Shown one piece after another: positions 1 through 64,000 of a stretch of 64,000 bases of DNA; position 1 is the stretch's first letter; the number at the start of each line of letters is the position of its first letter. Origin of the DNA: Bacteroidales bacterium (GTDB lineage: Bacteria; Bacteroidota; Bacteroidia; Bacteroidales; Salinivirgaceae); assembly GCA_012519055.1 (NCBI GenBank), contig JAAYQU010000016.1:1-64000 (forward strand), read 5' to 3'. Made by a program: the position numbers and the translations under genes. The notes beneath the pieces are model-generated. The model saw only the letters and a program-made list of their open reading frames with translations. It did not search any database and had not been told where the DNA came from.

Positions 1-716
1 ACACCAACAGAATCAACCATTAATATATCGTGGTAAGTTTTTTCAACGATAATGCCTTCGGAGTTAAAGTCTTTGCTGCGACTGACAATAATCGCGGCGG
101 CGGCATCGCCAAAGGTTGAGTGTGAAACAAAGTCGTTGTTGTTTATTAAAAAGTGCGACATCGCTTCGGTATGTGCCAAAAGAATGTGGTTAATGCGTGG
201 GTTAGCCTTAAAGTGTTCTATCGCCCGTTTTACTCCTGTGTTGAAACCCGCACAACCACTTGTTAATGACATCACCGGAGATTGATTTTCCGCTCCAACA
301 AAGTAGCACTTTAGTGTTGCAGCGATTCCCGGGGCATGCTCGTGATAAGAGACAGTGCTGACAATCCAACCGTCAATCTGTTCGGGGTCGATTTGTGCAT
401 CTTTTATTGCCATATCAACGGCACTGACAAGCAAATCGAGTGTTGTTGGTGCCTCTGCATGATTTTCCTTTGTGGGAGGCCACGGTGCAACGTGGTGTCG
501 CTTGTAAAAGCCCATTTTATGTCCTACAAAATAATCGAACGGACTTACATTGGGATTGCTCTTTTTATACTCAAGATAGTTTTTGCTTTGCAAAATCAAA
601 TCTTCGTTAAATCCCTTTAACTGACCGTTCTGAGCTGCTCTGTACAAATCATTGTTTGTAACAGCGTAATCGCCTACTGCGTGACCGTAACCCGAAAATA
701 TGTAGTTTATTGACAT
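1..716 (-). CDS. 3-oxoacyl-ACP synthase III family protein (N-terminal part, cut by window edge)
   Basis: This is the first ~238 residues of a thiolase-fold condensing enzyme of the FabH/KAS III family. Read on the minus strand from the ATG at 714-716, the frame stays open to the window edge. The nucleophile motif SGCAGFN puts the active-site Cys near residue 155, and FGDAAAAIIV near residue 205 matches the conserved FGDGAGA segment. The N-terminal ~60 residues, with a long lead before the core, differ from classic housekeeping FabH. This could be a FabH-like enzyme for secondary lipid or polyene synthesis rather than fatty-acid initiation. The His and Asn catalytic residues lie outside the window, so the subfamily cannot be settled. 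No Shine-Dalgarno sequence is visible, as usual for the phylum. Confidence 0.85.
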   Translation of the reverse strand, partial: MSINYIFSGYGHAVGDYAVTNNDLYRAAQNGQLKGFNEDLILQSKNYLEYKKSNPNVSPFDYFVGHKMGFYKRHHVAPWPPTKENHAEAPTTLDLLVSAVDMAIKDAQIDPEQIDGWIVSTVSYHEHAPGIAATLKCYFVGAENQSPVMSLTSGCAGFNTGVKRAIEHFKANPRINHILLAHTEAMSHFLINNNDFVSHSTFGDAAAAIIVSRSKDFNSEGIIVEKTYHDILMVDSVG

Positions 717-740
717 CTATTTGGAAATTTTAAAGTTATT

Positions 741-813
741 AGAACACAAATGACACAGATTAAACGGGTTTTTCACAGATAAAAATCTATATAAATCTGT
801 TACATCTGTGTTC
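741..813. repeat. Dispersed palindromic repeat (ACACAGAT family)
   Basis: Two imperfect 20-nt arms at 742-761 and 794-813 are near inverted copies of each other (GAACACAnATGnnACAGATT). They would form a long hairpin between the KAS III gene and batE. Partial copies of the same sequence occur at 29131-29176, 30177-30218 and 55972-55990, so it is a dispersed family and not a simple terminator. Confidence 0.7.
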
Positions 814-860
814 CAATTGTTCATTGTTCATTGTTTCATTGCACATTGCTAATTGCTATT
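814..860. repeat. AACAATGAACAAT-type low-complexity repeat
   Basis: On the minus strand this reads as tandem CAATGAACAATGAACAAT-like units running into the batE stop codon. A related unit followed by AATTACGAATTACGAA lies at 11383-11416, and AATTACGAATTACG appears at 56052-56066. These look like members of one intergenic repeat family. Confidence 0.6.
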
Positions 861-1617
861 AAATTTCTTCAATATCTTTTTTCTGTATCCACCCAACGCG
901 ACCATCTTCGAGACGAATTTCATACCACCCCTCAACATATGTCGTGATATTTACAGTCAAGCCCTCGTGAATGGTAAATAGTTTTGTGCCCTCGGCGTGA
1001 GGCGTACTTTGAATGGTTACAGATGGTGTCATAATTACCCCTAATGTTCTGTTTATGGCAAACTTGTGCGCCGAGTTTGCTACCACAAAAGATAATATGC
1101 TGAATATCAATGCTAAAAAAGCCACTGGAACTGACACTCTTTTTAATTTGTCGTTTAAAGAGCTGAATATAAAAAACATTGAAACTATAAACAGTACAAA
1201 CAATCCTGCAGTTAAATAAGCCCACGCATTTGGCGACATCGCTGTAAACAGCGATTTATACCAACGTTTGTAAAACGGCGGTTCAATTATATCTATTTTG
1301 TCAACAATGAGTTCTTGCGCCATGCTTAAATTGTATCGCGCGTCATCGAAAGAAGGGTCGAGCTTTAGGGCGCGTTGATACCAAAGTATTGCGTTTGGAA
1401 TTTGCATCTGTTTGTAATAGCAGTTGCCCAAGTTGTAATATATCTGTGACGATTCGTAACCATGCTCAACTATACGCATATAGAGGCGCGCCGAGCTGGC
1501 AAAATCGTTGTTTGTATATGCAATCCGAGCCGAGTCTAAATATGGCTGCATATTAGACTGTGCTGATAGTTGAAAGCTAAACAATATAGATGTTATTATA
1601 AAAGCTAATTTTCTCAT
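859..1617 (-). CDS. batE: BatE: TPR and SH3-domain membrane protein
   Basis: Last gene of the Bat (Bacteroides aerotolerance) operon. The 252-residue product has a signal peptide (residues 1-20, ending LSAQS), two to three TPR units at about 25-105, two membrane helices at about 130-182 and a bacterial SH3 domain at about 192-252 that begins after VIMTPSVTIQS and ends with GWIQKKDIEEI. The frame is open further upstream, to 1797, but that part would overlap batD. The ATG at 1615-1617 starts the signal peptide and leaves a 64-bp gap from batD, so I use it. Bat proteins are thought to act in the cell envelope as a MoxR/von Willebrand complex; the exact role of BatE is not established. Confidence 0.88.
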   Translation of the reverse strand: MRKLAFIITSILFSFQLSAQSNMQPYLDSARIAYTNNDFASSARLYMRIVEHGYESSQIYYNLGNCYYKQMQIPNAILWYQRALKLDPSFDDARYNLSMAQELIVDKIDIIEPPFYKRWYKSLFTAMSPNAWAYLTAGLFVLFIVSMFFIFSSLNDKLKRVSVPVAFLALIFSILSFVVANSAHKFAINRTLGVIMTPSVTIQSTPHAEGTKLFTIHEGLTVNITTYVEGWYEIRLEDGRVGWIQKKDIEEI

Positions 1618-1681
1618 TTTAATTATCTTAACTATTCGATATTGGTCTTGTTGATATTTGTAATCTATTGCAAAAACAGGT

Positions 1682-3514
1682 TTACTTAATTGCTCTCTCA
1701 AGCTGAACAAGCAAATCAACTGCCTGCGAATATACTTCCGCTGATTTTGTTTTAACAGCTGTTGGTGCATATCGTGCCATTTCACACAAATCTGCAAGTT
1801 CAGCCACTTTAGAGATTAGCTCTTCGCTTACTTCTCTTTCTCTCATCTCCTCAAACACACGTTCGCGGTTTAGACGCGACTGGTCTATCGCTAATTTATC
1901 GCCCAAGTACTGCCACAAGGCTCTCAGAACCTCATCATAGACTTGCGCATCTTTGTTGTCGCGTACAAGTTTTTTAGCTGATTTTAATCTATTACGCGAT
2001 AATTTCGCAGCTCTCTTGTTTCTAACTTTTACTATATCAGACCTATCCTGAGCCTGTTTTCGCTTTAAAATCAGAAATATAACAAACAACAATAGAGGTA
2101 ACAGATAGATTGTCCAAAAGAGTGGCGTGGCGAAGAAGTACGAGCCTTTGTATTTTAAATCCAAGTCGCCTGTCTGTATAAATCTGATATCTGAACCTAT
2201 ATCGCGCACATCTCGCCGTGCTGGACCTGTTACTATACTTTGAGAGGCATCTTGCGCCCCTTGCTCTACGGTTATCTCAAACGGTCCTGCCGACAGTTTT
2301 TTGTACGATTTGGACGATGTGTCGAAATATGAGCAGCTGAAAGCTGGAATTGTGTAAGTCCCTGCATGACGCGGAATTATAACATAATCCCACAGAATGA
2401 CTCCCGTTGACCCCTGCGATGTTGTCTTAACGTTGACATCTTTTTTGGGGTCATAGACCTCAAAATCAGTGGGGAAGGTAATTTGTGGATTATCGACAAA
2501 CTTAATATTTCCGGTGCCTGTCAGTTTAACTTTCAGATTTAGAGCGTCATTGGTTTTAAGCTCATTTCTACTGACTGAGGCATCAAGTCGCATTTGTCCC
2601 ACGCCTCCTGTAAAGTCGGATGGACGTGGCTCCGGCAAAGGTTTAACATCAACTCTTACAACTGGGCTACTGTTAGCAACCTTGAAACGGCGGACATTTC
2701 CACCGAAAAACGATTCAAAAGGATCATTTGTCCGAACTCTTTCCGTAACAATGGCTTCAATGGTAAATGGGTCGATTTCAATGGTTCCGCTCTTCTGTGG
2801 CATTAGCTGATACTTGGCTACTAAGCCCGCCTGATATATCCTGCCATTGATATTTTCGCGTTGCAGTTGTATTTGCGTAACCGTTTCGATATCCTCCTTA
2901 AAAAAGCCTGTAAACTTGGGGAACTCAACTTTCTCAAATCCGCTTAAATTCAGGGTTGTATAGAGTTTCAGGGTTGCCACGATAGCCTCGCCCTGATAAA
3001 CACTTTTTCTATCAACATGTACGCGAACAAAGAAATCGTCTTCGTTGCTTGCCAATTTTTCGCTTCTACTTGACTGTTGTCCTTGTCGTTGGGCTGGTTG
3101 CTGTTGTTGCGCCGCCCCTTTTACAACCTCGATTGTGACAGCTCGCGACTGCACTTTTTTACCCTCAAAAACCACGGTAGCAGGTTCAATTGTGTGTGTG
3201 CCTTCAGTTACAGCCTCGAGGACATATGTGTAAGTAATGGAAAATGATGAGCTCATTTTACCATTAATAAGTTGCATTTGTTGACTGCGTGACACGCCGG
3301 GTCCCGAAAGTAGCCGAAAAGCATCTGGCAACGTAAATTCGGGTGCATCAGTGCGCTCGTTAACGGTGTATGTCAACTGGAAACGTTCGCCTGTCTGCAC
3401 TACGCGGGGGGCACTTGCCTGAATTTCGGTCTGCGCCTGCAACGTGGCTGTGCAACAGCAAACTGCCAAAAACGTTAGCGATATCGTGATTTTATAAAGT
3501 TTATTGATTGACAT
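1682..3514 (-). CDS. batD: BatD: oxygen-tolerance family envelope protein
   Basis: A 610-residue protein of the BatD family. It has an N-terminal signal peptide (ending near LQAQTE), a long periplasmic part made of beta-sandwich repeats, one membrane helix near residues 460-482 (a Leu/Ile/Phe-rich stretch before KRKQ) and a cytoplasmic helical tail. The tail, with ALWQYLGDKLAIDQSRLNRE, is typical of BatD. The frame opens at a TTG three codons earlier. I chose the ATG at 3512-3514 because it directly precedes the Lys-containing n-region. It lies 65 bp after batC and 64 bp before batE on the same strand, so co-transcription is very likely. Confidence 0.88.
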   Translation of the reverse strand: MSINKLYKITISLTFLAVCCCTATLQAQTEIQASAPRVVQTGERFQLTYTVNERTDAPEFTLPDAFRLLSGPGVSRSQQMQLINGKMSSSFSITYTYVLEAVTEGTHTIEPATVVFEGKKVQSRAVTIEVVKGAAQQQQPAQRQGQQSSRSEKLASNEDDFFVRVHVDRKSVYQGEAIVATLKLYTTLNLSGFEKVEFPKFTGFFKEDIETVTQIQLQRENINGRIYQAGLVAKYQLMPQKSGTIEIDPFTIEAIVTERVRTNDPFESFFGGNVRRFKVANSSPVVRVDVKPLPEPRPSDFTGGVGQMRLDASVSRNELKTNDALNLKVKLTGTGNIKFVDNPQITFPTDFEVYDPKKDVNVKTTSQGSTGVILWDYVIIPRHAGTYTIPAFSCSYFDTSSKSYKKLSAGPFEITVEQGAQDASQSIVTGPARRDVRDIGSDIRFIQTGDLDLKYKGSYFFATPLFWTIYLLPLLLFVIFLILKRKQAQDRSDIVKVRNKRAAKLSRNRLKSAKKLVRDNKDAQVYDEVLRALWQYLGDKLAIDQSRLNRERVFEEMREREVSEELISKVAELADLCEMARYAPTAVKTKSAEVYSQAVDLLVQLERAIK

Positions 3515-3579
3515 TCTTCTCAAAATAATCAGTTAAATAGTAAGTTTTATAGATACAAAATTACAATAAATCACTAACT

Positions 3580-4344
3580 CTACCAATCTCTTGTCGATTT
3601 AGGACGTGATTTCGATTTCTTTTGTCGGTTCAATCTTTCTTGAACATTCTGTTCTTCATTTTGCAATGCTTCAAGAATACGTGCTGCGTCTTCTTTCGAG
3701 TATTTTTCTTTATCATCTTGTTGATCTTCTTTCTCCTCAGCCTCTTGCATCTGTTGCTCTTGAGCCTGTTGTTCTTCTGCTTGTTGCTGTTGCCCCTGCT
3801 GTTGCTGTTGGTCTTGCTGATTGTCTTGATTATCCTGATTTTCGTCGTTTTGTTGCTGCTGTTGCTGGTCTTGCATTTGGTTCAACTTGCTTTGGGCTAA
3901 AGCTAAATTATATTTTGTCTCTATATCATTTGGGTTTCTTCTGAGTGCGTTCTTATACGACTCAATGCTCTCTTTAATTTTTCCTTGCATTAATTGCGAA
4001 TTTCCCAAATTGTGGAAAATTTTCGCACTGATAGTATCGTGTGCAATTGTGTTTTGTATGGCTTTATACTCTCGCTCAGCCATATCGTAGGCTTTGAGCT
4101 TAAAGTTGGTGTTTGCAAGATTATATTTGGCTTCATACGATGTTGGAGCCTTTTCGATTGCTTGTCGATACATTTCGGCTGCTTTTTTCATTTTTACGGT
4201 ATCAACCTGACCTGTATCGCCAATTGCCGATTTGTAATAGTCGTTTCCCGATCGTATATATTTGCGCTCTTTCTGACTATAAGCCACTTGCGTTGCTGAT
4301 AATAACAATATCAGTGCAATATTTAGAATTTTACTACTTCTCAT
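3580..4344 (-). CDS. batC: BatC: TPR protein with glutamine-rich tail
   Basis: A 254-residue secreted or periplasmic TPR protein. A signal peptide (residues 1-23) is followed by three TPR units at about 25-150; NPNDIETKYNLALAQSKL is the last. A region of about 50 residues at 157-210 is nearly all Gln with Glu, Asp and Asn. The C-terminal ~40 residues are charged and helical. The start overlaps the batB stop by 11 bp (4334-4344), which suggests translational coupling of batB and batC. The Gln tract is coded by CAA/CAG-type repeats and is probably variable in length between strains. Its role is unknown; TPRs would bind partner Bat proteins. Confidence 0.85.
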   Translation of the reverse strand: MRSSKILNIALILLLSATQVAYSQKERKYIRSGNDYYKSAIGDTGQVDTVKMKKAAEMYRQAIEKAPTSYEAKYNLANTNFKLKAYDMAEREYKAIQNTIAHDTISAKIFHNLGNSQLMQGKIKESIESYKNALRRNPNDIETKYNLALAQSKLNQMQDQQQQQQNDENQDNQDNQQDQQQQQGQQQQAEEQQAQEQQMQEAEEKEDQQDDKEKYSKEDAARILEALQNEEQNVQERLNRQKKSKSRPKSTRDW

Positions 4345-5401
4345 TTTTACTATATGTTAGCTTAAAAAATCTTTTTTGTATTTTAAGTGGATTAATTTTC
4401 TGCCAAAATTGTGATTTTCTTTCAGCAATTAACAATTCTAAAATCAATAATATAAAGCTAAGTGCTGCGATAAAAACAAACTGTTCTTCATATTCGGCAA
4501 ATACTTTTTCCACAACTTCGCCTTTTTCAATTTTATTCAGCTCATCGAATAGATTTGAAAGCCCTACTCTTTGGTTGTTTGCACGGATATATGCGCCATT
4601 TCCTGCAGAGGCTAATTGTTGCAACATTCCCTCGTTAAGCCTTGTAATAACGGTGTTTCCTTGTCTGTCGCGATGAAAGTCGTTTGGTCTGTTTTTTATG
4701 GGAATTGGAGAACCCTCAGGCAATCCCATTCCTAAAGTAAATATTCTAATTCCTTGTTCAACAGCACTTTGAGCCAACTCAATAGCTTTATCTTCGTGGT
4801 CTTCGCCATCGGAAATAATAATTATGGCTTTGTTCCTAACATCTGAGTTTGAGAATGATACAAGTGCCCGATTTATCGCAGTAGAGATATCAGTTCCTTG
4901 ATTGCTAATTAGTTCGGGTTCAACCATATCGACAAACATTCTGGCTGCTCCGTAATCGCTTGTCATGGGAAGTTGTGTAAATGCGTCGCCAGCAAAGACT
5001 ATCAAGCTAATGCGGTCGTTTTCTAATTGCCCAATAAGCTGATTTATAGCACGTTTAGCCGCAGTAAGCCTGTTTGGTTTAATATCTTCAGCTAACATAC
5101 TGTTTGATATGTCTAAAGCTATCACTAGCTCCAAGCCTTGTCGCTTAACTTCTTCTGTTCTTACGCCATATCTGGGTCTTGATACCAAAAAAACCAATGA
5201 TATCACAGCCAATGACCAAACAATAAACTTATATACAGGTCGTAATGTTGAACGTTTTGGCATGAGTTGTTCAACTATGCTTGCCTTGCCAAGTTTTTTA
5301 ATTCTTTGGTTAATGATATATCGCCATGCAATAAAGGCCGCTATCGCTATGGGGATAAGCCAAAGAAGTTTCAAATATTGCGGGTTTCCAAACTCAAACA
5401 T
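4334..5401 (-). CDS. batB: BatB: von Willebrand A domain membrane protein
   Basis: A 355-residue protein with two N-terminal membrane helices (about 10-28 and 57-74), a von Willebrand factor A domain and a C-terminal membrane helix near 312-332. The metal-ion (MIDAS) motif is DISNSM at residues 97-102, followed by IVFAGDAFTQLPMTSD and IIISDGEDHEDKA, all canonical. It is followed by batC with an 11-bp overlap and preceded by batA 11 bp upstream. BatA and BatB are paralogues that probably form the VWA pair of the MoxR/Bat complex at the inner membrane, with their VWA domains in the periplasm or cytoplasm depending on topology. Confidence 0.9.
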   Translation of the reverse strand: MFEFGNPQYLKLLWLIPIAIAAFIAWRYIINQRIKKLGKASIVEQLMPKRSTLRPVYKFIVWSLAVISLVFLVSRPRYGVRTEEVKRQGLELVIALDISNSMLAEDIKPNRLTAAKRAINQLIGQLENDRISLIVFAGDAFTQLPMTSDYGAARMFVDMVEPELISNQGTDISTAINRALVSFSNSDVRNKAIIIISDGEDHEDKAIELAQSAVEQGIRIFTLGMGLPEGSPIPIKNRPNDFHRDRQGNTVITRLNEGMLQQLASAGNGAYIRANNQRVGLSNLFDELNKIEKGEVVEKVFAEYEEQFVFIAALSFILLILELLIAERKSQFWQKINPLKIQKRFFKLTYSKNEK

Positions 5402-5412
5402 AATGTTACTTT

Positions 5413-6405
5413 TTAAGGAATAGTTTTAAAAATAGTGTTTCTTAAGAGAAACTCGATCAAAATCAATCCAAGTGCTCCAACTGCAAACATAAGGTATGCC
5501 TCTTGTTTTTTGCTATACTCTTTTACTTCGATTTTAGTTTTTTCCAATTGGTCAATCTGCTCGTAAATTTTGGTTAATGTCTGTTTATTTGTTGCTCTAA
5601 AGTATTGACCATCAGTCAAATCAGATATTTGTCGCAACAAATCTTCGTCAATTTCGGTTTTCATATTTTGATATTGAATACCAAACGGCGTTTGCACAGG
5701 ATAAGGTGCCTCGCCCATTGAACCTATGCCAACAGTATATGTCCTGATACCGAACGTTTTAGCTATCTCGGCGGCTGTAATTGGGTCAACCGAACCAGAA
5801 TTGTTAACTCCGTCTGTCAGCAGGATAATGACCTTACTCTTAGCATCGCTATCGCGCAAACGACTGACGGATGTTCCTAATCCTGAACCTATTGCGGTTC
5901 CATCAGCGATAATTCCTGCCTTGATATCTGAAATTAAATTGATAAGAACGGCATGGTCGGTTGTCAGTGGGCATTGGGTAAAGCTCTCGCCGGCATATAT
6001 TACCAAGCCTATTCTATCGTTTGGACGTCCGCTGATAAATCGTTGGGCAGTCTCTTTTGCTACCTCTAACCTATCGGGCTTGAAATCGCGGGCTAGCATA
6101 CTGCCTGAAATATCTAAAGCGATTATAATATCTATCCCCTCAGTTGTCTGAGTTTCCCATGCACGCGATGATTGCGGACGCGCCATTACTACAATAAGCA
6201 ACGAAAGTGCCAATATTCTAAGAAGAAACAGCACGTGACGCAGATATATGCGCCATCGGTTTGCACCAGCCTTAAATGCCTCTAAACTACTGGTTTGATA
6301 AGAAGCATACTGCTTTTTCTCCTTTAAAATGTACCACGCAATAAGTGGCAACAGAAGAAAGAATAAATAAAAATATTCCGGATTTGCGAATGTATAATTG
6401 AACAT
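5413..6405 (-). CDS. batA: BatA: von Willebrand A domain membrane protein
   Basis: A 330-residue paralogue of the batB product. It has the N-terminal FANPEYF start typical of BatA, membrane helices at about 12-27 and 57-75, an intact MIDAS motif DISGSM (98-103) and the VWA signatures YAGESFTQCPLTTD and ILLTDGVNNSG. A C-terminal membrane helix is near residues 304-322. The ATG at 6403-6405 is 33 bp from the upstream membrane protein gene, and the stop is 11 bp before batB. The MIDAS suggests divalent-metal-dependent protein binding. The client of the system is not known. Confidence 0.9.
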   Translation of the reverse strand: MFNYTFANPEYFYLFFLLLPLIAWYILKEKKQYASYQTSSLEAFKAGANRWRIYLRHVLFLLRILALSLLIVVMARPQSSRAWETQTTEGIDIIIALDISGSMLARDFKPDRLEVAKETAQRFISGRPNDRIGLVIYAGESFTQCPLTTDHAVLINLISDIKAGIIADGTAIGSGLGTSVSRLRDSDAKSKVIILLTDGVNNSGSVDPITAAEIAKTFGIRTYTVGIGSMGEAPYPVQTPFGIQYQNMKTEIDEDLLRQISDLTDGQYFRATNKQTLTKIYEQIDQLEKTKIEVKEYSKKQEAYLMFAVGALGLILIEFLLRNTIFKTIP

Positions 6406-6438
6406 TATATTATTGTTAAAATCTTATAATTCAGTTCG

Positions 6439-7446
6439 TTAATTTGATTTACCACTCTCATCATTTTGAGAGTTAACCCCCTCTTGTTCTGGAACAACCT
6501 CTATTTTGGTTTTTAAAACAAAATCGTAGGCTTGCTCTAAATATTTGATATGCTCAGAAGCCAACGGTTCAAATTTTGCAAACTTTACCAAGTCGGCTGT
6601 TTCAAGGAACTCGAGCAATTTTGTTTGTAACTCTTTTTCAATCACCTTTTTAACTTTCAGTATCTGCGATATATCAGTTGTGGAGCTTTCAAGAGCCATT
6701 ATCTCATATCGTAGTTCAAGGTATCGTCTCAGAATTTCAGAAAGTTTTGAATAGTAGTCTTTTATCTGCCCTCGTTGCCAATATTTCTTCTCGGAGAGCA
6801 AATCGAGTTCGCGCAACGCATAAACGTGAGCCTCCTCCTTGGGAATCTCCTCAACTATTTCAACTACTTTTCTCTTACGGTTTTTCAATAGCCAAAGAAC
6901 CAAAAAGACAATAATTAAAGCTATAACTATTATTATCAAATAAGGCATATACTCATGAAAGAACTCCTTGATGGTCAGCGGAGTATCTAACGGCAATTTT
7001 ATATCAGCTACTCTTGTTTCTGCGCTATCAATTTGGATTGTTTGTACCCCAAAAAAGAGTGGATTAGTATAAATTGTGTCAACTACATTAGATTTATAGC
7101 GCAGCATCACTGCAATTGGGTTAATATAATAATATCCGCTATCGAACGATGTTAATACATAACGTTTTCTGATTATTGAACGGCCGTTATCATCAATTGT
7201 GTCAAATGGTAAATCTTTAAGAATTTCAACGTTCTTGATGATTGTATCAGTGTAAACAGGAAATTGAACAAAAGCAGAGTCATAATTTTCAACATCAATT
7301 TGCAGTGTAACATGGTCGCCAATAAGAAGCAGTGTAGTATCTAAATCTGCTTTTGCCTGTGGCATACGCAGACTTGTTTGCGCATGACTTTTTACCACAA
7401 ACATTGATATTAATAGTAGTAAAAATATCTTTGATATAATTCTCAT
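6439..7446 (-). CDS. Bat-operon membrane protein of unknown function
   Basis: A 335-residue protein that I cannot name beyond its operon position. It has a signal peptide (about 1-22), an extracytoplasmic beta-rich domain to about residue 165, one membrane helix near 170-190 and a cytoplasmic helical domain to the end, rich in Lys and Glu. A gene with this layout commonly sits between the DUF58 gene and batA in Bacteroidota. The cytoplasmic part (YYSKLSEILRRYLELRYEI) resembles the tail of BatD-like proteins. A TTG two codons upstream also opens the frame; the ATG at 7444-7446 is preferred. Confidence 0.75.
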   Translation of the reverse strand: MRIISKIFLLLLISMFVVKSHAQTSLRMPQAKADLDTTLLLIGDHVTLQIDVENYDSAFVQFPVYTDTIIKNVEILKDLPFDTIDDNGRSIIRKRYVLTSFDSGYYYINPIAVMLRYKSNVVDTIYTNPLFFGVQTIQIDSAETRVADIKLPLDTPLTIKEFFHEYMPYLIIIVIALIIVFLVLWLLKNRKRKVVEIVEEIPKEEAHVYALRELDLLSEKKYWQRGQIKDYYSKLSEILRRYLELRYEIMALESSTTDISQILKVKKVIEKELQTKLLEFLETADLVKFAKFEPLASEHIKYLEQAYDFVLKTKIEVVPEQEGVNSQNDESGKSN

Positions 7447-7489
7447 ATTCAACTATTTAGTTATTTATAATAGTCTATGGTATAGACTA

Positions 7490-8359
7490 TTACATCGAAC
7501 GCATTTTAAACATTTTCATTAAAGGTATTACATAATCCTCGTCTGTTCGTATATCAACAGAGTCAACACCACTTCGAGTAATTGACTTGGAAAAATATTG
7601 ACTCAATTTCTCTTTCCATTGTTGATATAGCTCGCGGTTTTTGGTTCTTGAAGTATCAACCCAAAACTCTTTGTTAGTTTCGGCGTCCAACATTCTAATC
7701 AATCCTACATTTGGCAAAGCGTCTTCAAGCGGATCACTAATTCTTAGAGCAACTAAATCGTGCTTGTTGTTGGCTATCATCATGGAACGTTCGTAGCCTG
7801 TATCAATAAAATCGGATATAAGAAAGGCTGTGCAACGCTTTTTTATTGCTCCCGTGAAAAACTCCAATGCATTGTTAATATCGGTTCCTTGTTCTTCGGG
7901 TTCAAAAGTTAGTAACTCGGTGATAATCCGCAATATATGTGTACGTCCTTTTTTAGGTGGAATAAATTTTTCTATCTTATTTGTAAAGAAAATAACTCCA
8001 ACTTTATCGTTATTTTGAATTGCCGAGAACGATAGCACAGCTGCGAGTTCGGTCATCAAATCACGCTTCATTATACTGTCGGAACCGAAGTTGCGCGAGC
8101 CGCTTAAATCTACAATCAACATTACGGTTAACTCTCGTTCCTCTTCAAAAACCTTTACATACGGGTGATTGAAACGAGCCGTGACGTTCCAGTCTATATC
8201 CCGAATCGGGTCGCCGTATTGATATTCGCGAACCTCGCTAAATGTCATTCCCCTACCTTTAAATGCGGAATGATATCTACCGGCAAAAACCTGTCGAGTA
8301 AGACCTCTGGTTTTAATCTCAATCTTACGGACTTTTTTTAATAAATCACTTGTTTGCAA
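7490..8359 (-). CDS. DUF58 / von Willebrand-like protein of the MoxR-Bat operon
   Basis: A 289-residue soluble protein with the DUF58 signature YQYGDPIRDIDWNVTAR near residues 46-62 and a degenerate VWA fold containing VDLSGS. Members of this family are the usual partners of MoxR ATPases. No ATG is available before the conserved block KKVRKIEIKTRGLTRQVFAGRYHSAF is split by codon 9 or later, and the frame upstream reaches a stop without one. The TTG at 8357-8359 is therefore the likely start. It follows moxR by 54 bp and precedes the membrane protein gene by 43 bp. MoxR is expected to remodel or activate the VWA proteins of this locus. Confidence 0.88.
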   Translation of the reverse strand: MQTSDLLKKVRKIEIKTRGLTRQVFAGRYHSAFKGRGMTFSEVREYQYGDPIRDIDWNVTARFNHPYVKVFEEERELTVMLIVDLSGSRNFGSDSIMKRDLMTELAAVLSFSAIQNNDKVGVIFFTNKIEKFIPPKKGRTHILRIITELLTFEPEEQGTDINNALEFFTGAIKKRCTAFLISDFIDTGYERSMMIANNKHDLVALRISDPLEDALPNVGLIRMLDAETNKEFWVDTSRTKNRELYQQWKEKLSQYFSKSITRSGVDSVDIRTDEDYVIPLMKMFKMRSM

Positions 8360-8413
8360 AGTACTTAATTTAAATGTTCGTAATTTTTCTTAACTAAAAA
8401 CTGAAATTAACCA

Positions 8414-9409
8414 CTATGGCACCTCAATTGTATTTAGCACTTGATCAATAATATCCTCAGAGGTAATATTCTCTGCTTCAGCTTGATATGTAACACCTAT
8501 TCTGTGTCTTAAAACATCGTGGCACACGCTTCTGATATCCTCAGGTATAACATATCCACGGCGTTTGATAAAAGCATAAGCCTTTGCCGCGCGAGCCATA
8601 CTGATACTTGCACGAGGAGAGCCTCCATAAAATATCATCTCTTTTAACTCGGGCAGTTTATATTGATCTGGAAATCGTGTAGCAAACACAATATCAACAA
8701 TATATTTCTCTATTTTTTCGTCTAAATAGACCTCTTTTACAACTTCACGAGCTTTAACAATCTCGTCAGCTGTAACAACTTTGTTGGCTTTTGGATACTC
8801 TTTTAATAAGTTTTGTCGCATTATCAGCTTCTCTTCTTCTATGGCAGGATAATCAACAACCGCTTTGAGCATAAAACGGTCCATTTGCGCTTCAGGTAGT
8901 GGATATGTTCCCTCTTGCTCAATTGGGTTTTGCGTTGCCAATACCAAAAAAGGATTTGGAAGCTTATGCGTTGTATCGCCGATTGTTACTTGCTTTTCCT
9001 GCATTGCTTCGAGCAAAGCACTCTGAACTTTAGCAGGCGCACGGTTAATCTCATCAGCCAAAACGAAATTTGTAAAAACAGGTCCTTTTTTTACTTCAAA
9101 GGTCTCTTTCTTTTGACTGTAAATCATTGTGCCGATAACGTCTGCAGGCAAAAGGTCGGGAGTAAATTGAATGCGGTTAAAACCGGCATCAACCGTTTGA
9201 GCTAATGTGCTAATTGCCAATGTTTTTGCTAATCCGGGCACGCCTTCGAGTAAAATATGTCCATCGGACAACAAGCCTATTAAAAGGCTCTCAACTAATT
9301 TTTTTTGCCCTACGATTACCTTATTCATTTCCAGAATAATAAGCTCAGTAAATGCGCTCTCTAATTTTATACGCTCATTTAGTTCACGAATATCAACTGT
9401 CGAATTCAT
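8414..9409 (-). CDS. MoxR-family AAA+ ATPase
   Basis: First gene of the eight-gene Bat operon, coding for a 331-residue AAA+ ATPase of the MoxR family (AAA_3). The Walker A motif is GVPGLAKT near residue 57. Walker B and the following helix read LADEINRAPAKVQSALLEAMQE when split around residue 118, and sensor 1 is LATQNPIEQEGTYPLPEAQ, all characteristic of MoxR. It acts in the cytoplasm as a chaperone-like motor on VWA-domain partners, here the DUF58 protein and BatA/BatB. A minus-strand TACCTTTG box at 9454-9461 may be the -7 element for the whole operon. Confidence 0.93.
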   Translation of the reverse strand: MNSTVDIRELNERIKLESAFTELIILEMNKVIVGQKKLVESLLIGLLSDGHILLEGVPGLAKTLAISTLAQTVDAGFNRIQFTPDLLPADVIGTMIYSQKKETFEVKKGPVFTNFVLADEINRAPAKVQSALLEAMQEKQVTIGDTTHKLPNPFLVLATQNPIEQEGTYPLPEAQMDRFMLKAVVDYPAIEEEKLIMRQNLLKEYPKANKVVTADEIVKAREVVKEVYLDEKIEKYIVDIVFATRFPDQYKLPELKEMIFYGGSPRASISMARAAKAYAFIKRRGYVIPEDIRSVCHDVLRHRIGVTYQAEAENITSEDIIDQVLNTIEVP

Positions 9410-9453
9410 ATTTATAAAAGTTAAGTTTAAATTTGCATTTTAAGAAACATCTA

Positions 9454-9461
9454 CAAAGGTA
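9454..9461 (-). promoter_or_regulatory. Possible -7 box of the moxR-bat operon
   Basis: TACCTTTG on the minus strand fits the Bacteroidota -7 consensus TAnnTTTG and lies 45 bp before the moxR ATG. I find no TTTG or TTG at the expected -33 distance, so support is only the one box and the divergent gene arrangement with truA. Confidence 0.35.
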
Positions 9462-9521
9462 ACGTCCTTTATTGATGTTTGGTTTGATTTGAGTGTAAAC
9501 TTTAACTGAATTTTAACTGAA

Positions 9522-10310
9522 ATGCGATATTTTATAAAAATTGCTTTCTGCGGAACTAACTATTTCGGGTGGCAAAAACAGCTAGATGCAGTGACTGTAC
9601 AGGAGGTTCTTAGTGAACGGATATCGAAACTGTTACGCTCTGAAACCGATATTGTGGGCGCCGGCAGAACGGACACGGGTGTACACGCATTGGTGTATTA
9701 CGCTCATTTCGACACTGTTGAAAAAATCGAGGATTGTGAAAATATGGTTTACAGACTAAACAAAATGTTGCCAAACGATATTGTTGTTTATGATATTTTT
9801 AGTGTCGATAGCAATGCGCACGCCCGATACGATGCGATTTCGAGAACTTATCACTACTACATTGATACGCAAAAAAATCCGTTTACCGAGAAATTTATGA
9901 GCTATCGCTATCAGCCAACCGATTTTGATTTGATGAACGAGGCTGCAATGTATCTGCTACAGGTCTCAGATTTTAGCAGTTTTTGTAAAACGGGAAGTGA
10001 TAATAAAACCACTATCTGTAAGGTTACCGAAGCGCAATGGCATCAAATAAACAGCTCGCAATACTTTTTTAGAATTACCGCCGACCGCTTTTTAAGGAAT
10101 ATGGTCAGGGCGATTGTAGGGACACTGTTTGACGTTGGAGAGAAGAAAATCAGTTTGGACGAGTTCTATTCAATTATAAATAAGCGCGATAGATGCGAAG
10201 CGGGGGAATCTGTTGAGGCTAAGGGGTTGTTTTTGGCAGATGTTAGGTATCCGTTTATTAAGGGAAAAGACGGTATATCAATTAATCACGAACCCTTAAT
10301 TTTTATATAA
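9522..10310 (+). CDS. truA: tRNA pseudouridine synthase A
   Basis: A 262-residue enzyme that converts U38-U40 of tRNA anticodon stems to pseudouridine. The catalytic Asp is D51 in GRTDTGVHA, and the family motifs FCGTNYFGWQKQ at the N-terminus and FLRNMVRAIVGTL near residue 190 are intact. Length is normal for TruA. It is divergent from moxR with a 112-bp intergenic region. The gene downstream is unrelated in function and starts 60 bp later. Confidence 0.95.
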   Translation: MRYFIKIAFCGTNYFGWQKQLDAVTVQEVLSERISKLLRSETDIVGAGRTDTGVHALVYYAHFDTVEKIEDCENMVYRLNKMLPNDIVVYDIFSVDSNAHARYDAISRTYHYYIDTQKNPFTEKFMSYRYQPTDFDLMNEAAMYLLQVSDFSSFCKTGSDNKTTICKVTEAQWHQINSSQYFFRITADRFLRNMVRAIVGTLFDVGEKKISLDEFYSIINKRDRCEAGESVEAKGLFLADVRYPFIKGKDGISINHEPLIFI

Positions 10311-10329
10311 AAATATTGCCAAATAGTTG

Positions 10330-10337
10330 TATATTTG
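10330..10337 (+). promoter_or_regulatory. Possible -7 box for the ureohydrolase gene
   Basis: TATATTTG matches TAnnTTTG and lies 33 bp before the GTG start at 10371. No well-spaced -33 element is seen. Confidence 0.3.
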
Positions 10338-10370
10338 AAAGCTGATTATTAAACTGTTAACTATTATTTC

Positions 10371-11426
10371 GTGAATAAAAACTCATTTAACCCACACGAT
10401 ACAGGAATAAAAAATGGAAACTATTTCGGTTTCCCCAATAATCCTGATTCTTGCGATGTCCTGCTAATAAGCGTTCCGTGGGACGTTACTGTCTCATACA
10501 GACATGGGACATCACTCGGTCCAGAGTCAATAATTGAAGCATCTGTACAGTTAGATTTCTTCGATTACGAGATTAAAAATGCTTGGGAAACATCAATTGC
10601 TTCACTGCCAATTAGCAATGAAATAAAAAAGCAAAACTCTGAACTTAGAAAGCTTGCAGAAGAGATAATCCAAAAATTGGAACTTGGAGAGCCTTTAGAC
10701 GAAAAACTAATTAATAATCAGAAGCATATAAACGCTCAATGCGCAAAGCTAAACCGCTCAATAAAAGATATTTGCTCCGCTCACTTATCCGACAATAAAC
10801 ATATTGGAATTGTAGGTGGCGACCACAGTGTTCCGTTAGGTTTGATTGAAGCTCTTTGCGAAAAACACGATAGCTTTGGAATACTACATATTGACGCTCA
10901 CGCCGATTTAAGAGATAGTTACGAGGGGTTTGAATTTTCTCACGCCTCAATTATGTTTAACGTATTGAAACATAAGAATATATCTAAACTCGTACAGGTT
11001 GCTATTCGTGATGTCTCTGCACCAGAGGTTCTCCTATCTGAAACTGATAAAAGAATTTCTGTTTTTTCAGACTACCATTTGAAAGAGGCTGAATACAACG
11101 GAAAAACATGGAACCAACAGTGTTTAGAGATTGTTGAACAACTGCCCGAAAAGGTCTATATCAGTTTCGATATTGACGGACTTACGCCCGACCTATGCCC
11201 AAACACAGGAACTCCCGTTCCCGGCGGATTGGATTTCAACAAAGTTATACACCTACTGCATGTTTTACACCGCAGTGGTAAAACTATTGTTGGATTCGAT
11301 TTGTGCGAAGTAGCCCCCGGCAAGGATAACGATTGGGATGCGAACGTTGGGACGAGGGTTTTATATAAACTTTGCCAGATATCAATTAACAATGAACAAT
11401 TACGAATTACGAATACGGTTAGCTGA
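10371..11426 (+). CDS. Arginase/agmatinase family (ureohydrolase) protein
   Basis: A 351-residue binuclear manganese hydrolase of the ureohydrolase fold. All metal-binding motifs are present: GGDHS (149-153), DAHAD (175-179) and SFDIDGL (265-271). The substrate cannot be read from the sequence; agmatine, arginine and formiminoglutamate are the family choices. It starts at a GTG. A middle insertion of about 50 residues (85-135) is longer than in SpeB-type agmatinases. The last ~12 residues (SINNEQLRITNTVS) are coded by an AACAATGAACAATTACGAATTACGAA intergenic repeat, so the natural stop was probably lost or overwritten and the tail is not ancestral. Confidence 0.85.
   Translation: MNKNSFNPHDTGIKNGNYFGFPNNPDSCDVLLISVPWDVTVSYRHGTSLGPESIIEASVQLDFFDYEIKNAWETSIASLPISNEIKKQNSELRKLAEEIIQKLELGEPLDEKLINNQKHINAQCAKLNRSIKDICSAHLSDNKHIGIVGGDHSVPLGLIEALCEKHDSFGILHIDAHADLRDSYEGFEFSHASIMFNVLKHKNISKLVQVAIRDVSAPEVLLSETDKRISVFSDYHLKEAEYNGKTWNQQCLEIVEQLPEKVYISFDIDGLTPDLCPNTGTPVPGGLDFNKVIHLLHVLHRSGKTIVGFDLCEVAPGKDNDWDANVGTRVLYKLCQISINNEQLRITNTVS
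11383..11416. repeat. AACAATGAACAATTACGAATTACGAA repeat inside a gene end
   Basis: This stretch joins a CAATGAACAAT unit to AATTACGAATTACGAA, the same low-complexity family found at 814-860 and 56010-56066. It lies inside the 3' end of the ureohydrolase gene and supplies its last codons. Confidence 0.6.
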
Positions 11427-11449
11427 GCGGAGCGTTATAACTTTCCATA

Positions 11450-12196
11450 TCACTTTTTCTTCAAATAGGAGCACTTTTTAATTCCTGTTTTATGAAAAAA
11501 GTATTTGAAAGAAACTCCAATTACTCCCAACCCATATTTTATACTACGACTAAGATTAATTGATGAGGCTTCCTTAAAGTATTTTGTAGGGCAAGTTATT
11601 TCAGCTATTTCAAACCCTGCATTGAAAACTTGTGCTATCATTTGGTTGTCGAAAATAAAGTCATCTGACAGCTTTTCATAATCTATTGACTGTAAAACAT
11701 TAGCCGAAAAAGCTCTGTAACCTGTATGATATTCTGAAAGTTTTTGATTTAGCATTATATTTTGAAACAGGGTTAACATTCTGTTAGCTATATATTTATA
11801 TATTGGCATGCCTCCACGTAATGCTCCTCCACCCAATATTCGAGAACCAAAAACAACCGGGTAAGCATCATTAGCTATCAAATATGCCATTGAATGAATT
11901 AATGCAGGATCGTACTGATAATCAGGGTGAAGCATTATTACAATATCTGAATTTAGTTCTAATGCCTTATTGTAACAGGTTTTTTGATTTCCGCCGTATC
12001 CTCTGTTTTTTTCGTGTTTAATAATGTGTTTAATCCCTATTTTGTTGGCTACTTCAATCGTATTATCTTTACTGCAATCATCGACCAATACGACATTATC
12101 GACAATATCAAATGGAATTTCGTTATATGTTCTTTCGAGTGTTTGCTCTGCGTTATAAGCTGGTAAAACAACAGTAATTACTTTATTCTTTATCAT
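11450..12196 (-). CDS. Family 2 glycosyltransferase (polyprenyl-phosphate sugar type)
   Basis: A 248-residue GT-A fold glycosyltransferase. The start VITVVLPAYNAEQTL, the nucleotide-binding VLVDDCSKDNT and the metal-binding region around MLHPDYQYDP are typical of GT2 enzymes that load sugars on dolichyl or undecaprenyl phosphate. There is no C-terminal pair of membrane helices, so it is a Dpm1-like short form. The start overlaps the stop of the GT39 gene by 14 bp, which ties the two together. The likely job is to make the lipid-linked sugar that the GT39 enzyme then transfers, by analogy with ArnC and ArnT. The sugar is unknown. Confidence 0.85.
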   Translation of the reverse strand: MIKNKVITVVLPAYNAEQTLERTYNEIPFDIVDNVVLVDDCSKDNTIEVANKIGIKHIIKHEKNRGYGGNQKTCYNKALELNSDIVIMLHPDYQYDPALIHSMAYLIANDAYPVVFGSRILGGGALRGGMPIYKYIANRMLTLFQNIMLNQKLSEYHTGYRAFSANVLQSIDYEKLSDDFIFDNQMIAQVFNAGFEIAEITCPTKYFKEASSINLSRSIKYGLGVIGVSFKYFFHKTGIKKCSYLKKK

Positions 12197-13853
12197 AATC
12201 GGTTTTTAAAACATCTTTTCTGGTGATAAATACAAATCCGTTTTTCTCACCTATCACTTTTAAATTTGGATATTTGTTTAAATAATTTTCCACCCTATCA
12301 TTTTTCGACACAAAATATACATCTTTATCAACATGCCCATTTATCAGCCAATCTTTATTACTACTTTCTAAGCTTTCACTTTTAGGTTTTAACGTGTAAA
12401 AATAGTGTGCATAGCTTTTAAATCCAAGCGTTTCGACATATACATCAGCATCTTGCATTGATTTATAGAAATCAATTGCTGCTCGTTGTGTATATCCTTC
12501 AACTTTGGTAATCACGAATATAAGCGTAAGATTGATATATAAAAATGAGGATATAGCAATAGCTAACAAACCACGTTTAATATTTATTTTAATCGTTAAT
12601 AAATAATATAGCACCCCTATCAACAATACTAAACCGATAATAAATTCAAATCCCGTCCAATTAACATCTGCTTGCAAGTTGGCAACTGCAAAGACATCTT
12701 TTATTCTGCCCTTAACCAATAACCAAGGCTTAATATTATCAAAAACAGATATAAGAAACATTGGTATTGCAAAAATCAGGGCAACAAGGATAATCAAAAC
12801 ATTTGTCCACCATTTTACCCGGTGCTTTTTATTAACAATTTCATAAATGCTCCATGTTGCAAGATATGTGACAGGAAAATAAGCAAGCGATGAGTAGTGT
12901 AATATCTTGGTTTTTACTATGGTAAATAGAATCAAAACCGTAAACAATAGAATTATCATTACTTGACGAATATGTTTCTCGTAATCTGTTATTGATTTTG
13001 GCTTACGTAATCCCAACAAAGCAAAAATAGAGGCAGGGAAAACACCCAAAAAGACTACCACAAAATGGTATAATAAAAAGCCTCCATGTCCGGCATCCTG
13101 CGTTTTAAAAAGTCTGATTTGATACTCTATAAAATCAGCCATTACATGATAGTTTCCTGTTAATATCTGTAGGATAAACCAAAAGCCACCTGTAAAAGCT
13201 AAAACACCTATGAAGAGTAATATATCTTTAATTTTGAATTTAATTTCAAATTTCCTAATAATCAACAATATAGCCCCAACCAAAGCAAAGATTAAAATTG
13301 CGACAGGACCTTTTGTAAGAGTACCTAAACCAATAAACAGACCCGACAGGATTGCCTGACGTGTTCTTCTTCCCGTATAATCCTTATCTGCGTATTTCGT
13401 TGCATGATATATACCCAGGAAAATAAACAGATTGAACCACGGGTCAATTATTCCTGATTTGAAATAGAAAAATGGCAGAAACGAGCATGCATAACTTAAG
13501 ACCCAAATAATCCCAAAAGTTTTGTTTTTCATCTCTTTACCCATTCTGTAAAGGACTAATAGTGTAACAACACCGCATATTGCATTTGGGAAACGTGCTG
13601 CAAATTCATTTACACCAAATATCCACATTGATAGTGCCTGCATCCATATAAAGAGCGGAGGTTTTTCCCAAAACGGCTCGAAATTAATTTGGACTGTCAG
13701 AAAGTCGCCTGTTACCAACATCTCTCTGGCTGACTCTGCAAAATTAATTTCGTCCCAGTCAAACAGATTAACCTGACCTAAAAATAACGAAAATATAATT
13801 ATACCTAATACAGAGATAATTATATAGTTTTTGTCTTTAATTTTTAAACCCAA
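12183..13853 (-). CDS. ArnT-like family 39 glycosyltransferase (membrane)
   Basis: A 556-residue polytopic membrane protein with about 11-12 hydrophobic helices. The first periplasmic loop carries FDWDEINFAESAREML followed by EKPPLFIWMQALSMWIFG, the hallmark of GT39/ArnT enzymes, where the DE acids are catalytic. These enzymes move a sugar from a polyprenyl phosphate to lipid A, protein or other envelope acceptors. No ATG is available before the conserved loop; the TTG at 13851-13853 is the best start, although an ATT just upstream is possible. It overlaps the downstream GT2 gene by 14 bp. None of the other Arn genes is present here. Confidence 0.87.
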   Translation of the reverse strand: MGLKIKDKNYIIISVLGIIIFSLFLGQVNLFDWDEINFAESAREMLVTGDFLTVQINFEPFWEKPPLFIWMQALSMWIFGVNEFAARFPNAICGVVTLLVLYRMGKEMKNKTFGIIWVLSYACSFLPFFYFKSGIIDPWFNLFIFLGIYHATKYADKDYTGRRTRQAILSGLFIGLGTLTKGPVAILIFALVGAILLIIRKFEIKFKIKDILLFIGVLAFTGGFWFILQILTGNYHVMADFIEYQIRLFKTQDAGHGGFLLYHFVVVFLGVFPASIFALLGLRKPKSITDYEKHIRQVMIILLFTVLILFTIVKTKILHYSSLAYFPVTYLATWSIYEIVNKKHRVKWWTNVLIILVALIFAIPMFLISVFDNIKPWLLVKGRIKDVFAVANLQADVNWTGFEFIIGLVLLIGVLYYLLTIKINIKRGLLAIAISSFLYINLTLIFVITKVEGYTQRAAIDFYKSMQDADVYVETLGFKSYAHYFYTLKPKSESLESSNKDWLINGHVDKDVYFVSKNDRVENYLNKYPNLKVIGEKNGFVFITRKDVLKTDYDKE

Positions 13854-14153
13854 AATTGAAAATAGTTACTTAATAAAATTCCACAAAAATAGGCATTTAC
13901 GCTGTTTTGCAAAGGTAGATAAAAATCGTCGATTGAGGCTAAAAAAATTAATTTGATTTTTTCTTAATAAAACAAAATTTGATTGTTATATATAATATTA
14001 AATCATACATTTGTATTGTATTTTTATCGTTTAACACTCTTACCACATATATCTGGTACATAATCATTTGCATTTACGATTGTCGTAAAAAGAGTTTACA
14101 AAACAAGAGTGTTTAAATAGTAAAACTACAATAAAATAACTTTAAACTCATCT
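13854..14153. promoter_or_regulatory. Divergent intergenic region with promoters for both sides
   Basis: This 300-bp AT-rich gap holds no gene. On the minus strand TACCTTTG at 13910-13917 is a possible -7 box for the GT39/GT2 pair. On the plus strand TTG at 13983-13985 and TACATTTG at 14006-14013, separated by 20 bp, make a good Bacteroidota-type promoter for the ATP-grasp operon, implying a 5' leader of about 130 nt. I saw no riboswitch-like fold by eye. Confidence 0.45.
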
Positions 14154-15206
14154 ATGCAAATGTTTATTGGATTAACTTACGACTTAAAGTCATTATACCT
14201 GTCACAAGGTTACCTGCCGGACCAGGTTGCTGAATTTGATTCAGAGGAGACAATTTCAGCCATTGAAAACACACTAAACTTATTGGGACACAAAACCGAA
14301 CGCATTGGCAATATTCATGAACTTACAATAGCATTAGCAAAAAGGAAGCGCTGGGATTTAGTATTTAACATCGCAGAGGGCATGTTTGGTCGCGGACGTG
14401 AAGCACAAATTCCTGCTCTATTGGAAGCGTTCGAAATTCCATTTACCTTCTCCGATTCATTAACGATGGCACTTACACTTGAAAAATCTGCAACAAAAAG
14501 ATTTTTAAGAGATCAAGGTATTAGCACGGGAGCTTTCTGGGTAATCGATTCTATGGATGAGTTGAAGAAGCCTAATTTCAATTATCCGTTATTTGTTAAA
14601 CCTGTTGCAGAGGGCAGCGGTAAGGGCATCGATGAAGCGCCTATCGTGAATAATTTTCGTGAACTAAAAGCTGACGTTGAAAAATTGCTTACAATATATG
14701 GTCAGAGAGTGCTGATTGAGGAATACTTACCTGGTAGGGAATTTACTGTTGGTATTGTGGGTACAGGGAAAAACGCCAAAGTTATCGGTAATATCGAAAT
14801 TATTTTCACAGATCCAAAAAGTAACAAGATTTACAACCTTGAAACTAAAAACGATTATGAAAACAGGGTTATATACAAACCATGTTCGGGTCCTCTCTCA
14901 AAAGCCTTACACGAGCTTGCTTTAAAAACCTACCGACTACTAAACTGCCGCGATGCTGGACGAGTTGATATTAAACTTAATAAAGTTGGAGTTCCAACAT
15001 TTTTAGAAATCAATCCATTAGCAGGAATTAATCCCATACACAGCGATTTGCCAATACTATCAAGAATGAATGGACTTGACTATACAGAACTAATCAGGCT
15101 AATAATAGCATCGGCTTCGGAAAGAGTTGTAAATAATAAACATGTGTTGTTTGATTACTATTCTACTATCGGAAAATCAGTCAAAAATCGCAACACACAA
15201 AAATGA
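14154..15206 (+). CDS. D-Ala-D-Ala-ligase-like ATP-grasp enzyme 1
   Basis: A 350-residue ATP-grasp amide ligase with the D-alanine-D-alanine ligase layout. The N-terminal domain has FNIAEGMFGRGREAQIPALLE split around residues 72-92. The ATP-grasp core has FVKPVAEGSGKGI (lysine and glycine-rich loop) and LIEEYLPGREFTVGI. The metal-binding end is GRVDIKLN...FLEINPLAGINP. The start MQMF is not the usual Ddl start, and a second ATP-grasp gene overlaps its stop by ATGA. This suggests a dedicated small-peptide ligase rather than the cell-wall Ddl, whose normal place would be with mur genes. The substrate cannot be deduced. Confidence 0.85.
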   Translation: MQMFIGLTYDLKSLYLSQGYLPDQVAEFDSEETISAIENTLNLLGHKTERIGNIHELTIALAKRKRWDLVFNIAEGMFGRGREAQIPALLEAFEIPFTFSDSLTMALTLEKSATKRFLRDQGISTGAFWVIDSMDELKKPNFNYPLFVKPVAEGSGKGIDEAPIVNNFRELKADVEKLLTIYGQRVLIEEYLPGREFTVGIVGTGKNAKVIGNIEIIFTDPKSNKIYNLETKNDYENRVIYKPCSGPLSKALHELALKTYRLLNCRDAGRVDIKLNKVGVPTFLEINPLAGINPIHSDLPILSRMNGLDYTELIRLIIASASERVVNNKHVLFDYYSTIGKSVKNRNTQK

Positions 15207-16159
15207 AAATAGCAATTTTATATAACAAAGTCAGCGAAAATGCCGCCGATGATGAGAGTGATGTTTTAGATCAGGTTGAGTTAGTTGAAAATAATCTTAT
15301 AAAACTTGGACACACAGTTAAGCATATACAGATAACTTTGGATATGCAAAGCACTAAAAATGAACTTATTGACGGAGATTACGATGCTGTTTTTAATCTT
15401 GCTGAAAGTATTGACAATCACGGAGAGTTAATCACTTTTGGACCTGCATTAGTTGATGTCCTAAAAATTCCATATTCAGGCTCATCTTATGAAGCGATAT
15501 TTTTGACGACCAATAAGCCTGTAACAAAAATTCTGTTAGAACATAGCAGTATTCTTACGCCTCAGACAATTTCACCTCAGAATATCAACGCAATAGATAT
15601 AAATAAAAGATATATAATAAAGCCTATCTGGGAAGATGGCTCGCTGTTTCTTGACGAGGATTGCGTTGTGTATGGCAAAGAACTGATTGATAGAATAATA
15701 GATATTGATTTCAGATACTTTTTTGTGGAACAATATATTGACGGGAGAGAGTTCAATATCAGCATATTAGCACAGTTGTCTAAAGAGCCACAAGTGCTAA
15801 AACCTGCTGAAATTGTTTTTAAAAATTATTCTGGCGATAAACCGAAAATTGTTGGATACTCAGCAAAGTGGGCGGAAGAGAGTTTTGAATACAAAAACAC
15901 GGTTAGAGAGTTCCCTTCTATTGGCCAAACCCTTCATGATAAGCTAAATAAAGTTTGTACAGACTGTTGGAAACTGTTTAAACTTAAGGGTTATGCTCGT
16001 GTTGACATTCGCTTAGACGAGCACGAAAACCCTTATGTTCTTGAGATTAACGCAAACCCCTGCATAAGCCCCGACAGTGGCTTTGTGGCTGCATTAAAAG
16101 AGAGTGGAATTACAGAAACAGAGGCTATTGAACGGATAATTAATGATTTGAATAACTAA
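15203..16159 (+). CDS. D-Ala-D-Ala-ligase-like ATP-grasp enzyme 2
   Basis: A 318-residue second ATP-grasp ligase, translationally coupled to the first by a 4-bp ATGA overlap. It shares VFNLAESIDNHGE in the N-terminal domain, EQYIDGREFNISIL in the core and ARVDIRLDEHENPYVLEINANPCISP at the metal site when read in pieces near 255-280. The central loop (KPIWEDGSLFLDED) is divergent from the partner, so the two probably accept different substrates. Two consecutive ligases followed by an acetyltransferase suggest stepwise synthesis and capping of a small peptide-like compound. That is inference from gene order only. Confidence 0.83.
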   Translation: MKIAILYNKVSENAADDESDVLDQVELVENNLIKLGHTVKHIQITLDMQSTKNELIDGDYDAVFNLAESIDNHGELITFGPALVDVLKIPYSGSSYEAIFLTTNKPVTKILLEHSSILTPQTISPQNINAIDINKRYIIKPIWEDGSLFLDEDCVVYGKELIDRIIDIDFRYFFVEQYIDGREFNISILAQLSKEPQVLKPAEIVFKNYSGDKPKIVGYSAKWAEESFEYKNTVREFPSIGQTLHDKLNKVCTDCWKLFKLKGYARVDIRLDEHENPYVLEINANPCISPDSGFVAALKESGITETEAIERIINDLNN

Positions 16160-16184
16160 AACTAACGTAAGTCATTGTAACAAC

Positions 16185-16670
16185 ATGGATATCAGCAATA
16201 TAAAACTACGCACAAATATCAATAAAGAAGATCTTATCACATTACCAGAAATAACTAAGCTAAGTGAATACTTTTACGATGAAGAGGTTGAAATTGTTGA
16301 AGAAATTGCAAATGAAACATATAACAACCCAATATGTGGGTATTTATGGGTAATTGCCGAAGTTGACAATAAAACTGTTGGATTTGCAACATACGGCAAA
16401 GTTCCAGGCTCATTCCATTCTTGGGATTTATATTGGATAGTAACTGGTAAATCGCTTAAAGGGTGCGGTATTGGTAAAAAAATTTTAAATTTTGTTGAGT
16501 CTGAAGTGGTAAAAAACAGTGGGAAATTACTAATTGCCGAAACCAGCGGAAGGGAGTTATATTACGATACTCGAGCATTTTATATTGCATGCGGATATAT
16601 GTTAGAAGCTGTTATTAAAGAGTTTTACGGTCCGTCTGATGACAAAATGTTTTATGTGAAAAGGTTTTAA
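16185..16670 (+). CDS. GNAT family N-acetyltransferase
   Basis: A 161-residue single-domain GNAT enzyme. The acetyl-CoA pyrophosphate loop is SLKGCGIGKKIL near residue 90 and the C-terminal part FYIACGYMLEAVIKEFY matches motif B. It lies 25 bp after the second ATP-grasp gene on the same strand, so it is likely the third gene of that operon. It may acetylate the amino group of the ligase product or provide self-resistance. The 150-bp stretch after it, before the convergent uvrB stop, holds nothing I can support. Confidence 0.83.
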   Translation: MDISNIKLRTNINKEDLITLPEITKLSEYFYDEEVEIVEEIANETYNNPICGYLWVIAEVDNKTVGFATYGKVPGSFHSWDLYWIVTGKSLKGCGIGKKILNFVESEVVKNSGKLLIAETSGRELYYDTRAFYIACGYMLEAVIKEFYGPSDDKMFYVKRF

Positions 16671-16821
16671 AACTATTACCGCATATTTAACAAAAAAGGA
16701 ACGGCAGGCTCCTAAAAAGGTACACCCACCGCACAACAAAAGTACAATACTTTTTATTAAAAACCAAACAAAGTAAATTAGTTTCAAATTAAGGCCATAT
16801 CAATTTATGTATTAAACAAGA

Positions 16822-18843
16822 CTATTTCTTATCTCTCTTCTCGATTAATTTCTCAATACTCAACATCTCATCGCGATAGCGCGCTGCATTCAAAAAATCT
16901 AAATCTTTTGCTGCTTGCTCCATATTTTTCTTGGCTGCTTTCATTAGTGACTCTAAATCTTTTTGAGACATATATTTAAAAATCTCTTCGGCAACTGATT
17001 TAGATTCGGTATCGTGTGGCTTATACACTTTTGGTTTGTTAGCTGGCAATATTTCTGTCAATACCTCCGACTGTTTTTTTACAATCTGTTTGGGAGTGAT
17101 ATTGTGCTTTTTATTAAACTCTATCTGTTTTGACCTTCGGCGATTGGTCTCATCAATAGTGAGCTGCATTGAGTTGGTTATTTTGTCGGCGTACATTATA
17201 ACTTTACCGTTTAAATTTCTAGCTGCTCTTCCTGCTGTCTGTGTTAAAGAGCGTTCTGAACGTAAAAATCCTTCTTTATCTGCATCTAATATTGCAACCA
17301 AGCTCACTTCGGGTAAATCAAGCCCTTCTCGCAGAAGGTTTACTCCTACCAAGACATCAATTGTACCTTCACGGAGTTGCATTAGAATTTCAACACGGTC
17401 GAGCGTTTCTACCTCTGAGTGAATATATTTTGAGTTAACATTTAACTTTTCGAGATATTTATGTAGCTCCTCAGCCATTCTTTTGGTAAGTGTAGTAACT
17501 AAAACTCTCTCTTTTTTATCAACACAAAGCCTAATCTCTTTTAACAAATCGTCAACCTGATTTAGTGCTGGTCTAACCTCAATAACTGGGTCTAACAAGC
17601 CTGTCGGTCTCACAACTTGCTCAACTACAACGCCTTCTGAGCGTTCTAATTCATATTCAGCTGGTGTGGCACTGACATATATTACGTTATTGGTAAGCGA
17701 CTCGAACTCCTCAAATTTTAAAGGTCTGTTATCGATCGCGGCTGGTAGCCTAAATCCATATTCAACCAATGTTGTCTTACGACTGTTGTCGCCACCATGC
17801 ATTGCCCTAATCTGAGGCAAGGTAACATGCGACTCATCAATAACAGTTAAAAAGTTTTTCGGGAAATAGTCCAACAGACAGAAAGGTCTGGAACCTTCGC
17901 TCCTGCCATCGAAATATCGAGAGTAATTCTCTATGCCTGAGCAGTATCCTAGTTCGCGTATCATTTCTAAGTCGAAAGTAACTCTATCTTGAAGTCTTTT
18001 TGCTTCAAGATGTTTTGATTGTTTCTTAAAATACTCAACACGTATATCCAAGTCCTTTTCAATCAGCCTTATAGCTCTATCAATTCTATCTTTCGTGGTT
18101 ACAAAAATATTTGCGGGGAATATTGTCAATTCCGAGCGTTTTTCGATTGTGGTTCCGTCTATTGGATTAAAGGTTGCAATATCATCAATCTCGTCTCCCC
18201 AAAATGATACTCTTATCGCAAATTCTCCATACGCCACCCATATTTCTACTGTATCGCCACGAACACGAAACTTCCCACGAGCAAATATGTTTTCGTCACG
18301 GCTATAAAGCGACTCAACCAATTTTCGTAAAAACAAGTTTTGCGCAATTGTTTGACCTTTTTTAATGGTTATTGTGTTCTCGTAGAAATCATCGGGGTTA
18401 CCAATACCATAAAGACATGACACAGAGCTAACTACAATAACATCGTTGCGTCCGCTTAACAGAGCTGATGTTGCCCTAAGTCTTAATTTCTCAATTTCGT
18501 CGTTTATACTTAGGTCTTTTTCAATATATGTGTCACTAACAGGCAGATAGGCTTCTGGCTGGTAATAATCGTAATAAGAGACAAAATATTCAACTTGATT
18601 TTCGGGGAAAAACTCTTTAAACTCTGCGTACAGTTGTGCAGCCAAAGTCTTGTTGTGGCTAAGCACCAAAGTTGGAAGTTGCACTTTTTCGATAACATTT
18701 GCTATTGTAAATGTTTTTCCCGATCCAGTAACACCAAGAAGAGTCTGAAACCTATTTCCATCAATTATATTTTGAGCTAACTGCTGAATGGCTTCCGGTT
18801 GATCGCCCGCTGGGCTATAGTCAGATACAACCTTGAATTTCAT
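16822..18843 (-). CDS. uvrB: Excinuclease ABC subunit B
   Basis: A 673-residue UvrB, the damage-verification helicase of nucleotide excision repair. It starts MKFKVVSDYSPAGDQPEAI, has Walker A GVTGSGKTFT near residue 41, the beta-hairpin YYDYYQPEAYLP near residue 92, the helicase motifs VIDESHVT and YVSATPAEYE, AGRAARN in motif VI and a C-terminal UVR domain (MEQAAKDLDFLNAARYRDEM). Length is normal. The start overlaps the stop of the preceding endonuclease-like gene by ATGA, an unusual partner for uvrB. Confidence 0.97.
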   Translation of the reverse strand: MKFKVVSDYSPAGDQPEAIQQLAQNIIDGNRFQTLLGVTGSGKTFTIANVIEKVQLPTLVLSHNKTLAAQLYAEFKEFFPENQVEYFVSYYDYYQPEAYLPVSDTYIEKDLSINDEIEKLRLRATSALLSGRNDVIVVSSVSCLYGIGNPDDFYENTITIKKGQTIAQNLFLRKLVESLYSRDENIFARGKFRVRGDTVEIWVAYGEFAIRVSFWGDEIDDIATFNPIDGTTIEKRSELTIFPANIFVTTKDRIDRAIRLIEKDLDIRVEYFKKQSKHLEAKRLQDRVTFDLEMIRELGYCSGIENYSRYFDGRSEGSRPFCLLDYFPKNFLTVIDESHVTLPQIRAMHGGDNSRKTTLVEYGFRLPAAIDNRPLKFEEFESLTNNVIYVSATPAEYELERSEGVVVEQVVRPTGLLDPVIEVRPALNQVDDLLKEIRLCVDKKERVLVTTLTKRMAEELHKYLEKLNVNSKYIHSEVETLDRVEILMQLREGTIDVLVGVNLLREGLDLPEVSLVAILDADKEGFLRSERSLTQTAGRAARNLNGKVIMYADKITNSMQLTIDETNRRRSKQIEFNKKHNITPKQIVKKQSEVLTEILPANKPKVYKPHDTESKSVAEEIFKYMSQKDLESLMKAAKKNMEQAAKDLDFLNAARYRDEMLSIEKLIEKRDKK

Positions 18844-19838
18844 CTCTTTAGATAAAAGTATATCGGAAAGTGATCGCTGTAGCCGTTATAATATTTTTCT
18901 CCGCTATATGTTCTTGAAGGGGCAAGTTCTCCCTTTTTTGTTTCGTAGCAAATCCATTCGGGCGAGAAAATAAAGCCTTTTCCGTCAGTTCGTAATCCTC
19001 TCTTTTTATTTACCAATGATTTAGATATCACGATATTATCAAGCATACTAAACTCGCTTCTAAAGAAATATGTTCCCTTGTTCTCTTCGTACAACGGATA
19101 CATTATGTTTATTAGTTCCACATTCGCGTCTATTGTTTTGGCTCCTAACACATGATAAACAGCTGTATCGCCCGGAGTGTCGTTGAAATCGCCCATAATA
19201 ATAAGTTGTGACTTTGAATTTCTTGCTAAAAGCGAATCTACATAATAGCGCAAAGTTTCTGCAGCAATAATTCTTGTGCGTTCAGTTTTTTCTGCTCCAC
19301 CCACGCGGCTTTTCCAATGATTAACAAACAGATACAAAGTGTCTTTCGCCACAAGACCTTTTACATACAAAATATCACGTGTTCGGTATCTCTTTAGCGT
19401 ATCAGTATATACAGGTAAAGGTCTCTCTTCCATCAGTTTAAATCTGTTACTATATAGCATTGCCACATCAATTCCACGAGGGTCGGGACTGTCGAAGTGA
19501 GAAATACCATATTGATTTTTAATTAATAGTTCTTGCTTGGCTAAATCTTCAACAACCGTCCTATTTTCAACTTCTATCAACCCAACAATATCGGGCAATC
19601 TCTCCGAATCAATTGAAGCTATCACTTTTGATAGATTTAGTAGCTTGTTGTTATATTTTTCAGTATCGTACTGTTTTTTACCTTGTGGAGTAAAGTCCAC
19701 ATCTAATCCAGAACTTTGAATTGTATCGAACAGATTTTCAACATTATAATTAACAACCAAGAATGTTTTTGATGTTTGACACGAAACAAAAACTATAATA
19801 ATTATAACGCTTGCAAAAAGGTTAATTTTGTTTTTCAT
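18840..19838 (-). CDS. Endonuclease/exonuclease/phosphatase-fold lipoprotein
   Basis: A 332-residue protein with an N-terminal lipoprotein signal (VFVSC, Cys near residue 20) followed by an endonuclease/exonuclease/phosphatase (EEP) fold. Catalytic-type motifs are NYNVENLFD near the start, VGLIEVENR, LIMGDFNDTPGD and GYSDHFPI at the end. It is therefore exported and anchored in the envelope, and may be a nuclease or a phosphodiesterase/phosphatase. The stop overlaps the uvrB start by 4 bp and the gene lies 72 bp after the hybrid histidine kinase, so a long operon 25117 to 16822 is possible. Confidence 0.85.
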   Translation of the reverse strand: MKNKINLFASVIIIIVFVSCQTSKTFLVVNYNVENLFDTIQSSGLDVDFTPQGKKQYDTEKYNNKLLNLSKVIASIDSERLPDIVGLIEVENRTVVEDLAKQELLIKNQYGISHFDSPDPRGIDVAMLYSNRFKLMEERPLPVYTDTLKRYRTRDILYVKGLVAKDTLYLFVNHWKSRVGGAEKTERTRIIAAETLRYYVDSLLARNSKSQLIIMGDFNDTPGDTAVYHVLGAKTIDANVELINIMYPLYEENKGTYFFRSEFSMLDNIVISKSLVNKKRGLRTDGKGFIFSPEWICYETKKGELAPSRTYSGEKYYNGYSDHFPIYFYLKR

Positions 19839-19910
19839 TGATTTTAAAAAGTTAAAGAGAGTTTAGAAAAATATCATAAATGCTTAAAAACATTCAATAT
19901 GAACATTTGT

Positions 19911-22154
19911 CTAAACACTTTTTTTATAGGACTTTAATTCAGAAATCATATCACCAATTGATTCGACAAAAATATTAAATAAAGGTCTTATTTCGGCTTC
20001 ATTTGGAGATTCTTTAGATAACATTTCAATCTGCTTCATAACCAATCTCAAATTGTGGTTTCCCATCATTGCAAATGATGATTTTAAACTGTGCGAAACC
20101 AATGCAACATTTTTCCAATCGTTTTGGTCTAAGCCTATTTCGAGCTTTTCGCGATACTCAGGTATTTGCTCTAAGAAAGTATCTATAAAATCGCATATCA
20201 AGTTATTATCATTTCCAGTAGCCTCTCTTAAATAGCCAAAGTCGAGATGATCGTAATTTAATAGGTCAGGGTAATGTTTATCTATTAAAAAGTCTATTTT
20301 CGATATCAATTCATCTGGCTTATATGGCTTGGAAATGTAGTCATCCATTCCTTCGCTCAAACATCTCTCCTTTTCGCCTTTAATTGCAGCTGCTGTTACT
20401 GCAATAATCGGGATGGTGTTTACTGGCGAACTCATTTCGTTTCTGATATGGCATGTCGTAGAATATCCATCCATTTCTGGCATATGCAAGTCCATCAAAA
20501 TGAGGTGGTAATGATTTTTTTCTAACTTTTCGATTGCCTCAACGCCCGATTCTGCATAATCAACCTGAAATCCGCTGTTTTGCAAAATGGAAACTGCAAG
20601 CAATCTATTGATACGATTATCTTCTACTAATAGAATTTTAACTTTACTTCTTATAGGATTTACAGTATCAATCTTCTCTATTTCAACCACATCAGATGCT
20701 TTATCAACTGGTGTGTACGTTATTCCGTACGTTATGGTAAACGAAAATTCCGAGCCTAAGCCTTTACGGCTTTTTACGGTCATCTGTCCGCCCTGCAACT
20801 CTACCAACTGCTTTGAAATCGTGAGACCTAAGCCTGTTCCGCCATACTTTCTTGTTGTGCTACTCGATTCTTGGCTAAATGATTGGAATATATCATCTAA
20901 TTTCTCTTTGTTTATTCCAATTCCTGTGTCGATAACGCTAAATTGCAGAGAGATTGCATCTTCTACTCTGTCTATTACCCTGACTACAAGATTAACATAA
21001 CCTTTTTCCGTAAATTTTATTGCGTTGCTTATCAGGTTGGTAAGTATTTGCGACAGGCGAAGCTCATCGCCAATTAATGTTGGAATATTATCAGGTATTT
21101 TATATTTCAGCTGTAAACTTTTTTCATTAGCTTTTACAATTTGCTGTGATATATTCTTTTCAATAACAGCTGACAAATCAAACGGTTTCTTTTCAAATTC
21201 AAGCTTACCCGCTTCAATTTTTGAGAAATCTAAAATATCATTAATAATTACAAGTAATGACTCTGCCGATACCATAATATTATCAAGATATCCGCGCTGA
21301 ACCTGTGACATCTGCGTCTCTGACAACAAACTTCCCATGCCAAGTATTCCGTTCATGGGTGTTCTTATTTCGTGGCTCATATTGGCTAGAAAACGCTCTT
21401 TTGCTTTAACCGAACGCTCCGCTTGTTCTTTTGCATATAGTAGAGCAACATTCTGCTCCTCTATTTGCGATAACATTGTATTAAAACCTTTGTTAAGGTA
21501 ACCTATTTCATCATTTCTATCATCTTGTGCCCTTATAGAGAAGTCGCGTTTTTCGGAAACCTCTTCCATAACTTTTGCAAGTTTCATAACAGGCTTTGTT
21601 ATAATCTCTTGAAGTTTAATTGCTAATAAAAATGCTATTGCCAGTGATGTAAGTAAAATAATAGCAATTATATTAACAAAACTCGATATACGCTCATTAT
21701 ACTCCTCAAGATCGGCAAAAATAGAGACCTTGCCAATTTTCTCATCTCCTAAATAGACATTCCGCCAAACATAAAAACCTGTTTCTAATAATACAGAACT
21801 ATCTTGCTCAGATAAAAATAGAGGTTTTTCATAATTTGTAATATTGTCGGTATATTTAGCTAAAGTATCTCCAGAAGCTAAACATATGCTTGCACTCCTA
21901 ATATTTGGGTTTGCGGACAAAGAAAAAAGTATTTCATGCGCAGCAGCAACATCTTTAAACATAAGTGCGGCAGTACTATTGTTGCCGATAATACCCGCCA
22001 TCATTTGTAAGTTATTTAATGTTTTATGTTCAAACTGTTTTCGGTCATAGGCAAAAAATATACCTCCTGCCAAAACCAAGGCTATTAGAGTAATAATAAT
22101 AATTACTCCTACAACTTTTATTTTTATAGATATATTATTAAAACTCCACTTCAT
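19911..22154 (-). CDS. CHASE8 hybrid histidine kinase with REC and HPt domains
   Basis: A 747-residue sensor kinase. In order: membrane helix (about 13-36); periplasmic CHASE8-type sensor (about 38-155) with [18 protein letters not shown] and [16 protein letters not shown]; second membrane helix (about 158-180); HAMP; HisKA with H261 in [12 protein letters not shown]; HATPase with [10 protein letters not shown] and [10 protein letters not shown]; receiver with D555 in [11 protein letters not shown]; HPt with H688 in [13 protein letters not shown]. It is a full phosphorelay in one chain, and a separate output regulator is not seen nearby. The ATG at 22152-22154 is preferred over an upstream TTG; it overlaps the yfiR-like gene by 17 bp. 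CHASE8 is the sensor domain of the diguanylate cyclase YfiN/TpbB, and here it is joined to a kinase. Confidence 0.87.
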
Positions 22155-22701
22155 TGATAGCAACTATCTTAGCTAAAGACAACAGCTTGGAACTAATGAT
22201 TATTTCATTGTTTTTTGCCGTTGTATTGTTTATTTCAAATCGGTTTCGGGAATATTGTGGAGTAAAGTTTATTATACCTCCAATTTGACAAAATCCATCT
22301 AAACCATCTCCAATTGTTAATATTGGTTTGTTTCTGACCGCTCTTATCAATTCAATCATCTCACCTCTAGTTATTCTCCCAACAAATAAAATATGACATT
22401 GCTGTATCTGAGAAGGTTTATTATAATATTTTACAACAAAAGCTCTATTATTTACTGTGTTGTTTCTTATGGTACGCTTGATAATATCTCCAAACATATC
22501 CATACCGTAAACTCCTATTACATACGGTGATGTACTACTTGAAAAACACGATTCTGGCCACGTAATAAATTTAACGAAATTATAAATATATCCCGCTTTT
22601 ACCTCGTACTCAGTATATTGTTGAGAATAAAGATCGCTCTTTGTTGGCAGTAAAACTCCCAACATAAACAAAATGAATATTGTTTTAAGCAACTTATTCA
22701 T
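22138..22701 (-). CDS. YfiR-family (DUF4154) periplasmic protein
   Basis: A 187-residue secreted protein (signal peptide about 1-26). Family features are [18 protein letters not shown] after the signal, a VIGVYG strand, the CHILFVGRI segment and [19 protein letters not shown] near the C-terminus, all typical of YfiR. In Pseudomonas, periplasmic YfiR represses the CHASE8 diguanylate cyclase YfiN and is sequestered by the outer-membrane OmpA-like YfiB. Here it lies between an OmpA-domain gene (8-bp overlap) and a CHASE8 histidine kinase gene (17-bp overlap), so it probably controls that kinase. Confidence 0.85.
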
Positions 22702-25117
22702 AGCTTGTTAGCTCAAATACATTAATCTCAACACGACGTTTTAAACCAAAAACATCTTTAATATCTTTAAGTTCAATGGGCGAATAATCAATACCATGAG
22801 GTGTCACTATTGCCCTGGACTTATCAACACCTAATCCAGAAATATGTTTTAAAACTGATTTTGCTCGTCTTTCAGATAAATGCAGATTATATGATTCTGC
22901 TCCTTGGGGATCAGTATAACCGTGCAGTTCCACTCCTAATTTACTGTTATTATTCATCAAATCAGCTACTGACTTAATTACCGGATAAAACTTTGACGCA
23001 ATAGCTATATCATTAAGATCAAAATAGATAGTCTCTCTGAAAACGATACGTCTGTCCGATTCTTTCGAGTTACGGAATTTTAACCCTGAGTCTCCCTCAT
23101 CTGTAATCTTGGGCACTTTAATCCTCTGTTCATCAGTTTTTACGGGTGATACTGTTAATAATGTATCACTTCTGTAAATTTGCTCTGTGAGTGATTTCGA
23201 AGGATCGCCTCCCCTGTAATATGTAGGAGAGACAACAACTTCATCGTAAAGCGTGTTATGATCCAATAGTGCCAAGCTCAAACTATCTGTTTTTTCGATG
23301 GCTTCTCCAATTAAATCAAATAGTGCAGAATAATCCTTATCTGATGAATATTGATTTTGATGTTTTGTTGAAACCATTTTGTCCAAATTCTCTAATCCAA
23401 TGCTATCTGTTTGACATATTATATCTCCTATCAATTGTAATAAATGATCATAGTTTTTTTGATCATCATCACTGACATCAACAATTAAACTGTCGCCCAA
23501 ATATGTTTTATAAATATCGTAGAAAGTATTTCTAACTTTCAGGTTTTCACCAACTCGTTGATTTTGAATTTCAATTGACTCAAGAATAACCTCTTGATAC
23601 AATTCATAAAAATATTTTTGTTCAGGGATAAAAACACTAATCAATTGTGGTAAAAACCCATCGGCTTCAATATAAATATCATAGTTTCTTCCGGGAGGGA
23701 ATATCATTAAATATTTGCCCGTAAACTCATCGGGGCTATATGCATATTTTATCCTCTCCTTTGTTTCATTATCATAAACTTTAATTTTAGCTTTGTGAGG
23801 TTTGGGTGGTGTTCCTGCCTTTATTGATCCCTTAACCATTGTTAGAGGGATATTTTCTTGCAAATCTGTCGAAAATATTTTGTATCTGCTTGGATAAAAG
23901 TTTATTGCTTGTGCAAAAAATGCTTTCTGACCTTTTGCGTCAATTCTGAAATACTTGTCTTCATATACAGTATTTGCGAAATCAATACTTACGGGAGTTG
24001 TCCAAAAGCCATCCTCGTTCAAATATGAAGTGTACAAATCATATCCACCTATTGACTGGTGTCCTTCTGAAGCAAATATTAATCTTTTCCCATCAGGATG
24101 CCAGAATGGCATATCCTCATTATGAGGAGTGTTAATGGTAGGACCAAGATTAACTGGATTTGACCATGTCCCATCAGAGCCAAGCTCAGAGCTATAGAGA
24201 TCTATACCTCCCACTCCACCTGGACGGCTACTACTGAAAATACATGATTGTCCATCATGACTAAACGAAATACCATATTCGCCAAAACGACTATTAATAG
24301 CATCTGGCAATCTCTCAATATTTACAATTTTCGTATCCTTAATCTGCGATGAATACAGATTGCACGATGTTTTTTCTCCCACTGACAGGTATAGTGTAAA
24401 TCCATCAAAAGAAAGACCTGCCAAATCAACTTGGTTAATATCCATATTATCAGGCAGTTCTAGCTCTATTGGCTCCGTCCAAATATTACCACCATCACTT
24501 TGGGATATCATAAAACTTTTCCTCATGCTATTAATATCATTTACATCGTAAGGGTAGGAAACGCGTGTAAATATCATAGTCTGCATATCTGTAGAGATAA
24601 GAGGAGAATATTCAGAGTAGGCTTTATTAATGGTTTGCGGTAAAAGTTTTATACTTTTTTGCGTTCTATTGCCGGCTATCTTTTTAGCGTTAGCCGAGGT
24701 TTCAATCATTCTTTCGCAATATTTTACAAATCCATCATCATAGGTTGCTTTATTTAAATATGTAGAGAACTGTTTTATTGCTTTATCAAAAGCAAAAGTT
24801 TGATGATAGAGCGTTCCCAAATGCCTATGAACCTCGATAGGCACATTACGCATTTTTTGTGCTCTTTCAAAATATGGTATTGCATTAAGTTCCTGACCTT
24901 TAATCTCTAAGTAAGTTTTTCCAATCCAATAAGAGGGATTTAGGTCGTTTTTGGTTATTGAATCTGCAGAGCGAAAACAAGCAAGGGCTTGTTGATACTT
25001 TTGATTGGAATATAGACTCTGACCGGTCTGCATCAATGATTTAAAACTAGTCTGAGCGTTCACGAAAGCAACGGATACAGAGAATATAAACAGAAAAATG
25101 GTAGTTATTTTTTTCAC
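22694..25117 (-). CDS. TPR-PD40-OmpA outer-membrane/peptidoglycan protein (PorE-like architecture)
   Basis: An 807-residue exported protein starting at a GTG (25115-25117). Domains in order: signal peptide (about 1-21), TPRs (about 25-130), PD40/WD40-like beta-propeller repeats (about 155-420, e.g. IFSSSRPGGVGGIDLYSSEL), a carboxypeptidase-regulatory-like beta domain (about 430-515), a linker, and a C-terminal OmpA peptidoglycan-binding domain (about 690-805) with VELHGYTDPQGAESYN and LSERRAKSV. This order is that of the T9SS protein PorE and its many paralogues, but no lipobox Cys is seen. As the first gene of an overlapping trio with yfiR and the kinase, it occupies the place of YfiB. Confidence 0.85.
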   Translation of the reverse strand: MKKITTIFLFIFSVSVAFVNAQTSFKSLMQTGQSLYSNQKYQQALACFRSADSITKNDLNPSYWIGKTYLEIKGQELNAIPYFERAQKMRNVPIEVHRHLGTLYHQTFAFDKAIKQFSTYLNKATYDDGFVKYCERMIETSANAKKIAGNRTQKSIKLLPQTINKAYSEYSPLISTDMQTMIFTRVSYPYDVNDINSMRKSFMISQSDGGNIWTEPIELELPDNMDINQVDLAGLSFDGFTLYLSVGEKTSCNLYSSQIKDTKIVNIERLPDAINSRFGEYGISFSHDGQSCIFSSSRPGGVGGIDLYSSELGSDGTWSNPVNLGPTINTPHNEDMPFWHPDGKRLIFASEGHQSIGGYDLYTSYLNEDGFWTTPVSIDFANTVYEDKYFRIDAKGQKAFFAQAINFYPSRYKIFSTDLQENIPLTMVKGSIKAGTPPKPHKAKIKVYDNETKERIKYAYSPDEFTGKYLMIFPPGRNYDIYIEADGFLPQLISVFIPEQKYFYELYQEVILESIEIQNQRVGENLKVRNTFYDIYKTYLGDSLIVDVSDDDQKNYDHLLQLIGDIICQTDSIGLENLDKMVSTKHQNQYSSDKDYSALFDLIGEAIEKTDSLSLALLDHNTLYDEVVVSPTYYRGGDPSKSLTEQIYRSDTLLTVSPVKTDEQRIKVPKITDEGDSGLKFRNSKESDRRIVFRETIYFDLNDIAIASKFYPVIKSVADLMNNNSKLGVELHGYTDPQGAESYNLHLSERRAKSVLKHISGLGVDKSRAIVTPHGIDYSPIELKDIKDVFGLKRRVEINVFELTSYE

Positions 25118-25418
25118 TTAAATAATAATTTTTCGCTAAGTTAAACATTATGCAGTACTTAAAATAGCTTTGAAAAGATTATTTTTGACATACGTACAAC
25201 AATTATCTACAATTACAAAACTACTGATTAATTCACTTTGTTGCAATAATCTACTGATTACTAAGCTTATTCAATATCAAATTGATTAAAAATCAGATAA
25301 AATATAATATGAATGTTTTTGACAATTGGGAAATTTGAATAAAAATACCGACCAAATAACAAAATTTACAATATAAAAGGTTAATTTTGGGGAAAAAGCA
25401 AACTAAAATTATAATAAT
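25118..25418. promoter_or_regulatory. Divergent promoter region with 10-bp direct repeats
   Basis: On the minus strand, TTG (25244-25246) and TAGTTTTG (25216-25223) are 20 bp apart and form a good promoter for the OmpA-yfiR-kinase operon. CTACTGATTA occurs at 25221-25230 and again at 25251-25260, exactly 30 bp apart: one copy is in the spacer touching the -7 box and the other is just upstream of the -33 element. That geometry suggests an operator. On the plus strand TAATTTTG at 25382-25389 is a possible -7 box for kbl without a visible -33 element. No gene is present. Confidence 0.45.
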
Positions 25419-26609
25419 ATGTACGACAAATTTCAAAAACATCTACAAAACGAGTTAAAATCAATTGAAGAGGCAGGATTATATAAACATGAAAGAATAA
25501 TTGTCTCTCCACAAGGAGCTGAAATTAAAGTCAGCACAGGTAAAGAGGTGCTTAACTTTTGCGCTAATAACTATCTTGGACTTTCCAATAATCCAAAATT
25601 GATTGAAGCAGCTAAAAAAGCGTTAGACACACACGGTTACGGAATGTCATCGGTACGTTTTATTTGTGGTACCGGCGACTTACACAAAAGCTTAGAGAAG
25701 AAAATTGCTGATTTTTTCAAGACAGAAGACACAATTCTTTATGCAGCCTGTTTCGACGCTAACGGCGGTGCTTTTGAACCACTTTTAACCCAGGAAGATG
25801 CTATTATCAGCGACTCATTAAACCACGCTTCAATCATCGATGGTGTTAGACTCTGTAAAGCTCAACGATACAGATATAAAAACGCAGATATGGCTGACCT
25901 TGAAGCCCAGTTAAAAGAGGCTCAGGCTCAGAGATTTAGACTTATCGTTACGGACGGTGTTTTCTCAATGGACGGAAACGTAGCTCCAATGGACAAAATC
26001 CTCGAGCTTGCAAAAAAATACGATGCAATGGTAATGATTGACGAGTCTCACTCAGCCGGCGTTGTTGGAAAAACTGGACGCGGTGTTACCGAACTTTACA
26101 ACTGCATGGGAAAAGCCGAAATGATAACAGGAACACTTGGAAAAGCTTTTGGAGGCGCAATTGGCGGATTTACAACTGGTAAAAAAGAGATTATTGATAT
26201 GTTACGTCAACGTTCACGTCCATATCTTTTCTCAAACTCAATACCCCCACTCGTAGCGGCTGCCGGTATTGCAGCATTTGATAAGGTTACAAAAACCAAC
26301 GACCTACAAGATAAGTTGCACTACAACACTGAATATTTCTATAAAAAAATGACCGAAGCAGGTTTCGATATCAAACCAACCCAATCGGCGATATGCGCGG
26401 TAATGCTCTATGATGCCAAACTTTCACAAGATTTTGCATCAATGCTTTTAGACGAGGGTATTTACGTTACCGGATTCTATTTCCCCGTTGTCCCAAAAGG
26501 AGAAGCGCGAATTAGAGTACAATTGTCGGCAGTACACACTCAAGAACATCTCGATAGAGCTATAGCTGCATTTACCAAAATTGGTAAAAAACTTAAAGTA
26601 ATAAAATAG
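25419..26609 (+). CDS. kbl: Glycine C-acetyltransferase (2-amino-3-ketobutyrate CoA ligase)
   Basis: A 396-residue PLP enzyme of the alpha-oxoamine synthase family. NFCANNYLGLSNNP near residue 46, SVRFICGTGDLHKSLE near 87, DESHSAGVVGKTGRG near 208 and the PLP-lysine region GTLGKAFGGAIGGF near 243 match Kbl closely. It makes 2-amino-3-ketobutyrate from glycine and acetyl-CoA or runs in reverse in threonine breakdown. No threonine dehydrogenase gene is adjacent. A clear intrinsic terminator follows at 26657-26695, so it is probably monocistronic. A sphingolipid-type serine palmitoyltransferase is a related alternative but fits less well. Confidence 0.9.
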   Translation: MYDKFQKHLQNELKSIEEAGLYKHERIIVSPQGAEIKVSTGKEVLNFCANNYLGLSNNPKLIEAAKKALDTHGYGMSSVRFICGTGDLHKSLEKKIADFFKTEDTILYAACFDANGGAFEPLLTQEDAIISDSLNHASIIDGVRLCKAQRYRYKNADMADLEAQLKEAQAQRFRLIVTDGVFSMDGNVAPMDKILELAKKYDAMVMIDESHSAGVVGKTGRGVTELYNCMGKAEMITGTLGKAFGGAIGGFTTGKKEIIDMLRQRSRPYLFSNSIPPLVAAAGIAAFDKVTKTNDLQDKLHYNTEYFYKKMTEAGFDIKPTQSAICAVMLYDAKLSQDFASMLLDEGIYVTGFYFPVVPKGEARIRVQLSAVHTQEHLDRAIAAFTKIGKKLKVIK

Positions 26610-26656
26610 TCACAAAGTACTGAATTACAGAAAAGTAGTAAATTTACACTCAAGGC

Positions 26657-26695
26657 AAAAAAGATAGGATGATAGCTTTCTCCTATCTTTTTGCT
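26657..26695 (+). terminator. Intrinsic terminator after kbl
   Basis: AAAAAGATAGGA and TCCTATCTTTTT pair around an 11-nt loop, and the 3' arm itself ends in a run of T. It starts about 48 bp after the kbl stop. Confidence 0.7.
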
Positions 26696-26714
26696 TTTGT
26701 ACTGTGATGTGAAG

Positions 26715-26916
26715 AGGTGCAAGTGGCAAGGAAAAAGGTAAAAGTAGGGAGGTGTCCTGTAATTGAGCAGATTATATTATAAGGTTAACGTAGGATTTTT
26801 TTGTCCGTAGGACAATATATGATTAACCATAGGCGCAAGCCTATGGGTGTGCTACGCACACAAATCCCACCCGTAGGGTGACACACTTGTACCTTGCTCC
26901 TTTTACCTTGCACCTT
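26715..26916. repeat. REP-like cluster of four short hairpins flanked by inverted repeats
   Basis: Four compact palindromes follow each other: TTGTCC-GTA-GGACAA (26801-26815), CCATAGGC-GCAA-GCCTATGG (26827-26846), GTGTGC-TAC-GCACAC (26847-26861) and CACCC-GTA-GGGTG (26868-26880). Outside them are imperfect inverted copies of AAGGTGCAAGGTAAAAGG-like sequence (26715-26744 and 26885-26916). This looks like a small non-coding mobile element of the REP/MITE kind, possibly moved by a REP-associated Y1 transposase elsewhere in the genome. It sits between kbl and a glycosyltransferase gene, and accounts for most of the 412-bp gap 26610-27021. Confidence 0.7.
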
Positions 26917-26993
26917 ATATTACATTCTAATTTCAAACGTCTATCATCTAAAAATTTAGGGTTTAGAAATGACTGGCAAAACGTTTTTTTTAT

Positions 26994-27001
26994 TAGCTTT
27001 G
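26994..27001 (+). promoter_or_regulatory. Possible -7 box before the Dpm1-like gene
   Basis: TAGCTTTG fits TAnnTTTG and lies 20 bp before the ATG at 27022. It supports that start rather than the longer reading frame beginning inside the hairpin cluster. No -33 element is obvious. Confidence 0.35.
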
Positions 27002-27021
27002 CCGTAAATAAAAACAAAGAG

Positions 27022-27756
27022 ATGGAAAAAGCAGTAGTAATAATCCCAACCTATAACGAGAAAGAGAATATACGTGCTATTATTGAGGCAGTTATGAATT
27101 TAGATAAAGGCTATCACGTATTGGTAGTAGAAGACAACTCCCCCGATGGAACTGCACTTATAGTGAAAGAGATGATGAAAACCTATACCGATTCGTTGCA
27201 TATATTGGAACGTCCGGGCAAACAGGGTTTGGGAACTGCCTATATAGCAGGATTTAAGTGGGCTATCGAAAATAAATACGAATATATTTTCGAAATGGAC
27301 GCTGATTTTTCACACAACCCTGAAGATTTGGTGCGTCTACATCAAGCCATAATTGATGGTGCTGACTTGGCTATCGGCTCACGATATGTCACTGGTGTTA
27401 ACGTTGTTAACTGGCCCATGGGAAGAGTCCTGATGTCGTATTATGCTTCGGCGTATGTAAGATTTATTACTGGAATGAAAGTGCGCGACACAACAGCAGG
27501 ATTTAAGTGCTACCGAAGGAAAGTATTGGAAACCATTGACTTTGACAAAATAAGATTCAAGGGATACGCATTCCAAATTGAGATGAAGTTTACTGCTTGG
27601 AAGCATGGTTTCAAAATCGTAGAAGTTCCAATAATATTCACAGACCGCACTCAAGGTACATCAAAAATGAGTGGTGGCATATTTAGCGAAGCCGTTATGG
27701 GCGTTATAAAACTTAAAGTTGGAAGTTGGTTCAGAAAATACGAAAAGCCTGAATAA
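27022..27756 (+). CDS. Dolichyl-phosphate mannose synthase-like glycosyltransferase (GT2)
   Basis: A 244-residue Dpm1-like enzyme starting MEKAVVIIPTYNEKENI. VVEDNSPDGTA, the metal-binding FEMDADFSHNPEDL and DTTAGFKCYRR are typical of polyprenol monophosphomannose synthases. It lacks C-terminal membrane helices. The frame remains open 48 codons upstream into the REP-like cluster, but that extension has no family similarity, so I use the ATG at 27022. It likely makes a polyprenyl-phosphate sugar for envelope glycans. Its stop is 35 bp before pyrC, so the two may be co-transcribed. Confidence 0.88.
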   Translation: MEKAVVIIPTYNEKENIRAIIEAVMNLDKGYHVLVVEDNSPDGTALIVKEMMKTYTDSLHILERPGKQGLGTAYIAGFKWAIENKYEYIFEMDADFSHNPEDLVRLHQAIIDGADLAIGSRYVTGVNVVNWPMGRVLMSYYASAYVRFITGMKVRDTTAGFKCYRRKVLETIDFDKIRFKGYAFQIEMKFTAWKHGFKIVEVPIIFTDRTQGTSKMSGGIFSEAVMGVIKLKVGSWFRKYEKPE

Positions 27757-27791
27757 AATATCCTGTTCACTAAATCGTAAAACATAACAAG

Positions 27792-29132
27792 TTGGCAGAG
27801 ACATTACTTATATCTAATGCGCTGATAATAAACGAAAATGAAAGTTTCATAGGTAATGTTTTTATCGAAAACGATATTATTATTGAGGTCAGCACACAGC
27901 CCATAAACCGTAATGCCAACAAAACGATTGATGCCACAGGGCATATACTTTTGCCCGGAGTAATTGACGACCAAGTTCATTTCCGCACTCCCGGGCTAAC
28001 CCACAAAGGCGATATAGAGAGCGAATCGAAAGCAGCCGTAGCAGGTGGGGTTACATCATATATGGATATGCCAAATGTGGTTCCTCCTACCACATCAATT
28101 GAAAACCTTGAACAGAAGTACGCAATTGCAAAAGAGAAATCTTGGGCAAACTACTCGTTCTACTTTGGTGCAACGAATGACAATATTGACCAAATAAAAA
28201 ATGTAGACCCCAAACTATGCTGTGGAATTAAAGTATTTATGGGTTCTTCAACCGGAAATATGTTAGTTGATGATGAAACTACACTTAATAGAATTTTCTC
28301 CGAAAGTTCGGCGCTGATTGCCGTTCATTGCGAAGATGAAGCCACAATTAAAAGAAACACACAGGAGGCAGTTGCAAAATTCGGAGACTCGATCCCAATA
28401 AGTCATCACCCTATAATTCGTAGCGATGAGGCTTGCTATAAATCAACGCTAAAGGCTGTCGAGTTAGCTAAAAAACACAATACAAGACTTCACGTATTGC
28501 ACGTAAGTACCGCGAAAGAGCTTTCGTTATTCGACAACACTATTGAATTAGAACATAAGCGAATAACTGCCGAAGTTTGCGTTCATCACCTCTGGTTTAC
28601 CGATGCTGACTACAACTCAAAAGGCGCGCTAATAAAATGGAATCCTGCGGTTAAATCACTTAAAGACAGAGAGGCTCTAAGAAGTGCCATAAATAGTAAC
28701 TTAGTTGATATTATCGCAACAGACCACGCTCCTCACACTTTCGAGGAGAAGCAAAACCAATATTTGCAGTGTCCTTCGGGTGCACCGATGGTGCAACACT
28801 CCTTAGTTACTATGTTAGAGCTTGTTAAAAAAGGGGTATTCTCGTACAACAAAGTTGTTCAGAAAATGTGTCACGCTCCTGCAAAACTGTTCAGAATAGA
28901 GAAACGTGGCTTTATTAAGCCCGGATATTATGCTGACTTAGTGATTGTTACCCCTAACGTAAATCAACAAGTAACCAGCGAAAGCATACTCTACAAATGT
29001 GGCTGGTCGCCACTTTTGGGAGAGACATTCTCGCACAGAGTATTAACCACCATAATTAATGGAAAAATTGCTTTTGATAACGATAGCTTTATTAAACAAC
29101 CTGTATCAGCGTTAACATTCGTTTGTGATTAG
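27792..29132 (+). CDS. pyrC: Dihydroorotase
   Basis: A 446-residue amidohydrolase of the class I dihydroorotase type, third step of pyrimidine synthesis. Metal-site motifs: DDQVHFRTPG at 59-68, the carbamylated Lys in GIKVFMGSS, HCEDE, HVLHVSTAKE and TDHAPHT. The first His of the usual HxH pair is replaced by Gln (Q61), which I recall as common in Bacteroidota forms, so it is not by itself a sign of inactivity. No ATG precedes the conserved core; the TTG at 27792 is the only plausible start and an in-frame stop lies 21 bp upstream. Confidence 0.9.
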   Translation: MAETLLISNALIINENESFIGNVFIENDIIIEVSTQPINRNANKTIDATGHILLPGVIDDQVHFRTPGLTHKGDIESESKAAVAGGVTSYMDMPNVVPPTTSIENLEQKYAIAKEKSWANYSFYFGATNDNIDQIKNVDPKLCCGIKVFMGSSTGNMLVDDETTLNRIFSESSALIAVHCEDEATIKRNTQEAVAKFGDSIPISHHPIIRSDEACYKSTLKAVELAKKHNTRLHVLHVSTAKELSLFDNTIELEHKRITAEVCVHHLWFTDADYNSKGALIKWNPAVKSLKDREALRSAINSNLVDIIATDHAPHTFEEKQNQYLQCPSGAPMVQHSLVTMLELVKKGVFSYNKVVQKMCHAPAKLFRIEKRGFIKPGYYADLVIVTPNVNQQVTSESILYKCGWSPLLGETFSHRVLTTIINGKIAFDNDSFIKQPVSALTFVCD

Positions 29133-29176
29133 AACACAGATGACACAGATTTGACGGATTAACACAGATTACAGAG
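29131..29176. repeat. Dispersed ACACAGAT repeat copy (half element)
   Basis: AGAACACAGATGACACAGATTTGACGGATTAACACAGATT-like sequence, read in parts, matches the left arm of the palindrome at 741-813. It begins at the pyrC stop codon and ends before the DUF6624 gene. Confidence 0.6.
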
Positions 29177-29219
29177 TTAAAAGTTGAAAGCAATACAATT
29201 AAAAACACACCTAGTTATT

Positions 29220-30200
29220 ATGAAACGCTCAATATTAATTGCCGCAATAGCTTTAGTATTTGCTATATCAACTTCAAAAGCAGTTCCACCAACTTTCCAT
29301 TCGATTTTAACAAACCAACTGCAAAAATACAACTTTCTTGGTGACTACGACTCATGCAAATATGTTTACAACGAGTTCTTAAAGAGTGATAACCCGTACT
29401 TCACCTCTGATATAGAGAGTTTAGTCGAGGTTACCATTTTTATGCAAGACACCGCAAACGCAATTGCTTTATTTAAAGAGCTTTTGATGAAAACCGAAAC
29501 AGACACCACTATCTTGAGCCAAAATCCAAAACTGAGCGCATTAAGAACATACCCACAATTTCAACAGATTGAGCAAGAGTACGAAAACCTAAAACTGTAT
29601 TACTATAAAAACTTCAATCTCAAGCTATCGCAACAGATTTTAGAGATGTACACTAAAGACCGATTTATTAGGATACAAGTACCGAGAGACTGCGATTGCA
29701 GACCGACAATTATGGAGAAAACAGACCGTGAAAACTTTGAAACAATTAAGAAAATTGTTGAAAAATCGGGTTTCCCTACTCTATCACAAATAGGCGATGA
29801 GGCGTGGAAAGGTCTTTATATTATATTTCTCCACATATCGGCACTTTCAGAACAACATTTTCAATATGCCGATTCTTTATTAAAGAAACAAGTTGATTTG
29901 TTTATTCTCGAGCCTTGGAGATACGCAAACATGGTTGATAGTTATCTGCACTTTAAAGACATTCCCCAAAGATATGGAACATTTACTGTTCATGATAAAA
30001 ATAATTCTCCAACGCATGGCAATATTTTCGAACCAGAGAATTTAGACAGAAGACGATATGAAATAGGATTAAACTCATTCACATCATTCTCTAAAGCACT
30101 AAAACACAAAAAGTTACCCGATGGATATAAATATATTGACCCGCTGCAATATTATTTTGAAAACAAAGAGAACAAAGAGAACACAGAACACACGGATTAA
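29220..30200 (+). CDS. Secreted DUF6624-like protein
   Basis: A 326-residue exported protein of unknown function. Residues 1-20 form a signal peptide (ending STSKA). The C-terminal half carries DRENFETIKKIVEKSGFPT, an IFLHIS segment and the end motif QRYGTF, which fit DUF6624. A TTG 36 bp upstream also opens the frame but would add 12 residues before the signal peptide, so I use the ATG. The C-terminus (NKENKENTEHTD) is coded by an ACACAGAACACACGGATTAA repeat: the repeat supplies both the tail and the stop codon. No enzymatic motif is seen. Confidence 0.7.
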   Translation: MKRSILIAAIALVFAISTSKAVPPTFHSILTNQLQKYNFLGDYDSCKYVYNEFLKSDNPYFTSDIESLVEVTIFMQDTANAIALFKELLMKTETDTTILSQNPKLSALRTYPQFQQIEQEYENLKLYYYKNFNLKLSQQILEMYTKDRFIRIQVPRDCDCRPTIMEKTDRENFETIKKIVEKSGFPTLSQIGDEAWKGLYIIFLHISALSEQHFQYADSLLKKQVDLFILEPWRYANMVDSYLHFKDIPQRYGTFTVHDKNNSPTHGNIFEPENLDRRRYEIGLNSFTSFSKALKHKKLPDGYKYIDPLQYYFENKENKENTEHTD

Positions 30201-30218
30201 ACAGATTTACACAGATTG
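30177..30218. repeat. Dispersed ACACAGAT repeat copy overlapping a gene end
   Basis: AACACAGAACACACGGATTAAACAGATTTACACAGATT, read in parts, is a variant of the repeat at 741-813. It covers the last ~8 codons and the stop of the DUF6624 gene. Confidence 0.6.
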
Positions 30219-30233
30219 GCAATTACACATTGT

Positions 30234-30746
30234 TTACAGTAGTCCCAAAGATTTTAATAGATTGGTATAAAACATTATTTGAAGTTGGGCTCCCTCTCCT
30301 TTTACGTAGTTGAATCTTACACTATAAACGTTATGTTCAGCGTCTAATGTCCACATTCTAACCACATTGCCATCAATTAAAGATTGCTTTTCCTCATCAC
30401 TTTCTAAGCTGCGAGAATTATCGTCTGGTCCGTATAGTTCCTCAAGTTTTTGTAGTAACAATTTAGTGTTATCGGTAGGTATCTCTTTATCCTCGCTATG
30501 TAAGATTACATTTATATGATTTGTTCCTGTAAGATTTGATTTTTCGGTAAAAACGCGAAAAACAACCGTATCAAAAATACCGAACTCTTTCTGTGGCAAT
30601 ACCTTTTTATAATCTATTAGAAATGTGTCCAGTATCTCTTCACTATAAACCTCCTCGTAGTCATCCTCGTAGAAGAATGTTGTCAAATCGTACTTAATTA
30701 ATTCTAATATGTGTTTTGATTTCGACTGCATTTCAGATGATTTCAT
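30234..30746 (-). CDS. Hypothetical protein, 170 aa
   Basis: I do not recognise this protein. It is acidic, soluble in appearance, with no signal peptide or membrane segment. It contains an alternation of strands typical of a small alpha/beta domain (VVFRVFTEKSNL, INVILHSEDKEI, VVRMWTLDAEHNVYSVRFNYV). A promoter with TTG and TAATTTTG boxes 17 bp apart (30806-30833) precedes it, which supports it as a real gene. It is convergent with the DUF6624 gene. Confidence 0.65.
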   Translation of the reverse strand: MKSSEMQSKSKHILELIKYDLTTFFYEDDYEEVYSEEILDTFLIDYKKVLPQKEFGIFDTVVFRVFTEKSNLTGTNHINVILHSEDKEIPTDNTKLLLQKLEELYGPDDNSRSLESDEEKQSLIDGNVVRMWTLDAEHNVYSVRFNYVKGEGAQLQIMFYTNLLKSLGLL

Positions 30747-30805
30747 AGCAAACTTAATATGTAACTTAAAGCTCTCTTTTCAACAATGTAATATCGTCAA
30801 GTCTG

Positions 30806-30833
30806 CAAAATTATCAAATTAAACTAAATTCAA
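30806..30833 (-). promoter_or_regulatory. Promoter of the 170-aa hypothetical gene
   Basis: On the minus strand TTG (30831-30833), a 17-bp spacer and TAATTTTG (30806-30813) fit the Bacteroidota promoter pattern, 60 bp before the ATG. Confidence 0.4.
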
Positions 30834-30898
30834 TTAAAAATAAAAGTAAATTATTAAATTTAACTAAACATTATGATTTTGTATTCACTTATTGACAA

Positions 30899-31516
30899 TT
30901 AAAGTAACAACTCCTTTTCTCCTTGCCTTACAACTACGGGTTCATCGGCTGTACAATCGACAACGGTTGAACCCTCATTATTGCCTATGCCACCATCTAC
31001 AACATATGCGACTATATCTTTATAGTTATCGTGAATCAACTCAGGATCAGTAATATATTCAATAATATCGTCGTCATCATTTTTTACTGATGTAATAACC
31101 AGTGGCTCGTTCAAAGCTCTAATTATTTCAAGTGCAATATTGTTGTTTGGAATCCTCACCCCCACACTTTTTCTGCTAAACTTCAGCAGCTTGGTTAATT
31201 TATTATTTGCCTCGAGAATAAAAGTAAAAGGTCCCGGAAGATTTCTTTTCAACAGTTTGAATGTTTGTGTAGAAAGGGGTTTTGTAATTTCTGATATCTG
31301 ACTAATATCGTGACACATAACTGAGAAATTAGCCTCTTTAACTTTTTTGCTTCGTATTTCGGCTAATGTTTCTATTGCTTGCACATTACTTAAACTACAA
31401 GCAATTCCGTAAACTGTGTCAGTTGGAATAATTACTAAGCCACCCGCAGCAAGAGATTCAACAATCTGATTAACTTGTCGTGGGTTTGGATTTTCCTCAT
31501 ATAGTTTTATTATCAT
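30899..31516 (-). CDS. Sua5/YciO/YrdC family protein (threonylcarbamoyl-AMP synthase type)
   Basis: A 205-residue YrdC-fold protein. GGLVIIPTDTVYGIACSL near the N-terminus, KVKEANFSVMC (where most members read KRP) and LPGPFTFIL are the nucleotide and threonine-binding motifs, and GGIGNNEGSTVVD closes the domain. TsaC makes threonylcarbamoyl-AMP for the t6A37 modification of tRNA. The KEA in place of KRP and the short length are closer to the YciO branch, so this may not be the essential TsaC. It follows the transaldolase-like gene by 4 bp. Confidence 0.82.
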   Translation of the reverse strand: MIIKLYEENPNPRQVNQIVESLAAGGLVIIPTDTVYGIACSLSNVQAIETLAEIRSKKVKEANFSVMCHDISQISEITKPLSTQTFKLLKRNLPGPFTFILEANNKLTKLLKFSRKSVGVRIPNNNIALEIIRALNEPLVITSVKNDDDDIIEYITDPELIHDNYKDIVAYVVDGGIGNNEGSTVVDCTADEPVVVRQGEKELLL

Positions 31517-31520
31517 AATG

Positions 31521-32177
31521 TTATCCGTTTAATTTTTTATAATCCGCAAGAAATTGCTGCAATCCAATATCAGTAAGAGGGTGTTTAAACAGCCCCATAA
31601 TTGCATTTAATGGACATGTAACAACGTCTGCACCTGCTTCCATGCAACTGATAATATGCATTGAATGTCTTATTGATGCTGCTAAAACTTGAGTCGGGAA
31701 TTCGTAATAGTTATATGTGTTAACAATTTGTCTAACAAGTTCCACCCCATCGGTACAATTATCGTCTAAGCGGCCAATAAACGGTGATACATAAGTTGCA
31801 CCAGCTTTGGCTGCCAACAGTGCCTGACCAGGCGAAAAAACTAAAGTACAATTTGTCTTTATTCCTTTGTTAGAGAAATGCTTAATAGCTTTAACACCAT
31901 CTTTAATCATTGGTACTTTTACAACAATGTTTTTGTGTAGTGATGCTAGTTTTTCTCCCTCATTAATTATTCCTTTATATTCGGTGCTTATTACTTCAGC
32001 ACTTACGTCGCCATCAACAATATTACATATCTTAACATAATGATCAAGTATGTTTTTTTCGCCTTTAATTCCCTCTTTTGCCATTAACGAAGGATTGGTT
32101 GTAACGCCATCAAGAACTCCAAGGTCTTGAGCTTCTTTTATTTGTTCAAGGTTTGCTGTATCAATAAAAAACTTCAT
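31521..32177 (-). CDS. Transaldolase-like / fructose-6-phosphate aldolase
   Basis: A 218-residue short-form transaldolase (FSA/TalC type). [30 protein letters not shown] and the Schiff-base Lys in VVKVPM near residue 86 are present, as are [19 protein letters not shown] and SPFIGRLDD. Short members can be true transaldolases of the pentose phosphate pathway or fructose-6-phosphate aldolases; the sequence alone does not decide. It is followed 4 bp later by the YrdC gene. A minus-strand TAACTTTG at 32228-32235 may be its -7 box. Confidence 0.9.
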
Positions 32178-32328
32178 ATCGTTATAATTTTTAGGATTTA
32201 CAATTTACATTTCTAGACGAAACATTACAAAGTTAATATTTTTCAATGAAAAAACCTTAAGCTCTAAAATTCAGAAATTTATATTAATCTCACAAAATAC
32301 GTATAGCTGAGCAAAAATGAGATAAATT

Positions 32329-32361
32329 TTTGTGCAATATGAAATAAAAGAGCTAAATTTG
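32329..32361 (+). promoter_or_regulatory. rpsA promoter
   Basis: TTTG (32329-32332), a 21-bp spacer and TAAATTTG (32354-32361) match the Bacteroidota consensus well. Transcription would start near 32368, leaving a leader of about 90 nt before the rpsA ATG, enough for S1-mediated feedback on its own mRNA. Confidence 0.6.
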
Positions 32362-32456
32362 CAGCCAATTTTCGTATGTTCTGAAAAGATATAGCATTAA
32401 ATATCTTATCTATACATAATGTCTAACATATTAAAATTAACTATTACTAATTAAAA

Positions 32457-34622
32457 ATGAACGAAGAAAACAAAAACCTAAACGAGGCTTTAACACCCTC
32501 AAATGATTTTGACTGGGAAGCATACGCTTCCGATATGGTTGTCGATGAAACTACCAACCGTGAAGAGTTAGAAAAAATATACGACAACACAATGTCGTCT
32601 ATTGCCGAAAATGAAGTAACCGATGGAGTTGTTGTAGGAATGAACAAACGTGAAGTTCTTATCAACATTGGCTACAAATCAGAAGGAGTTATAAGTATAT
32701 CAGAATTTCGCTACAATCCTGATCTAAAAGTAGGTGACACAGTAGAGGTATTTGTGGAAAGCCAGGAAGATAAAAATGGTCAATTGGTTTTATCACACAG
32801 AAAAGCAAGAGCGTTAAGATCGTGGGATCGAGTTAATGAGGCTCTTGAAAAAGACGAAATTGTTAAAGGTTACATAAAATGCCGTACAAAAGGCGGTATG
32901 ATTGTGGATGTATTCGGAATTGAGGCGTTTTTGCCTGGTTCACAAATTGATGTCAAACCCATTCGCGATTACGATGTGTTTGTTAACAAAACAATGGAGT
33001 TTAAGATTGTTAAAATCAATCAAGAATATAAAAACGTTGTTGTTTCACATAAAGCTCTTATTGAAGCTGAACTTGAACAACAAAAGAAAGAAATTATTGC
33101 CAAGCTTGAAAAAGGTCAAGTACTTGAAGGAACTGTTAAAAACATTACTTCATACGGAGTATTCATCGACTTGGGCGGCGTTGACGGTTTAATTCACATT
33201 ACCGACCTTTCATGGGGACGTATATCACATCCTGATGAAATAGTAAAATTAGATGAAAAAATTAATGTTGTTATTCTTGACTTTGACGATGAGAAAAAAC
33301 GTATAGCACTTGGCTTAAAACAACTTACACCACATCCATGGGAATCTTTAGACAAAGAACTAAAAGTTGGTGATAAAATTAATGGTAAAGTTGTTGTTTT
33401 AGCCGATTACGGTGCATTTGTTGAAATAGCTCCCGGAGTTGAAGGATTAATCCACGTTTCAGAAATGTCGTGGTCGCAACATTTGCGCAGTGCTCAAGAA
33501 TTTATGAAAGTTGGCGACGAGGTAGAAGCTGTTATTTTAGCATTAGACCCAGAGGATAGAAAAATGAGTCTTGGTATCAAACAGTTAAAACCAGATCCAT
33601 GGACAGATATTGAAACAAAATATGCTGTTAACTCAAGACATAAAGCAATTGTTCGAAACTTCACAAGTTTTGGTGTATTTGTAGAAATTGAAGAGGGTGT
33701 CGACGGTCTTATACATATTTCCGACCTATTATGGACGAAAAAAATTAAACATCCAGCTGAATTTACAAGTATTGGCTCGGAAATTGAAGTTATGGTATTA
33801 GAAATTGATACTGCAAACCGTCGCTTAAGTTTAGGTCACAAACAACTGGAAGAGAACCCATGGGAAGTTTTTGCAGAAATTTTTGCTGCCGACACAATTC
33901 ACGAGGGTATAGTTATTGAAATCAACGAAAAAGGTGCAGTTATTGCATTACCATACGGTGTAGAAGGATTTGCAACTCCTAAACATATGGTAAAAGAGAA
34001 CGGAAGCCCTGCAAAAATCGATGAAAAATTAGAGTTTAAAGTTATCGAATTTAACAAAGATGCTAAACGAATAATTGTTTCTCACAGCCGTACTTTTGAA
34101 GATTTAGCAAAAGTCGAACAAGAAACAAAACGCGAAGCAACTAAAAAAGCCTCTAAAAAACTGAAAGAAAGTATCGAAAAAACAACTTTAGGAGATATTG
34201 CAGAGTTAGCACAGTTAAAAGATGATATGCTAAATAAAGACGCAAAAAAGAAATCCGTTAAAAAAGAACCTAAAGCTGAAGAATCTGAGAAAAAAGAGAC
34301 TGAAGTTAAAGAATCTAAAAAGAAAGAACCTGAAGCTAAAGATGTAGAAAAAAAAGAATCCAAAGCTAAAAAAACTGAGGTAAAAGAGGCTGAGGTTAAA
34401 GAGCCTAAAAAGAAAGAACCTGAAGCTAAAGATGCAGAAAAAAAAGAATCTAAAGCTAAAAAAACTGAGGTAAAAGAGGCTGAGGTTAAAGAGTCTAAAA
34501 AGAAAGAGCCAGAAGCTAAAGATGCAGAAAAAAAAGAATCCAAAGCTAAAAAAACTGAGGTAAAAAAATCTGAAGTTAAAGAATCTGAAAATAAAGACTC
34601 TGAAGAAAAAAAATCAGAATAA
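32457..34622 (+). CDS. rpsA: 30S ribosomal protein S1 with repetitive Lys/Glu tail
   Basis: A 721-residue S1 with six S1/OB-fold repeats between about residues 50 and 545. Repeats 3-5 are the most regular (e.g. GTVKNITSYGVFIDLGGVDG, RNFTSFGVFVEIEEGVDG). S1 binds mRNA at the ribosome and, in a phylum that rarely uses Shine-Dalgarno pairing, is expected to matter for initiation. The protein is much longer than Escherichia coli S1 (557 aa) because of a tail of about 170 residues rich in Lys, Glu and Ala, containing three near-identical 30-residue units. The tail is probably disordered or helical and has no known role. Confidence 0.95.
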   Translation: MNEENKNLNEALTPSNDFDWEAYASDMVVDETTNREELEKIYDNTMSSIAENEVTDGVVVGMNKREVLINIGYKSEGVISISEFRYNPDLKVGDTVEVFVESQEDKNGQLVLSHRKARALRSWDRVNEALEKDEIVKGYIKCRTKGGMIVDVFGIEAFLPGSQIDVKPIRDYDVFVNKTMEFKIVKINQEYKNVVVSHKALIEAELEQQKKEIIAKLEKGQVLEGTVKNITSYGVFIDLGGVDGLIHITDLSWGRISHPDEIVKLDEKINVVILDFDDEKKRIALGLKQLTPHPWESLDKELKVGDKINGKVVVLADYGAFVEIAPGVEGLIHVSEMSWSQHLRSAQEFMKVGDEVEAVILALDPEDRKMSLGIKQLKPDPWTDIETKYAVNSRHKAIVRNFTSFGVFVEIEEGVDGLIHISDLLWTKKIKHPAEFTSIGSEIEVMVLEIDTANRRLSLGHKQLEENPWEVFAEIFAADTIHEGIVIEINEKGAVIALPYGVEGFATPKHMVKENGSPAKIDEKLEFKVIEFNKDAKRIIVSHSRTFEDLAKVEQETKREATKKASKKLKESIEKTTLGDIAELAQLKDDMLNKDAKKKSVKKEPKAEESEKKETEVKESKKKEPEAKDVEKKESKAKKTEVKEAEVKEPKKKEPEAKDAEKKESKAKKTEVKEAEVKESKKKEPEAKDAEKKESKAKKTEVKKSEVKESENKDSEEKKSE
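34304..34575 (+). repeat. 90-bp in-frame tandem repeat in rpsA
   Basis: AAAACTGAGG recurs at 34371, 34461 and 34551, giving a 90-bp period (30 codons). Units share KKKEPEAKDAEKKESKAK. Copies differ at only a few third positions or single codons (e.g. GATGTA/GATGCA, CCT/TCT), so they were duplicated recently or are being homogenised. Confidence 0.85.
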
Positions 34623-34680
34623 ATGTAATTTAATTTGCATTAAACGAAAGGATTTGTTATTTTTATAAAAAATTAGCACT

Positions 34681-35037
34681 ATGGAATTTAAAATAGAAAA
34701 AAAGGACAAGTTCACACTTATTCAAGTAATGGTTGATAAGCTTGACACTCACATTGCGCCATCATTAAAATCTGAACTCGTATTAATTGCTGGGAATGGT
34801 GAAAAAAATATCATACTAGATCTTAACCATTGTCGCTATTGCGATTCATCAGGTCTTAGTGCTATTTTAGTAGCCAACCGTTTATGTAAAAATGCAAATG
34901 GCGTATTTATTCTTTCAGGTTTGCAAACAGCTGTTGAGAGATTAATTACAATATCACAGTTAGACACTGTTCTCAGTATCGCTGAGAATATCGATAAAGC
35001 ACAGGAGATGCTTGAGAAAGAGTTGAGCAAAGAATAA
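34681..35037 (+). CDS. STAS-domain protein (anti-sigma-factor antagonist type)
   Basis: A 118-residue single STAS domain. NIILDLNHCRYCDSSGLSAIL near residues 41-60 (quoted here only as the site of the conserved DSSGL) holds the phosphorylatable Ser of SpoIIAA/RsbV-like proteins. Such proteins are usually switched by a serine kinase/anti-sigma factor and a PP2C phosphatase, but neither is nearby. In Bacteroidota a STAS gene next to rnz is common, so it may have a housekeeping role. The stop is followed after 3 bp by the rnz ATG. Confidence 0.85.
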   Translation: MEFKIEKKDKFTLIQVMVDKLDTHIAPSLKSELVLIAGNGEKNIILDLNHCRYCDSSGLSAILVANRLCKNANGVFILSGLQTAVERLITISQLDTVLSIAENIDKAQEMLEKELSKE

Positions 35038-35040
35038 TAA

Positions 35041-35958
35041 ATGCGATTTGAGTTAACTATACTCGGGTCGGGCTCTGCTCTGCCAACAAGTCTTCGTAAT
35101 ACAACCGCTCAGGTATTGAATATACTTGAGCGGTTCTTTTTAATTGACTGCGGTGAAGGAAGCCAACTTCAAATCCGAAAACTTTCACTTCCATTTAGTA
35201 AAATTAACAGGGCTTTTATAAGCCATTTACACGGTGACCATTTCTACGGTTTATTTGGCTTGCTTTCTACCTATAATCTTATGGGCAGAAAGAAAACATT
35301 TTATATACACGCTCACAGCGACTTAGTGCAGATATTGGAAACAGTTTTAAAAATAGGTTCTCAAGAATTATCATATAAAATTGAAGTGATTCCATTAAGC
35401 TTTCAAAATCCAGAAACAATATTTGAAGATTCAAAAGTTAAAGTTACAAGCTTTCCTTTAAGACACTCCATACCCGTTTGTGGCTTCCTGTTTGAAGAAA
35501 AGCCTCGACCTCGAAATGTTATAAAAGAGTTTGTTGAAAGTATGCAACTTACCATTAAAGAGATGAATGAATTAAAAAGCGGATTAGATATTGTCAGAGA
35601 TGGCAAGGTGTACAAAAATTCAACATTAACGAAAGATCCTCCAAGGGTTAGAAAATATGCTTTTGTAACTGACACACTAAAATGTTCAAACATCGTTGAA
35701 ATAATAAAAGATGTAGATATACTATATCACGAAGCTACTTATCTGCATAAAGATTTAGACCTTGCACGTTTATCTTGTCACAGTACTGCCTTACAAGCTG
35801 CTCAAATTGCCCATGACTCTGGCGCAAAAAAATTACTATTGGGTCACTACTCTAGTCGATACACAGATCCCAAAGTTATTGAAGAGGAAGCTCAAACAGT
35901 TTTTGAAAACTCGGTTGCTACTGCCGATGGAGATGTTTATATTTTAGATAACAAATAA
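35041..35958 (+). CDS. rnz: Ribonuclease Z
   Basis: A 305-residue metallo-beta-lactamase-fold nuclease that trims tRNA 3' ends. The N-terminal LTILGSGSALPTSLRNTTAQ, the zinc motif SHLHGDHFYGLFGLL near residue 60, the exosite-containing middle, TDTLKCSNIVE and LLLGHYSSRYTD near the end are all typical of bacterial RNase Z. It starts 3 bp after the STAS gene, so the two are co-transcribed. Confidence 0.95.
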   Translation: MRFELTILGSGSALPTSLRNTTAQVLNILERFFLIDCGEGSQLQIRKLSLPFSKINRAFISHLHGDHFYGLFGLLSTYNLMGRKKTFYIHAHSDLVQILETVLKIGSQELSYKIEVIPLSFQNPETIFEDSKVKVTSFPLRHSIPVCGFLFEEKPRPRNVIKEFVESMQLTIKEMNELKSGLDIVRDGKVYKNSTLTKDPPRVRKYAFVTDTLKCSNIVEIIKDVDILYHEATYLHKDLDLARLSCHSTALQAAQIAHDSGAKKLLLGHYSSRYTDPKVIEEEAQTVFENSVATADGDVYILDNK

Positions 35959-35981
35959 GCTTTGATTCTCCTGTAACAGTA

Positions 35982-36692
35982 CTATTTTCGGATAAATGGA
36001 ACGAATCTTACAGGAGCTACTACTTTAGAATTTATTTTCCCGTTAACTTTCTCAACTAAACGCAACTCTTGTGTTTGATGTTGAGGTCCAACAGGTATGA
36101 TTAAACGACCATTATCTTTTAATTGTTCCAAAAGCGGAGCTGGAATAGACTCTGGCGCAGCGGTAACAATAATAGCATCATAAGGGGAATGCTCTTCCCA
36201 ACCTAAATATCCATCTCCTGACTTTATGTATACGTTGCTATAATTCATAGACTCAATTACTCTTGTTGCCTGTTTTGCCAATTCGTCAACAATTTCTACT
36301 GAATAAACTTCACATCCTATTTCAGCTAAAATAGCGGCTTGATATCCTGAACCTGTTCCAATTTCTAATACTTTCATGTTTTTTTGCGGCTTAATAGACT
36401 CAGTCATAAAAGCTACAATATATGGTTGAGATATTGTTTGACCGTATCCTATGGGCAAAGGAGTGTCTTCGTATGCCAAACTTATGTATTCATCTGGAAC
36501 AAATTTATGTCGTTCAACATTTCTAAAAGCATCTAAAACTAATTTATCTGATATGCCTCTATTTTGAATTTGGAATTGAACCATTTGTTCTCTCTCATTC
36601 TGTCTGTTGTCTTGACAAGCCATCGATACTGCTAATATTAAGATTAAAATGATTCTCACTTGTGTTTTTTTTAAATTTTTATAATTCTGCAA
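35982..36692 (-). CDS. Exported protein-L-isoaspartate O-methyltransferase
   Basis: A 236-residue PIMT that repairs isoaspartyl residues with S-adenosylmethionine. DAFRNVERHKFVP, the GQTISQPYIVAFMTE motif and the SAM-binding LEIGTGSGYQAAIL are intact. Before the enzyme domain are a basic n-region, a hydrophobic stretch and Cys at residue 26 (AVSMAC), i.e. a probable lipoprotein signal. That would place it outside the cytoplasm, where SAM is not expected. The start is a TTG at 36690-36692; the frame has a stop shortly upstream and no ATG before the signal-like region. Confidence 0.85.
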   Translation of the reverse strand: MQNYKNLKKTQVRIILILILAVSMACQDNRQNEREQMVQFQIQNRGISDKLVLDAFRNVERHKFVPDEYISLAYEDTPLPIGYGQTISQPYIVAFMTESIKPQKNMKVLEIGTGSGYQAAILAEIGCEVYSVEIVDELAKQATRVIESMNYSNVYIKSGDGYLGWEEHSPYDAIIVTAAPESIPAPLLEQLKDNGRLIIPVGPQHQTQELRLVEKVNGKINSKVVAPVRFVPFIRK

Positions 36693-36755
36693 ATTATCCT
36701 GACAAATAAATTATTTAACAATTATTTTGCTGCGTTAAAATTTTGTAAACAAAAA

Positions 36756-36775
36756 AAAGCGGCCTAAGCCGCTTT
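36756..36775 (-). terminator. Intrinsic terminator of the SPOR gene
   Basis: AAAGCGGC and GCCGCTTT form a perfect 8-bp stem with a 4-nt loop. On the minus strand it is followed by eight T. It starts 2 bp after the SPOR gene stop. Confidence 0.85.
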
Positions 36776-36777
36776 CT

Positions 36778-37869
36778 TTAGTGTCTGATTACCCAGACTT
36801 GTATATCTCTATTTCTTAAATTCTGATATTCGGTAAAAGCCTCTCTCCTTTCTACAAAGCTATTGAATGATACTCGCCAAAAACCATGACTTTCCATAAA
36901 TACCTCTGAATTACTATAACCTTGAGATTTTAGTTGGTCAGAAAATCGATCGGCATTACTTCTAACTTTAAAGCTACCAGCTACCAAATAGTATTTTTTC
37001 TGATTTAAGAGTTTTTGTTTTGCAGCTTCCTCTTCTGCTATTCTAATACTATCTTGAATTCTCTGAGCCTCTTTTTCTTTCTCTTCTTCTGCTAAAAGCT
37101 CAAGCTCTCTCCTTTTTTCTTCCTCTATTTTCTCTTGTTCAAGTCTCTCTCTCTCAGCTTTGCCTGTCCACTCATCATAGTTTAAATAAAATAAACCACC
37201 AGCTACTCCTAAAATTACAATAATTCCAATTACGACCAATATTGTACCTGTTTTACTTTTCCCTTTTGATTTTTTGGGGGCAGCAGGTCTTTTGCCCGGT
37301 GGTGGCGGAGGTGTGCCCGGTTTAACTGTTGGTCTTGCTTGTTGAGTTGGAGGTACTGGAGCTCCTGGTTTAACTTGAGTGGTTTGAGGTGTTGGCGCAG
37401 TTTTACTCTGTGCTGTAGGAGGCACAATTGGTGGTTTTTGTTGTGCATTATCTTCAGCTTTATCAACAAGTCTTACTGGTTCATCTTGTGCCTTTTGTGG
37501 TTCCCCTGAAGTTTTAACATCTTCTTTTACCGAGGTTCCTGTTGGGCTTTCTTCACCATAAACAAATTGAATTCCTCCCCTTTCGTCTTTTACAAGGAAT
37601 CCCATTGAAGCTATAGGAAACTTTTGATTAGTTTTTAATCCTGCTATAAGTTCCTTTGCAAATTCTCTAACTTTTTTGAAGGCATCGTCTTTTGAAATCT
37701 TTTCTTTTGAAGCAACGTGATTAATCAACAAACCATCGTTGTACTTTAAAAAGTCGTTAAAAGTCACCTTTCTTTTTCCTGCTTCAAGCTTAACCATAAA
37801 AGCTCCAAAATCAGGAACTATAACTCTATTATTCGTTTCTAACAGTTCGGAAATGTAATTTGCTATCAT
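36778..37869 (-). CDS. HU-CCDC81-like and SPOR-domain membrane protein
   Basis: A 363-residue protein. The N-terminal ~85 residues (ISELLETNNRVIVPDFGAF, VTFNDFLKYNDGLL) form the bacterial HU-like CCDC81 domain. A Pro/Gln/Thr-rich linker (about 110-205) is followed by a single membrane helix near 210-230, a charged coiled coil (about 235-290) and a SPOR domain (about 292-363) that binds denuded peptidoglycan at the septum. The layout puts the HU-like domain in the cytoplasm and SPOR in the periplasm, linking a possible nucleoid or cytoskeletal partner to division-site peptidoglycan. Confidence 0.88.
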   Translation of the reverse strand: MIANYISELLETNNRVIVPDFGAFMVKLEAGKRKVTFNDFLKYNDGLLINHVASKEKISKDDAFKKVREFAKELIAGLKTNQKFPIASMGFLVKDERGGIQFVYGEESPTGTSVKEDVKTSGEPQKAQDEPVRLVDKAEDNAQQKPPIVPPTAQSKTAPTPQTTQVKPGAPVPPTQQARPTVKPGTPPPPPGKRPAAPKKSKGKSKTGTILVVIGIIVILGVAGGLFYLNYDEWTGKAERERLEQEKIEEEKRRELELLAEEEKEKEAQRIQDSIRIAEEEAAKQKLLNQKKYYLVAGSFKVRSNADRFSDQLKSQGYSNSEVFMESHGFWRVSFNSFVERREAFTEYQNLRNRDIQVWVIRH

Positions 37870-38101
37870 ATTATTTTGGTAGTTTATTCGTTACACTGAC
37901 AATTCCAACGCAATATATGTTTTTTTTTTGTTTTAAATGTTATAAGTTGAGTTTTTTTGACCAAAATACTACATATTGATGTAACAAGCATCATATTATA
38001 TCATAAAGAGAGCATAGTTATTTTTTACTAGTTCTATAATTCCTGCTTCAAAATTAACACTGCTTCAGTAACAAATACAAATATTTCACACAAAATAAAT
38101 A

Positions 38102-38845
38102 TCATTTTAAGCGCTGACGAACAACCTCATACATTAATACCGATGCTGCATTTGAAACATTTAACGATTCTATTTTTCCCATTATCGGAATACGTGCAAA
38201 GCTATCGCCTATACGTAAAATATCATTAGATATTCCTGTTTCCTCTGAACCCAATACCAAAGCCAAAGGCACATTCATATCGACATCTGTATATGTTCCG
38301 TTAGCTTTCTCGGTAGCACAAATAATTTGTAAGCCAAACTGTTTCAACTCTTTAATTGTGTTAATTAGTGAAGTTGTTCTACAGATAGGCAAATGATAAA
38401 GTGCCCCTGCCGATGTCTTCGCTGCATCGGCTCCTATGCGTGCCGAGCCTTTTGTCGGAACTAGCAGGGCATGTGCACCTGCACATTCTGCTGAACGTAC
38501 TATTGAACCTAAATTACGAACATCGGTAATTTGGTCTAAGATAACAATAAAAGGCGTCTTCCCCTGTTGAAATAAATTACTTACGATTGTAAATATATCA
38601 TAAAACTCTACTGCTGATAAAAATGCCAAAACACCTTGATGATTCTTTTTTGTTATTCTTTCGATTTTTTCAACAGGCACATACTGCATTGGAATTTTAT
38701 AATCGGAAATTGATTTGTATAAATCTTTTACCAAATCACCGCTCAAACCTGACTTCACCAATACTTTGTCTATTGATTTACCACTCTCAATAGCTTCAAC
38801 TACAGCTCTTATTCCAAAAATAAACTCCTTTTGTAAATTATCCAT
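38102..38845 (-). CDS. rlmB: 23S rRNA (guanosine-2'-O)-methyltransferase RlmB-like
   Basis: A 247-residue SPOUT methyltransferase of the TrmH family. The N-terminal substrate-binding domain begins FIFGIRAVVEAIESG. The three SPOUT motifs are present: LDQITDVRNLGSIVRSAE, LVLGSEETGIS and IPIMGKIESLNVSNAAS. RlmB methylates G2251 of 23S rRNA in E. coli; related TrmH-family enzymes target other sites, so the exact nucleotide is inferred. The gap to the preceding SPOR gene (37870-38101) contains nothing I can support. Confidence 0.88.
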   Translation of the reverse strand: MDNLQKEFIFGIRAVVEAIESGKSIDKVLVKSGLSGDLVKDLYKSISDYKIPMQYVPVEKIERITKKNHQGVLAFLSAVEFYDIFTIVSNLFQQGKTPFIVILDQITDVRNLGSIVRSAECAGAHALLVPTKGSARIGADAAKTSAGALYHLPICRTTSLINTIKELKQFGLQIICATEKANGTYTDVDMNVPLALVLGSEETGISNDILRIGDSFARIPIMGKIESLNVSNAASVLMYEVVRQRLK

Positions 38846-38860
38846 TTTGTATCGTTTGAT

Positions 38861-41482
38861 TCAATTTACAATAAATCTCAATGTCTTAACTTCATTATCG
38901 TAAACAACTTCTACTAAATAAATACCTTGACGCAGGTGCGGTAGTTTTACTTGTATTTCTTTGTTTGAAGTAAGATCAAAATAAACTGGTACTTCGCGAC
39001 CTGCTAAATCAAAAACTCTTATGTTGTATTTGTTAACACTGTGAGAAAACAAAATATTAACAACCGATTTAGCTGGATTTGGATATAAAATCAACTGTTG
39101 TGTATTTGCTGATATGGTCTCATTATCAACAGGTAATGGATCATCACCTTCAAAAACAGCAATATCATCAATAAACAGATCATTACCATAGCCATTAACA
39201 GTTTCAAATCTAATCCAAATATTCTCAGCTTGAAGAAATTGCGATAAATCTACATTTGCATATCTCCATTTATCGGGTGTATCGGGGACAAACAGACTTG
39301 AATAATGCCAGCCACTTACCGTTGCAAGCGATTCCCCTGTTTTCATTAAGACAGTATCATTATAGTTTATCCCATCTGTTGAAACTAGAACATAAAGCGA
39401 ATCTTTTCCAAAAACCGATTTTATTGCGTAAGCATATTTAAATCCAAGTTTAAGCTCACTTGCATTACCTACCATAATTGGAAAAAGTTCCATAATATCT
39501 TTCTGTAACAAATCGGTATAAAATCTAAATTTCATTGTTGCAGACTGCATACCTCCATTAAACCGAGGTACAGTATCTGAACGCCAAGTAAAAGCATTGT
39601 CTGGATTTCTTATAATTACTTTTGCTCCTCTCAAGTCAAAATCGGCATCTTCAAAGGTTTCAGTATATGGCAGAGATACAAAATATGGCTTGGTTAATGA
39701 GATTGTTGTTCTGTTGTTTATAGTATCAATATCGCTTCCTGTGGCAGTTTTTACATAAACATTTATATCATAATAAACACTTTGAGGCAACTCTGCGATT
39801 GAAAGTTTTAAATTAATATTATTCACACCTCCTACTGTCACAGTAACAGATGTATCTTTAACAAACTGTTGGTTACTAATTGAAACATCAAACTTTTCGA
39901 TATTAACATCTGCCATTCCAATGTTTTCTATATTAATATTGGTAGAAATAATTGTGTCGTTTCCAATATATTCAAACAATGCTGTAGCACTTACTTGAAT
40001 ATCACCACCGGTGAGAGGATCGGCTGGTGTATAGGACTGCGATAAATATTGAAACGCTGCCCAAACGTTAATCATTCCACGTCCAAAAGTATTATCTTCG
40101 CCAACTTCACCCAAATCGGTACAGGTTTCGTAAAGAGCCATAAGTATCTCTGTTCCTGCAACTTCAGGAAAAGCCTCTTTTAACAATAAAACTGCTCCGG
40201 CTACGTGAGGAGCAGACATACTAGTGCCTGAAAGTGAGCCATAACCATCAAGCCCTTGAGCCGAATAAACACCTACTCCTGGGGCTACTACTTCGGGTTT
40301 TATATGCAACGGTGTACCCGGTTCTGCAGGACAATTTGTTGGTCCTCGACTGGAAAAGCTTGCTATTGGCCATGTTTGATTATTTGCATCTGCTGCGCCT
40401 ACACTAAAAATATTTGTTGTACTTCGTGCAATATTTGCAGGAATACCTATAGTACCAGCCCCCGGACCGTCGTTTCCGGCGGAAAAAACCACTGCTACTC
40501 CTGCAGCTTCTAAAACGTTGAACACCAACATTTCTGGCAAATCGCAATCCTCAGCATTATATGAATTTGTTAATCCCCACGAATTAGTTATAACATCGGG
40601 AATATCATTTGTTGTTTCAGGGTTTCCATCTGGATTTAAAGCCCATTCAAAGCACTCTAATATTTCACTCATACGTCTTATTTCACTTGTTATGCTTACA
40701 ATCGGGTCAGCAACCATATAGTAGGCATTATATGCCACGCCTATTGTATCCCCATTCTTTGCTGTTCTTCCTAAAACGGTGGCAATTGTGTGGGTGCCAT
40801 GACTTGAGTTAGCAATATCTACCGGCGTTACATTGTTATAACTGTAAAAGCTTTCACTTAGCGGAGCATAATATCCTAAAAATCTTTTTGCAATTGATGG
40901 GTGTTGAGTATTAACGCCAGTATCAACTCCAAGGGCTTTTCTTCCACGACCTGTATATCCAAGCTCCCACATTTTACAAGCCTGTATAGCTATTATTCCC
41001 GATGTTGCACGAGATTTCAAATCAACAGTCTCTCCCTTAAATGATGGCAACAGTTTGTAATCCGCGTGATCATAGTAAACGTAACTTACATCTTTATGAC
41101 TAGCTAATGTTCTTATCGTTAACTCATCTGCCCAAATAGTAATCAGGTTAGATGTTTTAAAAGGATATACTTTTTGAATTTTTGCACCTGAAGATTTTAC
41201 ATCTTCAATAGCTTGTAAAAAACTTTGTTGCTTTTGTTTGGTAAATTTTTCACACGACATTAAAACTTGTTTAGCCTGTTGCGATGCAGTAATTTTTTGT
41301 TGAGAATAAAGGGCTAATGCACTATCGGTGTTCCATTGTTCTGATAATCTGAAGACAGCATGAACTACCTTCCCTTTATTTTCAATCATAACACTCTCTA
41401 AACGAGGAGATATCTTATTTTGTGCGAAACTTCCTATTCCTACTAAAAGTGCTGAGATAAGGAGACAAATATATTTTACCAT
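38861..41482 (-). CDS. T9SS-secreted subtilisin-family serine protease
   Basis: An 873-residue S8 peptidase. Signal peptide 1-20, an inhibitor-like propeptide to about 150, then the catalytic triad: Asp in GVDTGVNTQHP, His in SSHGTHTIATVLG and Ser in GTSMSAPHVAGA. A beta-sandwich region and a MAM/jelly-roll-like domain follow, and the last ~75 residues (LILYPNPAKSVVNI...GIYLVEVVYD...RFIVN) are a type A T9SS sorting domain. The enzyme is therefore exported by type IX secretion and probably surface-attached. TAGCTTTG at 41522-41529 on the minus strand may be its -7 box. Confidence 0.92.
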   Translation of the reverse strand: MVKYICLLISALLVGIGSFAQNKISPRLESVMIENKGKVVHAVFRLSEQWNTDSALALYSQQKITASQQAKQVLMSCEKFTKQKQQSFLQAIEDVKSSGAKIQKVYPFKTSNLITIWADELTIRTLASHKDVSYVYYDHADYKLLPSFKGETVDLKSRATSGIIAIQACKMWELGYTGRGRKALGVDTGVNTQHPSIAKRFLGYYAPLSESFYSYNNVTPVDIANSSHGTHTIATVLGRTAKNGDTIGVAYNAYYMVADPIVSITSEIRRMSEILECFEWALNPDGNPETTNDIPDVITNSWGLTNSYNAEDCDLPEMLVFNVLEAAGVAVVFSAGNDGPGAGTIGIPANIARSTTNIFSVGAADANNQTWPIASFSSRGPTNCPAEPGTPLHIKPEVVAPGVGVYSAQGLDGYGSLSGTSMSAPHVAGAVLLLKEAFPEVAGTEILMALYETCTDLGEVGEDNTFGRGMINVWAAFQYLSQSYTPADPLTGGDIQVSATALFEYIGNDTIISTNINIENIGMADVNIEKFDVSISNQQFVKDTSVTVTVGGVNNINLKLSIAELPQSVYYDINVYVKTATGSDIDTINNRTTISLTKPYFVSLPYTETFEDADFDLRGAKVIIRNPDNAFTWRSDTVPRFNGGMQSATMKFRFYTDLLQKDIMELFPIMVGNASELKLGFKYAYAIKSVFGKDSLYVLVSTDGINYNDTVLMKTGESLATVSGWHYSSLFVPDTPDKWRYANVDLSQFLQAENIWIRFETVNGYGNDLFIDDIAVFEGDDPLPVDNETISANTQQLILYPNPAKSVVNILFSHSVNKYNIRVFDLAGREVPVYFDLTSNKEIQVKLPHLRQGIYLVEVVYDNEVKTLRFIVN

Positions 41483-41521
41483 ATTAATATTAATTAAAGT
41501 TTATACTATAATTTAAGAATA

Positions 41522-41529
41522 CAAAGCTA
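41522..41529 (-). promoter_or_regulatory. Possible -7 box of the subtilase gene
   Basis: TAGCTTTG on the minus strand fits TAnnTTTG and lies 40 bp before the protease ATG; a TTG at 41553-41555 is a weak -33 candidate (23-bp spacer). Confidence 0.35.
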
Positions 41530-43005
41530 TTAATTTTCAGCTTCCTCGCATTCAATTTCTATCATTTCTTCTTTTGAATAACGTCTAATTTTGATGTTTA
41601 AAGCTGCAATAATAATCGACATTATAGGGCTTATGATATTAAAAAATGCGTAAGGCATGAAAGTTAAAACCGGCACACCTAAAACTACTGATTGTGTTGC
41701 TCCACAAGTATTCCAAGGAACCAAAACGGAGGTAACAGTTCCTGAATCTTCAAGTGTACGGCTGAGCAATTCGGGTTTTAATCCGCGCTTACGATACGTT
41801 TTTGCGAACATTCTTCCTGGCACTACTATTGCTAAATATTGGTCAGAAGCGGTGACATTAAAAAACAGACACGTTACAACTGTCGATGCAACAAGTGATG
41901 TGGTCGTTTTTGCATACTGAATTATTGAGTATGAAATTCTCTCTAATAATCCGCATGCTTCCATAACTCCACCAAAGACCATTGCCGAGATAATCAACCA
42001 AATGGTATTTAACATTCCGTGCATTCCTCTGGTAGTTAGTAAATTGCTAACATTTGGATCATCTGTGGGTATAGAAACATTGCCAAACATACTTTTAACA
42101 ACCGCCACGTACGACTGTGAAGCATAGTTGGATGAAATATCTGCAACCTGTTTTATTATTTGTGGCTGAAATATTACTGCAAATACCCCTCCCAAAACTA
42201 TAGCAATAAACAATGCGGGTAAGGGCATTGCTTTTTTTAATATCATAACAATCAGCACAACTGGAACAATAAAAAGTATTGGCGAAATATTAAATGTCGA
42301 ATTTATTGCATTTAACGTCTGCTCTACACCTACTTCCGAATAGTTTTTGACTCCTGTAAATCCAATAATCAAAAATATTATTAGCGTAATTAAAATTGTT
42401 GGCGTAGTTGTTATGGACATATATCTTATGTGGGTAAACAAATCAGTTCCTGCCATTGCTGGAGCTAAGTTTGTTGTATCGGATAGTGGCGACATTTTAT
42501 CACCAAAATAGGCTCCTGATATTATTGCTCCGGCAACAACGCCTTCACTAAAGCCTAACGCATTCCCTATTCCAAGTAAAGCAACTCCTATGGTTGCCAC
42601 AGTTGACCATGAGCTCCCGGTCGCTAAGGAAACCAAACAACAAATAACAACCGTTGCAAATAAAAATATTAATGGGTGCAATATCTTTAGTCCATAATAA
42701 ATCATAGCTGGGACAATTCCGCTTAGCATCCACGTGCCAGCCAAAGCACCAATCATAAGTAATATAAGTATTGCGGGAAGTGCAGCAGTAATGCTTTTAA
42801 CAATTTGCTTTTCAATATCTGTCCATTTGTACTTTAAACTGATAGCAATTATTGCAGCAGCAGCAGCCGAAAGTAATAGTGCTATTTGATTCGAACCACT
42901 TAAAGTGTCATCTCCAAAAAAATAAACATTTAATGATAATAAAATTATTAAAATTATTATTGGAATAAATGCTACAAACAGAGAGACCTTTTTATTACCT
43001 GTCAT
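41530..43005 (-). CDS. nhaC: Na+/H+ antiporter of the NhaC family
   Basis: A 491-residue membrane protein with about 12 helices. SLATGSSWSTVATIGVALLGIG near residue 130, FGDKMSPLSDTTNLAPAMAGTDLF near 170 and NVTASDQYLAIVVPGRMF near 395 (each quoted only for position) are NhaC hallmarks. It exchanges sodium for protons across the inner membrane. Related NhaC-like carriers can exchange malate and lactate, which cannot be excluded. The protease gene follows 47 bp downstream. Confidence 0.9.
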   Translation of the reverse strand: MTGNKKVSLFVAFIPIIILIILLSLNVYFFGDDTLSGSNQIALLLSAAAAAIIAISLKYKWTDIEKQIVKSITAALPAILILLMIGALAGTWMLSGIVPAMIYYGLKILHPLIFLFATVVICCLVSLATGSSWSTVATIGVALLGIGNALGFSEGVVAGAIISGAYFGDKMSPLSDTTNLAPAMAGTDLFTHIRYMSITTTPTILITLIIFLIIGFTGVKNYSEVGVEQTLNAINSTFNISPILFIVPVVLIVMILKKAMPLPALFIAIVLGGVFAVIFQPQIIKQVADISSNYASQSYVAVVKSMFGNVSIPTDDPNVSNLLTTRGMHGMLNTIWLIISAMVFGGVMEACGLLERISYSIIQYAKTTTSLVASTVVTCLFFNVTASDQYLAIVVPGRMFAKTYRKRGLKPELLSRTLEDSGTVTSVLVPWNTCGATQSVVLGVPVLTFMPYAFFNIISPIMSIIIAALNIKIRRYSKEEMIEIECEEAEN

Positions 43006-43125
43006 AAATGCTAAAATTTTATTTGTTGATTTTCAGGCTTATCAAAAGCATTGTGGATATTTTGCGCAATATAGTGCTTTTCTTTCCGAAAATATCTTTT
43101 GGCAAAACAAATTCAAACGAAAAAA

Positions 43126-43152
43126 AAGGCGACTCAACAAACGAATCGCCTT
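43126..43152 (-). terminator. Intrinsic terminator after the 439-aa LPP20-like gene
   Basis: AAGGCGA and TCGCCTT form the outer stem, with one mismatch inside, and the minus strand continues with a T run. It lies 22 bp after the stop of the gene at 43175. Confidence 0.75.
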
Positions 43153-43174
43153 ATTTATAATAAAATACTAGTTG

Positions 43175-44494
43175 TTACCATGTTGTGGTAACCTTGTTTT
43201 GATATAACTTATAAGTTTTCTGTTCGCCTTTCACGTTATAATATATAAAACCGTCTACAAGTGGTGCTGTTTTGCTTGAATAAGCAGCCTTTTCAAGTTC
43301 TGTCGGAAGGTCTAAAATAATAGAGTGGTCACCTTTCCCGATAAGCGTTTTACCTATATTGTCAAAAACTATCGGTGCAGCTTTTGCGTAATTAAGTACA
43401 ATTCTATCCACCATAAAAGTACCATCAAATTTATTTGAAAGCGTGAAAGTTACTTTTCCTGTTAAAACCTTTGTATCGTCCGATTCGGCTGCAGAAATCA
43501 TTATCGGTGCATGCATATAAACTTCAACTTTGCCCTCGTTTATATCGAAGTAAAATTCGTGTGTAACTTTACCGTATTTGAATGAATGCTCAACTTTTAT
43601 CAAGTTTTTGGGGTCATCGTAACAATACTTAGCATCAAATGTTAAATTCCAACCTGTTCTCGAAGGCTCAATACCATTAACAGTAGCGCATTTTGTTGGA
43701 TTTGTAGCGCGTGGTTTTTTATTCGTAGTAACAACTTTTTGTCCTATTCTCAACTCGTACTCTAAGGAGCCTAAAGTACTAGAAACAGGTACAATATTTA
43801 TTGACTTTATGCGAGATTTAATTCGCTCTATTCCTACTTCTGCTTTGGTTTTTCGTTGATCAACAAATCTGTCTTTCAGCTTGGTAAGTGTCGTTATATC
43901 ACTCTCCATCTCTTCAACCACTGTTACATTTTCAATTCGGTTTAATATCTCTTCCAGTTGCTCAGTTAACTCTCTATCTGCTTTTTCAAAAGCCATTACC
44001 AATTTACGAAGTTCCATTTCACTGAAAGGATACAACAAATAGTAATAGAATGTTATATTATTTCCGGCTTGAACTTTCTCCCACCAATAATCTTCAGCTT
44101 TATTGAGACCAATTCCTTTTATAAAATTCATCTCAGCTGTCTGTGTCTGTGTTGTTTGTTCGAAACTTTGAAAAAAATTATTGATATTGGTGCCCATTTC
44201 TTCTTTGGTAGTCATTTCTGAAGATACTTTAACATTTTCGGCAACCGATCTCACTATGTTTTCTTTCACCTTTAGCAAAGCATTCTCTTGCGATGCTTCT
44301 AGTGTTGCTCCTGAACCTGTGACAATTACATAATCTTTTTTTATAGAATTGATCCAATTGGGTTTTTTCCTTTTGTCTTTGTCTATTGTTTTAACCTTTT
44401 GTTTTGAATCAGTTACTTTAACGACACTTGCGTTTACTTGTGCTGCTTCACACACGAAGACAAAAATCAAAAGAAAGTACAATACATTCTTCAT
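43175..44494 (-). CDS. LPP20-like envelope protein, 439 aa
   Basis: An exported protein with a signal peptide (about 1-22). The segment DYVIVTGSGATLEASQENAL near residue 50 and the helix that follows resemble the LPP20 lipoprotein domain, in which a conserved G-x-G-A and repeated Ala-rich helix are found. The rest is a beta-rich region with no family I recognise. The TTG three codons upstream was rejected in favour of the ATG at 44492-44494. The next gene upstream codes for a shorter LPP20-like lipoprotein, so they may act together. A terminator lies between them. Confidence 0.65.
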   Translation of the reverse strand: MKNVLYFLLIFVFVCEAAQVNASVVKVTDSKQKVKTIDKDKRKKPNWINSIKKDYVIVTGSGATLEASQENALLKVKENIVRSVAENVKVSSEMTTKEEMGTNINNFFQSFEQTTQTQTAEMNFIKGIGLNKAEDYWWEKVQAGNNITFYYYLLYPFSEMELRKLVMAFEKADRELTEQLEEILNRIENVTVVEEMESDITTLTKLKDRFVDQRKTKAEVGIERIKSRIKSINIVPVSSTLGSLEYELRIGQKVVTTNKKPRATNPTKCATVNGIEPSRTGWNLTFDAKYCYDDPKNLIKVEHSFKYGKVTHEFYFDINEGKVEVYMHAPIMISAAESDDTKVLTGKVTFTLSNKFDGTFMVDRIVLNYAKAAPIVFDNIGKTLIGKGDHSIILDLPTELEKAAYSSKTAPLVDGFIYYNVKGEQKTYKLYQNKVTTTW

Positions 44495-44529
44495 AACTTT
44501 CAATTTAATTGCAATTATTTAAAATAAAA

Positions 44530-44560
44530 AAATCGGTAACCGCAAAGCGATTACCGATTT
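44530..44560 (-). terminator. Intrinsic terminator between two LPP20-like genes
   Basis: AAATCGGTAA pairs with TTACCGATTT, and an inner CGC-AAA-GCG stem continues the hairpin. On the minus strand it is followed by TTTTTTTATTTT. It lies 12 bp after the stop of the 192-aa gene and before the 439-aa gene. Confidence 0.8.
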
Positions 44561-44571
44561 CTAAAGTTAAA

Positions 44572-45150
44572 CTATCTTCCTTCTCGCTCTAATTTTTCCA
44601 TCTCTTCGTCAAATTTTTCTTTAAACTTCATTTGGTCATATTTTAACTGAAGTTTTTGATCTTTACTTATACCATTATTTACACCATTGTAAATCGCATC
44701 TTTAGTAACTTCCAATGCAATATAAGTTTCAAATTCGCCTTTTGGATTTTTTCCTGTTTTTTCGCAAGTAATTGTTACTTCAACAAGAGTGCGTTTTGTA
44801 ACATCACGCGCCATTTGTTCAAAACTTTGCTCAAACTCTTTTTTGTCACCTACGTCAATCTCATTGGTGTATTGTTCGGTTACCGATTTAACTGTAGATT
44901 CAATTAAACCTGCCATACGTGTTTTGGCATTAAAAAGAGCTTTGTCTTTCGACGTTGCCATGTTCATACTTGTTCCCATACCAGTTGCTCGGAAATTCAT
45001 TGCATCTGAATAGCCTTTGTCTTGACAAGGAACAATAATTTCTTTAAACTCGCTACCACTTGCGGTAGTTGGTTTTGTCTTCTTGCAACTGTACATTCCC
45101 GTTACAGAAACTGCAAGTAACATTACTAAAAGTACATTTTTAATTTTCAT
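44572..45150 (-). CDS. LPP20-like lipoprotein, 192 aa
   Basis: A short lipoprotein: signal peptide with lipobox Cys near residue 22 (TGMYSC). The mature part carries FRATGMGTSMNMATSKDKAL, close to the LPP20-type signature, and ends in a charged coiled coil (KFKEKFDEEMEKLEREGR). The frame is open 21 codons further, but the ATG at 45148-45150 precedes the signal peptide directly. Function unknown; it probably sits on the outer or inner membrane next to the partner gene's product. Confidence 0.75.
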   Translation of the reverse strand: MKIKNVLLVMLLAVSVTGMYSCKKTKPTTASGSEFKEIIVPCQDKGYSDAMNFRATGMGTSMNMATSKDKALFNAKTRMAGLIESTVKSVTEQYTNEIDVGDKKEFEQSFEQMARDVTKRTLVEVTITCEKTGKNPKGEFETYIALEVTKDAIYNGVNNGISKDQKLQLKYDQMKFKEKFDEEMEKLEREGR

Positions 45151-45314
45151 ATCTAATAATTTAATTTGGTTATTACCGAAAGCAAATTTGAGAATAAAAT
45201 TGTTACAATGCAACTCTAAATGTGTTAATAATATGCTAAGATTTATGTTTTACAACTTTATCACATTATCATTATCAGACTAAACGATCACTCAACATAC
45301 TGATATTGTTTAGG

Positions 45315-46313
45315 TTATCGCTTATAATAATTTTGTAAGCTTTTCTGAAAAATTTGTCGATTTATTTCATTTATACTATGAATAACTGCTGTTATTTTAT
45401 CTTTTCGTGCATTTTCCTCCTCTTGCGAAAGATTTTCTGCATCATTAAAAACAACTTTTTCAACCTTATACCCATTTTCATCCAATGTCATTGCAACAGC
45501 TGCATTAAAATCTTCCATAATGATAACAGAGGGTAATTGATTTGAAGAATAGCGTGTTACAGCAGAAATAACAGCGTTTCTTATATAGTCAATGGGAACT
45601 TCTCCTAAATAATTAGAAGCAACCAAAATACGAATCAAGTCAATTTTGGCTTTATCTTTTACCCTATAGGATTTTGACAGCTCTTCGTATTGTTTGTCAT
45701 TAGTTGATAAGAATAGTTTAATAAAATCTTCTGGTACTGATTGTAAATCACGTAGTTCTCCTTTTTTTTTCTTGATTTTATACTCTTTTATTGCATCTTT
45801 TTGAGTAGTAGGAACATAGTACTCCCACTTTTTTGTACGTCTATATGATTCGGTCATCGGTTTTGGTTTCCATTTAGTTATAGGGCGTTTAAGTAGCTGG
45901 GCGTCAACCTTAAGCATTCCTGTTTCTAACGCATATAACATACAGTTTACGAAATGAACATAATTTCCACCAATACTATGATGAATTGCTGACCATAGAG
46001 TAGTGTTTTTGCTTTTATTTTGCTTGTTTTGTACAGAATCTTCTATTTCCTTTTCTTTCAACTGTTCAATAAAATCCTGTCCAAAGCCTACGGGATAGTA
46101 TATAACCTGATCATGATTTTGATGTGATTTTGATGTAGCATGATATAATTCTTTAATGTCAAAAACATAATTAGAATCATTTGACAATTTAAGACGAACC
46201 CCAAAGCCTTTATCCCACTGCATTTCTGTTATTTTTGGAGATACGGTGTACTGGGCGGTTGCTATACTATATACAAAAATAGCAACTAGGAACAAAGGTA
46301 TTTTTCTTAACAT
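45315..46313 (-). CDS. Hypothetical exported protein, 332 aa
   Basis: I do not recognise this protein. It has a clear signal peptide (1-20, ending ATAQ), a short beta-rich N-terminus, a very Lys-rich middle (residues ~150-200) and an alpha-helical C-terminal half. No enzymatic motif, membrane helix or T9SS tail is seen. It shares strand and neighbourhood with the two LPP20-like genes, which begin 164 bp downstream. TACCTTTG at 46350-46357 on the minus strand is a possible -7 box. Confidence 0.65.
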   Translation of the reverse strand: MLRKIPLFLVAIFVYSIATAQYTVSPKITEMQWDKGFGVRLKLSNDSNYVFDIKELYHATSKSHQNHDQVIYYPVGFGQDFIEQLKEKEIEDSVQNKQNKSKNTTLWSAIHHSIGGNYVHFVNCMLYALETGMLKVDAQLLKRPITKWKPKPMTESYRRTKKWEYYVPTTQKDAIKEYKIKKKKGELRDLQSVPEDFIKLFLSTNDKQYEELSKSYRVKDKAKIDLIRILVASNYLGEVPIDYIRNAVISAVTRYSSNQLPSVIIMEDFNAAVAMTLDENGYKVEKVVFNDAENLSQEEENARKDKITAVIHSINEINRQIFQKSLQNYYKR

Positions 46314-46521
46314 AAAACGAAAACTTGTAAAATAATAAACTTACTGATTCAAAGGTACATCAATATTCATACAACTATAATCATTGCACTTTCAAAGATA
46401 GTATTTTATCACCACTTTTTACACATAAAAACTGTTTTTTTGCATAAATAACAGTATATCAAATGTATATATAATATAAAAATAAAAAATATAGCATTTT
46501 TATCAAAAAACAGGATTTTTA

Positions 46522-46554
46522 TTTGGTGATATGAAAATCATTTTAATATATTTG
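46522..46554 (+). promoter_or_regulatory. Promoter of the SPFH gene
   Basis: TTTG (46522-46525), a 21-bp spacer and TATATTTG (46547-46554), the same geometry as the rpsA promoter. The start of transcription would be near 46561. Confidence 0.55.
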
Positions 46555-46578
46555 CAATATCATTTTAATATCATTTTC
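46537..46578 (+). promoter_or_regulatory. Tandem ATCATTTTAATAT repeats over the SPFH promoter
   Basis: ATCATTTTAATAT occurs at 46537-46549 and 46559-46571, and ATCATTTT again at 46570-46577. Their offsets are 22 and 11 bp, i.e. about two and one turns of DNA, and they overlap the -7 box and start site. Ribbon-helix-helix repressors bind such helically phased sites, and an Arc-like gene is the second gene of this group. Confidence 0.45.
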
Positions 46579-46598
46579 AAATCAATAAATTTAATATC

Positions 46599-47573
46599 AT
46601 GAAAAAGAAAGAAGAAAATTTTACAGGATTTAAGGCATCGGGGGTATTGATGCTCCTGATAGTTCCTATTGTACTAATAGCTATTGTCTATGGAATACGC
46701 AGCATAGCTATATCAGAAGTGATTAACGAAGGCTTAATGATTGGCTTAATTATTTTCTTAGTGTTATTGTTTTTTTTCCTTGCAATCACTTCGATAATTG
46801 GATTTGTAATTATTGAGCCTAATGAAGCTTTGGTTATGGTATTTTTTGGGAAATATAATGGTACGATAAAACAGAACGGCTTCTTTTGGGTAAATCCATT
46901 TTATGTGAAAAAGAAATTAACTCTAAGAGCTAGAAACTTAGATGCCGACCCAATTAAGGTTAACGATAAAACTGGGAACCCAATAATGATTGGAGTTGTG
47001 GTTGTTTGGAGAATTGCCGATACATACAAAGCTTCGTTCAATATTGACAACTCATCAATGGCTGTCGGAGCACCTACTACCGGTACGGTTATGAAAATAA
47101 ACCAAAAAATGAAGGCTTACGAAAATTTTGTAAAAATACAAAGCGACTCAGCACTGCGCCATGTAGCAGGAATGTTTGCATATGACGCATCTAACGCATT
47201 GTCAGACAAAGAGTTAACCTTACGTTCGAGTGCCGACGAAATAAATCAAATTCTTGAAAATCAAATGGCTGAAAGGCTTGGTATTGCAGGAATTGAAATT
47301 GTCGAGGCACGTATCAGTTATTTGGCTTATGCGCCTGAAATAGCGGCTGTTATGCTACGTCGACAACAGGCTGATGCAATTATTGCCGCACGCGAAAAAA
47401 TTGTAGAAGGTGCTGTTGGAATGGTTGAATTAGCATTAAAACAACTTTCCGAAAAGCATATAATAGAGCTTGACGACGACAAAAAAGCTGCCATGGTTAG
47501 TAATCTTATGGTAGTTCTATGTTCAGAGGAGTCAACCTCTCCAATAATAAACGCAGGAACTTTACATCAATAA
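46599..47573 (+). CDS. SPFH/Band 7 (prohibitin-like) membrane protein
   Basis: A 324-residue slipin/flotillin-like protein with two N-terminal hydrophobic helices (about 15-33 and 43-68) and an SPFH domain (about 70-290): VIIEPNEALVMVFFGKYNG, GVVVVWRIADTYKASFNID and ISYLAYAPEIAAVMLRRQQA. The end of the domain carries an amphipathic helix rich in Ala and Glu. Such proteins form large membrane scaffolds with no defined client here. It is followed by an intrinsic terminator and, 127 bp downstream, the Arc-like gene. Confidence 0.88.
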   Translation: MKKKEENFTGFKASGVLMLLIVPIVLIAIVYGIRSIAISEVINEGLMIGLIIFLVLLFFFLAITSIIGFVIIEPNEALVMVFFGKYNGTIKQNGFFWVNPFYVKKKLTLRARNLDADPIKVNDKTGNPIMIGVVVVWRIADTYKASFNIDNSSMAVGAPTTGTVMKINQKMKAYENFVKIQSDSALRHVAGMFAYDASNALSDKELTLRSSADEINQILENQMAERLGIAGIEIVEARISYLAYAPEIAAVMLRRQQADAIIAAREKIVEGAVGMVELALKQLSEKHIIELDDDKKAAMVSNLMVVLCSEESTSPIINAGTLHQ

Positions 47574-47593
47574 AATAATAATTTTTCGACACC

Positions 47594-47627
47594 GCACGCT
47601 TTGCAAAGATAAACAAGCAAAGCGTGC
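47594..47627 (+). terminator. Intrinsic terminator after the SPFH gene
   Basis: GCACGCTTTGC and GCAAAGCGTGC form a perfect 11-bp stem with a 12-nt loop, followed by a short T run. It begins 20 bp after the stop. Confidence 0.75.
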
Positions 47628-47700
47628 TTTACTAAAATATACGAACAGAATAATTAATGTAAAATCAGAATTAAATCCATGTTAACTAACAGATAGAGAG

Positions 47701-47901
47701 ATGTCAAAGAAAAAATCATTTGTATTGCGGATTGATCAAGAAAAGTTTAACGCCATTGAAAAGTGGGCTGCAGACGAGTTTCGCAGTGCAAACGGCCAAA
47801 TAGAGTGGATTATTGACCAAGCTTTACGAAAGGCTGGTCGTTTAAAATCAGGTTCAAATAAAATCAATAATTCGCAAGAGACAGATAAAACAGAAACATA
47901 A
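47701..47901 (+). CDS. Arc-like ribbon-helix-helix DNA-binding protein
   Basis: A 66-residue basic protein. SFVLRIDQEKFNAIEKWAADEFRSANGQIEWII covers the strand, helix 1, turn and helix 2 of an Arc/MetJ-type ribbon-helix-helix fold, residues 6-38. The last ~20 residues are a polar tail. Arc-type proteins bind as dimer pairs to adjacent ~11-bp half-sites. The gene lies just after the SPFH gene; I recall this pair from other Bacteroidota genomes. It has no toxin partner, so it is better seen as a repressor than as an antitoxin. Confidence 0.8.
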   Translation: MSKKKSFVLRIDQEKFNAIEKWAADEFRSANGQIEWIIDQALRKAGRLKSGSNKINNSQETDKTET

Positions 47902-47977
47902 TTGATTAATAGTTAATCCCACTTACCATAAACATTCACGATTACCCAATAAAGCTTTATATTGACGGAGAAAAAAC

Positions 47978-47985
47978 TACTTTTG
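47978..47985 (+). promoter_or_regulatory. Possible -7 box of the Mpv17-like/ABC-F genes
   Basis: TACTTTTG fits TAnnTTTG and lies 51 bp before the ATG at 48036. No properly spaced -33 element is visible. Confidence 0.35.
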
Positions 47986-48035
47986 TAGCTGAAATATTCT
48001 GATTGCTATTTAATGACATTAAACTATATATCAAT

Positions 48036-48731
48036 ATGTTAAAAAGAAAAGACCTGTTTTTTATTTTGGGATGTATTGTTTTTATAACGCCATTTATTAT
48101 TTCAGAAACTGTTTACAATGCGTACGTTGAATACAACAAAAATCATGGAATGATAATGTCGTTCGTGAAATTTAGCATATTGGCAACTGCCGGCGAAGTT
48201 ATCGGTTTGCGAATACGAACAGGCAATTATAATCAAAAAGGGTTTGGAATTATACCACGTTCAATTGTATGGGGATTTCTTGGGCTAACTATTAAAATGG
48301 CATTTGTAATATTTAGTGCAGGAACTCCAGAACTATTGAGTTATCTTGGTTTAAAGAATGCAAAAAGCGCTTTAGCAAACAATTTTACAGTTACAAAACT
48401 TTTTGTGGCTTTTATGATATCAACAACAATGAACGTTGTTTTTGCACCTATAATGATGACATTGCATAAAATAACCGATACTCATATAGTTGCGAATGGC
48501 GGCACTATTTCAGCCCTTTTTAAACCCATAAAGTTTCGCAAAATTTTCAACGAACTGAACTGGGATGTTCAATGGAATTTCGTCTTTAAAAAAACCATTC
48601 CAATCTTTTGGATCCCTGCACACACAATAACATTCTTGCTACCTAACGAATTTCAAGTATTATTTGCAGCATTGTTGGGCGTGGCATTAGGTGTTATTTT
48701 AGCTATAGCTGCACAAATGGGCAAAAAATAG
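48036..48731 (+). CDS. Membrane protein, possibly Mpv17/PMP22-like
   Basis: A 231-residue membrane protein with about five to six hydrophobic segments. FRKIFNELNWDVQWNFVFKKTIPIFWIPAHTITFLLP (read in parts near 165-205) and the C-terminal LLGVALGVILA resemble the conserved W-x-P-A-H and end region of Mpv17/PMP22 family proteins. The frame also opens with a TTG 33 bp upstream; the ATG at 48036 is preferred. It is followed 9 bp later by the ABC-F gene, so they share a transcript. The molecular role of this family in bacteria is unknown. Confidence 0.55.
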   Translation: MLKRKDLFFILGCIVFITPFIISETVYNAYVEYNKNHGMIMSFVKFSILATAGEVIGLRIRTGNYNQKGFGIIPRSIVWGFLGLTIKMAFVIFSAGTPELLSYLGLKNAKSALANNFTVTKLFVAFMISTTMNVVFAPIMMTLHKITDTHIVANGGTISALFKPIKFRKIFNELNWDVQWNFVFKKTIPIFWIPAHTITFLLPNEFQVLFAALLGVALGVILAIAAQMGKK

Positions 48732-48740
48732 TCACATAAA

Positions 48741-50717
48741 ATGATATCTGTCAATCAATTAACATTAAGGTTTGGCGATTTTACACTCTTTGAAAACATC
48801 TCGTTTTTGATTAACGAACGAGACCGCATTGGACTTGTAGGACGCAACGGAATTGGCAAATCAACCCTGATGAAAATATTGAACAAAGAGATGAAATATG
48901 ATGAGGGTAGCTTGGCTTTTCCAAATGAATGTACTGTTGGGTATCTACCTCAACATTTGGACTTTAGCGATCAATTGAACGTAATAGAGGAAACCAGTAC
49001 AGCATTCCATGAAGTTAATTTACTTGAGGAACAAATAGAAAAAATTACAACAGAAGTTGCCAACAGAACCGACTATGAATCAGAAAGTTATCTTGAATTG
49101 ATAAACAAGCTCGCTGAATACACCGATAGATATCATATTTTAGGTGGCGACAAGCGCACCGCTCTAATAGAACAGACACTTAAAGGATTAGGTTTTCTGT
49201 CCTCTGATTTTGAGCGACCTACAAACGAATTTTCAGGAGGTTGGCGAATGCGTATAGAGTTGGCAAAACTAATTCTTCAAAAACCCGATTTGCTGATGTT
49301 GGACGAACCTACAAATCATCTTGACATTGAGGCTATTGAGTGGTTAGAGTCATTTTTGAAAGACTATCCCGGTGCTGTGCTTATAATATCACACGACCGC
49401 AGATTTTTGGATTCGCTGACAAATCGCACTATAGAAATTGCCAACAAGCGAATTTACGATTACCCTGTTCCCTACTCCAAATATGTTGATTTGATGGAGG
49501 AGCGCATGGAGTCACAACAAGCTGCTTACGACAACCAACAAAAAAAAATAAAAGAGACTCAGGAATTTATAGACCGCTTTCGCTACAAAGCCACAAAAGC
49601 TGTGCAGGTGCAGAGTAGAATAAAATCGCTCGAGAAAATGGAAATAGTCGAGGTGGACAGTTTCGACCAAGCGACAATGAACATAAAATTCCCTCCCTCT
49701 CCACGCTCCGGCGATGTGGTTGTCGAGGCTGAAAATATTTCGGTAAGTTATGGTTCGTTGCAGGTATTAGATAATGTAGGAATTACGATTGAACGTGGCG
49801 AAAAGATTTCGTTCGTTGGAAGAAACGGCGAGGGAAAAACCACAATGGTTAAGGCTATATTAAAGGAAGTTGAGACATCAGGGGGATACCTTAAAATCGG
49901 TCACAACGTAAAGACGGGATATTTTGCCCAACATCAAAACGAACTTTTAGACCCTGAAAAGACTGTTTTTCAGACTATTGACGATATCGCAACCGGAGAA
50001 ATGCGTACAAAAACACGCGATATTCTTGGAGCATTCCTCTTTTCAGGCGAAGATGTCGATAAACCTGTAAAAGTCCTGTCGGGCGGAGAAAAGGCGAGAT
50101 TGGCACTATCGTGCATGTTGTTAGAGCCTATCAATTTGCTAATCTTAGACGAGCCTACACACCATTTGGATATGATTTCCAAAAACATACTGAAACAGGC
50201 TCTGCTTCAATACGATGGCACATTAATAATAGTCTCGCATGACCGCGATTTTTTAGATGGATTAACGGACAAAGTTTATGAATTTCGAAACAAAAAGGTG
50301 CACGAACATCGGGGCGGAATAGAAACTTTCTTGGAAAAACGCAGACTTGAACGATTACAAGACCTTAACACAAACGCAAAACTGCAATTATTTCAAGAAC
50401 AAAAAAAGGAAAATGAAAACAGATCTGCTAACAAAATACTGTTTAACCAACAAAAAGAGTACGACAGAGAGATACGCAAAGTACAAAACCAAATTGAGAG
50501 AATTGAGAACGAAATACATACGCTTGAATATGAGTTAGAAGCATTACAAGAGGTTCTTTCAAACCCCGAAAACATAACTAACGAAGAGCCTTTTTTACAA
50601 TATAGCGCCATTCAAAAAAAGTTGGAAAAACTATCTAGCACTTGGTTAGAACTCTCTGAAGAGGCCGAGAGATTGAGCATACTAAAATTAGAAGATAGAA
50701 GGCAAATGTATAAATAG
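48741..50717 (+). CDS. ABC-F family ATPase (ribosome-associated type)
   Basis: A 658-residue protein with two ABC ATPase domains and no membrane domain. First: GRNGIGKSTLM, signature SGGWRMRIELAKL, Walker B LLMLDEPTNHLD. Second: GRNGEGKTTMV, LSGGEKARLALSCM, LILDEPTHHLD. The interdomain linker with two long helices lies near 240-300 (FIDRFRYKATKAVQVQSRIK, in parts). A C-terminal coiled coil (about 540-658) may bind DNA or RNA. ABC-F proteins such as EttA, Uup and YbiT act at the ribosomal E site; which one this is cannot be said with confidence. Confidence 0.9.
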   Translation: MISVNQLTLRFGDFTLFENISFLINERDRIGLVGRNGIGKSTLMKILNKEMKYDEGSLAFPNECTVGYLPQHLDFSDQLNVIEETSTAFHEVNLLEEQIEKITTEVANRTDYESESYLELINKLAEYTDRYHILGGDKRTALIEQTLKGLGFLSSDFERPTNEFSGGWRMRIELAKLILQKPDLLMLDEPTNHLDIEAIEWLESFLKDYPGAVLIISHDRRFLDSLTNRTIEIANKRIYDYPVPYSKYVDLMEERMESQQAAYDNQQKKIKETQEFIDRFRYKATKAVQVQSRIKSLEKMEIVEVDSFDQATMNIKFPPSPRSGDVVVEAENISVSYGSLQVLDNVGITIERGEKISFVGRNGEGKTTMVKAILKEVETSGGYLKIGHNVKTGYFAQHQNELLDPEKTVFQTIDDIATGEMRTKTRDILGAFLFSGEDVDKPVKVLSGGEKARLALSCMLLEPINLLILDEPTHHLDMISKNILKQALLQYDGTLIIVSHDRDFLDGLTDKVYEFRNKKVHEHRGGIETFLEKRRLERLQDLNTNAKLQLFQEQKKENENRSANKILFNQQKEYDREIRKVQNQIERIENEIHTLEYELEALQEVLSNPENITNEEPFLQYSAIQKKLEKLSSTWLELSEEAERLSILKLEDRRQMYK

Positions 50718-51363
50718 ATTAACAACTAATACCGTATTTCGTTTAATAATAAAATTAAATGTAAAGTTTCTGATTTATAATTTTTGATTTTGATAAATCC
50801 GAAATCTGATTTAACATCGACATCCCTCAGCGCACCACTGAAATCCAAAATTAAAAATTACACGATAATACACAACTTGGTATAACAGTTATTTATTAAA
50901 TTTACCGATACCAATTAGATGAATTTATTTTGCTGATACACATATTCATAACCAACACTCAAAGAATTAATTTTTGGGTGTAATATTCAAAAGTAGTGAT
51001 TACTTTTCTGTGAAAAGTCTATTTAAAAACAATAAATATTCTTGCTAATAATAAAAAGGCGTAAATTTGTAGGCTTGCATCAGAAAAAGATGACGGCATT
51101 GCGGTTTTTTTTAAATTTAAATAGGGGGAATATAATATATGACATAAAACTAACTTGAATTTGTCTGTAAAATCGGAGGTTTTATAGACATGGGGTTTAA
51201 TTCTGATTTTCCGATACAGAATTGCAACAGTTTGATAACCAAACTGAGTTTCAATAATTTTACCCATAACGGAAATTGTTGTAGGAAATTCTCACAATGA
51301 CGTATATAAAAACGTCATTAGAGAAAAAGTAAAAAATAATATTAATTAAAAACTATTTGAATC
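50718..51363. other. Gene-free 646-bp intergenic region
   Basis: No convincing gene is seen. AATAATTTTTGATTTTG-like sequence at 50777-50792 and its inverted counterpart at 50846-50861 flank about 50 bp, probably another copy of a low-complexity repeat. TTG at 51042-51044 and TAAATTTG at 51062-51069 (17-bp spacer) could be a promoter giving a leader of nearly 290 nt before the gene at 51364, or a small RNA. An 82-codon minus-strand frame (51019-51267) has no protein-like features. Confidence 0.45.
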
Positions 51364-52077
51364 ATGAAAAACATAATTTCAAATATTTTATTTATCACAG
51401 TAGTCTCTATAGCACTACTTTTCAACTCTTGCTCAGAAAAAGAAAGCACAAACCCGAACCAACTTGATCAAAAATATTCTAAGAATATTGAAATATTTGA
51501 CAAGTCGGGAAAGAACTCAATTATTTTAAAAGTTTCTTCAGATGAAGAATCTATTGTAAGTTTTTACAGTGCTGACAACTTTGAATTGTTGATTAATCCA
51601 GAGCCATTCGTAGCAGAAGAAACAACGGAAGACACAGAAGATGACTCTGATGACGACTTTGACAACTATTCAGATAAAGATGCTATTTCAATTACCATGG
51701 GCGTAATAGAAGAACGATTTAGTGATAATGTTGTTGAATACGAGATAGTAAAGACTTATCCAATAGAAATTCAAGACATGAGAGCTAGCTTTACAAAAGA
51801 ACACTACTATTCCACACGTGATGGGGTCAGAATAAAAAGAACTAGTTGGAATAGAAGAGTTTACGTTTGGACAAAATACTGTAATGCAAACTGTGGAACA
51901 GGAGATGCAGACATTGAATATGGCTGGATTAGTGCAAATTACAATGACTATAAACTCAATAATAATGAAGAAATTTCAGATGAAGTTTGCGGCTCAACTT
52001 ATATGGGTATCGTTGTAAGAGCAAAAAAACACAGTGGTAAATATTCACACAACTTTTACGTACCATCTTGTAACTAA
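51364..52077 (+). CDS. Acidic lipoprotein of unknown function, 237 aa
   Basis: A lipoprotein: lipobox LFNSC with Cys near residue 23. A strongly acidic run (about 84-105, rich in Glu, Asp and Thr) separates a short N-terminal domain from a C-terminal domain that ends in GSTYMGIVVRAKKHSGKYSHNFYVPSC (in parts). Four Cys in the C-terminal half (YCNANCG, VCG and the last SCN) could form disulfides. I do not recognise a family. It lies before a DUF4249/TonB receptor pair and may be a surface accessory of that system. Confidence 0.6.
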   Translation: MKNIISNILFITVVSIALLFNSCSEKESTNPNQLDQKYSKNIEIFDKSGKNSIILKVSSDEESIVSFYSADNFELLINPEPFVAEETTEDTEDDSDDDFDNYSDKDAISITMGVIEERFSDNVVEYEIVKTYPIEIQDMRASFTKEHYYSTRDGVRIKRTSWNRRVYVWTKYCNANCGTGDADIEYGWISANYNDYKLNNNEEISDEVCGSTYMGIVVRAKKHSGKYSHNFYVPSCN

Positions 52078-52217
52078 TAGACTTGTGATTTTTATGCACC
52101 TTATTAATATTACTAGTAGCATTAGTAAGGTGTATATTTATCACAAGTGCAAATCATTCTACTACTTCTTTTACCTGTTTTTTTAGGATTTTGGATTAAC
52201 TGCTAATAATTATCACT

Positions 52218-53105
52218 ATGAAATTAATATCTTATTGTAAAGTTTGTTTTACTCTTCTTTTAACTCTTGTTTCTTGCAGTAGAGAAAAAGTAGAGTTAAT
52301 TAATCCCAATACGCAGAGTTTGCCTTATGATATTATTATCAATGGCGGTATTCTAACGATGAATGGAAAGCAATTCGTGCAAATAACAAAACCCCTAGCG
52401 TGGATTACCGATACTGTTATGCCTGTTTCTGGTGCTGTGGTTGAACTATCAGATGGAGAGAATACTTATTTATACAAAGAGACATCTAAACCCGGCGAGT
52501 ATGAAACAGTTTTGGATATTAAGGGCGAAGTTGGCAAGGTGTATACCCTAAAAGTTAGCTTTAACGGAAAGCTATATCTCGCATCAGATAGCCTAATAGA
52601 GGCAAAACCTATATCTGTTGACGAAATACCTATTGAAGAAATAGATTACGACGAAACTGGTAGGATATACACACATATGCACACCCATATTTTTGGCTTC
52701 GAGACTTCAAATATTTGGATTATAAACAAACAACACATTGATTCCTTGGGTAATCTTTTCCTACCTCAACTATGCCCCAAACGGATAATTAGATACGATT
52801 ACCTACCTGTTTATACACACAAAGGTGTATTGCATCAAGGTTTATTCCCTTCTGGTTTCACAAGTATAGGAAATGCCGGCGCACCCGAAGATACAACCGA
52901 ATACGCAAAACTTTCTGTATCAGACAGTTATTACAAATATTTGATTTCTATATTTAATATTACGGAGTGGTCATCAGGTCTATTTTCGACAACACTCGGC
53001 AATGCTCTAACAAATGTAAGCAACGGTGGTGCCGGATATTTTTTTGCGTCTGATGTAAAAACTATTAAGGTTCAATACAAAGACCTAACAGCTTTGAGTA
53101 AGTAA
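52218..53105 (+). CDS. DUF4249-family lipoprotein
   Basis: A 295-residue lipoprotein (LVSCS, Cys near residue 21). VSGAVVELSDGENTYLYKE near residue 75 and the following beta-rich YTLKVSFNGKLYLASDSL fit the N-terminal Ig-like part of DUF4249 proteins. These are encoded beside TonB-dependent receptors in Bacteroidota and may cap or assist the receptor, by analogy with SusD. It begins 140 bp after the acidic lipoprotein gene and ends 41 bp before the TonB-receptor gene. Confidence 0.8.
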   Translation: MKLISYCKVCFTLLLTLVSCSREKVELINPNTQSLPYDIIINGGILTMNGKQFVQITKPLAWITDTVMPVSGAVVELSDGENTYLYKETSKPGEYETVLDIKGEVGKVYTLKVSFNGKLYLASDSLIEAKPISVDEIPIEEIDYDETGRIYTHMHTHIFGFETSNIWIINKQHIDSLGNLFLPQLCPKRIIRYDYLPVYTHKGVLHQGLFPSGFTSIGNAGAPEDTTEYAKLSVSDSYYKYLISIFNITEWSSGLFSTTLGNALTNVSNGGAGYFFASDVKTIKVQYKDLTALSK

Positions 53106-53146
53106 AAGATTTTGATACATAAACCATTTTTAATTCATGACAAGCG

Positions 53147-55453
53147 ATGAACATAAGCAGAATAAATTTTTCAAAAAGCTCGCTACTTGTACTGTTTAGT
53201 CTTTTTATAAACCTGGATAGCTTTGCACAACAGCATTTTACCCTTAGTGGCTATATTAAAGACAAAAACACGGGGGAAGTGCTTATTGGAGCAGCCATTT
53301 TCGATAAAAACACCTATAAAGGCACGGTTAGCAATGCATACGGCTTTTACTCTCTATCGTTACCATCTGGCAAATACACACTTACGGTCTCCTTTATTGG
53401 ATACGAAAGTGTGAGTTTTGAGGTTGACCTTGTAAAAAACATAAGCAACGACTTTTTTCTCGATAACTCTGCTATAGCCATTGAGGGGGTTACCATTACC
53501 GCCGAATCGGGTATTAAGCCTATGACAATAAATGAGTTTAGTGTCGAAAAAATCTCAATGAAAAGTGTACGCCAAGTGCCTGCCATGTTCGGCGAAGCCG
53601 ATGTCGTAAAAGCTATTCAGCAGCTATCGGGTGTAAAGACGTTGGGCGATGGTTCATCGGCAATGTTCGTGCGCGGTGGCAGTAGCGACCAAAACCTTAT
53701 ATTGATTGACGAGGCTCCTATTTACAACCCCTCGCACCTGTTTGGGCTAATATCTGTTTTCAACCCCGATGCTATCAACCACGTCGATTTGCACAAAAGT
53801 AATATGCCGGCACAGTACGGTGGCAGGGTATCGTCAGTTATTGACTGCAAAATGAAAGAAGGGAATATGTACAAGTACGATTTTTCGGCAGGAATAAGTC
53901 CATTTTCGACCACAGTTAGCGCAAATGGTCCGATTGTCAAGGAAAAATCGAGCTTTTTTGTTTCAGGCAGAAAAGGTTTTATTGACTTGTTTTTTAAACC
54001 CGGCGGAAGGTTAGCATTAGTTCCTGCTTTTTACGATGTTAACGTGAAAGTAAATACAAAAATTGGCGACAACGACCGCCTGTTTCTATCTTTTTATAAT
54101 GGTAAAGACAGACTGCAATCAGCTGAAGGATTTTTCAACAAATGGGGAAACACATCGGGAACGTTAAGATGGAACAGAAGCCTTGGTAGTAAGCTGTTTA
54201 TGAACACATCGTTGATTATCAGCGATTATCAAAACTATTTGGAGTTTAAAGATGAGGGACGAAACTATAAATGGCTAACAGGATTAAGCGATATGAACCT
54301 AAAATTAGATTTAGCCTACTATATCCGTCCGGGCAATGTTATTAGGGTTGGAGCAGGTACTATTTATCATAAATTTATCCCGGGCGAAACGGCTGATTCT
54401 ATGCAAAGTTTGTCAAGACTACAGGCATTTGAAAATTCAATCTATATACTTAATGATATTGAACTGCTTGACTGGCTTGGATTGAACTACGGCGTACGTT
54501 TATCGACTTTCCAAAATCACGGAAAAGCCGCTTGGTTCGACTATAATGAGCAACATCAGCCCGTTAAGACAAATACCAATCAAAAGGGAGTTTATAAAAC
54601 ATATATCAATCCCGAGCCACGTGTTAGCGCAAATATAAAGTTCTCGCCAAATTATTCCCTGAAACTTGCGTATGCACACAATGCACAATATATGCAGGTA
54701 TTGCAAAACAATGCGCTATCGTACACATCGTTAGAGACATGGTTCCCGGCAAATACAAACATCAAACCAATAATTGTCGATGCCGTTTCAGCAGGTTGGT
54801 TTCAAAGCCTAACCGAACAATATTCATTTTCAGTTGAGCTTTATTACAAAAAATACAAAAACCAAATCGACTACATTGACCACGCACGTTTAGTCAACAA
54901 TCCTTACATTGAGGGAGAAATACGAGCCGGAAACGCAAAAACCTACGGCGTGGAGCTTAATTTTGAAAAAGAGATTGGTCGCCTGACAGGAGCTATGAGC
55001 TACACCTACTGTAGAGTTATTAGAAATATTGACGGAATTAACAACGGCGAAGAGTATAGCTCGCCTTACGATATTCCACACGATTTTAGGATTCGTCTAA
55101 GCTACCAAATCAGCGAAAGTTGGGCATTTAACTCCGCTTGGATGTATATGAGTGGACGTCCCGTTACGCTTCCCGTGGGATTTTATATGTACCAAAATCA
55201 TACCGTCCCGATATATACAGATAGAAATGCGAGCAGATTTCCCGACTATCACCGCTTAGATATCTCGTTTAACTACGAGCCTGCAAAGAAAAACCGCAAG
55301 GTTAACTGGGTAATGAATTTCGGTGTATTTAACCTATATGCCAAGAAAAACCCATTGGGATACGAGTTTGAAAGAAATGGAGATAATATTGAAATTTATC
55401 AGTACACGTTATTTAGACTCTTGCCAAACTTTAATATTAAAATTGAGTTCTAA
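53147..55453 (+). CDS. TonB-dependent receptor with N-terminal carboxypeptidase-D-like domain
   Basis: A 768-residue outer-membrane protein. Signal peptide (about 1-27), a CarboxypepD-regulatory-like domain (FTLSGYIKDKNTGEVLIGA at about 31-110), a plug domain (about 120-235; SAMFVRGGSSDQNLILIDE in parts) and a beta-barrel ending in aromatic residues (LPNFNIKIEF). The final residue is Phe, the usual end of outer-membrane barrels. The substrate is unknown. The barrel is shorter than in SusC-type transporters (about 1000 aa), as is usual for DUF4249-linked receptors. Confidence 0.92.
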   Translation: MNISRINFSKSSLLVLFSLFINLDSFAQQHFTLSGYIKDKNTGEVLIGAAIFDKNTYKGTVSNAYGFYSLSLPSGKYTLTVSFIGYESVSFEVDLVKNISNDFFLDNSAIAIEGVTITAESGIKPMTINEFSVEKISMKSVRQVPAMFGEADVVKAIQQLSGVKTLGDGSSAMFVRGGSSDQNLILIDEAPIYNPSHLFGLISVFNPDAINHVDLHKSNMPAQYGGRVSSVIDCKMKEGNMYKYDFSAGISPFSTTVSANGPIVKEKSSFFVSGRKGFIDLFFKPGGRLALVPAFYDVNVKVNTKIGDNDRLFLSFYNGKDRLQSAEGFFNKWGNTSGTLRWNRSLGSKLFMNTSLIISDYQNYLEFKDEGRNYKWLTGLSDMNLKLDLAYYIRPGNVIRVGAGTIYHKFIPGETADSMQSLSRLQAFENSIYILNDIELLDWLGLNYGVRLSTFQNHGKAAWFDYNEQHQPVKTNTNQKGVYKTYINPEPRVSANIKFSPNYSLKLAYAHNAQYMQVLQNNALSYTSLETWFPANTNIKPIIVDAVSAGWFQSLTEQYSFSVELYYKKYKNQIDYIDHARLVNNPYIEGEIRAGNAKTYGVELNFEKEIGRLTGAMSYTYCRVIRNIDGINNGEEYSSPYDIPHDFRIRLSYQISESWAFNSAWMYMSGRPVTLPVGFYMYQNHTVPIYTDRNASRFPDYHRLDISFNYEPAKKNRKVNWVMNFGVFNLYAKKNPLGYEFERNGDNIEIYQYTLFRLLPNFNIKIEF

Positions 55454-55520
55454 ATTGTTATTCCAAATGTACTATCCTGAAAAGTTATAAGTTAGAAACT
55501 TAAAAATAAATAACAGAGAT

Positions 55521-55958
55521 ATGAATACACTCAACATTAAATCAGTCTACAGCTTTGCTGCAAGATTAAGCAGTTTATTAACCATTATTTTTGCAATTGT
55601 TCTATTTACAAGTTGCGAAAACGAGAGTATCAATGAACATATCATTATTAAAAATGGCGATGGTATCAATATTACTGGCGACACAGTTACAGTACCCATT
55701 AATACTGTTCATCAAACATTAATTGATGTAGTCAGCGAAAGGTCTGCAACCTATTTAAGACAATACGACTTTGGTGAGATTGAAGAATTAGAAAATTCTA
55801 AAGATTTTAGAGTAATATCGCATGACATCAATTCTGAAAAGTCTGTTATCACAACAAGCTTTGCTGATACCTTAGTCCACGCTGGCTCTGTAGTAAAAAT
55901 AACTGTAAGGATACATACGGATATGGTTAAATCTGCCTATTATAAAGTAACCCAATAA
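55521..55958 (+). CDS. Small lipoprotein of unknown function, 145 aa
   Basis: A lipoprotein with lipobox LFTSC (Cys near residue 31) and a mature part of about 115 residues of probable beta structure. It shows no known motif. It follows the TonB receptor gene by 67 bp on the same strand and is probably the last gene of that locus. Confidence 0.65.
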   Translation: MNTLNIKSVYSFAARLSSLLTIIFAIVLFTSCENESINEHIIIKNGDGINITGDTVTVPINTVHQTLIDVVSERSATYLRQYDFGEIEELENSKDFRVISHDINSEKSVITTSFADTLVHAGSVVKITVRIHTDMVKSAYYKVTQ

Positions 55959-55971
55959 AACAGTCAACATT

Positions 55972-56066
55972 TAGAACACGGAACACACAGACTAAATTAG
56001 AAATCTAAATTACGAGTTATGCCATCGGCTTTGCCGCTTCGCTTGTCGAAGAATTACGAATTACGC
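55972..56066. repeat. Compound intergenic repeat (ACACAG and AATTACG units)
   Basis: AGAACACGGAACACACAGA at the left resembles the 741-813 element, and AATTACGAGTTATGCC...AATTACGAATTACG at the right matches the 11383-11416 unit, with GCCATCGGCTTTGCC and GCTTCGCTTGTCGAAG hairpins between. It lies between convergent genes. Confidence 0.6.
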
Positions 56067-56155
56067 AGTGCATTTAGTTGTAAAGTGGAGTCGAAACACC
56101 ATTTGCAATAAGCTGTTGTTTAGAAAGTTACGATAATAGTACTATACGAAAACTG

Positions 56156-56785
56156 CTATATTAGCCCAAAAATAACTACCGCATACAAATAGAACCTTGC
56201 TATACGCGCTAATCCAAATAGTGCCAATCTATCAAAACGGTAGCCAACCATTCCTGCCACAAGGGTAGCAAGTGAGTATGGTACTGGAAACAAGGCTGCT
56301 ATAACTATAAAAAATCCACCCCAACGCTTTAAGAAAAGTGCCGTTCTTTCATGCTTTTTGTGTACATAGGTACTTATTTTACGGTTTCGTACTAGCAAAA
56401 CACCTATTCCATAAGAGAGCAATCCTCCAGCATAACTAATTAAACCCAAGATAGTTACAATTAGCATAGGATATTGATACTGCTGTCCCCAAATTATAAA
56501 CAGATCTGGAGGAATTAAACCTAAAAACGTTTCTGAAATTGCAAAAATTACCCAAATTGCGTGATTGGGAACTTTATCTGTAAAAGCAAAAAATATCTCC
56601 TTAACGTCGGCTACAATATACTTTTGTGCAAAAAAAAAAAGAGCTACGATTAGCAAAACAATTAAAAGTAATTTTGCGATTGCTTTAAACAGAAATTTGT
56701 AAAAACCAGTACCCTTAAAATAGCGATGATACGCGGTTATCCTTAGCATTTTAAAGAGCTCTTTATTACTTTGATTTGTTTGCAT
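56156..56785 (-). CDS. DedA/VTT-domain membrane protein
   Basis: A 209-residue membrane protein with about five hydrophobic segments. A SNARE-associated/VTT region is recognisable: SETFLGLIPPDLFIIWGQQ near 84 and FPVPYSLATLVAGMVGYRF near 165, with the conserved Pro and Gly positions of DedA-like lipid scramblases. It may help recycle undecaprenyl phosphate or move phospholipids. The canonical F-x-R-(F/Y)-x-P is not clear, so the subfamily is uncertain. Confidence 0.7.
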   Translation of the reverse strand: MQTNQSNKELFKMLRITAYHRYFKGTGFYKFLFKAIAKLLLIVLLIVALFFFAQKYIVADVKEIFFAFTDKVPNHAIWVIFAISETFLGLIPPDLFIIWGQQYQYPMLIVTILGLISYAGGLLSYGIGVLLVRNRKISTYVHKKHERTALFLKRWGGFFIVIAALFPVPYSLATLVAGMVGYRFDRLALFGLARIARFYLYAVVIFGLI

Positions 56786-56819
56786 TATTGTCGGTTTTTT
56801 TGAATAAAAAAGCTTATTG

Positions 56820-59267
56820 TTAATTATTATCTAACAGTAAATCACATTCACATTTCTCTAAAAATAGTTTTTTAACATCGGGATTCTCTAATACAGTGAT
56901 AGTTAAGTGTTTTTTACTAAACAAATCGCATAGCTTTAAACTATCCTGTTCATATAATTGTTCAATTACTTTTGCAAACTGTCGTGTTAACAGGTTTTCT
57001 GGGAAAACAGAACATAAAGAGACCCAACAAAATGCCAAATTACTATCGTAATTATTATCAAAAATATATGGGTCTAATATCTGTTTGGCATAACTATAAT
57101 CCTCAATATCAATAAAAAAAGATGCTATACTCAGTGCATTCTCTGGCGATTCGCCACGACTATCAAATGTTTTCTTTATCCTACTAATGGCTGCTTGCTT
57201 AAACTGTTCGCCATTTCGAACAGAGTCAGCAAGTTGAATTATTTTAATCTGAAAACTCATATTTAAAATATCAACTGCATTTTTGGTAAAAGTCTTATAA
57301 TAAAGTGATTGTATTTGTTCCTGAATTTTATCGACTTCACTTCTAACTAAAGTATTACAGTCTAACACTTTAAGCACAAGAATGTTATATAAGATATACT
57401 CATTTTGAGGATTAAGTTTGTGTAATTCTTCAATTTGCTTGGTATAATTTATTATTTCTCCACCTTCGGACATTATTTTTATGTAAAGGCTGTTCATTAG
57501 CATTCCTGCAAAAGGTCGTTCGAATGGTATGTTAAGCTTCTCAATAAAATTTGCAGGATAGCGACCATCTAAAATCGATTTTATAATATATTTCTGAACT
57601 GCGAGAGCTAACGGGAGGTCTTTAGATTCAATAGCGTTGTTAAATCGCCTTACAACAAAAGCCTCCTCTTTTTCGTCGGCAATATCATTGATAACTTCTA
57701 TATCAATCTGCGCATATCGATGATTTGACAAAATTGGTTCAAGCTCAATATTTAAGTTATGAGTTTTAATGTACTCCTGTGCTGCTTCAAGCGTTTCAGT
57801 AGCTAAAAAACTATAGTCGGTCGATAAAATGTCGACTTTAAACTGCTCCCAATTGGCTTTTGTTACTATTTCACTTATCAAGCCCTCTTTTTGTCGCCTC
57901 TTTAGTGCATCTACAACCGTTTCGGCACGCTTGCTTTGCAACATTTTATTCTCCTTTACATTGCCCTCTATCGATGAATACGCAGTAACCTTAACCCTTT
58001 TAACCACAGTATTAAATTCATCTAAATAGCTTAAGAGTTTGTCAATCTCGTCATCTTCATAGGAATATTCTTTCACTTTAAAAGGTATTCTAATATTACG
58101 TACAATTGTGTCAGAGACTGGATTATATGCAAAATCGGCGTTTATCGTTATCGTATCCGCCAAAAGTTGTAATTCCGATTTATAATCCCCTGAAATTTTT
58201 TCGATATAATACGGAGGAATAATAGCACAAGCAGTGCCGTTTTGTGTTAGAATAAGATTTAACTCATAGTTTCCACTTGGTAATGAAGGCATTTTCCCAA
58301 ATGATATTTGCTCCAACACCGGGGGTTGACGCTTTTTTCCTTTTTTACTTGGGGTAGTACTTAGTTTTATCTCTTTCGTAAGATATCCCCTGCCCACTTC
58401 GGCGTAATCGACAATATTATATTGCGGATTTAAGAACTGTTCATACATAAAAACATCGACAACAACACCAGATTTTTCGTCACTAGCAAATGACTTAAAG
58501 TGTCTATTACTCGGAATATCAAATATTAATTCTCCGTTATCAATTTTCAAACTTTCGTAAATTTCGGGATAATAATCACTTAGCCTTTCTAATCGCTTAC
58601 ACTCCCTACTATCATACGGTTTTAGTTTTACACGATTTTTATATGGTTGATACGACAATTCCGAAATATGATTTACTCCCTTATTCTCAGACAGATAGCC
58701 ACCTACAACTATGCAGTAAAGCAGTTGATTCCCATCATCTGACAACTCGCAAGCGACACCTGCTAATACGAAAGTTTTTTCTGATAATTGTTTGCTAATA
58801 TTTGGTTTAATTAACTCTGAAACAACAATATTTGAAGCTAAGTTTTGATACGTTATGACACTGCTTCCTCTGTCAATTGTGGTGATACCACTAATCTCAA
58901 ATCCAATACCCGACCCTCCATTCTTTATAAGTAAATCCCTTAAAGCTTCTTGTTGATTATAGCTTCTATTTTGTGCATTCTCTCTGTTTTTTTTAAAATT
59001 TAACAACTCTGTAGCCGCCGATTTTAAAAATTGGTTTTGCTGCAATGAGTCAAGTCTGCTTTTATTTCTAAATTCATTAAAACCACTTAGGATTAATTCT
59101 GATAACAAGCTGTCATTAAACGAATTATACACAACTATATCGTTAACGAGATTAGCTTTTAAAACATCCTGACCCTTAGTTGTAAAGGGCATGAATACAA
59201 ATAGTAAAAGAACTATATGCCAATAATAATTATTAATAATTGAAGATCTGTTTAAGATATTTAGCAT
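56820..59267 (-). CDS. Large envelope protein with central OmpA-like domain
   Basis: An 815-residue exported protein (signal peptide about 1-33, ending TTKGQ). Residues ~50-190 may be a divergent CAP/SCP-like domain (SGFNEFRNKSRLDSLQQN), which is weak. An OmpA-like region lies at about 405-530, with KVTAYSSIEGNVKENKMLQ and SKRAETVVDALKRRQ, in the middle rather than at the end. The last ~280 residues are helical and TPR-like. No T9SS tail is seen. TAATTTTG at 59292-59299 (minus strand) is a possible -7 box. The function is unknown; peptidoglycan or outer-membrane attachment is likely. Confidence 0.65.
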   Translation of the reverse strand: MLNILNRSSIINNYYWHIVLLLFVFMPFTTKGQDVLKANLVNDIVVYNSFNDSLLSELILSGFNEFRNKSRLDSLQQNQFLKSAATELLNFKKNRENAQNRSYNQQEALRDLLIKNGGSGIGFEISGITTIDRGSSVITYQNLASNIVVSELIKPNISKQLSEKTFVLAGVACELSDDGNQLLYCIVVGGYLSENKGVNHISELSYQPYKNRVKLKPYDSRECKRLERLSDYYPEIYESLKIDNGELIFDIPSNRHFKSFASDEKSGVVVDVFMYEQFLNPQYNIVDYAEVGRGYLTKEIKLSTTPSKKGKKRQPPVLEQISFGKMPSLPSGNYELNLILTQNGTACAIIPPYYIEKISGDYKSELQLLADTITINADFAYNPVSDTIVRNIRIPFKVKEYSYEDDEIDKLLSYLDEFNTVVKRVKVTAYSSIEGNVKENKMLQSKRAETVVDALKRRQKEGLISEIVTKANWEQFKVDILSTDYSFLATETLEAAQEYIKTHNLNIELEPILSNHRYAQIDIEVINDIADEKEEAFVVRRFNNAIESKDLPLALAVQKYIIKSILDGRYPANFIEKLNIPFERPFAGMLMNSLYIKIMSEGGEIINYTKQIEELHKLNPQNEYILYNILVLKVLDCNTLVRSEVDKIQEQIQSLYYKTFTKNAVDILNMSFQIKIIQLADSVRNGEQFKQAAISRIKKTFDSRGESPENALSIASFFIDIEDYSYAKQILDPYIFDNNYDSNLAFCWVSLCSVFPENLLTRQFAKVIEQLYEQDSLKLCDLFSKKHLTITVLENPDVKKLFLEKCECDLLLDNN

Positions 59268-59417
59268 TTCTAAATGTTCAAATAGAGTTTACAAAATTAC
59301 TTTATTTCAACCACTAATTTTAAGATGTTAAATTAAATTTTTGTTACCAATATGCTTCCAACATGTAACAAATATTTTCAAATCTGATACTTATTAACGA
59401 TATTAATCAAATGTTAT

Positions 59418-59425
59418 TACTTTTG
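59418..59425 (+). promoter_or_regulatory. Possible -7 box of the S4-domain gene
   Basis: TACTTTTG fits TAnnTTTG and ends 13 bp before the ATG at 59439, which would give a very short leader. No -33 element is visible. Confidence 0.3.
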
Positions 59426-59438
59426 TAAAAAAACTACC

Positions 59439-59822
59439 ATGACAGAAGGAGTTAGAATAGATAAATGGTTGTGGGCTGTACGTATTTTTAAGACTAGATC
59501 CATTGCCATTGAAGAGATAAATAAGAATCGTGTTTTGATTAACGGTTATCCTGTAAAACCATCTAGATTAATAACAATTGGCGAAGAGTTAGAGGTAAAA
59601 AAACCTCCTATAATACGTTCCTACAAAGTACTGGGATTAATCGACAAACGCGTAGGAGCCAAATTGGCACCTCAATACGTTGAGGATATAACACCTGTTG
59701 AAGAGTTAAATAAATTAGAACTCGCAAGGTATAATAGATCAGGCGTTAGAGACAAAGGCAGCGGACGACCTACCAAAAAAGAGAGACGCGATCTGGACGT
59801 TTTTTTTAACGATAACAATTAA
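59439..59822 (+). CDS. S4-domain RNA-binding protein (Hsp15/RqcP-like)
   Basis: A 127-residue basic protein. Residues 4-60 are an S4 domain: RIDKWLWAVRIFKTRSIA followed by VLINGYPVKPSRLI and GEELEV. The C-terminal ~50 residues are Lys/Arg-rich (GSGRPTKKERRDLD). Hsp15 binds free 50S subunits with nascent chains, and RqcP/Hsp15-like proteins act in ribosome rescue. It stands alone between divergent or convergent neighbours. Confidence 0.9.
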   Translation: MTEGVRIDKWLWAVRIFKTRSIAIEEINKNRVLINGYPVKPSRLITIGEELEVKKPPIIRSYKVLGLIDKRVGAKLAPQYVEDITPVEELNKLELARYNRSGVRDKGSGRPTKKERRDLDVFFNDNN

Positions 59823-59839
59823 TTTATCGATTTTATTAT

Positions 59840-60226
59840 CTAATCCATCGCTTCATCTTCAAATACATATACCGGGATATCAAGTTTTGATGCATAAATT
59901 TCTCCTGCCTCTTGCATATCCTCATCTTCTGGACGATAATGCCAATGAATTGAAACATCATGTCCCATACGATATATTGCATCAAAATGTAACATCACAT
60001 CTAACAACATTTTCGAAGATGCTGTGTTAAAATATGATATTTTAAATCTCACTTCTGTTTTAGGGTTGGGAGCCGATCCATATTGCTTAATCCATGCAAT
60101 AATTGGTTCGTAGAAATGAAACGCATCTTCACACATTGATAATCCTTCAAACAAAAATTCGCCTTTTTCTTTATCTAAGACTACTTTGGGTAGATCAATT
60201 GTTGAGTCGCAAATTATTGGGTGCAT
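59840..60226 (-). CDS. SiaC-like (DUF1987) regulatory phosphoprotein
   Basis: A 128-residue single-domain DUF1987 protein. FKISYFNTASSKMLLD contains Thr68 at the position that is phosphorylated in Pseudomonas SiaC. In that organism SiaC is controlled by the kinase SiaB and phosphatase SiaA and switches on the diguanylate cyclase SiaD. Neither SiaA, SiaB nor SiaD is nearby. It follows the NtrC-type regulator gene by 22 bp, so the two are probably co-transcribed and may form a signalling pair. Confidence 0.85.
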   Translation of the reverse strand: MHPIICDSTIDLPKVVLDKEKGEFLFEGLSMCEDAFHFYEPIIAWIKQYGSAPNPKTEVRFKISYFNTASSKMLLDVMLHFDAIYRMGHDVSIHWHYRPEDEDMQEAGEIYASKLDIPVYVFEDEAMD

Positions 60227-60248
60227 AATCTCTATTATTTAATTATTT

Positions 60249-61415
60249 CTATTGAATTAACGGGTGTGCAAATTGAATTACATCACTTGCAGTAATATTT
60301 TTGTTGCACAATATAATCAATCTTTCGATTACATTTCTAAATTCGCGAATATTTCCTGTCCAAGGCAACTTTTGTAGTTCCACAATTGCGTCATCAGAAA
60401 TTGTTACAGCTGGACACTTATACTCGCCACAAATATTTTCAATAAAGTGATTTGCCAACAAAGGGATATCTTCTTTACGTTCTATTAATGAAGGGACTTT
60501 TATTAATATTACACTTATGCGATGATATAAATCCTCACGAAAACGATTTTCTGCAATCTCCTTATTCATGTCTTTGTTTGTTGCAGCTAATATGCGGACG
60601 TCAACATCAATAAATTTATCAGAGCCAACCCGAGCAATTTTGCTTTCTTGCAAAGCTCTAAGCACTTTACTTTGAGCACTTAGACTCATGTCTCCTATTT
60701 CATCTAAAAAAAGAGTACCTCCATGTGCTTGTTCAAATTTTCCTTTCCGTTGTCTAAGAGCAGAAGTAAATGCCCCCTTTTCATGTCCAAACAACTCGCT
60801 TTCAATCAGTTCTGATGGTATTGCAGCACAGTTAACCTCAACAAAAGGACCAGAAGCTCTCATACTACCCATATGTAAATGTCTTGCCACTAGCTCCTTA
60901 CCTGTTCCGTTATCGCCTGTTATTAAAACACGTGCTTCTGTTGGTGCAACCTTCTCTATAATTTCTTTAACGCGCATAATAGCGGGGCTTTCTCCTACTA
61001 TTTCCCAATTTCTGGCTATCTTCCTTTTTAAAACCTTGGTTTCCTCAATTAAGGTGTTTTTATCTTGAGCATTTCGTATAGTAACCATTAAACGATTCAA
61101 ATCCAATGGCTTTTCAATAAAATCATATGCACCTTTTTTAATTGCTTCAACCGCAGTATCGATGTTCCCGTGCCCACTTATCATGATAACAGGGACATCT
61201 GGATTAATTGCCATTATTTTTTCAAGCACCTCAATACCATCCATTCCCGGCATCTTAATATCACAAAGTATTGCATTGTACGTATTCTTTTCAACTAAAT
61301 CTATAGCCTGCAAACCTTCTGATGCCAAATCAACTTTAAAATCCTCATATTCAAGGATCTCTTTTAAGGTGTTTCGTATGCTTTGTTCGTCGTCGATTAC
61401 TAATATTTTTGCCAT
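60249..61415 (-). CDS. NtrC-type sigma-54 response regulator lacking a DNA-binding domain
   Basis: A 388-residue protein. The receiver domain (1-120) has phospho-acceptor D52 in LCDIKMPGMDG. The AAA+ domain (about 140-370) has Walker A GDNGTGKE, the sigma-54-contact loop GAFTSA (214-219; GAFTGA in most members), Walker B FLDEIGDM and the R-finger region. The sequence ends at QFAHPLIQ soon after the AAA+ lid, so no Fis-type HTH is present, and no coding sequence continues after the stop. The frame opens 9 codons further upstream, but the ATG at 61413-61415 (MAKILVIDDE) is standard. TAAATTTG at 61452-61459 is a possible -7 box. Confidence 0.9.
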   Translation of the reverse strand: MAKILVIDDEQSIRNTLKEILEYEDFKVDLASEGLQAIDLVEKNTYNAILCDIKMPGMDGIEVLEKIMAINPDVPVIMISGHGNIDTAVEAIKKGAYDFIEKPLDLNRLMVTIRNAQDKNTLIEETKVLKRKIARNWEIVGESPAIMRVKEIIEKVAPTEARVLITGDNGTGKELVARHLHMGSMRASGPFVEVNCAAIPSELIESELFGHEKGAFTSALRQRKGKFEQAHGGTLFLDEIGDMSLSAQSKVLRALQESKIARVGSDKFIDVDVRILAATNKDMNKEIAENRFREDLYHRISVILIKVPSLIERKEDIPLLANHFIENICGEYKCPAVTISDDAIVELQKLPWTGNIREFRNVIERLIILCNKNITASDVIQFAHPLIQ

Positions 61416-61451
61416 CACACGTTTAAATGAATATCCCAACAACTACATCTA

Positions 61452-61459
61452 CAAATTTA
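61452..61459 (-). promoter_or_regulatory. Possible -7 box of the regulator/SiaC pair
   Basis: TAAATTTG on the minus strand fits TAnnTTTG and lies 37 bp before the ATG at 61415. No -33 element is seen. Confidence 0.35.
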
Positions 61460-61604
61460 TGAATTATTTTTCACTATTGAGTTATAAAAACGAAATTGTT
61501 ATGTTCAAAATGGGTTTATCTGTTTTTGAGATTGGTGTTGATCGATAGTTGTTGCTTCAAAAATCCCGCCCCATGTTGAAAGTGGCTTAACATTAGAAGC
61601 TATA

Positions 61605-62597
61605 TTACTGCAACATTGCTTCAATGCCATTGGTGTAAAACACTTCGTATTCTTGTGATTTTTCTCCTACAATAAAATAAGCCTCCAACGAATCAGTACT
61701 TTCTACTATTCGGAGCGATGCTTCATATCCCAACACCATGAAAGCTGTGGCATAAGCATCAGCGGTCATACAGTCTGGTGCCCAAACTGTTACACTAAGT
61801 AAATCTTGTTGTACGGGATATCCAGTTTTGGGGTTAATCGTATGTGCGTATCGTTTGCCGTCTTTTATGTAAAATTGCCTGTAATTTCCACTGGTTGCAA
61901 TTGAACCATAATTGAGGTGTAATATGGCTTGTAGTTCTCTGTCGTTATTAACAACGTGACTATCAGTTGGTTTATCGATACCTATTTTCCATCTCAGGCT
62001 GTCGGGATTGGAGCCTTTAACACGTACTTCTCCTCCTATCTCTACCATATATCGTGTAATGCCTTGTGATTCAAGAAATTGTCCTACACGATCAACGGAA
62101 AATCCTTTTGCGATTGCACTTGCATCGAGTTTAATACCACTATGTTTTTTTACAATGGAGGAGCCTGAACGACTGACTTTTTCGAAGCCTACGAAATTCA
62201 TAATAGAGTCTATCGATTCTTGGGGATCCTCAAACCCTTTATCATAGCCAAATCCCCATGCATTTACCAACGGAGCTACGGTCATATCAAAAGCCCCTGA
62301 CGTAGCTTCCCAAACCTCTTTACCCTTATCAAAAACTTGTATAAAAAGTGAATCTAGTATAACTGAGTCTTCGTCATTATTTAACCGCGATATTATTGAA
62401 TTTGGAGAAAATGTTGACAGCGATTTATCTGTTTGATTTATAATCTGTTGTATTTCGTTTTGTAAATCATCTTTAAACAGGTAAGTTATATTATAAAACG
62501 TACCGTGAGCCATTCCTTTATTACGTTGCCACGTTTCATCAGATTGAGAACAACCTGAGAGTATAATCATCAAAACTAATACTACTATATTTTTCAT
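61605..62597 (-). CDS. apbE: FAD:protein FMN transferase (ApbE), lipoprotein
   Basis: A 330-residue lipoprotein (ILSGC, Cys near residue 16) of the ApbE family. MAHGTFYNITY near residue 30, the AFDMTVAPLVNAWGF region, KLDASAIAKGFSVDRV with the conserved acid, and HTINPKTGYPV are typical. It attaches FMN by a phosphoester bond to Ser/Thr of target proteins, such as NqrB/NqrC or RnfG. It is downstream of murF on the same strand with a 15-bp gap. Confidence 0.93.
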   Translation of the reverse strand: MKNIVVLVLMIILSGCSQSDETWQRNKGMAHGTFYNITYLFKDDLQNEIQQIINQTDKSLSTFSPNSIISRLNNDEDSVILDSLFIQVFDKGKEVWEATSGAFDMTVAPLVNAWGFGYDKGFEDPQESIDSIMNFVGFEKVSRSGSSIVKKHSGIKLDASAIAKGFSVDRVGQFLESQGITRYMVEIGGEVRVKGSNPDSLRWKIGIDKPTDSHVVNNDRELQAILHLNYGSIATSGNYRQFYIKDGKRYAHTINPKTGYPVQQDLLSVTVWAPDCMTADAYATAFMVLGYEASLRIVESTDSLEAYFIVGEKSQEYEVFYTNGIEAMLQ

Positions 62598-62612
62598 ATA
62601 TTAAAATTGGAT

Positions 62613-63941
62613 TTATAAATATGGTATTGCTTTTTCTAACATAATACCTCTCGAGCCTTTTACCAGTATTATGTGATTTTTAATAGGATTAGCTTCTAAG
62701 TATTTAATTAACTCATAAACATTTGTAAAATACTTACCATATTTTTTACATCTTTTGCTGAACTCATTACCAACGAAATATACATCTGTCAATCCTGCCC
62801 TTTCAATTATTTGCAATAAATACTCATGCTCAATATGGGAGTGTTCACCTAATTCGAGCATGTCACCTAATATCATTGCTTTATCACATTTATCTTTCCT
62901 AAATTTTGCAAAATCGGAAATTGCGTGTTTCATTGAAGTTGGATTAGCATTGTAACAATCGATTATTAATTTATTGTTGTCCGTTTTTACGTATTGTGAT
63001 CTGTTGTTTTGAGGCACATAATTCTCAATAGCCTCCTTGATATAAATATCTTCAATTCCAAAAAAATCGCCAACGCAAATTGCTGCCAAAATATTTTCAA
63101 AATTGTATGAACCTACTAAATTAGATTTGATATACTTGTTACTATCTGTCCATATTTTATCACTTGCCTGATTTACAGACGTCTCAACAGAAATCCACGC
63201 AAGTTCAACATTGTCTGTGTTTTTAGTTAGTTTTCCTTGACAATGGGTAAATTTAGAAGCTCCATAATAAATCGTTTTCTTTGGCGGATTAAGATCTTCT
63301 AACACTTCGTTATCATAGTTGACAAAAGCTATACCATCACTATCATATAAGTATTGATAAAGTTCAGACTTTGCACGTGCAATATTTTCAAAAGATTCAA
63401 ATGTCTCTAAATGAGCCTTTCCAATATTTGTTATTATACCACAATTTGGTTTCACCATAGAGCAAAGAAAAGCTATTTCGCCTATGGCACTTGCTCCCAT
63501 TTCGATAACAGCAATTTGATGCTCTTTTCTCAATTCCAGCAGAGAGATTGGAACACCTATGTGATTATTAAGGTTTCCTTTTGTATAATATACATTGTTT
63601 TTGGTTGATAAAACTGCTGCAACAAGCTCTTTTGTAGTTGTTTTTCCATTCGTTCCAGTTATAGCAATTATTGGAATATCAAAGTGATCACGATGATACG
63701 ATGCTAAGTCCTGAAGAGTATTGAGCACACTATCTACCAAAATATATCGATCGTCAATTGCAACTTCGGGATTATCAACAACAGCATAAGCATTTGTTTT
63801 AAGTGCAGATTCAGCAAAATTATTTCCGTCGAAATTTGGTCCTTTTAATGCAAAAAAAATCCCGTTTTGTCCGTCAATACGACTATCTGTATTGATCTTT
63901 GGATGATTTTCGAAAATTTTATAAAGGGAACGAATGGTCAT
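62613..63941 (-). CDS. murF: UDP-MurNAc-tripeptide:D-Ala-D-Ala ligase
   Basis: A 442-residue Mur ligase. The ATP-binding P-loop ITGTNGKTTTKEL near residue 95, NHIGVPISLL, EMGASAIGEI and the late YNANPTSM match MurF. It adds D-Ala-D-Ala to UDP-MurNAc-tripeptide in the last cytoplasmic step of the peptidoglycan precursor. Length is normal. The rest of a mur cluster is not seen in the window; a possible gene end lies 38 bp upstream. Confidence 0.94.
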   Translation of the reverse strand: MTIRSLYKIFENHPKINTDSRIDGQNGIFFALKGPNFDGNNFAESALKTNAYAVVDNPEVAIDDRYILVDSVLNTLQDLASYHRDHFDIPIIAITGTNGKTTTKELVAAVLSTKNNVYYTKGNLNNHIGVPISLLELRKEHQIAVIEMGASAIGEIAFLCSMVKPNCGIITNIGKAHLETFESFENIARAKSELYQYLYDSDGIAFVNYDNEVLEDLNPPKKTIYYGASKFTHCQGKLTKNTDNVELAWISVETSVNQASDKIWTDSNKYIKSNLVGSYNFENILAAICVGDFFGIEDIYIKEAIENYVPQNNRSQYVKTDNNKLIIDCYNANPTSMKHAISDFAKFRKDKCDKAMILGDMLELGEHSHIEHEYLLQIIERAGLTDVYFVGNEFSKRCKKYGKYFTNVYELIKYLEANPIKNHIILVKGSRGIMLEKAIPYL

Positions 63942-63978
63942 ATTATATTTTGGTTATTTTGTACCTTGTTTATTAATC

Positions 63979-64000
63979 CTAAGAGTCCTCTTCGTCTTCA
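63979..64000 (-). CDS. Possible C-terminal end of another minus-strand gene
   Basis: The last 22 bases read, on the minus strand, as six acidic or Ser codons followed by TAG (EDEEDS-stop). An acidic tail upstream of murF would suit GldJ, which I recall next to murF in gliding Bacteroidota. The evidence is only six codons. Confidence 0.25.

Follow-up and report, generated by a model that had tools for sequence, protein, structure and literature searches.

Gene content of the locus

The window, i.e., the whole 64,000-nucleotide stretch of DNA that was analysed, carried three adjacent genes on the forward strand, which we call A, B, and C. Gene A (14154–15206, + strand) encodes a Ddl-fold ATP-grasp ligase of 350 aa (PF07478, the Ddl C-terminal ATP-grasp family, 103.8 bits against a cut-off of 24), and gene B (15203–16159, + strand) encodes a second, more diverged Ddl-fold ATP-grasp ligase of 318 aa (PF07478, 61.7 bits, cut-off 24). 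Gene C (16185–16670, + strand) encodes a GNAT acetyltransferase of 161 aa (Acetyltransf_7, 33.1 bits, cut-off 27). As an earlier reading of the sequence alone had described, the stop of A and the start of B overlap in the four shared bases ATGA (15203–15206, + strand), and C follows B after 25 bp; A and B are likely to be translationally coupled through this overlap. Because homologues of A, B, and C sit side by side in other genomes, the three are genes rather than chance open reading frames. Many homologues begin at the position of the ATG at 14160, which may be the true start of A.

The 300 bp 5' of A (13854–14153, + strand), the site of an aminomutase gene (K) in many relatives, held no open reading frame of 80 aa and no recognisable remnant of K or of the histone deacetylase-like (HDAC) gene described below, and reached a divergently oriented PMT_2 glycosyltransferase gene. 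The gene downstream of C is convergent and was read as uvrB from its sequence. The neighbours in the window comprised PMT_2 and GT2 glycosyltransferases, an arginase-family gene, TruA (by Pfam), and the putative uvrB, and no VanH or VanX was found among the genes identified beside A, B, and C.

The three genes had also been thought to lie behind their own promoter, a claim that was not borne out. Sigma-70-like sites numbered 13, versus 14.0 expected in shuffled sequences, and the Bacteroidetes-type pattern, for which we assumed a consensus, gave 11 matches in the window versus 6.7 expected, including one in front of A (TTTG-N24-TACATTTG, 13978–14013). A dedicated promoter was therefore rejected, as the site counts were not above chance. 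Control by a riboswitch was likewise rejected; none reached the Rfam gathering score at the 14 loci searched (a set without L039 and L042), and the window itself gave just two matches, both weak and of eukaryote type.

Conservation of the unit and co-occurrence with an aminomutase gene

We compared 21 loci in which A was present by construction, 13 from named contigs (assigned by title to KSB1, Desulfobacterota, Spirochaetes, Planctomycetes, and other groups) and a further 8 from related genomes. B accompanied A in 19 of the 21; 17 loci had the KamA-family gene K and 15 had C, so that the triple holds up as a unit whose core is the A-B pair, usually with the GNAT; several loci are cut by contig ends (L032 begins at A, and L027, L037, and L044 stop within B or close to it). 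A stood alone at two loci (L030 and L033), K was missing from L038 and C from L045, and the order in L035 was K-C-A-B. K is a radical SAM enzyme, and the five K proteins scanned with Pfam matched both LAM_C and Radical_SAM. Ten further loci came from a search of the phylum: six had the order A-B-C-K, L112 had K-A-B-HDAC-C, L111 had K-A only, L120 had A alone, and L117 had A-B-C with KamA at the expected place (this K was absent from the ORF list, where the opposite strand had been kept, and was placed by a separate KamA search). The unit thus extends beyond the genes seen in the window, with a lysine-2,3-aminomutase-like K in most relatives and an HDAC-GNAT fusion in some, and the presence of K in most of these units suggests beta-lysine as a building block. 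In L026, a CitMHS-type transporter gene lies directly downstream. Overall, the A-B-C(-K) module is almost certainly real, and the adjacency of A, B, and the GNAT that characterises it is found in the window. Plasmid records contained no match to A at E 1e-30, and plasmid-borne mobility of the module was rejected on this ground.

The association was also counted in a sample of 395 Bacteroidota genomes, in which A was called at 300 bits or more with profile A4, a line drawn after seeing a gap between 311 and 266 bits, and B was called with profile A1. A and B were each found in 69 genomes and both in 68; the discordant genomes were G421, with A but no B, and G215, with B but no A. Of the 69 genomes with A, 67 had a KamA-family gene scoring over the cut-off, versus 61 of the 326 without it (Fisher p was 1.5e-74 for A-B and 4.8e-37 for A-K, values that exaggerate the evidence given the relatedness of the genomes), and among 60 relatives the corresponding ratios were 9 of 9 and 11 of 51. 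The two A-bearing genomes lacking KamA were G397, which is 81% complete, and G106, where the B adjacent to A is an open frame of 279 aa, apparently shortened as at a contig end. A and B lay no more than 300 bp apart in 55 of 68 genomes, and A and K no more than 5 kb apart in 54 of 67. The remaining 13, the window genome included, had A and K apart in the assembly; contig breaks may account for some of these separations (A is truncated in G259 and G310), though G196, in which the two lie 430 kb apart on one contig, is no such case. A second A-like group, with best scores of 209–253 bits, comprised 34 genomes, and all 34 had a KamA-family gene.

Relationship of A and B to cell-wall ligases

The structures of both ligases were predicted with AlphaFold2 (pLDDT 88.8 for A and 93.3 for B, from 31-row and 26-row alignments of homologues, respectively), and the best PDB matches of both in Foldseek were Ddl structures. 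The equivalents of Lys97, Lys144, Glu187, Lys215, Arg255, Asp257, Glu270, and Asn272 (E. coli DdlB numbering) are retained in A and B of the window, and the family rows that cover the catalytic positions from Lys97 to Asn272 retain the same residues. The predicted fold, together with these ATP and Mg residues, places A and B in the Ddl-fold ATP-grasp superfamily.

The positions that we take to form the D-alanine pocket (Glu15, His63, Ser150, Tyr216, Ser281, and Leu282; the roles of the other Ddl residues are likewise assumed) are largely altered. His63 is replaced by Glu in both families (Asp in one row), and Tyr216 is absent from both, where a gap or Trp is found (Trp in B of the window). The position of Leu282 carries Asp, Ser, or Cys in the A family and Gly in the B family, and position 150 carries Ser or Thr in the former and Ala or Gly in the latter. 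Ser281 is kept in the A rows covering the position and is Ser or Ala in B. At the HSL of E. coli DdlB, A and B of the window have HSD and DSG, respectively. Glu15 is not conserved in either family, with the profile alignment of A with Ddl starting after this region; acidic motifs before helix 1, AEFD in the A family and DExDVL in the B family, may replace it. In the residue table, L116_4 was moved from A to B, three long Ddl-like proteins and the low-scoring B row L044 were excluded, and two of six extra Ddl loci passed the filter; A of L029, L030, and L037 and B of L037 are absent from it (missed by the ORF picker), and the truncated L112 and L027 are blank at some positions. The alignments were built without L112 for A and without L027 and L044 for B.

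Family models pointed in the same direction. Among the Ddl and Van models of NCBIfam, A was below the cut-off in all 25 of 41 families shown (best 152.2 versus 243 bits) and B in all 21 shown (best 92.0 versus 243 bits); against the Van models shown, with cut-offs of 495–775, A reached 49–100 bits and B at most 26. In the ligase tree, which includes just four Ddl rows, these four formed one clade (100/99) and B another (96/99), while A required two changes, with 8 rows of the A-B-C-K type and 23 other rows not joined with support. Long Ddl-like proteins of 715–716 aa (G003, G005, and G404) and 633 aa (G015) were regarded as a different kind of protein and set aside; of the three that entered the tree, two grouped weakly with Ddl, and the third, G015, formed a long branch.

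The window genome contains four PF07478 matches. The strongest (168 bits), on another contig (G000:C19), is a canonical ddl that retains the equivalents of Glu15, His63, Ser150, Tyr216, and Ser281, with Ile for Leu282. The fourth match lies on contig C10 (35.9 bits). The expectation that the pair is non-canonical and that the real cell-wall Ddl lies elsewhere was thus upheld, as neither ligase carries the full canonical residue set and a separate ddl exists. Overall, A and B resemble Ddl and Van ligases in predicted fold, ATP-grasp chemistry, and Mg and ATP residues, but differ from them in the changed pocket residues, the pairing of the genes, the linkage to an aminomutase, and scores below every model cut-off shown. 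Neither A nor B looks like the cell-wall Ddl, and a second Ddl or Van role was rejected on the model cut-offs and residue changes.

Aminomutase K and the probable source of beta-lysine

The cluster cysteines, the PLP lysine, and two aspartates were invariant in all 25 KamA proteins of the alignment, which included two fermentative ones (the alignment was made without L035, L037, and L117). The two aspartates align with aspartates close to the lysine side chain in 2A5H, and the roles given to the invariant residues are presumed. In four module K proteins, the best NCBIfam match was lysine 2,3-aminomutase. Eight of nine module K proteins nevertheless fell below the AblA cut-off of 525.4 (448–509), the one above it being L111 (558.7), and the operonic enzyme may therefore use a relative of lysine. 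Two K proteins from the looser A'-K pairs were scored; one matched arginine aminomutase best, and the other matched the lysine and arginine enzymes about equally. AblB (TIGR03827) was found in none of the 19 A-bearing genomes searched, that of the window included, whereas AblB lies near K in two of the three K-only loci opened, and the third (L158) lies among genes read as NRPS genes; this comparison covers three loci and leaves 24 other K-only genomes aside. From this distribution, A-B-C rather than AblB is the probable destination of beta-lysine in A-bearing genomes. We consider it fairly likely that beta-lysine or a near relative is the substrate of the module.

K was not found in the operon of the window, and no match to it was found anywhere in the 64 kb. 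The best match within the 1.4 kb of 13001–14400 had an E value of 0.9, and a K remnant upstream of A was rejected accordingly. The window genome has one KamA over the cut-off, on contig C37, away from A-B-C; it passes the AblA cut-off (TIGR03820, 629.7 versus 525.4) and is clustered with other putative genes of fermentation, among them a lysine 5,6-aminomutase pair (names read from sequence), so that the cluster reads as one for lysine fermentation. In the K tree, 16 of 17 operonic rows of the K-A-B-C kind formed a clade (99/99), with L111 outside, and six A-B-C-K rows formed a separate one (100/99). The KamA of the window genome and that of G002, a congener, fell in a third clade with the KamA of other relatives (99/99).

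The two other congeners are arranged differently. In G002, the operonic K is reduced to a K-like ORF of 138 codons that lacks the radical SAM core; the next gene, an HDAC-GNAT fusion, runs into the contig end, and another of the G002 contigs opens with the tail of an HDAC-GNAT-type gene followed by A-B-C; we infer that the two contigs join at this gene. G002 also has a fermentation-type KamA, and G001 has the operonic K only. The three congeners are suggestive of a course, the simplest one, in which the fermentative KamA made the operonic K dispensable.

Acetyltransferase C and the HDAC-GNAT fusion

The nearest solved relative of C by sequence was PDB 2r7h (96 bits versus C of the window), which scored 186 bits against the C profile (aligned without L035) and is thus a member of the C family. 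It was deposited as a putative D-alanine N-acetyltransferase. This name is that of the depositors and perhaps derives from the gene neighbours of 2r7h, whereas the evidence presented here favours a beta-lysine product over D-alanine. In L025, L031, and L112, a gene that fuses an HDAC domain to a second GNAT lies between B and C; the HDAC-GNAT gene is also found in G002 and, outside the module, in G031. For L025, the HDAC domain is closest to acetylpolyamine amidohydrolases, a likeness that would fit an acetylated aliphatic amine.

Proposed pathway and alternatives

Much of the sequence-only reading (a non-Ddl pair, a ddl elsewhere, a conserved unit, and a role in small-peptide synthesis) was retained, its separate promoter excepted, and small-peptide synthesis is the likeliest role. 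From the enzyme classes, we infer the substrates, step order, product, and role as follows. In the first step, a lysine 2,3-aminomutase would convert L-lysine to beta-lysine; this would be the task of the operonic K in most relatives and, in the window genome, most likely of the fermentation-type enzyme KamA encoded on another contig. A would then activate a carboxylate as an acyl phosphate with ATP and form an amide, with beta-lysine as one partner, B would add a second residue to give a di- or tripeptide, and C would acetylate a free amine. In some relatives, the fusion of a deacetylase-like domain with another GNAT may modulate or undo the acetylation. The pathway would yield an N-acetylated beta-lysine peptide, probably a small molecule of the cytoplasm, for instance a compatible solute.

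We put the probability that A, B, and C perform the ligation and acetylation steps of such a four-step beta-lysine peptide pathway at roughly one in two, and the chances that the product is an acetylated peptide are about even. The compatible-solute role is doubtful: no riboswitch was found at the gathering score at the 14 loci, no salt-linked neighbour gene of the module was established, and the case for a solute is weak on both counts.

Among known systems, the AblA/AblB pathway for N-epsilon-acetyl-beta-lysine also combines a lysine 2,3-aminomutase with a GNAT, a combination from which an acetylated product derived from beta-lysine is expected. The module differs in its two added ATP-grasp ligases, in a GNAT of a different and shorter family, in the lack of AblB in the 19 A-bearing genomes searched, and in the eight of nine K proteins below the AblA cut-off. 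The synthesis of N-acetylglutaminylglutamine amide, an osmolyte dipeptide, follows the same logic of ATP-grasp and GNAT as A-B-C; the module differs from what we take to be that pathway in having separate genes, two Ddl-fold ligases, and an aminomutase instead of an amidotransferase. Carnosine synthase and the L-amino acid ligases are ATP-grasp dipeptide makers, the former using a beta-amino acid, and the sole PDB entry of this kind matched by A is an L-amino acid ligase (23.9 bits); these systems presumably use one ligase and no acetylation, unlike A-B-C. The proposed pathway consists of known enzyme classes whose combination would probably give a new product. An operon of an aminomutase, two ATP-grasp ligases, and a GNAT was not named in the accessible parts of the literature matches listed.

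Of the alternatives, the best surviving, though still improbable, is that the beta-amino-acid peptide is exported as an antibiotic, siderophore, or signal and does not serve as a primary metabolite or solute. Beta-lysine occurs in antibiotics, and the K-only locus L158 lies among the putative NRPS genes; however, the module is short and common (A in 69 of 395 Bacteroidota genomes), it had no plasmid match, and no recurrent exporter or resistance gene was seen in ORF lists in which most neighbours were read without family scans. Slightly less probable is an incidental link to K, with A-B-C using another amino acid, as A alone in L030 and L033 and A and B without KamA in G106 and G397 might suggest. 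KamA is nevertheless present in 67 of 69 A-genomes, also when non-adjacent, the K rows of the two gene orders form two separate clades, and the two exceptional genomes are the incomplete one and the one with an apparently truncated B.

It is similarly unlikely, and a little more so, that the module tags a protein or another polymer with beta-lysine in the manner of EpmA/EpmB and EF-P, with an ATP-grasp enzyme replacing the LysRS-like one. ATP-grasp enzymes can modify proteins, and K is related to EpmB (TIGR03821, 251–260 bits in four K proteins, below the cut-off of 369), but two related ligases with a GNAT, and in some cases a deacetylase-like domain, are more in keeping with a free small molecule, the nearest solved relatives are small-molecule ligases, and an unsystematic look at the genes beside the module turned up no acceptor protein gene. 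The least probable, that A and B make D-amino-acid dipeptides for the cell wall as a second Ddl/Van pair and that C acts on D-alanine, draws on the predicted fold and nearest solved relatives of the ligases (Ddl and VanA), the name of 2r7h, and the Ser281 retained in the A rows covering it, but conflicts with the scores far below every Ddl/Van cut-off shown, the changed His63, Tyr216, and Leu282 equivalents and unconserved Glu15, the canonical ddl in the genome, and the recurrent partnership with an aminomutase gene.

Under the beta-lysine peptide reading, two genes whose best models are Ddl and an acetyltransferase resembling 2r7h become steps of one pathway with a named building block, and the likely misannotation matters for counts of ddl or van-like genes. 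With A present in 69 of 395 sampled Bacteroidota genomes, or about one in six, a common metabolite may have gone unrecognised. More tentatively, N-acetylated beta-lysine oligopeptides could be major metabolites made by a widespread pathway, a third branch of beta-lysine use alongside fermentation and acetylation by AblB, and in this genus its first step would have passed to the catabolic aminomutase. If so, a single pool of beta-lysine would feed both lysine fermentation and solute synthesis in the genus to which the window belongs.

Genes related to the ligase module in other genomes

The KamA-family (lysine-2,3-aminomutase-like) radical SAM gene also accompanies looser relatives of A, the first of the two Ddl-fold ATP-grasp ligases, in six Bacteroidota genomes (L142–L147, from G062, G313, G301, G144, G254, and G194, respectively). 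These relatives scored 211–243 bits, and a KamA-family gene adjoined them in all six loci, being seen as an ORF in L143, L144, and L147 and placed from the KamA match coordinates in L142, L145, and L146. Neither B, the second ligase, nor a GNAT gene was recognised in L143 and L144, the loci with clean ORF calling. The best-scoring model for the L143 aminomutase was arginine 2,3-aminomutase. In G002, a congener of the window genome, the operonic aminomutase was truncated to 138 codons (L122:1612-2028) and flanked by other genes, including an adjoining HDAC-GNAT fusion gene interrupted by the contig end.

Genomes with the A-B-C-K gene order (C, GNAT; K, KamA) carried a second B-like ligase at a separate site (L153:3733-4809 and L154:3190-4251). 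In each of the two loci opened, it was adjoined by a C39-like peptidase gene (scores, 22.0 and 26.7 bits; cut-off, 22), itself adjoined by an isochorismatase-family gene in L153 according to the family scan and, by eye, similarly in L154. Proteins of approximately 715 aa (L148:3406-6563 and L046:5338-8066) had an N-terminal Ddl-like ligase, and their C-terminal part matched no family. In L148, the neighbouring gene was of the HDAC family; in L046, it was a class I glutamine amidotransferase gene.

Other genes in the window

The arginase-family gene (10371-11426, GTG start) fell under both cut-offs, scoring 160.5 versus 174.3 for agmatinase and 86.8 versus 227.6 for arginase. The ORF at 32457-34622, read by eye as a putative ribosomal protein S1, had a long, repetitive, charged tail.

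KamA in a putative biosynthetic locus

The KamA gene at L158:3993-5270 lies between genes read by eye as NRPS and amidinotransferase genes, and this neighbourhood suggests a beta-amino-acid natural product.
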